IMG/VR virus record: IMGVR_UViG_3300047552_000668
Span: 1-30,508 of that record
Source: a virus
Strand: one strand, 5' to 3'
DNA: 30,508 nt
This document shows, one piece after another, positions 1-30,508 of this stretch; the first letter of the stretch is position 1; each line of letters opens with the position of its first letter. The notes below the pieces were generated by a model. It saw only the letters and a program-made list of their open reading frames with translations. It did no database searches and had not been told where the DNA came from. A program made the position numbers and the translations under genes.

Positions 1-1396
1 TATTTCTGGATTGATATTCTAATTTTATTTTAGTTTCATATCTATCCCCAAATGTATATTTACTATATCCACCGTTAGCCATTTCATGATTTAATTCAAT
101 CACATTTTTGCGGGGTTTATAATTCTTATAATTAGGGTTGTTTTCAAACTGAAATTTTAAATCATTTATCCATAATTCAGATAATTTTATAGGATAAATA
201 TTTTGATCTATAAAACCAGAATCATGTTTATTTAAAGTTAATCGTTGAGTTCCATTATTAGCTAATATAAAATCAGGATATTCCATACATTTAATATCGC
301 CAACAGTCAAAGATGTAACATTGTACGAACTAGATAATGTCCAAGTCGTTCCAGTAACATTATTATAGAAATCTACTATATCCGATAATGGTTTTAGTAT
401 AGCTATTGTATTAGTATCCGCTGATGTTATTTTAACATTTGTTAAATCCGCCCCTACAGTTAGAGGAGTTCCATAAAAATTCCAAGTAGATGTAGTAACT
501 AACCACTGCGCCCAATATATTCTTTTAAGACTATCTATAATTCCAACGCTATTAGTCCATTTAGCCCCTGAATAAGAAAAATTTGCTTTTGATATATGAG
601 TATATGCATTAAGATCATTTCCAGTTATAGTCCAGTTAGTACCATTCCAATACATTGTATTTAAACGTGTATTAGTAAGCATTGCTATTGTATTTGTTGC
701 ATCTAAAGTTGTTGCATCTGTAGCGCTCATAGTTTGAGCAGTTAATGTATAAGCATTACCGGTAATCGTCCAATTAGTACCATTCCAGATTAATGTTTTA
801 ATTGTATAAAGAGGTTGTAATAATGCTATTGTGATGGAATTTAACGCTGTTATTATAGGCTGATATGAAGTCGATATCGTATAATCATTTCCTATTTGAT
901 GCCATCCTGAATTTGTATTATACGAAATAGTTTTAAGTAAATATCTGTTATCAATATATGCTATTGTGTTTGAATTAAGCGGAGTTATTGAAATAGAACT
1001 AAACGTATATCCTAAATCATATACTGAGTTTTGTGATAAATCAATATGTAATTGCAAAGAACTTGCATTTATTGTATTAAATTTTAGATAAGAATTTGTC
1101 GTACTATTATTAATCCAGTCGGCAGAGGATGTATCACAATTAGATAATGTTATTGTATTAGAAGTAGAATTATTATAATATAAATTAAATTTTAAGAAAT
1201 CATGATTTTGCAAAGCTATTCTAGAAAATGCCGTTAATGTCCCAAAGTTTATATTTATTGTAGTGCTTATATAACTTTCATAATAAGTATCTATATTTCT
1301 ATCAAATAAATATTTAACAGTAGATGAACCTGTAGAGACACCTATCAATGTAGAAGTATTCAATAAATTATTCGATAATATTTCCATTTTGCTCAT
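1..1396 (-). CDS. Propeller-like phage tail protein, paralogue 2 (3' end missing)
   Basis: Open frame of 465 codons from an ATG at 1396 to the window edge with no stop, so the C-terminus is missing. The start overlaps the stop of the upstream tail gene (ATGA). The first ~120 residues closely match the N-terminus of that neighbour: both have M-x-x-MEIL, YLFDRN and SRIALQNH followed by a short YYN strand, as in discoidin/F5-8C-like jelly rolls. The middle holds repeats with WNGTNWTITGN and LNSxTI cores that resemble beta-propeller blades. From about residue 405 an ELWINDLKF segment begins a domain also shared with the neighbour. The composition is very rich in Thr, Ser and Asn. It is probably a distal tail or receptor-binding component, by position after the tape measure gene. 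The family assignment is structural inference. Confidence 0.8.
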   Translation of the reverse strand, partial: MSKMEILSNNLLNTSTLIGVSTGSSTVKYLFDRNIDTYYESYISTTININFGTLTAFSRIALQNHDFLKFNLYYNNSTSNTITLSNCDTSSADWINNSTTNSYLKFNTINASSLQLHIDLSQNSVYDLGYTFSSISITPLNSNTIAYIDNRYLLKTISYNTNSGWHQIGNDYTISTSYQPIITALNSITIALLQPLYTIKTLIWNGTNWTITGNAYTLTAQTMSATDATTLDATNTIAMLTNTRLNTMYWNGTNWTITGNDLNAYTHISKANFSYSGAKWTNSVGIIDSLKRIYWAQWLVTTSTWNFYGTPLTVGADLTNVKITSADTNTIAILKPLSDIVDFYNNVTGTTWTLSSSYNVTSLTVGDIKCMEYPDFILANNGTQRLTLNKHDSGFIDQNIYPIKLSELWINDLKFQFENNPNYKNYKPRKNVIELNHEMANGGYSKYTFGDRYETKIKLEYQSRN

Positions 1397-2988
1397 TTAG
1401 ATGTTTCTCTCAGATCAAAATTTCCATTATATCTATTATTTTTCCATTCATTATTAAACAATTCAAGAAAATTAAAATCTCCAATCCAATTTACTTCATA
1501 TAAATCTTTTCCTTCCCATGCCGTTCCGGTAGGAAATGGGACAAACACAAATGAATTTTTTTCTTTGTATAAATTATAAAAATTGTCATACATATTTTGT
1601 GATTGATATTCCAAGTCTATGCCGCATTCAAACGATTTACCAAAAACATATTTTACTATTCCGCCATCGCTTAATTCATGTGTTGTTTCTTTTACATTTA
1701 ATTTAGGTTTATACCCGCTATTATCAGGATTTTGTTCAAATTCAAATTTTAAATCATTTATCCATAATTCCCCTATGGCTTTCGGTGCTATACTATAATT
1801 TTCCCATGATGTAGCACTCCAATATAACATTCTTAATGATCCGGTAGAATTATCAATCAAAGTAATAATATTTGAATTTAAATTTTCAATTCCGGTACAT
1901 TCTGGAAAATTTGTACTAGCAGTAAACACAGACCCAGATAAAGTAAAATTTGTACCATCCCATATAAACGCAGCAGCAACGCTTCCATTAAATGCAACTA
2001 CAGTATTAGAATTTATAACTGATATTTTTGATCTATTGAAATTAATTGATGTATTTGTATAAGCATTGCCGGTAATCGTCCAATTAATACCATTCCATGT
2101 GTATACATTTAATTTCCCTATATTATAATCTAATCTTACAATTGTAGTTGAATTAAATTTATCAATGTTTCGAGTAATATTTGAAGTTGGTAATGTATAA
2201 TAATTTCCCGTAATTGACCAATCTAATCCGGTTTTTGTTAATGTATATAATCTATCATAAGAATTATGTTTTGTAACAACTGCTAATGTATTTGAATTTA
2301 AAGATGTTAAATTTATCCAATTCGTAGTAAGCGATGTATCATAATAATTACCAGTAATTGACCAATCTGTGCCATTCCAGATAATGTTTCCTATATACAC
2401 ATTTTGGCCGAATGATATTGTTGTAGAATTCAATCTCGTAATTTGTGAATATGATAAATAAGTATCACCGAAATTATATTCATTTCCGGATAAACTCCAA
2501 TATATTCCATCTCGGATATATGTTTGTAATTTAATAGGGGATTTTTGCATCACTGCAATAGTTATAGAATTTAAACTAACTATACTAATCGGAGAATCTA
2601 ATTGATAAACAGCTCCAATTACATCGCTTGCTTTTATCCATATTGAATTGACTGATATTGTATCAAATTTTAAATAATTAGATGTATATGAATTCATTAT
2701 CCAATTGCTTACAGTAGTATCGGAATTATTGAGAGTAAAAACATTAGCAGAATTACTATTGTAATAAACTGAAAATTTCCTGAAATTATGATTCTGTAAT
2801 GCTATTCTAGATATATTTTTAGAAGATAGAAAAGTTACTCCTATAGTAACTTCTTGAATTGAACTACTTTCATATTGAGTTTTATAATTTCTATCAAATA
2901 AATAATCTACAGTAGATGTTCCACTTGACACGGCAATCAATGTTGTTGTATCAAGATAATTTTTTGTCAATATTTCCATATTGCTCAT
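1393..2988 (-). CDS. Propeller-like phage tail protein, paralogue 1
   Basis: 531 residues, starting in an ATGA overlap with the tape measure stop. Three parts are visible. Residues 1-130 look like a discoidin-type beta sandwich (SRIALQNHNF at 60-69). Residues 135-400 carry six repeats whose (L/I/F)NS-x-x-(I/L/V) cores begin near 139, 186, 230, 278, 325 and 370, 44-48 residues apart. Most repeats are followed by a W-(N/D)-G-x-x-(W/F)-(S/T)-(I/L)-(T/S)-G motif. This is the pattern and spacing of a six-bladed beta-propeller. Residues 405-531 form a compact domain starting ELWINDLKFEF and ending with a W-rich segment, reminiscent of tail-tube/distal-tail folds. The likely role is baseplate hub, fibre or adhesin at the tail tip. 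The next gene is a diverged tandem copy. No enzymatic motif is seen. Confidence 0.85.
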   Translation of the reverse strand: MSNMEILTKNYLDTTTLIAVSSGTSTVDYLFDRNYKTQYESSSIQEVTIGVTFLSSKNISRIALQNHNFRKFSVYYNSNSANVFTLNNSDTTVSNWIMNSYTSNYLKFDTISVNSIWIKASDVIGAVYQLDSPISIVSLNSITIAVMQKSPIKLQTYIRDGIYWSLSGNEYNFGDTYLSYSQITRLNSTTISFGQNVYIGNIIWNGTDWSITGNYYDTSLTTNWINLTSLNSNTLAVVTKHNSYDRLYTLTKTGLDWSITGNYYTLPTSNITRNIDKFNSTTIVRLDYNIGKLNVYTWNGINWTITGNAYTNTSINFNRSKISVINSNTVVAFNGSVAAAFIWDGTNFTLSGSVFTASTNFPECTGIENLNSNIITLIDNSTGSLRMLYWSATSWENYSIAPKAIGELWINDLKFEFEQNPDNSGYKPKLNVKETTHELSDGGIVKYVFGKSFECGIDLEYQSQNMYDNFYNLYKEKNSFVFVPFPTGTAWEGKDLYEVNWIGDFNFLELFNNEWKNNRYNGNFDLRETSK

Positions 2989-5213
2989 AAACTTTTGCTT
3001 AATCCTTGCTGTTTAAGTTTATAAAGAGCATTATCTATTTTTAGTGCAATCGATTTAGGATATTCCTCATCCATTATTGCAGTCTCGTTATATATATTAA
3101 CTGTAGTTCCCATTTTCCCCATGATCCCGGAATCTTCAAGAGGAATAATAGCTTCATCTTTATTATTCTCTCCAGCGCGTATGAGCGTACCATAAGATCC
3201 CGGAGTACCCCGAATAAGTGCGCCTTCTTCTGCGCCTTTAAATTCTGTATTTCTAATTCTATTAACTTGTAATGCGCCGAAAGTAGCCGCTGTAGCGGCG
3301 GCTACCGCTCCCAACGCCGGGCCTACATAAGGAATACCAGCCATTGCGTTATATGCATTTATAGCAGCTTGAAAAGTAGCAACCATTGCATTTGCAATTG
3401 ACATAGCTTTCCAAATTTTAAATTGTTTTTTAGAACTTTGATCCAAAGAATTATATATAAAATCCCATGCATTTTGGGTTGATTCTACATCTATTCCTTT
3501 GTTCTCGATTTTAAGTTTTAATAATTCAGTATCTATTTGACTTGATTTTTTATTATACTCTATTTGTTTTTCAAGTCTATCTTTCACTTCCTGATCGAAT
3601 CTTAATTTATTTTCTATAGCTTCCTGATCTTTAATTGCTTTTATCGCTTGTGCTTGTGTTAGCTGAATTCCTTTATATTGTTCTGAAAACGCTTGTTCTA
3701 CTGCAATTTGATTTTTAAGTTTTGAATCCAGAATAGCCGTCTCTTTAGCCGCAGATTCAGCCATAATATTATTCATATTATCTTGATGTGTGGCTTCAGT
3801 TTCTTCTTTTCTTGTTTTATGCTCTATGTCCGCTATTTCCAAATTTGCAAGTCTTTCCAATTCCTGATCAAGCATAGCTTGATTATGTTCAACTGTGCTT
3901 TCAAATACTGTATTTAAAGATTCTATATTAACGCCGGGAAGTTTATTTAATCCAGCAATAACAACATTTATTGCTTCTAAGATTGGAGTAGCAAAAAAAT
4001 CCACTGCTTTAGATGCTGTTAATGCTATCCATGCAAACCCAACTTTAAAACTTTGTACAACTACTTCAAAACCAAATTGTACAGCTTGCCACGCAACTTC
4101 AAGCCCATATAAAATCGTACTCCAATTTTTAATAATTTGAACTATAGCGACTATGACAGGCATAAGTACAGTCAAGGCTACTTTCATCGCCGTTGACATA
4201 TTATCCCATTTTTTATATACTATTACTATTTCCGCTACAGCGGCAGCAAGAGCTAACACAACTAAAGTTACTGGCCATATCGCCGCGCTAACCGTTACTC
4301 CGAATGCTACTGCTATTTTAGTTAAAAGAGCAATCGCAATTCCTGCCGCAGCAAATACTGAAATTGCTATTTTCCAACCATCTGATAATTTAGCAACCCA
4401 TCCAAGTAAACCGGATAAAGCCGATGTAATGGCAGTCATTGCCGGTATAAGAATTTGTCCAAAAGCAGCAGAAACATCTTCAATGTTTTTCTTTAATTGT
4501 TTTTGTTGATTCGCATAACTATCACCTGTCCTTATCATATCTCCTTGTTGAGCAGTAGTGTTTTTCATGATTAAAGATAATGTAGCTTGCGCTTTAGTAT
4601 GCGCATCAAGCGTACCTGTTCCCACTCTTAATCCCATATTCAAAGCTTCTTGTTTTAATGTTGCCTCATTAATGACAACATTGAATCGTCTTATTGGCTC
4701 GGTTTCCCCTATAAAAGCAGAGCGTATAGCATTTAATGCATCCGCAGTAGGAACATTATTAAATGATCCCATATCTGCTGCAAGTTTTACCATTTCTGAC
4801 GATAAATTTGCGGCCTCTTCGGGAAGATATCCTAAATTTTGCAGCAGGCCACCCATCGTAGATGTCAATTCTAGCGCTTCAGTTTTTGACACTCCATAAG
4901 ATGCATTTAATTCATTAACGCCTTTTGTAGCTTCTGCTAATGCAGTTTTAGAAGATTTAAAAATCTCATTAAATTTATTTTGCGCTTCGTTTTGATCTGA
5001 AGCAGCATTGGTCATTTTATTTACGGCTACAGCAACTCCGGCAGCCACTACTGTAACCGCCAACATAGAAGACTTTAATTTCCCAAATGTAGATGTTGTT
5101 TTTCCGCCTTGTTGTTCTGTTTTGCCTAATGTGCCGTTTAATTTTTCAATGTTAGCTACGGCCTGTTCTGTTGCGGCTTTGATTATTAGTCTGACTTCTT
5201 CCGAATTTGCCAT
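2985..5213 (-). CDS. Tail tape measure protein
   Basis: 742 residues. It sets tail length and is ejected with DNA. Features in order: an N-terminal helix; a conserved tape-measure region at about 85-260 (GVSKTEALELTSTMGGLLQN, a DMGSFNNVPTADAL stretch); strongly hydrophobic helices at about 282-420; a charged coiled coil at about 440-600; a small-residue helix at 602-652; and a C-terminal segment with GALIRGTPGSYGTLIRAGEN typical of the cleaved end of tape measures. The start lies inside the 3' end of the frameshifted tail chaperone gene, the usual arrangement of these genes. At roughly 1.5 angstrom per residue (a family rule), 742 residues predicts a tail near 110 nm. Position between the chaperones and the distal tail genes supports the call. 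Confidence 0.93.
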   Translation of the reverse strand: MANSEEVRLIIKAATEQAVANIEKLNGTLGKTEQQGGKTTSTFGKLKSSMLAVTVVAAGVAVAVNKMTNAASDQNEAQNKFNEIFKSSKTALAEATKGVNELNASYGVSKTEALELTSTMGGLLQNLGYLPEEAANLSSEMVKLAADMGSFNNVPTADALNAIRSAFIGETEPIRRFNVVINEATLKQEALNMGLRVGTGTLDAHTKAQATLSLIMKNTTAQQGDMIRTGDSYANQQKQLKKNIEDVSAAFGQILIPAMTAITSALSGLLGWVAKLSDGWKIAISVFAAAGIAIALLTKIAVAFGVTVSAAIWPVTLVVLALAAAVAEIVIVYKKWDNMSTAMKVALTVLMPVIVAIVQIIKNWSTILYGLEVAWQAVQFGFEVVVQSFKVGFAWIALTASKAVDFFATPILEAINVVIAGLNKLPGVNIESLNTVFESTVEHNQAMLDQELERLANLEIADIEHKTRKEETEATHQDNMNNIMAESAAKETAILDSKLKNQIAVEQAFSEQYKGIQLTQAQAIKAIKDQEAIENKLRFDQEVKDRLEKQIEYNKKSSQIDTELLKLKIENKGIDVESTQNAWDFIYNSLDQSSKKQFKIWKAMSIANAMVATFQAAINAYNAMAGIPYVGPALGAVAAATAATFGALQVNRIRNTEFKGAEEGALIRGTPGSYGTLIRAGENNKDEAIIPLEDSGIMGKMGTTVNIYNETAIMDEEYPKSIALKIDNALYKLKQQGLSKSL

Positions 5214-5723
5214 ACGCTTTCTTTTCTTCTTCTAATATTTTATTTTTGTAACCGGACATTTCAATGAACCATCTATGATCCATTTCTAAAACATATTCAT
5301 AATCCACATTATAAAACAAACAAAATCCGGCTACTATTTCAACTATATCAAAGTCTAACTTTCGACTTGCAGTGGCTTTTTTTTTCCGTCTTTTACGCTA
5401 TCTTTTGCCTCTTTGAGCCTTTCCATCGTTTCTTCAATGCTCATATCTGCGAATATGTTGTTAATGATGGCAGTATAAACATCAACATCAAGTTCATTTA
5501 ATAATTCATCTTCATTTAATTTTGGTTGGCGAATTTTAAAAATGTCTATAAGAACATTTATACCTTCTTCCATTTTAATAATGGGATCATCGCCTTGATT
5601 ACATTTCAGAAGTCTCAAATATAATTTAGTAGGCAATCCACTTGGAATCTTATAAACCTTTTCGCCAACCTGAATAACTTTGTCTTCTTTTTTTAATAAA
5701 TTTGTATTCAATATTTCTGACAT
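5152..5723 (-). CDS. Tail assembly chaperone, -1 frameshift fusion (gpGT-like)
   Basis: Conceptual product made when ribosomes slip -1 on A AAA AAG at 5376-5382. The first 116 residues equal the short chaperone, then 74 residues are read in the -1 frame to a TAA at 5154-5152. The extension has the segments DFDIVEIVAGFCLFY and EMDHRWFIEMSGYKNK and a basic tail. It is continuously open and overlaps the tape measure start by about 60 bases. In lambda and most long-tailed phages the T extension recruits tail-tube subunits to the tape measure. The total of 190 residues is within the normal range. A conventional gene caller would miss this gene because the extension has no start codon of its own. 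The slip itself is inferred from site, phase, open frame and synteny. Confidence 0.82.
5349..5382 (-). promoter_or_regulatory. Programmed -1 ribosomal frameshift signal
   Basis: On the minus strand a run of nine A followed by G puts the heptamer A AAA AAG (5382-5376) in exact zero-frame phase. This is the E. coli dnaX-type slippery site. After a 6-base spacer, CAAGTC (5369-5364) can pair with GACTTTG (5355-5349) across an 8-base loop with one bulge. The zero-frame stop (TAG, 5357-5355) lies in this stem, seven codons after the site. The hairpin is weak, but its spacing is right for a stimulator. Confidence 0.8.
5355..5723 (-). CDS. Tail assembly chaperone, short form (gpG-like)
   Basis: 122-residue zero-frame product, mostly helical and acidic. 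A hallmark beta segment, IQVGEKVYKIPSGLPTK, lies near residues 17-33, and a helical domain follows (INVLIDIFKI, then VYTAIINNIF). This is the layout of short tail chaperones that coat the tape measure during assembly. It sits between the tail tube and tape measure genes, the conserved position for this role. It ends KDGKKKPLQVES, with the KK pair at 115-116 encoded by the slippery site. It starts at an ATG 11 bases after the tail tube stop, with an AAAGAGG-type ribosome site inside the end of that gene. Confidence 0.85.
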   Translation of the reverse strand: MSEILNTNLLKKEDKVIQVGEKVYKIPSGLPTKLYLRLLKCNQGDDPIIKMEEGINVLIDIFKIRQPKLNEDELLNELDVDVYTAIINNIFADMSIEETMERLKEAKDSVKDGKKKPLQVES

Positions 5724-5733
5724 AAAACCTCTT

Positions 5734-6753
5734 TTAATAGTCTTCTGTTGCGTTATTTACTTTAATCTGACATACATAGCTTGTTGTCGTATCTTTTATT
5801 GCTGAAACGTCAAGTTCCTGATTTATAGCCTCTATGCTTCCTACCTGCGGATTAACGTTGTTAAAATAGCAGCAAGGAATATTGATTGACATCGAATAAG
5901 TCGAAGCCGCTGCGCTTAATGTAACGCCGGTATCAAGTATAATCTGTATTGCAGTTTTTGTAGCCTGAATAAACCTATTGTATGACGTAAGCGTGTCAAA
6001 CTGCTGGTTAAGTTTTAATTTAACGTCCCTTCTTAATGGCGGCATTGCGTACACATAAGGTGATCCGAGAACCCTTTGTTCAGCAAGGTTATTTGCTAAC
6101 GTAAACTCGAATCCTGTTATATACTCTGTGCTGACTGCTGATATTGTAGCACCTGTGTTGAATGTAACCCCTGAAAAATTCAACGGGTTTATATTCGTAA
6201 AACTTGCCGTCAAACTATCCGATGAGCTTGTGCCGTATCTTCCCATCAGTTCAAAAGTAGCAGTAATTGGAGAGCCAACTTCCCCTTTGATGGTCATGGT
6301 ATTTACTCTCATGCCTTTGTACTGCCACTGGTTAGTGAGTCCTCTACGAACCGTCACAGTTAAGCCTTTAACATCATCGGCTGAGCTTGTGCCTTTGTTG
6401 TCTTCCATGTTGCCAACATTTAACGTATGCGAGTACGCGCCCACAGCCGTAAGTGTCGCGCTCGAGCACGTCCCGCCCATAGCCTGTTTCATCAGATAAA
6501 TAAAACCGTCTGCGGCTATGTTAAGTGGAGCTTCAAGTGATCCGCTGACTGTCACATTACCTGTCATCCTGCGGGTAAAGTCTCTTGTCGTGTTAATCTC
6601 TTCTCGTCTTTGTTCTTCGATTTCTTTAATAAATCCTTCAGACGTAAATTCTACAAAAGTAGTAGCTGTCTGAACTGAACTATATGTTGATTCTTCGGCA
6701 ATGCCGATATACGAATCATAACCTAAAAATGGAGTGCCGTTACCTACTGACAT
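5734..6753 (-). CDS. Major tail tube protein
   Basis: 339 residues. The product is predicted to form the tail tube. The N-terminus has the pattern of long-form tube proteins: GYDSYIGIAEESTYSS, then a strand ending FVEFTSEGFI, then an Arg/Glu-rich loop (EQRREEINTTRDFTRR) leading to a GNVTVSGSLEAPLN strand. The rest is strand-rich, with MTIKGEVGSPITATFELMG as a typical beta-sandwich hairpin and a second module at 215-335. The gene lies directly upstream of the tail chaperones, the canonical place for the tube gene. A GAGGTG ribosome site inside the preceding small gene serves the ATG at 6753. Family name is inferred from pattern and synteny, without a database hit. Confidence 0.85.
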   Translation of the reverse strand: MSVGNGTPFLGYDSYIGIAEESTYSSVQTATTFVEFTSEGFIKEIEEQRREEINTTRDFTRRMTGNVTVSGSLEAPLNIAADGFIYLMKQAMGGTCSSATLTAVGAYSHTLNVGNMEDNKGTSSADDVKGLTVTVRRGLTNQWQYKGMRVNTMTIKGEVGSPITATFELMGRYGTSSSDSLTASFTNINPLNFSGVTFNTGATISAVSTEYITGFEFTLANNLAEQRVLGSPYVYAMPPLRRDVKLKLNQQFDTLTSYNRFIQATKTAIQIILDTGVTLSAAASTYSMSINIPCCYFNNVNPQVGSIEAINQELDVSAIKDTTTSYVCQIKVNNATEDY

Positions 6754-6952
6754 CTTCGTTCACCTCTTCTTTTTTAGTTTCTCTTACAATTACGAAACTA
6801 TTTTTTCTTCCGTTTTTTACTTTCAATAGGTGTCTGCCTTCGCTATCGCTTACTTTAATTATGTTATCACCCGAAGGTAATGTAACGCCTCCGCTGTGAT
6901 ACTTTAAATAAGGGATTACCATAGGCCTGTGATCTACGTATTTAATTTTCAT
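6740..6952 (-). CDS. Small hypothetical structural-module protein
   Basis: 70 residues, overlapping the tube gene start by 14 bases and the stop of the preceding gene by 4 bases. The middle has a short strand-loop pattern (YHSGGVTLPSGDNIIKVSDSEG) and the C-terminus is basic then acidic. No known motif. Small basic proteins between tail completion and tube genes are common in phages, but I cannot give it a role. Confidence 0.7.
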   Translation of the reverse strand: MKIKYVDHRPMVIPYLKYHSGGVTLPSGDNIIKVSDSEGRHLLKVKNGRKNSFVIVRETKKEEVNEDVSR

Positions 6953-7962
6953 GCAGCCTCCTTAAATACATCAGGAGGCAACGTCTGAACTATCACGCTT
7001 GCAACCTGATTATCTTTTAAAACCTGCTGTAATTTATTTTCTCCTTCCTGAGCCGTAACAACTATCGGCACAATACGAGTCTGTATAATATGATTAAATT
7101 CCTGCTCTGTTAGCTTGCGCTGTACTGAGTCTTTAAGTACTTTTTTTATGTCCCTATATCCTACGTTTAGAAGTCCGCCCTTTGAACACTTAAAAATCTT
7201 TCTTTTCTGCGGAGTTAAAATTCCATTTACAAAATCACTCATCCACCTTGCGGAAAATAAAAGGTTCTGCGATGTACAGACAAGCTCTCCATTCGTGTCT
7301 ATAAGCTGATTGTGGTTCATATACCAACGTTTATCTGAATCCTCGCCGCAATAATAGTTATCGTTCTGTCCCCAGCAGAAACCATATCCAATAAGATAAT
7401 ATTCATCGTATAACAAGTAAGTTGAAGCATGTACTAAAACACTATTCCCGACATTACTGGAAGCCTTTACGAACTCCCTGCATCCGCTTATTGGAGCGAA
7501 TATTTCTTCTGTTTTGATGTTGTCCTGATTAACAAAATAAACAACATTCCCTTTCCAGTTCTTAGCCCATTCAGGATTTGCGGTAACGTTCATCATCAGG
7601 CAGATTCCTTTTGTCTGCTCAATGTAAGGTTTGCACCATTTATTGTAGTCAATTCCTGCATCTGCCAAGTAAACAAAATTCGGCTTAATGCCATGATTCA
7701 ACAAATAGCCCATTGCCTTATCGATACTAAGGATGTCTACCGATTCATTCTTCTGTTTAATATCGTCTATCCGATATTCAAGTTCCGGTGAATAAGCTAC
7801 ACATATAGCCTTACGACCTACGCCATGGCCATAGAGCCTTTGATTGCTTATTCCTTTCTGACGCATTATCTCACCGTTTTCTTTAGCGTGTGAACGCCAT
7901 GTTCCTTCCCACTGCTTCATTGCGCCTTTACTCTGTTTGAGTACTTCCGCCTGACTTAACAT
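6949..7962 (-). CDS. DUF115/Maf-like (MptE-like) protein, possible glycosyltransferase
   Basis: 337 residues. The pattern matches the DUF115 family, which includes archaeal MptE pyrophosphokinases and the Maf flagellin glycosyltransferases that move nonulosonic acids onto Ser/Thr. Visible parts: a strand at 52-57 followed by SPELEYRI; IKPNFVYLADAG at 92-103, like the family I-x-PDfv-x-x-D motif; a strand VVYFVNQDN at 140-148; and GNSVLVHASTYLLYDEYYLIG (172-192) followed by GFCW, like the family GxxV-x-x-hA...liG-x-D segment. It lies between tail completion and tail tube genes, ending in an ATGA overlap with the next gene, so it is cotranscribed with the virion genes. That position is odd for a metabolic enzyme. 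Substrate is unknown; a non-catalytic structural role is possible. Confidence 0.6.
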   Translation of the reverse strand: MLSQAEVLKQSKGAMKQWEGTWRSHAKENGEIMRQKGISNQRLYGHGVGRKAICVAYSPELEYRIDDIKQKNESVDILSIDKAMGYLLNHGIKPNFVYLADAGIDYNKWCKPYIEQTKGICLMMNVTANPEWAKNWKGNVVYFVNQDNIKTEEIFAPISGCREFVKASSNVGNSVLVHASTYLLYDEYYLIGYGFCWGQNDNYYCGEDSDKRWYMNHNQLIDTNGELVCTSQNLLFSARWMSDFVNGILTPQKRKIFKCSKGGLLNVGYRDIKKVLKDSVQRKLTEQEFNHIIQTRIVPIVVTAQEGENKLQQVLKDNQVASVIVQTLPPDVFKEAA

Positions 7963-7963
7963 T

Positions 7964-8437
7964 TTAACCTCTTCTTTTTATTCTCAATTGTATTTCCGAT
8001 CTGGCGTTATAGCCTTCATCGGTTATATAGTTTGTCCCTGTGATCAAACAGGAATCAACTGTATTCGATAGTGTTATATAATTTCTTAATAAATTGTGGA
8101 TATTCTGAGTAAGCTGAATCATTTCATTGTCGATCTCTTCGCCGTCTTCGCCAGTTCCCTGTCCGTAGTCTGTGACAGCCACAATATTAAATTCCGCTTC
8201 CGTTTCACGTCTTGCAGTCATTCCCATCGTAATATGATCATCAACAGTGCTTGCCAATTCAACAAATATAGCAGGATAATTTATATTAAGTACAGGCTGA
8301 CGCTTTGAATTGCCGCCTGTTATATAAGCAACTTTACTTGTCATACTCGCGCTTACATTATAAGAGCTTGTGTTAGTGTTGTTCTTATCAATGAGATTCT
8401 TCAGACTGTTTTTTATGCTTAATATATTAACTGCCAT
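7964..8437 (-). CDS. Probable tail terminator protein
   Basis: 157 residues with the alternating helix/strand layout of tail terminators. It has an N-terminal helix with IKNSLKNLID, a strand-rich core with YPAIFVELAS (~54-63) and RETEAEFNIVAVTDYG (77-92), a helix with LTQNIHNLLRNY, and a closing strand SEIQLRIKRRG. Such proteins cap the tail tube and join it to the head connector. The place after a virion morphogenesis gene and two genes before the tube gene fits. The gene begins one base after the previous stop. No sequence-level family match is claimed. Confidence 0.65.
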   Translation of the reverse strand: MAVNILSIKNSLKNLIDKNNTNTSSYNVSASMTSKVAYITGGNSKRQPVLNINYPAIFVELASTVDDHITMGMTARRETEAEFNIVAVTDYGQGTGEDGEEIDNEMIQLTQNIHNLLRNYITLSNTVDSCLITGTNYITDEGYNARSEIQLRIKRRG

Positions 8438-8438
8438 A

Positions 8439-8858
8439 CTATCCTTTTATATAACTTAATAAGTCTGTCAAGAATTTTACTCTTAACTTAGAATTGATCC
8501 ACATAAAAGAACGAATTGGAATATATTTTGTGCCGTACTCATGGAACTTAGCATACTTCTTTTTTGTGAATACTCTTGCTTCTTCATTGTTTGCCGCCCA
8601 TCTTATTGATGTCCTAAGCTGTCCCGTATCCCTTAATAATTTAGAACCGCCCTTGTGCCGTTTCCCTGATCGCTCTTTTTTAAGTGGTTTCCATGGGCTC
8701 CCATCTTCATCTGTCTCAACATTAAAACTGTTCAACACATCTTTCCATGCCTTCGCGCCTATTACGTCCATTGCGGTCTTAGGATATTTAGCCCGTTCTT
8801 TCATCTGCTCAAATCTACGATTAACAACTTTTAACGCTGATGTATCAACGGTTATCAC
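8439..8858 (-). CDS. Phage virion morphogenesis / tail completion protein (PF05069-like)
   Basis: 139 residues. The centre matches the virion-morphogenesis (Mu/P2 gpS-type) pattern: DGSPWKPLKKERSGKR at about 56-71, then KLLRDTGQLRTSIRW, then YAKFHEYGTKYIPIRSFMWIN near the end. These correspond to family GxxWxPL, KxLxxTGxLxxSI and YAxxHxxGxxxIPxRxF motifs. The protein acts at head-tail joining. Its ATG overlaps the 3' end of the connector gene by 14 bases. Length is normal for the family. Confidence 0.85.
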   Translation of the reverse strand: MITVDTSALKVVNRRFEQMKERAKYPKTAMDVIGAKAWKDVLNSFNVETDEDGSPWKPLKKERSGKRHKGGSKLLRDTGQLRTSIRWAANNEEARVFTKKKYAKFHEYGTKYIPIRSFMWINSKLRVKFLTDLLSYIKG

Positions 8859-9342
8859 TTACACTGTCCTCTAAATCCTCGTCGAATTTCCATTCTAAAT
8901 CACTATCAATATCAAAGAATGGCTGATAATTCATTGTGTTGGAACTGACCTGATCCATAACCTCTTCTTCCTGTGAAGGAACTGCGCTTCCACTTGTATC
9001 TACTAAATCAATGTCTCCGTTCTGAATTTCATTCAAAAATTCAAGAGCATTATTCTTGTGTTCTTCTACCCATTCATTTTTGTTCTGCGCATCCTGTGAA
9101 TAAAACGACCTCATTGTATAATAGCAGGTTATGTCTTCCGCTATTGTCCGTATGAAAGGCGGAACGGCGGTACTCGTAAATGGAACTGAATACCGCCTTG
9201 CGCACTTGCCATTGATCAATCCATCTACTCTGCGAATATGTACATCAATGGTTACAGCACATTGAGAATATCCTGTTGCCGTACTTGTGGCCGGCAATTT
9301 CGGCAACATTGCATATATAGCTGTAATTGAACAATAAGCCAT
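8845..9342 (-). CDS. Head-tail connector, DUF1320/Mu gp36-like
   Basis: 165 residues. The N-terminal two-thirds have the pattern of DUF1320 connectors: a helix MAYCSITAIYAML, a short loop, VDGLINGKCARRYSVPF (39-55), VPPFIRTIAEDITCYY (about 60-75), then a helix ending NNALEFLNEIQNGDIDL. These helical proteins form the ring under the portal. The C-terminal tail (about 125-165) is acidic and looks disordered. Neighbours are the capsid genes upstream and a virion morphogenesis protein downstream. Confidence 0.75.
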   Translation of the reverse strand: MAYCSITAIYAMLPKLPATSTATGYSQCAVTIDVHIRRVDGLINGKCARRYSVPFTSTAVPPFIRTIAEDITCYYTMRSFYSQDAQNKNEWVEEHKNNALEFLNEIQNGDIDLVDTSGSAVPSQEEEVMDQVSSNTMNYQPFFDIDSDLEWKFDEDLEDSVSDNR

Positions 9343-9621
9343 TTATTTACCTTTCTTTTTTGACTTTGATGCTATTGTGTAAATAACTTTGTTGTTTTTA
9401 TACATGCCCGTAAGCCTGCTTTTAACAACGCCGTTATGATACGTAACATGCTCAATTACCTTTTCTTTATCGTTCCCTTTCGGATCACGAAAATTACGTT
9501 TCTCGATATCGACCTTTTTAATGTTCTTATCCTGAAACGCCTGTTCATTGAACTTCGTTACTTTAGCATCTTCTTTTTTTCTTTCAGCTTCGATTTGCTT
9601 TTTTTCAATAATATTGTCCAT
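9343..9621 (-). CDS. Small lysine-rich hypothetical protein
   Basis: 92 residues, extremely rich in Lys, Glu and Asp in the first half, with a possible short beta segment (EHVTYHNGVVKSRLTGMYKN) before a basic C-terminus (SKSKKKGK). It sits between the major capsid gene and the connector, abutting the latter by one base. No family is recognised. It may be a minor head protein, inferred only from position. Confidence 0.65.
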   Translation of the reverse strand: MDNIIEKKQIEAERKKEDAKVTKFNEQAFQDKNIKKVDIEKRNFRDPKGNDKEKVIEHVTYHNGVVKSRLTGMYKNNKVIYTIASKSKKKGK

Positions 9622-9631
9622 ATTTACCTCG

Positions 9632-10561
9632 TTATATTAACGCTACTGTCTTAAACAGATAAGCGGTTAAAGTACAGATCACTTTCGGTGATGCTTTATA
9701 CTCAACTTCGACCCAGTCTGCTCTGATCTTGTCGTCCCAGTATTTATAAACGTTGTACGGAACGCCGTGTTCTCTTACTCTCATAAGATTAGCGGTCGTC
9801 AACTTCTTAATCCCGGGTACGCCCTCGAAATAAGCAAACAGCGCATCCGATGGCCATATAGCAGTTGATGTAGCCGCAAGTCCTTCCTGGTTTGTTTCGT
9901 ACATTGCCGAACCAACAAGAAACTGAGAAACGTCGAACATGCTTGCAAGAATCTGTTCCGTAAGGATCTGATCTTTTGTATATGCAAGTCTGTTATAAAC
10001 ATTCGCATTTTCTTTCAGTGCTGCAAGTACAGCCCAGTTAGTAATAACTGTATTCGGTCTTTTCCCGGAAACACCCAGGATAAAACCTGTCGCACTAAGT
10101 CCGTTCTGAATAGGAGCGGATGTGGTCGTGTTATAGTTCCAGCTTGTCGCGGTTGTTAAAGTCGCGTTATTTCCGAAAGTAGTAGTAGTGAAAAGAAGAT
10201 CTGAAACAGTTTTCTCCATTCTCATCTGTAACTTATCAATCAGAAATTCGGTTGTATCAACATCCAGCGAACCGGGCAGATCGGAATTCGCTCTGTCTTC
10301 TGCTGAAATATTGTCTTTCAACGCCCTCTTATCAAGATGATAAGTAGATGTCGATGCGCTCCAGCTTACTTGATTTGCAGGAGCTTTATTCCCCCTGAAA
10401 TCCTGCTCGAGCCTGAAATCTTTATTGTAAATCCAGTACTCACCTGAGTCCTGTGTTACAAATACATCCTTCATGAATTTCGGATAAATATATTCCGAAT
10501 TCATGAATTTTAAAGACACATTAGATAATGCTTTTGATATACTTAATGAACCTTCTGGCAT
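9632..10561 (-). CDS. Major capsid protein
   Basis: 309 residues with a strong GGAGG ribosome site. The pattern fits an HK97-fold shell protein. It has an N-terminal arm with KFMKDVFVTQDSGEYWIYNK, an extended loop rich in Arg/Lys (QVSWSASTSTYHLDKRALKD), a long spine helix TEFLIDKLQMRMEKTVSDLL (105-124), an A-domain with NTVITNWAVLAALKENANVY, and a closing strand ICTLTAYLFKTVALI like the C-termini of many phage capsid proteins. It follows protease/scaffold and decoration genes, as expected. The exact capsid subfamily was not resolved. Confidence 0.85.
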   Translation of the reverse strand: MPEGSLSISKALSNVSLKFMNSEYIYPKFMKDVFVTQDSGEYWIYNKDFRLEQDFRGNKAPANQVSWSASTSTYHLDKRALKDNISAEDRANSDLPGSLDVDTTEFLIDKLQMRMEKTVSDLLFTTTTFGNNATLTTATSWNYNTTTSAPIQNGLSATGFILGVSGKRPNTVITNWAVLAALKENANVYNRLAYTKDQILTEQILASMFDVSQFLVGSAMYETNQEGLAATSTAIWPSDALFAYFEGVPGIKKLTTANLMRVREHGVPYNVYKYWDDKIRADWVEVEYKASPKVICTLTAYLFKTVALI

Positions 10562-10571
10562 AATATTCCTC

Positions 10572-11072
10572 CTATGTAGCCGCTAATGTTACGTTGTTAA
10601 ACGGATAAGGTGTTGGATTAACGAACACTGAAATAACGCTGTTTGTTGAACCATCTTCCAGAGCCCTTCCCAAAATAACGAAATTAGTAGATGTGATATT
10701 TGCTGTCTGAGTCTGAGCATAGCCAACAGGCTCAATATGTCCGCGTCTTGTAGTAGTTGAAATTCCTCTATAAGCTGCGACAAAACTAAACGCCGGTACT
10801 GAGCAAGCGCATATTGCCTTGCTTACGCCGAACATTCTAACCGTACAATACTGACTTGTAGCTGACAACTGATTTGACTGATTTATACCAATCGCATAAT
10901 GAGCATTGTTGCTGCCTGCGGTAGTAGAATCATTCGTAACGTATGCGGTCATGTCTGCGCTGGTAGTTGTCTCGCCCGCGCCTACTGCAAGAAACTGACT
11001 TGTTGAAGTCAGAAGACTTGCACCGGCATTAAATGTCATATCAAATTCCTGACCAGTTCCTTTAATAGCCAT
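10572..11072 (-). CDS. Probable capsid decoration protein (DUF2190-like)
   Basis: 166 residues, small-residue and Thr rich, strand-dominated, without charged helices. The core TVRMFGVSKAICACSVPAFS and GHIEPVGYAQTQT resemble the repeated short strands of DUF2190-type head decoration proteins encoded between protease and major capsid protein. Ribosome site AGGAGG lies just before the ATG. Its job would be binding and stabilising the expanded capsid; this rests on position and general pattern. Confidence 0.6.
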   Translation of the reverse strand: MAIKGTGQEFDMTFNAGASLLTSTSQFLAVGAGETTTSADMTAYVTNDSTTAGSNNAHYAIGINQSNQLSATSQYCTVRMFGVSKAICACSVPAFSFVAAYRGISTTTRRGHIEPVGYAQTQTANITSTNFVILGRALEDGSTNSVISVFVNPTPYPFNNVTLAAT

Positions 11073-11074
11073 AG

Positions 11075-11557
11075 TTAAACCTCCTTAACTGCTTTGAAAG
11101 CATAATTGTAAGCTTCTTTGTAAGATGCATCTTTATGCTCTTTCATATATTCTTCGATTTTCTCAACGATCTTTTCATCCTTCTCTTCGTCTTTCATCTC
11201 TGAATATTTTTTCGGCTTTTCAGTCTGCTTTGATTTCTCGCCTATTTCAACGAGTTTCGGCATTCCTTCTACAAGTCCTTTTACAGATTCAAAATCTTTA
11301 CCAGCTAATGCGGTATATTTTTCGACCTGCGCGGGGAGTATCTTGCAGTCGGCAACTGCCTTTTCGATAAAGGATTTTATTTCCTTATCTTTCATTTCTT
11401 TATGGCTATTTTCAATAGTTTCTGTCAGTTTTTTGACCTGTCCTTCAAGATTAGATATTGAATCTTTATACTGTTTGATTTCGCTTTCCTGTCCCTGAAG
11501 TTTCAGTTCATATTCCTTGACCTTGCCTTCCATTATGGAATAAATCTTATCGTCCAT
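11075..11557 (-). CDS. Nested scaffold protein, internal in-frame start (proposed)
   Basis: In-frame ATG at 11557 within the protease gene, preceded by GAAGAGGA with a 7-base spacer. This gives a 160-residue protein, MDDKIYSIMEGKVKEYELK onward. The product would begin almost exactly where the coiled-coil scaffold region begins, right after the protease domain. Lambda (C/Nu3) and Mu (I/Z) make their scaffolds in the same nested way. The ribosome site and placement are seen; use of the start is inferred. Confidence 0.5.
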   Translation of the reverse strand: MDDKIYSIMEGKVKEYELKLQGQESEIKQYKDSISNLEGQVKKLTETIENSHKEMKDKEIKSFIEKAVADCKILPAQVEKYTALAGKDFESVKGLVEGMPKLVEIGEKSKQTEKPKKYSEMKDEEKDEKIVEKIEEYMKEHKDASYKEAYNYAFKAVKEV

Positions 11558-12070
11558 GTTGTTATCCTCTTCATGGTAAGTTTTTAATTGTTCATATTCA
11601 AGTTTGTTTTCAGTATATAACGCTATAAAATCATCAAGATTTGATACAGCCGGAGTGTCCGCCCCCAAGAGAGCAACCGCTTTTAATACTCGTCTGTACT
11701 TCTTCTCGTCAATCTTCAGATCCCAGTATATTTCAGAACTGAAACGCCCGTAAGCCTTTTTGTCAATCAGTTCTTTAACTTTCCTCGGTATGCCCTTGAA
11801 ATCTGCTACCAGTTTCTTCCCTACACGTTTAAGATTAACAACCCATCCAGCCGCCGGTAAGCCGTCCTTCTGTAAAAGAACCTGCTTGTCATTGTGTCCG
11901 AGTTTCAGGTAAGGTTTAACTTCATTCATTAACAGTGAATGAGCTTCAACCATATCATCTAAATCTTTCTCCGTGTATTCTTCGCCGTTCCATTTTCCGA
12001 CAGAGAATATCTCAACATCATTAACATCAAATGTTTCAGACGGCTTGAAATCCTTGTCTTGTTCCGGCAT
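11075..12070 (-). CDS. Prohead protease fused to scaffold (Mu gpI-like)
   Basis: 331 residues. I place the start at the ATG of MPEQDKDF because it has GGAGGAAG just upstream and a TAATG overlap with the previous gene; a longer frame to 12163 lies inside that gene. The N-terminal ~150 residues match Mu I-type maturation proteases: VEIFSVGKWNG, PYLKLGHND, a GWVVNLKRVG strand, YGRFSSEIYW and LKAVALLGADTPAVSNL. The GH and SSE positions are the conserved ones. The C-terminal half is a highly charged coiled coil typical of scaffold and is probably degraded during maturation. It precedes the decoration and major capsid genes. Confidence 0.85.
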   Translation of the reverse strand: MPEQDKDFKPSETFDVNDVEIFSVGKWNGEEYTEKDLDDMVEAHSLLMNEVKPYLKLGHNDKQVLLQKDGLPAAGWVVNLKRVGKKLVADFKGIPRKVKELIDKKAYGRFSSEIYWDLKIDEKKYRRVLKAVALLGADTPAVSNLDDFIALYTENKLEYEQLKTYHEEDNNMDDKIYSIMEGKVKEYELKLQGQESEIKQYKDSISNLEGQVKKLTETIENSHKEMKDKEIKSFIEKAVADCKILPAQVEKYTALAGKDFESVKGLVEGMPKLVEIGEKSKQTEKPKKYSEMKDEEKDEKIVEKIEEYMKEHKDASYKEAYNYAFKAVKEV

Positions 12071-12471
12071 TATTTCTTCCTCCAACCTGTGGCAACAAAT
12101 CTCGCTGTACAACTTGCTGTTGCGATCGCCATACTTACAGTTCCGGTTGTGGTAGTTCCGCAATTAAGCCCTGCCCCGAAATTTAAATTATACGTTGTTA
12201 CCGGGCCTGCGGTCTGTGTCGGGAACTGTGTTATTACATCAGTACCGGCATAAAGCGTAACGTCTGAACTACCTGATGCAAGCGACAAATTGACTTGAAT
12301 GAAGTCAAGAATAAAATCATCTGATGCCGTAGCTGATGCAAAGATAGCAAACGCTCCAAGCGTAGTCTTGCTGCCTGTAGTCTGTAGCCTTTCCCATCCG
12401 GGAGAGATATCTGTCTGCTTTCCCGTGAAAGGGTTAAATCTAAAAGCTGTTATTGTATTTGTGAGAGCCAT
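12070..12471 (-). CDS. Hypothetical beta-rich structural protein
   Basis: 133 residues with a good ribosome site (AGGAGA). It reads as a chain of Thr/Ser/Ala-rich strands: LGAFAIFASATASDDFILDF, then VNLSLASGSSDVTLYAG, then TVSMAIATASCTARFVATGW. No helix, signal peptide or known motif is visible. Flanking genes are portal and protease, so it is probably a virion surface or decoration protein. It shares style, but no clear homology, with the next gene upstream. Confidence 0.7.
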   Translation of the reverse strand: MALTNTITAFRFNPFTGKQTDISPGWERLQTTGSKTTLGAFAIFASATASDDFILDFIQVNLSLASGSSDVTLYAGTDVITQFPTQTAGPVTTYNLNFGAGLNCGTTTTGTVSMAIATASCTARFVATGWRKK

Positions 12472-12511
12472 TTTGTTCTCCTAACTTAGAATTATTTCAA
12501 CGTGTTTATTT

Positions 12512-13021
12512 TCAATTTTCGCTTATAGTTAAATTCCAATGCACTGTATTTGATGCGCCGCTTAAATCTTTAATTTCAAGCGCATATTTATAATCTTTAT
12601 TCAATATCCAGTAACTCGCCTCTTCAATTGATCCGGGAGCTTTAACAACCGGCCCGGAAAAAGCAGGTATTCCGTTCTGATAAACTGCATAGCCCGGAGA
12701 TGTAGCCCATGTTGGAGCTTTAATGAATTGAGTCGTGGATGTTCTTGTTAATGTTCTATTCTTACAATAACTTGTCAACGTAGTACCTGATGCTGCTGTG
12801 TAAGTTACATTTTCCCAGAATATCATTTTAGATGCCGCATCTGATCCTACCATGCCAGCAAGAGCTACCGTATTCGTAGCCGGTATAATAAGTATAACGC
12901 TTGATCCGGCCCCTGCCAATGTATGTTCAGTATTAACATTATGAAATTGGCCATCCAATAATTTGTAACACTGAATATCCATAGTCATCTGTGCACCGAA
13001 TGTATTATCTTTAACCCCCAT
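12512..13021 (-). CDS. Hypothetical structural protein
   Basis: 169 residues behind an AGGAGG site. It begins MGVKDNTFGAQMTMDIQCYK. The sequence is strand-rich, with SSVILIIPATNTVALAGMVG and a C-terminal YKYALEIKDLSGASNTVHWN that looks like a beta-sandwich edge. No family recognised. It lies between portal-MuF and the protease, where accessory head or decoration proteins are often encoded. Confidence 0.7.
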   Translation of the reverse strand: MGVKDNTFGAQMTMDIQCYKLLDGQFHNVNTEHTLAGAGSSVILIIPATNTVALAGMVGSDAASKMIFWENVTYTAASGTTLTSYCKNRTLTRTSTTQFIKAPTWATSPGYAVYQNGIPAFSGPVVKAPGSIEEASYWILNKDYKYALEIKDLSGASNTVHWNLTISEN

Positions 13022-13029
13022 AATTCCTC

Positions 13030-15171
13030 CTATGCTAACTCAACAAAATTCCCCTGTGTTCTTTTAACAGCAGGTATATTGAAATTCCCGTTAAATTCAT
13101 CATCTTTAAATATTGGTATCAATAATGATCTACAGTTGTAGTGAAGCGGCGCATTGTAGAGACTGGCTTCGTTTGGTTTAAGTATCTTGCCATCCAATGA
13201 GCTGCAAAGCTCTGTTGTGCGTCCGTCAAGTATCGCACTAAATTCATATCCTACTATCTCATTCGATATTGTTCCAAACTGCTGTAAGCGTCCTTCGTTA
13301 TAGCCTGAACTTGTCACAGTCCTGACTATTGTTTCAATCTGCGGCTTTCCGTAGGTTGTATCATACATCTTCAAAGAATCATCAATCATCTTTACTATCT
13401 CTTTCACGCCCGCACCTGAGCGTATGCCTTCTGTAACAATAGGCTTTACCTTCCCAAGTATTCTTTGTGTTTCTGCTGCGCTTATGTCGTATGCGTATGT
13501 CTCAATCCATTGTGCTATCTGCTCATCATTAAGAACTAAAGTATCATCAACTATATAAGTCTTTACTGTGCCTCTGCCTGCCGATACAGCGTCCCTTAAT
13601 ATCTGCCTTAGTATCTGTTCAATGCGTGTTTGGTATTTGATATTTAATTCCTGGATTGCTGCGAATTTCTTCTTCTCAATTATCTGCTTACGTTTAATAT
13701 CGTCTACCAATGCATTTATGCTAAGCTTGAACATATCCGCTAATTGCTCTTTGTACTTAGCCTCTATACTATTCATGTCGTTTTCAATCTGCTTGAAATT
13801 AACACGCTTGGTATAATCGGAATACTTGGTTAATTTCTTTTCTTCTTTCTCGGCTTCTTTTCCTTCCGGCTTCTTTCCTTGATCCGGTTTTCCTTCTTTA
13901 TCCGAATTCTCGTTTCCTCTGATTTCATTTGCAATTTCCTCTTTCTTTGCATTTATTTCGTCAAGCTCATCTTGCTCAATCTCAGGCGCGTCTATTGACT
14001 GTAAGAACCAGTTTATATGAGTATCTGTAACGGGTATCTTGCCACCATTAACAGCCATAAGCCACAAATTAAGCATCTTGTCCTTTTCCTGCTTATCTAT
14101 GTTGTTAAACTTAAACGCTGCCTCTATGTCCTGTCCAAAGTTATATTTAATAAGCGGATCAACTAATTTCTGTGTGACCATTCTTTCAAGTTGCCTGCGG
14201 ACAAAATCAACGATAGTATAAAACATATCGAATTGTTCTTGCCCTAACGAATAAGAACCGCCGCCCGTAGCTGCGCCCGATAGTCCAAGTAAGTCAGGAA
14301 CTAACATAGCCCGCGCTATGGACATATTGTGCTTGTCTATTGCTTTCTCGTAGTTATCAGTGCCTTTGCTGGCTTCCTTAAAGTCTATCATAAAGCCTTC
14401 AGGGAATACGCCAAAAGACTTTGCCTGTATATTCTCACCTATCTTTTTGAGGTCCGATATAGCCCCTGGCGATGCTGTCTTCGGATATGTGCCATAACCA
14501 AACGGCATACCGTGTCTTTCAAGATAAATATTCCAGAATTTTATTATTGCATTCTTTGACCAATAAGCTCTGTAAACTCCCTGATTAAGTGCCGACACGC
14601 CATAGGGATTATCCCATTCGGACTGATAAACAAAATGCAGAAACTTATCAGGCTGTAGATGAATCGTGTCCCCTGTGACGTTCTGCTGTATGTCGGTTAT
14701 GTTGCCGTAGTCATCAAGTACGAACTCGAAATGATGCGGCATTCTTGTCTTGAGCTTATCAAGTTTAATCTTGCCTTCGTCTTGTTTTAGTATGATCTCA
14801 GTAAGCGAATAGCCGTAATCTAACGCGGATAAAACATTAAACAGCTTCATGATAAAGATATCATCAAGCTGATTAAAATTATCTGTTATGAATTGCTGTG
14901 CTTCTTCGTGTTCACACTCGATGTCCCATTGTGCGCCGAGGATAATGTATTTGAATAGTTTGAGTACTGCGGATACCTGATCATCTCCACGCATCTCATC
15001 AAAGATGTCGTAATTGCCTTTCTTCTGGAAAAGCTTGTCAGGGTTGTAATAAGGTATATTGTAATTAGTGTATAAAGACGAGTCTGCCTTTGTTACTGAC
15101 TGGAAGGCTTCTCTTAATATCTTTTCAGGCTGTTCTTTATTGTAAGAAAACTTACCAATTGTGAATTGCAA
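13030..15171 (-). CDS. Portal protein fused to MuF-type head morphogenesis domain
   Basis: 713 residues. Residues 1-~410 are portal of the DUF935/Mu gp29 type: FDEMRGDDQVSAVLKLFKYI, AALDYGYSLTEI-like LSALDYGYSLTEI, FLHFVYQSEWDNPYG, and AMLVPDLLGLSGAATGGGSY. A Lys/Glu linker (~430-455) leads to a helical region and a C-terminal MuF/SPP1 gp7 domain whose end has GYEFSAILDGRTTELCSSLD (641-660) and APLHYNCRSLLIPI. In most phages these are two genes. The start is a TTG at 15171: the two codons just upstream are stops, no ATG occurs in frame until about residue 60, and AAAAGG lies 11 bases away. A short out-of-frame ATG (8 codons) overlaps this start. A promoter sits about 55 bases upstream. Confidence 0.92.
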   Translation of the reverse strand: MQFTIGKFSYNKEQPEKILREAFQSVTKADSSLYTNYNIPYYNPDKLFQKKGNYDIFDEMRGDDQVSAVLKLFKYIILGAQWDIECEHEEAQQFITDNFNQLDDIFIMKLFNVLSALDYGYSLTEIILKQDEGKIKLDKLKTRMPHHFEFVLDDYGNITDIQQNVTGDTIHLQPDKFLHFVYQSEWDNPYGVSALNQGVYRAYWSKNAIIKFWNIYLERHGMPFGYGTYPKTASPGAISDLKKIGENIQAKSFGVFPEGFMIDFKEASKGTDNYEKAIDKHNMSIARAMLVPDLLGLSGAATGGGSYSLGQEQFDMFYTIVDFVRRQLERMVTQKLVDPLIKYNFGQDIEAAFKFNNIDKQEKDKMLNLWLMAVNGGKIPVTDTHINWFLQSIDAPEIEQDELDEINAKKEEIANEIRGNENSDKEGKPDQGKKPEGKEAEKEEKKLTKYSDYTKRVNFKQIENDMNSIEAKYKEQLADMFKLSINALVDDIKRKQIIEKKKFAAIQELNIKYQTRIEQILRQILRDAVSAGRGTVKTYIVDDTLVLNDEQIAQWIETYAYDISAAETQRILGKVKPIVTEGIRSGAGVKEIVKMIDDSLKMYDTTYGKPQIETIVRTVTSSGYNEGRLQQFGTISNEIVGYEFSAILDGRTTELCSSLDGKILKPNEASLYNAPLHYNCRSLLIPIFKDDEFNGNFNIPAVKRTQGNFVELA

Positions 15172-15224
15172 TTATCATAATACCTTTTGTGGAGTCTTTT
15201 TAGGTTGTTGTTTTCAATTACATC

Positions 15225-15253
15225 ATAATAAACATTTAATAATAACATGTCAA
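15225..15253 (-). promoter_or_regulatory. Sigma70-like promoter for the head genes
   Basis: Minus strand TTGACA (15253-15248), 17-base spacer, TATTAT (15230-15225). This is a perfect -35, ideal spacing and a 5/6 -10. It lies between terminase and portal, giving a leader of about 45 bases before the portal TTG start. It would allow head and tail genes to be transcribed independently of terminase. Confidence 0.75.
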
Positions 15254-15260
15254 GAATAAT

Positions 15261-15347
15261 TTAAAAGCAAATATTATTAAGCACAATAAATATAGTAGTT
15301 AAAACATTTATTCCTGCCCATATCCATAATATTGTATTATAACTCAT
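15261..15347 (-). CDS. Putative 28-residue membrane microprotein
   Basis: ATG 5 bases after the large terminase stop, reading MSYNTILWIWAGINVLTTIF then IVLNNICF and TAA. Nearly all of it is one hydrophobic segment. A GGTAAAAAAA stretch is a weak ribosome site, and coupling to terminase is likely. It resembles four other tiny single-span frames in this window. Translation is unproven. Confidence 0.45.
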   Translation of the reverse strand: MSYNTILWIWAGINVLTTIFIVLNNICF

Positions 15348-15352
15348 TTTTT

Positions 15353-16573
15353 TTACCATTGTTCTTCTACGGTTCTATCATAAGTCTCTACGCTTACAGG
15401 CGCGTTATTCCTTGAATCTGAGTATAGTGCATAACGAATTGAATCCGCCATATCATCGTTGACTTTCAAGGGTACTTCTTTTATCGTGTTTTTAGAATCC
15501 CATATATAAGAATCCATTTCCCTTAACGTGTAAGTACATTCCTGATTTATTAACAACTGCTTATTCCCAATCATCCCTTTAACGTGCATTATGCCATCAA
15601 ATACATCTTTAATGGCTGGCTCTGCCGGTATCGCTTCCCGCTGTAAATCTTCTATAATCTCAGGCCTTGAACTATCACAATATATAATCTCAATAGGATA
15701 TTCAAGCATTATTTCTTTGACTTTATTTATTATATCAGAACTGGACATTTTACGCTGATACAATTCAGCATACTGATAATATGTATTTTCTCTTATGCCC
15801 ATAATGCTCATTGCTGTCGGATGTTCAAATCCAAAGTCAAGCCCTGCGATCCATCTGCCTATCTTGTGTCTATCGGGTAATTTATCAGGCTTTATTCTCT
15901 GTGTCATGGGAAAGTTATATATGAGTCCTTCAAGACTGCCCCATTTCCCCATTACCATTCTTTCGTAGTATTCAGGATTAGTACGTTTAAATGTCTCTAT
16001 ATCCTTGAGATATTCTGCCGGTAAATAACTATTATCAGCGGAAATAGAGTAAATGACTTCACTGTTGTCTATGGGAGTTTCAATAAAATATTTATAAACA
16101 TAATTCCCGAACGTCCCCGGATTAGTAGCCCCGAATAGACATCCCGGCATTCCCTGTTGTCTTAATCTTGTACGCAGCATTTTAAATATTTCTTCAGTCG
16201 TGTCGGTCATTTCCTCAATTGCCGCAAATCCGAGGTTCAATGACTTTAACTTATTGGCATCATCAAACGACCTGAATATAACTTCTGATCCATTTAAGAA
16301 TACAAAATGCTGTTCTGTTTTATTGTATGATTTGAGTATTTCAGGAGGTACTATATTAAGAAATTCTCTGAGTGTTGTGTCTCTAAGTAAAGGGTAAGTC
16401 TGTGCGCCTATAAGTCCAAATATGCCGGAGTAAGATTGAATTAACGCTAAAGCCTTCAGACAAATTGAGTAAGTTTTTCCGCTGCCGACACCCCCTGAAT
16501 TGAGTGTATACTTCTTTGTGGAATTTACAAAATCTGCCTGATGAGATATTAGATCAAACGCTATCTGTTTCAT
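15353..16573 (-). CDS. Terminase large subunit
   Basis: 406 residues, the ATP-driven DNA packaging motor with headful or site-specific nuclease. Walker A is SGGVGSGKTY (26-35), Walker B FAAIEE (116-121), coupling motif GATNP (148-152). The RNase-H-like nuclease has GLDFG with Asp246, YCDSS with Asp300 and a final Asp in DDMADSIRYAL (Asp377). Length is typical of the PBSX/SPP1-like terminases. The start overlaps the small subunit gene by 20 bases with a poor ribosome site of its own, so coupled translation is likely. Confidence 0.96.
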   Translation of the reverse strand: MKQIAFDLISHQADFVNSTKKYTLNSGGVGSGKTYSICLKALALIQSYSGIFGLIGAQTYPLLRDTTLREFLNIVPPEILKSYNKTEQHFVFLNGSEVIFRSFDDANKLKSLNLGFAAIEEMTDTTEEIFKMLRTRLRQQGMPGCLFGATNPGTFGNYVYKYFIETPIDNSEVIYSISADNSYLPAEYLKDIETFKRTNPEYYERMVMGKWGSLEGLIYNFPMTQRIKPDKLPDRHKIGRWIAGLDFGFEHPTAMSIMGIRENTYYQYAELYQRKMSSSDIINKVKEIMLEYPIEIIYCDSSRPEIIEDLQREAIPAEPAIKDVFDGIMHVKGMIGNKQLLINQECTYTLREMDSYIWDSKNTIKEVPLKVNDDMADSIRYALYSDSRNNAPVSVETYDRTVEEQW

Positions 16574-16958
16574 GCTTTGTCTTATTACGATAGATTATCT
16601 CTATGCCTTCGGGAGAACTAATCTCATGTTTCTCTGATGCCTTGCCTGACATCTTCATAAACGATAATATATCGTTTGTCTTAGCTTTCATCATGCCTTC
16701 TAAAATCTTATAGTATAGTAAAGGCATTTTACGCACTTCTTCAGCGTTCCTTTGTGTCTTAATTAACGTTAAAAGTCTGTCTACTTCCTCTATTGGTAAT
16801 AAAGATATATGGTTTACTATGTTGTCCAAATCATTTTGAGATAACATGTTGTCTTCTTTGAGATAGTTAAAGTAGTTCTTCGGTCTGCCGTTTCTTTCAG
16901 GCTGATTATCTTTACTAAATTGTGTATTCTTTCCTACTATTCCTATGTCTGGATTCAT
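16554..16958 (-). CDS. Probable terminase small subunit
   Basis: 134 residues directly upstream of the large terminase and overlapping it. The N-terminus has QFSKDNQPERNGRPKN, a basic Gly-Arg motif seen at the start of many phage packaging/DNA-binding proteins, followed by helices rich in Leu (DLDNIVNHISLLPIEEVDRL) and an oligomerisation-like segment. It should recognise the packaging start site. The ATG at 16958 has no Shine-Dalgarno; instead two copies of AAACCGTTT (plus-strand sense) lie immediately before it. An alternative internal start at MLSQND (residue 38) is possible. Confidence 0.7.
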   Translation of the reverse strand: MNPDIGIVGKNTQFSKDNQPERNGRPKNYFNYLKEDNMLSQNDLDNIVNHISLLPIEEVDRLLTLIKTQRNAEEVRKMPLLYYKILEGMMKAKTNDILSFMKMSGKASEKHEISSPEGIEIIYRNKTKHETDSV

Positions 16959-16978
16959 AAACCGTTTAAAAACCGTTT
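16959..16978. repeat. Tandem 9-bp repeat, possible operator or packaging-site element
   Basis: AAACCGTTT occurs twice (16959-16967 and 16970-16978), 11 bases apart, about one helical turn. Each copy is an odd-length near palindrome. The pair sits between the promoter at 16994-17023 and the terminase small subunit ATG, so a bound protein could block transcription. It could equally be a terminase binding (pac/cos) site. Confidence 0.5.
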
Positions 16979-16993
16979 TTACTATTTATATTA

Positions 16994-17023
16994 AATATAT
17001 ATTCATTTTCTATAATTTGTCAA
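16994..17023 (-). promoter_or_regulatory. Sigma70-like promoter for the terminase genes
   Basis: Minus strand TTGACA (17023-17018) starts immediately after the methyltransferase stop. A TATATA/TATATT box follows with 16 or 18 bases of spacer. The region to the terminase ATG is otherwise AT-rich. It separates the sugar-type cassette from the packaging genes transcriptionally. Confidence 0.7.
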
Positions 17024-18373
17024 TTATTCTTTTGACTTCCACAAGAAACCAATCAAATTAACCACTTCCGAATATTTAGCAGGATTGATCTCCAGTATCT
17101 TATCAAGGTACTTTCTGGCTTTATCGTAGTCTTTATAGAAACGTGATTCAATCATTACAAGATAATAAATGAAATCTTCCATGCCTGGCTTCTGTTCTGC
17201 GAGTTCCTCGAATAGTGCTTTGCTCTGTTTTATGTGGTTAGTGATATTACATTCTTTGGCTTTATTCTCATCCCACTGATGATAAAGATAAGCAAGTTGT
17301 TTTCTGATTTTATAGTGGTTTCCTGTCGGTTCGAGTGCTTCTTTTAATACTCTTTCCTGCTCATGTAAGTCTTTAAAGTTCTTAATGGCGTTCATTACCC
17401 ATGCGTCAGGATAGCCTTTAAATACCTGTCGGGCTTCTTCCCATTTCTCATTTTTGAATAAGTCCATTGCTTTCTTTTGTTTCTCAAGAATAGACACTAT
17501 ATCAAGATAGTTTTCTTTTATTACAATCCTTGGAACTTTTGCCTTTTTACATAATACGGTATAACCATACAAGAGTTCATCTTCTGTTATTATTTCAAAT
17601 CCGGCTTTATTCAGTATGTTGTTAAGGCTGACTTTTGTAAATTGGTTTACATGGTTAAGATGATAAAGCTCTTCAAATTCACTGCAAAGATTTCCTGAAG
17701 GTTCATCAAGGATTGCGTCCTGTACTACATAAGGAACGCTAATATATAGATATCCGTTGTCATTAAGTTTGTCATTGAATTTGTCCAGTAGTTTGTCCGG
17801 ATATTGAACGTGTTCGAGTGTATGATAACAGGAGATAAAGTCAAACTTCTGATCCGGTATTGTCTCTGTAATGTCTATGCCATATTCGTATTTCCCGAAC
17901 TTACGTAGAACGTCATTAGATTCCACTCCATACGAATTTACAGACACGGTTTCATTCAAATCTTTATCATGTATTTTAATTTTATCGTCATAAAATCCAC
18001 ATTCAATAAATTCATCAAACCATTTTAAAAAATATCCAGTTGCAGCTCCGTAGTCTAATACATTGATACAATTATCATCATTATCAAATTTTAATTTATT
18101 CTTCAAAAACTTTTCATGATAATATAGTTTACGTCTTTTAGTTATAAGCGATCCAATGTCAACTATCCTGACTAAACTTTCATAGCGTCTTTTTAATTCT
18201 TCGTCATCTGTGTAATCGTATGTGACAAATCCGCAATTCTTACAAATCTTAAATCCTACTGGCTCATCAATAAGATAGTCCCTTTCATACCAGTATTTCT
18301 GATCTCTTAAATAATCAAGACTTTTCCAGTCTGATGAATCACATACGCTGCATGTTTTGTTTTCTATTATCAT
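17024..18373 (-). CDS. Zinc-binding SAM methyltransferase with TPR-like tail
   Basis: 449 residues. An N-terminal treble-clef-like site has C8-x2-C11 and C44-x2-C47 (CKNCGFV). The SAM domain has VLDYGAATGYF (105-115) as motif I, HTLEHV (184-189) and a late HVNQFT (241-246). This order, zinc site then Rossmann fold with a late HxxxF-like motif, is that of sugar C-methyltransferases such as those of deoxysugar pathways, and of related O-methyltransferases. Residues ~285-449 look like helical repeats (EEARQVFKGYPDAW, YDKARKYLDKILEINPAKY), TPR-like. It is the last gene of the carbohydrate-type operon and follows the previous gene by 9 bases with AGAGG. The substrate is not known. Confidence 0.82.
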   Translation of the reverse strand: MIIENKTCSVCDSSDWKSLDYLRDQKYWYERDYLIDEPVGFKICKNCGFVTYDYTDDEELKRRYESLVRIVDIGSLITKRRKLYYHEKFLKNKLKFDNDDNCINVLDYGAATGYFLKWFDEFIECGFYDDKIKIHDKDLNETVSVNSYGVESNDVLRKFGKYEYGIDITETIPDQKFDFISCYHTLEHVQYPDKLLDKFNDKLNDNGYLYISVPYVVQDAILDEPSGNLCSEFEELYHLNHVNQFTKVSLNNILNKAGFEIITEDELLYGYTVLCKKAKVPRIVIKENYLDIVSILEKQKKAMDLFKNEKWEEARQVFKGYPDAWVMNAIKNFKDLHEQERVLKEALEPTGNHYKIRKQLAYLYHQWDENKAKECNITNHIKQSKALFEELAEQKPGMEDFIYYLVMIESRFYKDYDKARKYLDKILEINPAKYSEVVNLIGFLWKSKE

Positions 18374-18382
18374 TATAACCTC

Positions 18383-18598
18383 TTAATTTATTATTTGTTC
18401 TGCATTCATTATTCTTAATCCAGACAATATTTTATATTTCTCTGCTTCTAAAAAATAAATAATATTCATCGGTAAAATCTGATTATCATAACACACTATT
18501 TTACCATCTTTAAACCATGCGTAAATTAAACAAGGTTCATCATTCTCTACACATTCAATAGCGAGTTTTAATTGCTGAATCATTTTTTCTTTATTCAT
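18383..18598 (-). CDS. Small hypothetical protein in sugar cassette
   Basis: 71 residues, starting in an ATGA overlap with the aldolase-like gene. A helix (MIQQLKLAIECVENDEPC) is followed by a strand-rich part (LIYAWFKDGKIVCYDN) and a helix with AEKYKILSGLRI. No motif recognised. Its coupling suggests a role with the cassette enzymes, but nothing in the sequence identifies one. Confidence 0.7.
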   Translation of the reverse strand: MNKEKMIQQLKLAIECVENDEPCLIYAWFKDGKIVCYDNQILPMNIIYFLEAEKYKILSGLRIMNAEQIIN

Positions 18599-19302
18599 TT
18601 TATTACTTTCTCCAGTTCTTTAACGCTTAACATGTGTCTTTGATCTGTTACCGATTTTCCATCTATCGAACATTCTACCATGAAATGTTTTACATCTATT
18701 GCTTTAAATGCCTTGTAAGTATCTCTCACGTATTCTTTACGTCCTACGCTATGAGAACAATCAACAATAAGCCTGTCAAATATGTCCGGTCTTTCAATCT
18801 TTATCCTGATAACGCCTTTTAAATCAGGTGACCAGCGACTATCTTGTTCACGGTCTATATTGACTTCCCCTCTTTCTATTATGTAAGGTTTTCTATTGTA
18901 TCTGTCAACAATTAAATCATATAAGTCAATGGTTTCCTGAATAGTCATCGCCGGAGAACGCTTCAGCATTATGTCGCCTTTGTATAAATCACATAACGAT
19001 TGAATTAAAGAATAGTTTGAACAGTTCCGAGCTCCTATCCAAAGAAAGTCCAACTGATTACATTCAGCTACCTGCTGCGGAGTCTGAACTTCTGTTCCTA
19101 CTGGCATCAGTCTTTCCCGGATATATTCAAGTACGAATAAGCCTTTAGCTCCTACGCCTTCATAGTAACGATCAGCCCTTGTCCCACCCATGAACAGTTT
19201 AGTTCTAAAATGAGTAGCAATACCTTTTAATGCTTCTGCTGTTTCTCTTACGTGCTTTTTATCTGCTAATGATATAAAGCCACATGTTCCGCAAATTAGA
19301 AT
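18595..19302 (-). CDS. Class-I DAHP-synthase-like PEP aldolase, non-AUG start
   Basis: 235 residues if translation starts at ATT 19302, 8 bases after GGAGG. The first in-frame ATG (19191) would remove the conserved start LICGTCGFISLADKKHVRET. Family landmarks: GTC with Cys7, GVGAKGL, WIGARN (88-93), MLKR with Lys114, ERG with Arg144, VDCSHSVGR with His184, MVEC with Glu210, Asp220. These match the four metal ligands (Cys, His, Glu, Asp) and PEP-binding Lys/Arg of DAHP synthase. The KPRTS loop for erythrose-4-phosphate is replaced by TRADRY, so the aldehyde substrate may differ. The family condenses PEP with an aldose to make a 3-deoxy-ulosonate. At 235 residues it is shorter than bacterial DAHP synthases. 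An in-frame stop lies a few codons above ATT; CTG 19317 is an alternative start. Confidence 0.8.
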   Translation of the reverse strand: MLICGTCGFISLADKKHVRETAEALKGIATHFRTKLFMGGTRADRYYEGVGAKGLFVLEYIRERLMPVGTEVQTPQQVAECNQLDFLWIGARNCSNYSLIQSLCDLYKGDIMLKRSPAMTIQETIDLYDLIVDRYNRKPYIIERGEVNIDREQDSRWSPDLKGVIRIKIERPDIFDRLIVDCSHSVGRKEYVRDTYKAFKAIDVKHFMVECSIDGKSVTDQRHMLSVKELEKVIK

Positions 19303-19571
19303 AGTCTTTTCCTCCAGAATTTCTTTAATTTCATTTCATTGTACTCTTTCATTTCTTCCGGCTTCGCTTTCGGCATATAATACTTTCTTCGCATCAACTC
19401 GCCTTCAATTATAGTTTCTTTCCGTTCAAGATCATTTGCATACAGATATCCGTTTGTACTTCGCTTGATCTCATATATCTGCTCTATAAGTTTTACAAGG
19501 TTCTTACTTGGTATCTTATAGACTTGTAAACGAAAAGATTCTATACTTACATCGATGAGCTTTTGAGCCAT
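19296..19571 (-). CDS. Small hypothetical protein in sugar cassette
   Basis: 91 residues from MAQKLIDV, chosen because AAAGG lies 7 bases before this ATG; a longer frame to 19613 lies inside the SDR gene. Helical and basic, with KNLVKLIEQIYEIKRSTNG in the middle and a Lys/Arg-rich end (MKLKKFWRKRLF). It overlaps the SDR gene upstream and its TAA overlaps the proposed ATT start of the aldolase gene, so the three are translationally linked. Function unknown. Confidence 0.7.
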   Translation of the reverse strand: MAQKLIDVSIESFRLQVYKIPSKNLVKLIEQIYEIKRSTNGYLYANDLERKETIIEGELMRRKYYMPKAKPEEMKEYNEMKLKKFWRKRLF

Positions 19572-20398
19572 TGATAAACCTTTTCCATTCCTTCCCGATA
19601 TTTTGTTTTGCATTCCCAGTCTAAAAGATTATAAGCCTTTGATGTACTTACATCTTCTTTCTGGAAATCTCCATAACGAGTAAAGCCACGTTTTAAATTA
19701 ACTGAATTACCTGTCAAAGCCATTACAACACTGATGGTATCCATGATCGATATCTGTTCACTGCCGCAAAGATTTATTATCTCACCATTGCATTTATCAA
19801 AATTCATGCAGGCTTTATAAATGCCATCAATAAGATCATCGATATAAATATATGTCCGTGTCTGGCTGCCGTCACCATTTATGTTTATTGTCTCGCCTTT
19901 TAACGCTTTATCTAAGGCTATGTAATTAAATAATTCTTTCCGCATCCCTTCGCCGTACACTGTACCAATTCGCAGTATGCAATATTTTAGCCCGGGCATA
20001 CCCTTTAAGATGTACTCGCCAGCCATTTTACTTGCTGCATACGGTTCATTTGTCAAAGGATAGGATGTTTCATCAACGTATCTGTCACTGTGGTAAACGC
20101 AGCAGGTTGAAATAAATATCATCGGTATATCGTGTTTGACACAGAACTTAGCGACTTCATAAGTACCCCGAATATTAACTTGAAAATTATTGTCTTGATC
20201 TTTGATCGATTCATTAAGGTCTGCTATGGCTGCCATGTGCACAACCATATGAACAGGCTCAGGAATTATAATCTCGTTTATTTCAAGTATGTTTCTTTCA
20301 GGTAAATCAAAAGGAATTACTGTAATGTTTTCCTGCTGTAGTTTCCTACAGAACGCTGAAGGGATAAACCCCTTATTCCCGGTTACAAGTATATTCAT
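19547..20398 (-). CDS. Extended SDR nucleotide-sugar epimerase/dehydratase
   Basis: 283 residues. An NAD(P)-binding Rossmann start has TGNKGFIPS (6-14), a variant of TGxxGFIG with Pro in place of the last Gly. HMAAIAD (54-60) is the usual sugar-SDR segment. Catalytic residues are Ser97/Thr98 (FISTCCVY), Tyr120 and Lys124 (PYAASK). ILRIGTVYGEG, GDGSQTRTYIYIDDLIDG and the C-terminal end are those of UDP/GDP/CDP-sugar 4-epimerases, dehydratases and reductases. It is coupled by ATGA to the cytidylyltransferase-GT2 gene. The specific reaction cannot be told from sequence. Confidence 0.88.
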   Translation of the reverse strand: MNILVTGNKGFIPSAFCRKLQQENITVIPFDLPERNILEINEIIIPEPVHMVVHMAAIADLNESIKDQDNNFQVNIRGTYEVAKFCVKHDIPMIFISTCCVYHSDRYVDETSYPLTNEPYAASKMAGEYILKGMPGLKYCILRIGTVYGEGMRKELFNYIALDKALKGETININGDGSQTRTYIYIDDLIDGIYKACMNFDKCNGEIINLCGSEQISIMDTISVVMALTGNSVNLKRGFTRYGDFQKEDVSTSKAYNLLDWECKTKYREGMEKVYQWLKSSSM

Positions 20399-21705
20399 AC
20401 GTTATCTGGATGCTCCGCCTCTTGTGTTAATTGACCGTTCCTTTTCCGGTAATACCAGAGAACGTCTTTATAATAAGCAATAGTGCAATGTTGTTTTAAT
20501 CTGTCTAAAAACTCACCACCTATTTTATATCTCAATCCTGACTTGAATTTAAGCTCATTAATGAGCCTCTTGTTTATCAATGCAGATCCCAGGTGTTCAG
20601 TGTTATGTTCAACTCGTTCTGCTAATTGGTTAGATTCTTCATCAAGTCTTTCATATCCTGCCATGCATACATCGTCATGGCTTTCTTCAAGTACATCGTG
20701 CATTGTCTGTAAAGCCGTGTCACAGAAGACATCATCAGCGTCAAGAGCAACTATATATTTCCCTCTGGACATTTCCAGTGCCTTGTTAGAATTAAACGCC
20801 TGCCCCCTGTTCTCTGGATTTCTTACAAACTGAATTTTGCGCCTTTCGTTGTAATGTAAAGTCTCCAAATATTCGGCGATCTTCTCACAAGTCTTGTCTG
20901 TTGAGCAATCATCAATTATGATGTATTCCCAATCATCAAATGTCTGGTTAATTACCGATTTCATGGTTTCCTGAATATACTTTTCAACATTGTAGGCCGT
21001 TGTATAGACTGTTATTTTAGTCTGTTTATTGATACGTAGTAAATATTTATTCTGCTTCAGTAAATTGATAATGTCAAGCGTCCCAGGTCTTTTAAGTAAC
21101 GAAAAAAGAACTCGTAATAGCGTCAAGTCTTCTTCGTAATCCATAGTCAATCTGAATGAGTGCTGATATTCAAACGGCGGGAAATATTCAATCCAGTTAT
21201 TTTCGGGCAGCTTCAAATAATAGCTTGTGAATTCTGAAAACTTATCACCAAGCATCTTGACGGCCCTTCGGAGTGCGTCAACGCTTATTACTTCTCCGGC
21301 GATGCCTTCAGGACACTTTGACATATAAGTATAGTCTCTATTGCCTTTAATGTGAAAATCTATCTGAAGGAATAACAACGTCAAATCAATTAAAATGTCA
21401 TCATGCGTTATTCTGATAATGTGGTCAAAGCAGTATTCTTCAGCACATTCTAAAAGTCTGTGACTTGGGCAAAATGAACCTTGGAACACTTCAATGCCTT
21501 TGCTTTTTGCGATATCAATTATTTTCTGCTGTTGTCCGTCGTTTGGAACGGCTACCACTACTTCGTATTTATCATTGATTACATGATCTAAAAGAATTTC
21601 AAAACATGTCTTGCCGTTTATTTCTTCCAGAATCTTTTCATGCATTCTGCTTGATTGTAAACGTGTTGGAATTATAATTCCGATGTTGTTTTCTTCTCTG
21701 TTCAT
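20395..21705 (-). CDS. SpsF-like cytidylyltransferase fused to GT2 glycosyltransferase
   Basis: 436 residues from MNREENN, chosen for the ATGA overlap with the radical SAM gene and GGAG 8 bases before it. Residues 1-~210 match the SpsF/KdsB/NeuA-type nucleotidyltransferases: IIIPTRLQSSRMHEKILEEI (10-29), FEILLDHV, ITHDD (99-103), and FRLTMDYEEDLTLL (184-197). Residues 229-436 are a GT-A family 2 transferase: ITVYTTAYNVEKYIQET (231-247), IIIDDCSTD (262-270), NRGQAFNSNKAL (299-310), LDADD (321-325) as the metal-binding DxD. The fusion would activate a sugar acid as CMP-sugar and transfer a sugar. The family usually keeps these as separate proteins. Confidence 0.85.
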   Translation of the reverse strand: MNREENNIGIIIPTRLQSSRMHEKILEEINGKTCFEILLDHVINDKYEVVVAVPNDGQQQKIIDIAKSKGIEVFQGSFCPSHRLLECAEEYCFDHIIRITHDDILIDLTLLFLQIDFHIKGNRDYTYMSKCPEGIAGEVISVDALRRAVKMLGDKFSEFTSYYLKLPENNWIEYFPPFEYQHSFRLTMDYEEDLTLLRVLFSLLKRPGTLDIINLLKQNKYLLRINKQTKITVYTTAYNVEKYIQETMKSVINQTFDDWEYIIIDDCSTDKTCEKIAEYLETLHYNERRKIQFVRNPENRGQAFNSNKALEMSRGKYIVALDADDVFCDTALQTMHDVLEESHDDVCMAGYERLDEESNQLAERVEHNTEHLGSALINKRLINELKFKSGLRYKIGGEFLDRLKQHCTIAYYKDVLWYYRKRNGQLTQEAEHPDNV

Positions 21706-22574
21706 TTGTAACTCTCCATAGAACTGCAATTTCTACATGCATTATTATAAATTCTATGCTGTAAATTATCAATTAAATTCAATCGTCTTTCGCTATTCCA
21801 TATTTCCTTTAATGATTTATCACCAAGCCTTCCCATGTATAATTCAGATTGTAAAGCGTAAGCAACACAACAAGCATAAACGAATCCATTCTCGGAAATT
21901 ACCATTCGGCGATTAGGCTGATTGCAGTATTTTCTTTCTCCGCTTTGCAACATGTTTATATAAATATCCTGTTGATTGCGTTCAATAGCTGGTCTTATAT
22001 CGTAATCAACTTCATCACCAAAAAATTCTTTAAACGCTTCATCCGGTTCTGAAATTTTAGTTGTGCGCCTATTTAAGATAACTTTCGGCATATTATGTTC
22101 TTTACGAAGTGCACTTAGTTTGTCAAGGCTGGCAAGTGTCTGAAAGAAGTCCGCTCCTTTACGAATGCGGTTATAAATTGCTTCTGCGGATGAATCGAAG
22201 CTAACTTTCAGATTGTCAATTGTCCATGCTAACGTATTCAATTCAAATTCACTATAAGTGTCTGCGAGTGCTGTATTAAGCATTGTGTAGAATCCATTAG
22301 CTTTAAACAGCATAAATATTTCAGGCCAGTTCGGATGACTTAATGCCTCGCCTCTCCAGTTGAATTTTATCGAAGGAATACGCATCTCTTTTGCTTGTTT
22401 AAAAATGTCATAGACTAAATGCAGGTCTATATCCTTTGCAGGATATTTATGTTCTTTACGAAAGCAGAATTCACAATTAAGTTTGCATTTTGTGGACAGC
22501 TCTAAATCAATATGAGCCGGTGAGGAAAAACTGATGTATTTTGCGAGATGCCATTTAAGGCGTGCTTTTATCAT
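21702..22574 (-). CDS. Radical SAM protein with SPASM-like C-terminus
   Basis: 290 residues. CKLNCEFC gives the C30-x3-C34-x2-C37 cluster motif. KFNWRGEALSHP (about 69-80) is the family GGEP-like segment, and LKVSFDSSAEAIYNRIRKGA (121-140) is the usual SFD motif. The C-terminus has KYCNQP, CC near 234-235 and CRNC near 280, arranged like a SPASM auxiliary cluster, with MGRLGDKSLKEIWNS typical of that domain. SPASM enzymes modify peptides or sugars by hydrogen abstraction. The start ATG follows the microprotein stop directly (TGAATG) and has no strong ribosome site. Confidence 0.88.
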   Translation of the reverse strand: MIKARLKWHLAKYISFSSPAHIDLELSTKCKLNCEFCFRKEHKYPAKDIDLHLVYDIFKQAKEMRIPSIKFNWRGEALSHPNWPEIFMLFKANGFYTMLNTALADTYSEFELNTLAWTIDNLKVSFDSSAEAIYNRIRKGADFFQTLASLDKLSALRKEHNMPKVILNRRTTKISEPDEAFKEFFGDEVDYDIRPAIERNQQDIYINMLQSGERKYCNQPNRRMVISENGFVYACCVAYALQSELYMGRLGDKSLKEIWNSERRLNLIDNLQHRIYNNACRNCSSMESYK

Positions 22575-22748
22575 TCAATTTATTGTATTACTGTTATTTT
22601 CAATTACAACTTTATCTTTTAATATTTCTTCTAATTTTGTCAATCTTTTTTTTCGTCTGTATAAAATATAATTACCGATTAAAAAGCATGTAAAAAATAT
22701 CATGGAAATTACAGCATAAGTATAAAAAATAACATTTAATATTTTCAT
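22575..22748 (-). CDS. 57-residue single-pass membrane protein
   Basis: Reads MKILNVIFYTYAVISMIFFT then CFLIGNYILYRRKKRLTKLE. A hydrophobic span covers residues 5-30, RRKKR marks a cytosolic edge and a short charged helix follows. It begins ATGA with the 35-residue frame and ends TGAATG with the radical SAM gene, so it is embedded in the operon. Function unknown; a membrane anchor for the cassette or a holin-like peptide are the options. Confidence 0.65.
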   Translation of the reverse strand: MKILNVIFYTYAVISMIFFTCFLIGNYILYRRKKRLTKLEEILKDKVVIENNSNTIN

Positions 22749-22852
22749 CTATCCTGCCGATCCTTTAAATTACTGCGTATAAATCCTATTATAAATAAGA
22801 TTACAAGTATAGCGATAATAATTAAAAATATTATTCCGAGTGTGTATATCAT
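22745..22852 (-). CDS. 35-residue membrane microprotein
   Basis: Reads MIYTLGIIFLIIIAILVILF then IIGFIRSNLKDRQDR: one strong membrane span plus a basic/polar tail. It is the first gene after the promoter at 22859-22886. GGGGG lies upstream at a slightly long distance. It is coupled by ATGA to the next small membrane gene. Confidence 0.55.
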   Translation of the reverse strand: MIYTLGIIFLIIIAILVILFIIGFIRSNLKDRQDR

Positions 22853-22858
22853 AGTTTT

Positions 22859-22886
22859 AATGTATACCCCCTTTGTTTAATGTCAA
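22859..22886 (-). promoter_or_regulatory. Sigma70-like promoter of the sugar-type cassette
   Basis: Minus strand TTGACA (22886-22881), 16-base spacer, TACATT (22864-22859, 4/6 to TATAAT). It lies in the short gap between the adenine methyltransferase stop and the first cassette gene. The weak -10 makes it less certain than the other two promoters. Confidence 0.55.
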
Positions 22887-22893
22887 GTGTTAT

Positions 22894-23775
22894 TTACTGA
22901 AATAAATCCTGCTGTGCCTTATCCCCGATTCCATTCCAGTACAGTTTTTCTATTATCTTTTTTTTATCGTGTGAATTTTTATTGTTCATTAGTGATTCTT
23001 TGTGTTTTGCGGCAATCTCTATAAATAACTTATCCTCGCAAAATGAAGACGAAAAATAAACCGGTATTTTCTGACTTTTAGCCCACTCATAAAACTCCTG
23101 TGTATTAAATTCTATTCCGTAATAATTTTCTTTTTTTCCTTCTTTTTGGTTATAAGGAATATCACAATAAATAACAGAATTTGATTTAATCTTGACATCC
23201 CTATAATCTTTAGAAAATACCTCCAGTTGTTCCAGTTGTTCCAGTCGTTCCAGTCGTTCCAGTTGTTGCAGTCGTTCCAGTTGTTCCAGTCGTTCCAGTT
23301 GTTCCAGTTGTTGCAGTTCAAAACGTCCGCTTAATTTTGCCTGTTCTTTAAATTCTTTAATCAATGCAACTCGTTTTTCTGACGTATAATCGTATCCATG
23401 ACTAAACAAATATTCATGTGCTTCGTGTTTAATTTCTTCAATGTCCTTCCCGAAAATATATGAATCACCATTATTTCCAAAACTCCAAATCCAGCGGATA
23501 TATAAATCCTTATCCTTTTCAGCAGAAAACTGTTCTCGGCTTATCCATCTTTTTTCATTTTTATATTTTCCGTTTATTGCGTCTTGAAACAAAACCATCG
23601 TTCCTTGAATATCGTTAGCAATTATATTTTTCCACTTATTATGTAATAAAGCACAATGAGTAATCGCACCGCCTCCAGCAAATAGATCATATAAATTTTC
23701 AGCTTCTGGTAAATGCAAGATAATCCATTCCGCTATTTTTGACTTACTTCCTTGATATGAAAATCCATATTTCAT
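22894..23775 (-). CDS. D12-class N6-adenine DNA methyltransferase with LEQ/LER repeat insert
   Basis: 293 residues. YQGSKSKIAEWI near the start and YDLFAGGGAITH (29-40) form the SAM site, ND at 54-55 follows, and CDIPYN (204-209) is the catalytic DPPY-type motif with Ile for the second residue. These define Dam-like D12 methyltransferases. Residues ~154-186 are runs of LEQ, LER and LQQ encoded by an imperfect 9-bp tandem repeat, placed between the recognition region and the catalytic motif. They would form a charged amphipathic helix. The enzyme probably protects phage DNA from restriction. The start overlaps the stop of the previous gene by ATGA. Confidence 0.88.
   Translation of the reverse strand: MKYGFSYQGSKSKIAEWIILHLPEAENLYDLFAGGGAITHCALLHNKWKNIIANDIQGTMVLFQDAINGKYKNEKRWISREQFSAEKDKDLYIRWIWSFGNNGDSYIFGKDIEEIKHEAHEYLFSHGYDYTSEKRVALIKEFKEQAKLSGRFELQQLEQLERLEQLERLQQLERLERLEQLEQLEVFSKDYRDVKIKSNSVIYCDIPYNQKEGKKENYYGIEFNTQEFYEWAKSQKIPVYFSSSFCEDKLFIEIAAKHKESLMNNKNSHDKKKIIEKLYWNGIGDKAQQDLFQ
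23221..23319. repeat. Imperfect 9-bp coding tandem repeat, eleven units
   Basis: Eleven 9-base units of consensus TTCCAGTTG (plus strand) with TCG and TGC variants in a row. The repeat is in frame, so gain or loss of units changes helix length without shifting the reading frame. It lies inside the adenine methyltransferase gene. Confidence 0.9.
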
Positions 23776-24074
23776 TCATCCACCTTCCCTATTCTTTCAC
23801 CTTGCGGCACATAAGTCTCATTGCATTCTTGACAGTAATGTGTATAAACAGTTGTTATCTTTCCGTTATTCCTGTAATGTTTCTCATAGTGTGCCATGTT
23901 GTTTTTATGGTACTTTGTTTTAACGCCTCTCATTCTGCACTTTTGGCAATACAAATAATTATTCCAAGATTCTCTTGGTTCTATGATGCTATTTCTTTTT
24001 AAAGAGAACGGCTTCAATAAATCTTTTGCCGCTTGTGTCGCTACATTATTCCCGGCGTTCCATTGCTCGAACAT
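23772..24074 (-). CDS. Zinc-finger-like hypothetical protein
   Basis: 100 residues. Two CxxC pairs, YCQKC (~42-46) and YCQEC (~80-84), are separated by a His-rich stretch (KYHKNNMAHYEKHYRN), a layout able to bind zinc. The C-terminus is polar. It is coupled to the methyltransferase gene downstream (ATGA) and to a membrane microprotein upstream (TAATG). It may bind DNA or RNA. No named family. Confidence 0.7.
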   Translation of the reverse strand: MFEQWNAGNNVATQAAKDLLKPFSLKRNSIIEPRESWNNYLYCQKCRMRGVKTKYHKNNMAHYEKHYRNNGKITTVYTHYCQECNETYVPQGERIGKVDE

Positions 24075-24199
24075 TATTTATCCTCACTATGTATTTTAAA
24101 CAAATATTCCATTTCTTCCTGAAGCTGTTTTATTTTATTATCAAGTTTCCAAACTACAAATGCAAAAATTGCCACTAAAACCGCCGTTAATAAAATCAT
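24074..24199 (-). CDS. 41-residue membrane microprotein
   Basis: Reads MILLTAVLVAIFAFVVWKLD followed by a charged coil (NKIKQLQEEMEYLFKI). One N-terminal membrane span and a cytoplasmic helix. GGAGAAAGAGAA precedes the ATG; stop overlaps the next start as TAATG. The layout resembles phage small membrane or spanin-like inner components, but no partner is identified. Confidence 0.65.
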   Translation of the reverse strand: MILLTAVLVAIFAFVVWKLDNKIKQLQEEMEYLFKIHSEDK

Positions 24200-24360
24200 T
24201 TCTCTTTCTCCAGCTTAACAATTTTATTTGCGAAATACCTAGCGCAGCATCCTATACAGTCAGGATAGCGGCCTCCTCCTGTCTTTTGTGTAACACAGTA
24301 ATCGCTACTTTGCTTGCCACACCATTTCTCGAACTGCTTGACTAATTTTTCTTCTTTCAT
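24196..24360 (-). CDS. 54-residue cysteine-rich hypothetical protein
   Basis: Starts MKEEKLVKQFEKWCGKQSSD after AAGGAG. It has five Cys (C14, C22, C35, C38, C39), with CIGCC as a compact metal-binding candidate. It ends in a basic helix and an ATGA overlap with the membrane microprotein. Function unknown. Confidence 0.65.
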   Translation of the reverse strand: MKEEKLVKQFEKWCGKQSSDYCVTQKTGGGRYPDCIGCCARYFANKIVKLEKEK

Positions 24361-24375
24361 TTTATTACTCCTTGT

Positions 24376-24555
24376 TTAATCTTTAGTTTCTTCAAGATTC
24401 TTACCGAGTGATTTTAAACGCCCTTCTGTTCCAAATGGAGTTTCTCCTGAATCGTCTTCTGTCATTATTTTAATCACTGGCGTTATCATTGTTACATCTA
24501 ACGCAATATCAACAGGCAACAATACTATATCTTTAATTAATCCTAAAATACTCAT
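24376..24555 (-). CDS. 59-residue hypothetical protein with hydrophobic N-terminus
   Basis: Start chosen at MSILGLIKD because AGGAGG lies just upstream; a longer frame to 24636 overlaps the preceding gene. Residues 3-32 are hydrophobic and amphipathic (LIKDIVLLPVDIALDVTMIT), and the C-terminus is charged. Similar short proteins with a LPVDIALDV-type segment occur in many phages; role unknown. Confidence 0.65.
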   Translation of the reverse strand: MSILGLIKDIVLLPVDIALDVTMITPVIKIMTEDDSGETPFGTEGRLKSLGKNLEETKD

Positions 24556-24586
24556 AATATTCCTCCTATTTCTTTTCTCCCTTGAT

Positions 24587-24769
24587 CTAGAATTTATACC
24601 ATTTACGTTTATAATTTTTGCAATCGTTATTTTCATTCATCTTTAATAGACCATGATGAGTTTTATATTTTTTCATTTCCTCAATCGATAATAAATATGC
24701 TGGCATACCACATTCTATAATATTTACCATAGTTCTGAACCATTTACAATCTTTACAATATACTTTCAT
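24587..24769 (-). CDS. 60-residue zinc-binding hypothetical protein
   Basis: CKDCKWF at 5-11, then C20 and C50 with a final NYKRKWYKF. This Cys layout is common in tiny phage early proteins. The ATG overlaps the stop of the upstream frame by ATGA. Function not recognised. Confidence 0.7.
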   Translation of the reverse strand: MKVYCKDCKWFRTMVNIIECGMPAYLLSIEEMKKYKTHHGLLKMNENNDCKNYKRKWYKF

Positions 24770-25149
24770 TTCTTTTCTCCTATAAGTTTTATTTCTGCAT
24801 CGGTTAAATCTTTTTGCAAAACTAAAAATTCTTGATTTAACTCTGCATCATTTTCTAATTTTTTATTTGATAAATATACTAATTTAGTTACTACCACTCG
24901 TAACCTTGCAGCGGCTTCTCTGTTTATAACACTATCTCTTTTAGCGGCAACTACTAAATTTGAATTCTGTTTAATCTCGAATTCCAGCATTGAGATTTTA
25001 CCCTGATATTCCGCCTCGATTATTTTAACGCGGTCTTTCCAGTCCTCGTCAAGCTCGTTTAGCTTTTTTCTAATTTTAGCTTCAGCTTCCTTGCGTTCAT
25101 CGAGGCGGGCGCGTTCTATTGCTTTCTTGATGTTACGGCTGAATATCAT
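24766..25149 (-). CDS. Coiled-coil hypothetical protein
   Basis: 127 residues from MIFSRNIKKA, chosen for the ATGA overlap with the preceding zinc protein. Nearly all of it is helical: KAIERARLDERKEAEAKIRK, then LNELDEDWKDRVKIIEAEYQ, then further heptads. No signal peptide or catalytic motif is visible. Possibly a nucleic-acid or structural accessory; undetermined. Confidence 0.7.
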   Translation of the reverse strand: MIFSRNIKKAIERARLDERKEAEAKIRKKLNELDEDWKDRVKIIEAEYQGKISMLEFEIKQNSNLVVAAKRDSVINREAAARLRVVVTKLVYLSNKKLENDAELNQEFLVLQKDLTDAEIKLIGEKK

Positions 25150-25313
25150 TTTATTTTGGTCTCCCACATCAATTTAATAGGATTTCCGCAGTGTTTGCAT
25201 AGCATTGATAAAACATTTAAATCCACGCCATGCGTTTTTCCGCAATGAGGGCAGGTGATTTTCCCGAACATACTTTCCCGTAATTCCGGTTTAACTTTCT
25301 TTATTCGTTTCAT
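25146..25313 (-). CDS. 55-residue zinc-ribbon protein
   Basis: Reads MKRIKKVKPELRESMFGKIT then CPHCGKTHGV, and later CKHCGNPIKLMW. Two CxxCG knuckles 14 residues apart form a classic zinc ribbon. GGAAGGG lies before the ATG, which overlaps the stop of the upstream gene. The fold is clear; the role is unknown. Confidence 0.75.
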   Translation of the reverse strand: MKRIKKVKPELRESMFGKITCPHCGKTHGVDLNVLSMLCKHCGNPIKLMWETKIK

Positions 25314-25555
25314 ATCCCTTCCTTTAATTTTTTTAAATCGTAATCAGACATTTGATTAAAAACATTATTCCAAAATAAAATAGGATCATCGCAGTAAGTA
25401 GGTTTTCCGATGTGCCAGAATCCGCATCGCCTACATTTATAAGGATAAGCAACTAGATTCTTTAATTTAAATAATTTTCTTGTTGCTATACATGCTCCAG
25501 TTATGGATTTATGTTTAATTTTACCGGCACATGATATTCTTTTTTTACGTTTCAT
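25310..25555 (-). CDS. 81-residue zinc-binding hypothetical protein
   Basis: Basic N-terminus MKRKKRISCAGKIKHKSI, then YKCRRCGFWHIGKP (39-52) with CxxCGxWH as a small zinc knuckle, then an acidic helix. This C-x2-CG-x-WH pattern recurs in short phage proteins. Flanked by overlapping genes on both sides. Confidence 0.7.
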   Translation of the reverse strand: MKRKKRISCAGKIKHKSITGACIATRKLFKLKNLVAYPYKCRRCGFWHIGKPTYCDDPILFWNNVFNQMSDYDLKKLKEGI

Positions 25556-25764
25556 ATTCCCCTCTCCACTTTACAAGCCCCTCCCCAACACTGGCACTTA
25601 TGCTTAATACAGATAGACACGGTATCAGTCTTGTGAAATTTCATTGCTTCCTTCGGTAAAAATAATCCACCCGGTAAAAAATATAAGTCTAACTTTGATA
25701 CGTCGCAATCAATCAGATTGCCGTTTGCTCTGCAAATCTTTATTTGCTCTCTTAGCGTTTTCAT
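25552..25764 (-). CDS. 70-residue cysteine-rich hypothetical protein
   Basis: Begins MKTLREQIKICRANGN behind a good GGAGAAAAAGA ribosome site, although it overlaps the HNH gene end by 56 bases. Cys at 11, 20, 52, 57, 59 and 64 could bind a metal. No family recognised. Confidence 0.6.
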   Translation of the reverse strand: MKTLREQIKICRANGNLIDCDVSKLDLYFLPGGLFLPKEAMKFHKTDTVSICIKHKCQCWGGACKVERGI

Positions 25765-26083
25765 TCTTTTTCTCCTTATTTAATTTTCTGTTTTTTGCTC
25801 TATTCGGAGCATCGTAGCTGTTATGACAAAGCTGGCAAAGCGCGAATAAATTATCATCATTACAATTTTCAGGAGTATGATCCATGTGTGCGACAGTAAG
25901 AACAACATCAAAATCCCGTATAGGATGATCCATGTGATTCTCTGCTTTGCACCATTCGCAACAGGCTTCTTTGATTATTTTTCCAGATTCATCTTTTACC
26001 TGTCCTGCTCTGGTCAAAATCCTTTCTCTGATCTCTTTCCAGTTTTTGGGATATCTGTTTTTATTTTCTGGCCTGATGGGCAT
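25709..26083 (-). CDS. HNH endonuclease
   Basis: 124 residues. The ββα-metal core is complete: CCEWC (41-45), VVLTVAHMDHTPENCNDDNL (60-79) with the catalytic His pair, and ALCQLCHNSYD (81-91) giving the second zinc pair and the H-N signature. The ends are basic. Free-standing HNH proteins in phages nick or cut DNA in replication, packaging or homing. This one sits among early genes, not beside terminase, so a packaging role is less likely. Confidence 0.85.
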   Translation of the reverse strand: MPIRPENKNRYPKNWKEIRERILTRAGQVKDESGKIIKEACCEWCKAENHMDHPIRDFDVVLTVAHMDHTPENCNDDNLFALCQLCHNSYDAPNRAKNRKLNKEKKNENAKRANKDLQSKRQSD

Positions 26084-26090
26084 GATTACC

Positions 26091-26447
26091 TCAATCTAAT
26101 TTACTTTTAAAATGATCTATAATCCTTTCCATCATATATTCATAGTGACTTTTTGAATCTTTATACCCTTCGTCATTCTGTTGCCACATGCGATAAAATA
26201 TAGCTCTTAATCTTTGTGCTGATGACTTTTCTTCTTTCTGTTTTAATAGCGGAAGATCAATAATATTTTCAGCTTCAATCTGGCTTACATTATAAGTAAA
26301 CCATCCTATTTTATTTTCAAGACTAATCAATCTTGATAAATGTTCAGGATCTAAAGCCTCCTGTGTTTCAACCACAAATTGCCTTGCCCCAGTGCTTGTA
26401 CTTTTATCTCTTAATATAGTAGCCGGTATTTGGAATATTTCACTCAT
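26091..26447 (-). CDS. Hypothetical early protein
   Basis: 118 residues. Begins MSEIFQIPATILRDKSTSTG. A helix follows (EHLSRLISLENKIGWF), then SSAQRLRAIFYRMWQQNDEG and a helical end. The pattern looks like a conserved phage early protein, perhaps a recombination or replication accessory, but no motif lets me name it. It overlaps the next gene by 8 bases. Confidence 0.65.
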   Translation of the reverse strand: MSEIFQIPATILRDKSTSTGARQFVVETQEALDPEHLSRLISLENKIGWFTYNVSQIEAENIIDLPLLKQKEEKSSAQRLRAIFYRMWQQNDEGYKDSKSHYEYMMERIIDHFKSKLD

Positions 26448-26637
26448 ATCTTACCTCGCTCGGTATATAAGTTATATTGCCTTTAATTATTTCTTTTACC
26501 TGCATAAGATGAAAAGTCTTTCTTGCGTTTGCAGGATATGACTGCCATTCTCTTATTTCCGCAATGGCTTTATTGATGTCGTAATATCTACCTATCAATT
26601 CCTTGTCATCCATTCTTATAGTGTAAAATGTTTTCAT
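26440..26637 (-). CDS. 65-residue hypothetical protein
   Basis: Alternating strands and one helix (TFYTIRMDDKELIGRYYD, then KAIAEIREWQS), followed by an edge strand with KEIIKGNITYIPSE. Its ends overlap both neighbours by 4 to 8 bases. A small alpha/beta protein; no function visible. Confidence 0.65.
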   Translation of the reverse strand: MKTFYTIRMDDKELIGRYYDINKAIAEIREWQSYPANARKTFHLMQVKEIIKGNITYIPSEVRYE

Positions 26638-27092
26638 TTCTTTTCTGCCTCCTTTCTCATTTCAACCGCAAGGTCATGCAATTTATTAAAAACGAAATTT
26701 GATACATGATCTGCTTGCTGATCGGGTTTAAAAGTTTCCCAATATTCTTCAAATTTCTCCTTAGCTGTTTTGGATTGCTTGATCCAGCCTCTTTCTATCC
26801 ATCTTTTTTTTGTATTTTTAATTTCTAATGCTGAATTACTTTCTGCATCCCATAACAATGTATTTGCCTGTTCTTCCGTCAACCATCCTTCCTGAACTGG
26901 TTCGCAGTCTGATTCGTATAAATAGGTATTTGTCCCATCACATCTTATGTGTTTAATAAAATTTTTCGGAGTTCTTTCAACTTCCACGATTACTTTCATC
27001 TTCTTCTCCTTTGGTTCGAAACTACTGTCTTGTTCAGTACAGGAAAAACAGTTCCCCGATCCAAAATTTCTACAATCTTTGCATTCTTTCAT
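26634..27092 (-). CDS. Hypothetical protein with Cys-rich N-terminus
   Basis: 152 residues. N-terminal CKDCRNFGSGNCFSC (4-18) is a four-Cys metal site like that of other small proteins in this block. A strand-like middle (KVIVEVERTPKNFIKHIRC) and an acidic helical C-terminal half follow (WETFKPDQQADHVSNF). Starts at ATGA with the preceding small gene. Confidence 0.65.
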   Translation of the reverse strand: MKECKDCRNFGSGNCFSCTEQDSSFEPKEKKMKVIVEVERTPKNFIKHIRCDGTNTYLYESDCEPVQEGWLTEEQANTLLWDAESNSALEIKNTKKRWIERGWIKQSKTAKEKFEEYWETFKPDQQADHVSNFVFNKLHDLAVEMRKEAEKK

Positions 27093-27250
27093 ACTTCCTC
27101 CTCTCTTCTTAATTTTAAAATTGTATTTTTTTTACATGGGTTTTTTTCATATTTTTTATACCAATTCAAACAAGAAATAGGATTTACATCACAACGGAAA
27201 CATTTTGCTTCATCTTTAAATCTTTGAACATGTTTATAATATTTTTTCAT
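27089..27250 (-). CDS. 53-residue cysteine-containing hypothetical protein
   Basis: Reads MKKYYKHVQRFKDEAKCFRC and then SCLNWYKKYEKNPCKK. Four Cys (17, 20, 27, 39) suggest a zinc site. AGGAGG is 4 bases before the ATG. The 3' end of the gene itself contains AGAGGAGGAAG, the ribosome site of the next gene. Confidence 0.65.
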   Translation of the reverse strand: MKKYYKHVQRFKDEAKCFRCDVNPISCLNWYKKYEKNPCKKNTILKLRREEEV

Positions 27251-27627
27251 ACTTCCTCCTCTCCTCTTAATTTGTTTAATTCTTGTTCAAGCTCCATCGC
27301 TATAAATTCAAGTTTAACACCTGTTCTATTTTTCTGTAATTCAAGAATTTCTATTATATTTTTACCTTCTCGTTTTTTAAGTATCTCTCTAAGTTGATAA
27401 ACGAAATTAAAATTATTCGCTGCATGTGCTTTATAAAAATGCTCTCCTGCTGTTAAATAAACCCCGCCTCTGGTGTCGAATCTTAACGCATAAGAACCCT
27501 TTGCGAATACATGGTGACTATGATTTCCGGGTTTACCAGATACCTCACTTTTATAGTTAGCTTTTAAAGCCACTATCTCTGACCACATACGAGTACATTT
27601 ATCGAATAATTTTTGGTTCTTTTTCAT
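27247..27627 (-). CDS. His-rich NinG/HNH-like putative nuclease or recombination protein
   Basis: 126 residues. The middle NHSHHVFAKGSYALRFDTRG (35-54) followed by GVYLTAGEHFYKAHA looks like a cysteine-free HNH/NinG-type core: HH, then KGSxxLRFD, then a GEH-x4-H segment. A C-terminal helix is acidic. NinG-like proteins act in phage recombination. The match is by motif pattern only; a non-enzymatic protein cannot be excluded. Confidence 0.5.
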   Translation of the reverse strand: MKKNQKLFDKCTRMWSEIVALKANYKSEVSGKPGNHSHHVFAKGSYALRFDTRGGVYLTAGEHFYKAHAANNFNFVYQLREILKKREGKNIIEILELQKNRTGVKLEFIAMELEQELNKLRGEEEV

Positions 27628-27887
27628 ATTATTTCTTTCTTTATTTCCTGCATACCCTGTAAAAATTCCTGCAGACCATACTTATCGCCGCACCAATTAC
27701 ACCTGTTCGTATATTCATTTTGCAGATAGCCACATTCTGCGCATCGATATAATTCTGCATTTGGATTATCGATATAATTAGCGAGTGCGTTAAATTTATA
27801 CTGTAATTTTACATGATCCTGTTTCGCCATACATTTTGCGTACTGCTTGTCTTGCCGTCTTTGTTTTAAAAATTGTTTTATTGTCAT
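27624..27887 (-). CDS. 87-residue zinc-ribbon protein
   Basis: Basic helical start (MTIKQFLKQRRQDKQYAKCM), then CAECGYLQNEYTNRCNWCG (49-67): two CxxC(G) knuckles 11 residues apart. A helix closes the protein. DNA-binding or scaffold role possible; not known. Confidence 0.7.
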   Translation of the reverse strand: MTIKQFLKQRRQDKQYAKCMAKQDHVKLQYKFNALANYIDNPNAELYRCAECGYLQNEYTNRCNWCGDKYGLQEFLQGMQEIKKEII

Positions 27888-27931
27888 ATCTTTTTACCGT
27901 TAATCTTGCATCTTCCTATTTTTGTTCTCAT
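27884..27931 (-). CDS. Possible 15-codon leader ORF
   Basis: ATG at 27931, MRTKIGRCKINGKKI, stop overlapping the ATG of the zinc-ribbon gene (ATGA). No strong ribosome site. It could be a leader peptide or chance. Between 27931 and 27981 there is one more tiny frame (14 codons, MPGLRAKENRPGFR) that includes the hairpin arms. Confidence 0.25.
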   Translation of the reverse strand: MRTKIGRCKINGKKI

Positions 27932-27946
27932 GTCTTTTAGCGGAAT

Positions 27947-27978
27947 CCCGGCCTGTTTTCCTTAGCTCTCAGGCCGGG
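27947..27978. promoter_or_regulatory. Strong GC hairpin in intergenic leader
   Basis: Perfect 9-bp inverted repeat CCCGGCCTG (27947-27955) and CAGGCCGGG (27970-27978) around a 14-base loop, far more GC-rich than its surroundings. No U-run follows on either strand, so it is not a standard terminator. On the minus strand a GCAGGAAGAATG sits just ahead of it, placing the stem at the start of a 14-codon frame. Translational attenuation, mRNA processing or protein binding are possible. Confidence 0.7.
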
Positions 27979-28042
27979 CATTCTTCCTGCAATTATTTAA
28001 CCTACAGCAATCACTTAAAATTTACGCCTCTACTGAGTGCGT

Positions 28043-28071
28043 GCTTTTACATCAATTTGATGTTATAAAGC
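28043..28071. promoter_or_regulatory. Palindromic hairpin/operator-like site
   Basis: Near-perfect odd palindrome ACATCAATTTGATGT (28049-28063) flanked by GCTTT and AAAGC, giving an imperfect stem of about 12 pairs. Such a symmetric AT-rich site in a gap between small genes looks like a repressor operator or a processing stem. The stretch 27982-28084 holds nothing else I can support. Confidence 0.5.
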
Positions 28072-28084
28072 CTCATTATCTAAT

Positions 28085-28156
28085 TTATTTTTGTCTTAGG
28101 CAAATAAAAATAAGCAAACCAACTATAACTGCTAATTCTATTATAATTAAGTCCAT
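28085..28156 (-). CDS. 23-residue membrane microprotein
   Basis: Reads MDLIIIELAVIVGLLIFICL then RQK. A single hydrophobic span. AAGGG lies 5 bases before the ATG. Very short, so chance is not excluded, but it matches the style of the other microproteins. Confidence 0.45.
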   Translation of the reverse strand: MDLIIIELAVIVGLLIFICLRQK

Positions 28157-28180
28157 CTTATCCCTTCTGTCTCCTGATAA

Positions 28181-28369
28181 TTATTTAACTTCAACAATTT
28201 CAATTTTAGTATCTGTATATCCTTTATTGTCTACATCTTCATTGCATAATGATTTATAACGGGCATTTGCCTGTAACCCATTTTCAATATGGAATCTTTC
28301 TTGAATTTTTTTACTTAATTCGGAATACTGATTAAATTCCCATCTGGTTATAATTATTTCTAATGTCAT
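28181..28369 (-). CDS. 62-residue hypothetical protein
   Basis: Small alpha/beta layout: strand EIIITRW, helix ELSKKIQERFHIENGLQANA, strand TKIEIVEVK. Good AGGAG ribosome site. No motif recognised. Confidence 0.65.
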   Translation of the reverse strand: MTLEIIITRWEFNQYSELSKKIQERFHIENGLQANARYKSLCNEDVDNKGYTDTKIEIVEVK

Positions 28370-28371
28370 AT

Positions 28372-28683
28372 CTATTCTCCTGATACTTGATTTATTAAAT
28401 TTTCTGCATCTATTATGTCCATCAATTCAATTGCTTCCGGTTCAGATTTTGAATTATAGTGCTTCTTTAGTCTTGCAGTTACTTTCTTTAACGCTTCCAG
28501 CATAAGAACGTTTTGTTCTTCAAGCATTAAAACATAATCAGCTTCATACACTCCCATATACTCTGTAAACGTTGCCGGTCTTCCTGTTTTCTTTTCAAAG
28601 ATTTCTTGTGGCGTCATATCTTTATTATCAGTGTTTTTAATAACAGGAAATATTATATTATTTTCCCAACCTTTTGATTTCAT
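28372..28683 (-). CDS. Hypothetical protein with leucine-rich coil
   Basis: 103 residues. A globular start (IIFPVIKNTDNKDMTPQEIF) leads to a coiled coil with NVLMLEALKKVTARL and an acidic end. The coil segment resembles ALMLEGLEGIFKEQ in the next gene upstream, suggesting a shared module. Confidence 0.65.
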   Translation of the reverse strand: MKSKGWENNIIFPVIKNTDNKDMTPQEIFEKKTGRPATFTEYMGVYEADYVLMLEEQNVLMLEALKKVTARLKKHYNSKSEPEAIELMDIIDAENLINQVSGE

Positions 28684-28684
28684 T

Positions 28685-28996
28685 TTATTTCTCCATCTTT
28701 TGGATTAGTTCACGTACTTCTCTATAACGACAAGAGCAATCATAATCTATGCAACCAACACAATCTGAAAAACCACATTGCTCTTTAAAAATACCTTCCA
28801 ACCCTTCCAGCATAAGAGCCTTATCCGCTTCCAGCTTCTCGATCTGCATCCTTGCTGAGGTGAGTTCTCTGAAAAAAAATCTTTCTTTGCATTCTACTTT
28901 ATCAGTAGGATATTTACATCCTGTACAACGTCTACATTTTATATCATAAAAATCATTTTCTATTTTATCTTTTATTTCTTTTTCAGGCATATTCAT
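28685..28996 (-). CDS. Hypothetical protein with two Cys clusters and a coil
   Basis: 103 residues. An N-terminal site CRRCTGC...C (21-36), a central coil with ARMQIEKLEADKALMLEGLE, and a C-terminal CGFSDCVGC-IDYDCSC cluster. This looks like a dimeric zinc- or cluster-binding protein. The coil is related to that of the following gene. Function unknown. Confidence 0.65.
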   Translation of the reverse strand: MNMPEKEIKDKIENDFYDIKCRRCTGCKYPTDKVECKERFFFRELTSARMQIEKLEADKALMLEGLEGIFKEQCGFSDCVGCIDYDCSCRYREVRELIQKMEK

Positions 28997-29009
28997 ATCT
29001 CCTTGTTAT

Positions 29010-29243
29010 TTAAAGTTCATTAAATGCGTCATCCAATAGCGTATAACTTGCAACTTCCAGTCTTTTCTTAAGCTCTGTGTTCTCTTCTGTTAACTCTTTT
29101 ACTTTCTCTTCTGATGTTGCAATACGATCTATTAACCATTCTTCTTTTGAGTATGTTAAATTTGTAACACGTGCGTATTTCAAATTATTTTCATATTTTT
29201 TTAATTGCTTTCTTATTTCTATTTTTATTTCTGCTATACTCAT
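29010..29243 (-). CDS. Coiled-coil hypothetical protein
   Basis: 77 residues, with KIEIRKQLKKYENNLKYA and EEKVKELTEENTELKKRL as two heptad helices. It resembles small phage early regulators or replication accessories. No DNA-binding motif was identified. Confidence 0.65.
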   Translation of the reverse strand: MSIAEIKIEIRKQLKKYENNLKYARVTNLTYSKEEWLIDRIATSEEKVKELTEENTELKKRLEVASYTLLDDAFNEL

Positions 29244-29280
29244 GTTAAAACTCCCTGAATTAAATTTATATTTCTGAAAA

Positions 29281-29844
29281 TTAAAATGGTATTTCCGGAA
29301 TAACCTTGCTAACTAATTTCTTAATGTTCTCAATCGGCTTCATCGGTTTAAGTAAATCACTTAGGTCGATCTGTGTACCAGAATATAATTCCTTATCACC
29401 GTTAGCAACAATCCTGTCTTTTGCGATATTTATAAAATCATCCTGAACGTCCCGAAGGCGTTCCCAGATAGCCAAGTATGAAATTTCATAACTTTTCAAC
29501 GGTCTTATATTCTGTTGTCCTCTTATCCACTTACAACCGGATATTATTTTTTCTGCTGATTTATCTTTGTGTTTATAAAGCTGTTGTAAAGGTGATTCCG
29601 GGTTAAGTCCGCTATTGATCGAAAGTGTGCCCGATTTCAACGATTTATCCACTATATCTTTAAACTTATTCTTCTTAGGCAGATAAGTTTCTTCCGATGT
29701 TATGAGGTCATATAAATTATCCAAAGCCGATATTGGAAAATTACGTTTTTCTAAATACTCGATAATATCGTCAGCTTGTACTTGGTTATACTCTTTATCG
29801 TAAGCCTGCTGTAATCTATTTAAAAATTCATCGTATGTTTTCAT
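29281..29844 (-). CDS. Hypothetical protein downstream of replication organizer
   Basis: 187 residues, helical. Begins MKTYDEFLNRLQQAYDKEYN; the centre has SAEKIISGCKWIRGQQNIRP and YEISYLAIWERLRDVQDDFI; the end is Pro/Ile rich. It is coupled by ATGA to the replication gene. That place is often taken by helicase loaders or accessory replication proteins, but no Walker motif is visible, so a DnaC/DnaI-type ATPase is unlikely. Role undetermined. Confidence 0.65.
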   Translation of the reverse strand: MKTYDEFLNRLQQAYDKEYNQVQADDIIEYLEKRNFPISALDNLYDLITSEETYLPKKNKFKDIVDKSLKSGTLSINSGLNPESPLQQLYKHKDKSAEKIISGCKWIRGQQNIRPLKSYEISYLAIWERLRDVQDDFINIAKDRIVANGDKELYSGTQIDLSDLLKPMKPIENIKKLVSKVIPEIPF

Positions 29845-30506
29845 TTAGCCGTCCTTATTTCTTTAATATCTCTTATTACTTTTTTATCTTTTTCAAAACG
29901 TTTTGAATTATTTCTCCATGTTGATGGTACTGAATGCCAACGCACTATTTTTAATCCATTAGCTTGACGCCATCCATTAGCATTATAGTGATGCCAACAG
30001 GCTTTTATATTTATATCTTCAAAATCATTATCTTTACAATATTTTTCAAATTCTTCTAATGTTGGATATTTAACTTCATCATTTTGAGGATTATAAAATT
30101 GGTTTAATCGCGTTAAGTTTAAGTTTAAGTTAGGGTTATAGTTTAAGTTAGAGTTTAGGTTTAAGTAGGAATAGGCTTCCGATAGCCTATCATATTCAAC
30201 CATTATGGATTCAGGAGCTTTCTTTAAATTCTCTTCAATCCCTCTTTTTACGTTTGGATTCATTTTTTGATGTTTTATAAAATTAGTTATAGCTATCCAT
30301 CCATTTCTATAGACAACCTTATTGTCTTTTTCAAAACGCTGAAATATTTTTTCTATCATTTCTTTATCTATTCCGGTATCAACTGCTATATGTTTTAATT
30401 GAATTTCATAAATGCCTGACAAATTAGTACATGGATTTGTAAGCAAATAAAGAAATAATAATTTTTCAATTGGATCAAGATTTGAAATATAATTATCATT
30501 CCAAAA
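29841..30506 (-). CDS. Phage replisome organizer / replication protein (5' end missing)
   Basis: 222 codons inside the window; the frame is open to the edge, so the true start lies outside it. The TTG at 30446 is only an internal codon. The start of the visible part, FWNDNYISNLDPIEKLLFLY then LLTNPCTNLSGIYEI, and IAVDTGIDKEMIEKIFQRFE plus NGWIAITNFIKHQK are the winged-helix pattern of common phage replisome organizers (DnaD-N-like/lambda O-like). A low-complexity linker with Leu/Asn repeats follows, then a C-terminal domain with FEDINIKACWHHYNANGWRQ and WRNNSKRFEKDK. It should bind the origin and recruit the host helicase. Confidence 0.85.
   Translation of the reverse strand, partial: FWNDNYISNLDPIEKLLFLYLLTNPCTNLSGIYEIQLKHIAVDTGIDKEMIEKIFQRFEKDNKVVYRNGWIAITNFIKHQKMNPNVKRGIEENLKKAPESIMVEYDRLSEAYSYLNLNSNLNYNPNLNLNLTRLNQFYNPQNDEVKYPTLEEFEKYCKDNDFEDINIKACWHHYNANGWRQANGLKIVRWHSVPSTWRNNSKRFEKDKKVIRDIKEIRTAK
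30112..30165. repeat. Degenerate hexamer repeat inside replication gene
   Basis: Nine consecutive 6-base units close to TTTAAG (plus strand), with GTTAAG, TTAGGG, TTATAG, TTAGAG and TTTAGG variants. In the gene they encode the Leu/Asn linker. Lambda O has its origin iterons in the same part of the gene, so this could be an origin. It could also be a simple flexible linker. Confidence 0.6.
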
Positions 30507-30508
30507 TT

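Follow-up and report, generated by a model that had tools for sequence, protein, structure and literature searches.

Cells and flagella are decorated with ulosonic acids such as sialic, pseudaminic and legionaminic acid and KDO, which govern recognition. In Campylobacter and Clostridium, nonulosonic acid glycosylation of flagellin involves a NeuB/PseI/LegI synthase, a PseF/NeuA CMP-synthetase and Maf (PMC13317340, PMC11339370). The Maf of C. botulinum takes CMP-Neu5Ac and CMP-KDO as donors (PMC11339370); the donors of Maf therefore span both types of PEP synthase. Among phages, the capsid and tail tube of the mycobacteriophages Che8, Corndog and Myrna are glycosylated by phage glycosyltransferases, according to the passages that cite this work (in PMC12363180 and PMC12619734). 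EpaA and EpaB edit host pseudaminic acid in the capsule (PMC12053666), while phage DLP4 carries a NeuB domain in a lone gene (PMC6469090).

Here, we analysed a stretch of viral DNA of 30,508 nucleotides (the window), which carries a block of sugar-related genes next to terminase. The first-pass annotation had read this block as a system for the synthesis and transfer of an ulosonic-acid-type sugar. In the open-access literature, our searches turned up no account of a phage system of this kind.

Organisation of the cassette

The block had been described as a nine-gene operon between two promoters, directly before terminase. All nine ORFs were confirmed on the minus strand (17024-22852) and were tightly packed or overlapping. 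The enzyme families that had been named were borne out by the Pfam and NCBIfam matches (Table 1), with none placed in an unrelated family. The comparison with cassette relatives did not show the 57-, 35- and 71-aa ORFs as conserved members of the block, and the core therefore comprises six genes rather than nine. The two membrane microproteins, which had no family match in Pfam or NCBIfam, are probably bystanders outside the conserved block, and a 171-aa gene occupies the slot of the 71-aa ORF in one relative (L003). Of the small proteins originally included in the system, the 91-aa protein retained its place; its slot between the glycosyltransferase and the PEP synthase is kept in the relatives. 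The two promoter-like sites exist, but such sites are no commoner than in shuffled sequence (54 found against 46.4 +/- 6.9 expected). The terminase subunits lie immediately downstream of the block, as originally stated, the small one being a 134-aa ORF assigned from position alone.

Table 1. Features of the window considered in this study.
Feature	Position	Strand	Evidence or remark
Promoter-like site, 5' of block	22886-22859	-	TTGACA-16-TACATT, 10/12
Two membrane microproteins (57 + 35 aa)	22575..22852	-	KD19 hydropathy maxima 2.25 and 3.71
Cassette core: rSAM/SPASM, SpsF-GT2, SDR, small protein, PEP aldolase, methyltransferase	17024-22574	-	six genes
Radical SAM/SPASM protein, 290 aa	21702..22574	-	PF04055 30.2 bits, PF13186 47.5 bits
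SpsF-type cytidylyltransferase fused to GT2, ~436 aa	20395..21705	-	PF02348 + PF00535
Extended SDR, nucleotide-sugar epimerase/dehydratase type	19547..20398	-	PF01370 123 bits; GxxGFI + YxxxK
Small soluble protein, 91 aa	19296..19571	-	slot conserved, sequence variable
PEP-dependent aldolase, DAHPS/KDO8PS superfamily, ~235 aa	18595..19302	-	ATT start; PF00793 + conserved residues
71-aa ORF	18383..18598	-	family search: no match; conservation not seen
Methyltransferase, N-terminal CxxC/CxxC (zinc-type), C-terminal TPR, 449 aa	17024..18373	-	PF13489 74.6 bits
Promoter-like site between methyltransferase and small terminase	17023-16994	-	TTGACA-18-TATATT, 11/12
Small + large terminase subunits, directly downstream of cassette	15353..16958	-	TIGR01547 136.5 bits (large subunit)
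Maf-like glycosyltransferase, 337 aa	6949..7962	-	PF01973 56.7 bits
Phage tail tube protein, proposed acceptor	5734..6753	-	PF18906 110 bits

The radical SAM motif CX3CX2C spans residues 30-37 of its protein, whose position in the cassette is kept in the relatives. The most likely start of the SpsF/GT2 protein is ATG 21705 rather than the first annotated TTG 21729, and that of the small protein is ATG 19571. The CTP_transf_3 domain (PF02348) of the SpsF/GT2 protein scored 34.4 bits against a cut-off of 22.6, and its two halves match the solved structures 6oew (cytidylyltransferase) and 6p61 (glycosyltransferase); the fusions in cassette relatives are 34-49% identical to it. Homologues of the SDR were observed in L003 (46%) and in G004 (50% identical), where the gene directly adjoins NeuB. 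The methyltransferase belongs to the Methyltransf_23 family (PF13489) and has a weak TPR match; Cys 8, 11, 44 and 47 are invariant in five homologues, and the zinc/TPR methyltransferase occurs in nearly all cassette phages.

No transmembrane segments were found in the cassette enzymes, and therefore no bactoprenol-type O-antigen transfer is evident. The Pfam and NCBIfam searches detected no aminotransferase, N-acetyltransferase or hydrolase in the block and no enzyme assigned as a 4,6-dehydratase, which leaves the SDR alone, with its reaction not assigned. As the block lacks the enzymes that build precursors in known nonulosonate pathways, these compounds would have to be supplied by the host or by the unassigned radical SAM/SDR steps. 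The donor-sugar precursors are unaccounted for by the block, which counts against the pathway proposed below.

The PEP aldolase

The aldolase had been annotated as a 198-aa ORF from 19191. Its frame is open to 19302, where an ATT follows GGAGG in the window and relatives use ATG or TTG as their start codon; with this as the true start, the enzyme is complete at ~235 aa. The DAHP_synth_1 profile (PF00793) matched it with 46.7 bits (cut-off 25.5). The alignment showed that the metal ligands Cys7, His184, Glu210 and Asp220, as well as the PEP-site residues R92, K114 and R115, are invariant in all six homologues. The sequence GGTRADR, with the variant GGTRPDR, replaces the KPRT/KANR motif. The phage aldolase thus has neither the KPR(T/S) acceptor motif, present in 13/13 sampled cellular DAHPS, nor the KANR motif, present in 6/6 sampled cellular KDO8PS.

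The best models were a DAHPS (NF006421, 79.7 bits) and PHROG 5045, a phage DAHPS. Scored as the 198-aa ORF, the aldolase missed the curated DAHPS cut-offs (79.7 against 335 and 73.5 against 267.75 bits), and the KdsA model gave 18.6 bits against a cut-off of 242. The predicted structure (mcc2cf691bd85, pLDDT 87) resembled type Ibeta DAHPS 5j6f with a TM-score of 0.87 and KDO8PS with ~0.83, and structure alignments gave ~26% identity to type Ibeta DAHPS. In a tree with the same 13 DAHPS and 6 KDO8PS, the phage aldolase clades stood apart from both cellular groups. The aldolase of the window is neither KdsA nor NeuB.

Recurrence of the block and replacement by NeuB

The set proved to be conserved in other phages; with the families borne out as well, neither outcome that the first-pass annotation had named as refuting it was observed. 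Counting the window, the block was found in ~18 distinct phages, mostly adjoining terminase or portal genes, and this recurrence indicates that it is not a chance assembly. The family was opened via terminase and alignment queries, and the family search covered 35 longer records; viral-contig scans with the aldolase or the radical SAM protein as a single query gave no matches.

A DAHPS-like enzyme was observed in 17 records and NeuB in 5, with both over the cut-off in none. The NeuB family (PF03102), which was not found in the window, was present in four relatives (G004, G006, G019 and G032) and in phage G010, and in G006 and G032 it occupies the aldolase slot. These profile matches and gene positions indicate that NeuB, of the sialic/pseudaminic synthase family, takes the place of the aldolase in some relatives. 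The cytidylyltransferase and a PEP synthase occurred together in 11 records, the cytidylyltransferase only in 1, the PEP synthase only in 2 and neither in 21 (Fisher p 2e-6, counting fragments and some near-copies among the records). PseF-like CMP-sugar synthetases were detected in G003, G019 and G037, and G010 carries an aminotransferase, a GNAT and a 556-aa Maf with the N-terminal domain PF20157. The replacement by NeuB, the PseF-like synthetases and the Maf-like transferase in relatives support the initial ulosonic-acid-type reading.

The aldolase alignment found no relative in bacterial genomes, and the SpsF/GT2 protein found mostly single-domain matches with a few longer ones (L040, L050, L099); these genome scans revealed no bacterial source of the cassette. 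Matches to the terminase and capsid were below 30% and spread over many hosts, and the host was therefore not found. A megablast search against named phages gave no match. Aldolase matches by tblastn in Listeria, Staphylococcus and Enterococcus phage records (26-33% identity) were rejected, as they fall on unannotated contigs that look like host DNA.

The Maf-like gene and the tail tube

The original gene set had missed the likely transferase, a Maf-like protein encoded outside the block. Its NCBIfam match was PseD (E 3e-4). The best solved match of its predicted model (pLDDT 87.5) was Maf 5mu5 (Z 22.8, rmsd 3.3, 248 aligned), followed by the MptE-type HPPK of M. jannaschii (Z 18.2, 202 aligned) and CMP-sialyltransferases (Z ~8-9). 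The N-terminal Maf domain PF20157 was not found in the window protein, and the gene had no match among 50,697 named phages.

Besides the window, all seven first-examined cassette relatives that reach this region have the Maf-like gene; it also occurred in many records without a detected cassette gene, though most of these are fragments. The tail-tube gene lies downstream of it in 64/64 assessable loci of the relatives. Adjacency by itself does not establish the tail tube as acceptor. The Maf-like protein is likely the transferase for the cassette's ulosonic acid.

Proposed pathway and alternative explanations

We lean towards a phage pathway that makes a CMP-activated 3-deoxy-2-ulosonic acid and transfers it to the phage's own virion proteins, probably the tail tube. 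The ulosonic-acid chemistry itself is quite probable, while the virion is favoured only slightly as the target; we infer the product and its target as well as the acceptor sugar and the host. In this pathway, the aldolase would form a 2-keto-3-deoxy acid by condensing PEP and an aldose, which is probably neither E4P nor A5P, the substrates of the textbook enzymes, and the SpsF half would activate this acid with CMP. Tailoring of the acceptor or of the product would fall to the SDR and the radical SAM enzyme. In the cytoplasm and ahead of assembly, the Maf-like protein would then attach the sugar by an O-link to Ser/Thr residues, either in the tail tube or in another virion protein, in the way that Maf modifies flagellin. 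The glycan could be extended by the GT2 half and capped by the TPR methyltransferase; to our knowledge, CMP-ulosonates are not usual donors of GT2 enzymes. Given the synthesis set and a Maf-like gene that adjoins a tail gene, the phage may coat its own tail with an unusual acidic sugar that resembles sialic acid.

It is unlikely that the ulosonic acid is instead placed on host flagellin, S-layer or polysaccharide, for superinfection block or lysogenic conversion. There are precedents for prophages that change the nonulosonates of their host (EpaA/EpaB in Acinetobacter prophages, PMC12053666), flagellin is the protein that Maf glycosylates (PMC13317340), and two relatives (G007 and G036) carry an integrase. 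However, the other 20 of 22 records have none, most of them being fragments, the block travels with terminase and structural genes and lacks a membrane transferase, and the Maf-like gene keeps a set place within the tail module, ahead of the tail-tube gene, instead of sitting in an accessory slot.

There is a smaller chance that the Maf-like protein acts as a pterin kinase of the MptE type, or has an inactive, structural role, and is unrelated to the cassette, with the sugar going elsewhere. PF01973 includes MptE, the HPPK was the second fold match, and the gene occurs in records without a detected cassette. Against this stand the higher Z and longer alignment with Maf, the PseD match, the sialyltransferases next among the fold matches and the presence of the gene in every first-examined cassette relative covering the region; pterin genes were not seen.

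Hypermodification of phage DNA with the sugar is very improbable: DNA glycosylation occurs in phages and the block adjoins terminase, but no modified-nucleotide synthesis genes were noticed in the window, and we know of no DNA-sugar pathway with PEP condensation, CMP activation or a Maf-like protein transferase, which counts against it. An ordinary auxiliary DAHP synthase feeding the shikimate pathway among unrelated accessory genes, as the best-scoring models might suggest, can practically be dismissed, given scores far under the cut-offs, the missing KPR(T/S) motif, the separate clades, the substitution by NeuB and the sugar genes that consistently adjoin the aldolase.

Returning to virion glycosylation, we tentatively propose an uncultured tailed-phage lineage that might make its own, maybe undescribed, ulosonic acid via phage-only PEP synthases and O-glycosylate its tail tube by a Maf-like enzyme, treating the tail like bacterial flagella. 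If true, viruses would join the makers of ulosonic acids, a new PEP-synthase family would be added, and flagella-like glycosylation of phage tails would become directly testable. Soluble, self-contained sugar-transfer sets could possibly be of use in protein glycoengineering.

Comparison with known systems

With type Ibeta DAHP synthase (Bacillus type), the aldolase shares the closest sequence and fold and all metal ligands, but it differs in its acceptor motif, its clade and its gene neighbours. The KDO pathway (KdsA, KdsB) has in common with the cassette a PEP aldol condensation by an enzyme of the same superfamily fold and CMP activation by a KdsB/SpsF-type domain, whereas the cassette has no KANR motif, KdsC/KdsD or KDO transferase. 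EpaA/EpaB and the NeuB of DLP4 are likewise encoded by phages and either work in nonulosonate metabolism or resemble parts of it, yet neither is a conserved synthesis-plus-transfer block. The mycobacteriophages share the proposed class of target, capsid or tail tube; in the passages available on them, neither a dedicated pathway to ulosonic acids nor an enzyme like Maf is mentioned.

Flagellin glycosylation likewise combines a PEP-condensing synthase, a cytidylyltransferase and an accompanying methyltransferase. The cassette differs in that it is phage-borne, its synthase is DAHPS-like in most members, its cytidylyltransferase is fused to GT2, it has a radical SAM member and the window's block has no precursor enzymes. 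In both, a Maf-like gene lies beside the gene for a tubular structural protein; the phage protein is shorter than the Maf of flagellin systems, has no N-terminal domain and is encoded beside the tail tube instead of flagellin.

Organisation of the cassette

The 30.5-kb IMG/VR virus record is probably a fragment, and its minus strand holds the cassette and all related genes discussed here. The first-pass annotation had described nine coupled genes that looked like a keto-sugar synthesis and transfer system; nine tightly packed ORFs are indeed present between the D12-type methyltransferase and terminase genes, and the families it named were recovered, namely a radical SAM/SPASM protein (rSAM), an SpsF-type cytidylyltransferase-GT2 fusion, an SDR, a DAHP-synthase-like aldolase and a methyltransferase. 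CxxC pairs occur twice in the cassette methyltransferase, which also matched TPR weakly, and profile searches gave no family for the small ORFs of this group. Within the flanking D12-type gene, repeated LEQLERLEQL units form a low-complexity insert; the stretch is repetitive in a second reading frame as well.

Coordinates of the features in the window and in related phage loci
Feature	Location	Strand	Remark
D12-type DNA adenine methyltransferase	22894-23775	-	flanks cassette, side away from terminase
Cassette	17024-22574	-
Aldolase	18595-19302	-
Terminase genes	15353-16958	-	flank cassette, other side
Maf-like gene	6949-7962	-	PF01973 domain
TnpB/IS605-like gene	L005 (record G003) 56-1306		adjoins cassette
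G(F/M)GEVGK-type dehydrogenase-like gene	L223 7224-8021; L017 775-1512		at or close to cassette
Homologue of small 105-aa cassette protein	L118 (record G004) 1227-1493		beside tail-tube gene

Conservation of the block in other phages

Conservation of the gene set in other phages, which had been proposed as a check, was observed in about 18 distinct phages with a whole or partial block, including the window, G004 and G006. Relatives were gathered by searches with the terminase, methyltransferase, SpsF/GT2 and Maf-like proteins, and most of their records are fragments. The conserved order, mostly in the terminase/portal region, is rSAM, SpsF/GT2, (SDR), small protein, PEP synthase (aldolase or NeuB) and methyltransferase. 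It is present in L003/G001, L010/G005, L013/G007, L015/G008, G020, G029, G032, G035, G036, G041, G043 and G046 (G005/G007 and G041/G043 appear to be near-copies), interrupted by insertions in G009 and G033, and partial in G015, G028 and G037. Record G003 has methyltransferase, PseF-like and rSAM genes and lacks a PEP synthase. The dehydrogenase-like gene is possibly an additional sugar enzyme. Tyrosine integrases (PF00589) in G007 and G036 suggest that some members are temperate.

The aldolase and its replacement by NeuB

A 198-aa ORF was rejected as the full aldolase because its start falls inside the barrel. The upstream extension of the frame, ILICGTCGFISL..., supplies the first strand as expected, including its metal-binding Cys, and reaches an ATT codon at 19302 preceded by GGAGG, from which translation appears to begin; the equivalent codon is TTG in L003 and ATG in L010, L013 and L213. 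Read from there, the enzyme is complete at 235 aa. It keeps Cys7, His184, Glu210, Asp220 and the PEP-site residues, which are invariant across six phage homologues. Its predicted model (pLDDT 87) matched DAHPS Ibeta at TM 0.87 with about 26% identity, and it matched metal KDO8PS at TM about 0.83. By score and motif it is neither enzyme: the scores were 79.7 bits for DAHPS (cut-off 335) and 18.6 bits for KdsA (cut-off 242), and its GGTRADR motif differs from KPR(T/S) in 13/13 sampled cellular DAHPS and KANR in 6/6 KDO8PS. In the tree, the phage aldolases formed two well-supported clades and two long branches, apart from cellular DAHPS and KDO8PS.

By gene position, NeuB takes over the aldolase's place in some relatives. 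In L011/G006, a 240-aa PF03102 protein fills exactly the slot bounded by the small protein on one side and by the methyltransferase on the other, and G032 has NeuB in the same slot. NeuB of G004 adjoins an SDR 50% identical to that of the window, with a weak cytidylyltransferase match. Across all records searched, the DAHPS-like enzyme was found in 17, NeuB in five and both over cut-off in none. Sub-threshold cross-hits in G019, G032 and G035 were weak, and those in G019 and G035 fell on one and the same gene, which is to be expected of a single superfamily. Among 35 longer records, 11 had both a cytidylyltransferase and a PEP synthase, one had only the former, two had only the latter and 21 had neither (p 2e-6, approximate since fragments and near-copies were counted). 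PseF was the best match of the standalone cytidylyltransferases of G003, G019 and G037.

A Maf-like gene beside the tail tube

A transferase candidate overlooked by the first-pass annotation, and central to how the cassette is read, lies in the structural module; here and in relatives it is flanked by the tail-completion gene and the tail-tube gene. In 64/64 assessable loci (67 in total), the tail-tube gene follows it downstream on that strand, with no gap >700 bases flagged. The predicted model (pLDDT 87.5) best matched Maf 5mu5 (Foldseek E 3e-10; Z 22.8 over 248 residues), followed by MptE-type HPPK (Z 18.2) and CMP-sialyltransferases, among them CstI/CstII and ST8SiaIII (Z about 8-9); PseD was the sole NCBIfam match (E 3e-4). 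Sequence by itself does not separate a Maf-like protein from MptE. The tail-tube-side homologue of the 105-aa protein is weak (30%, E 4e-4).

Proposed pathway and comparison with known systems

The sequences themselves show the enzyme families, the active-site residues, the conserved block, the exchange of the aldolase for NeuB and the proximity to the tail-tube gene; the pathway proposed from them is inferred in all its reactions, its target and its order of steps. The aldolase would condense PEP to yield an ulosonic acid, the SpsF half would activate it with CMP, and the Maf-like enzyme would O-link the sugar to a virion protein; GT2 would then extend the glycan and the TPR methyltransferase cap it, with rSAM and SDR tailoring the precursor or product. 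A GT2 acting on CMP-ulosonate would be unusual, which counts against this pathway, and its donor precursors are unaccounted for, a weak point. Maf transfers nonulosonates to flagellin, and GlfM is an accessory factor for some Mafs (PMC13317340); at a guess from position, the small-protein slot may hold a GlfM-like factor. C. botulinum Maf accepts CMP donors of both Neu5Ac and KDO (PMC11339370).

A different phage, L018/G010 (IMGVR_UViG_3300035698_009217), encodes NeuB, GNAT, a class-III aminotransferase, Gfo/Idh, an SpsF-like protein and a full-length Maf including the N-terminal domain. Judged by gene content, this viral set is closer to the classical nonulosonate pathway and is an independent precedent.

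The Maf-like gene had no match in 50,697 named phages, and the methyltransferase, SpsF/GT2 fusion and aldolase had no convincing match in named phages. Phage glycosyltransferases are known to glycosylate virions among mycobacteriophages (PMC12363180, PMC12619734), and host pseudaminic acid is editable by prophage genes (PMC12053666). The open-access literature searched described no phage ulosonic-acid synthesis block accompanied by a Maf-like gene that keeps a fixed position next to the tail-tube gene. The window aldolase falls outside DAHPS, KdsA and also NeuB, the last being present in some relatives. As read from its genes, the phage system would work like NulO/Maf protein glycosylation.
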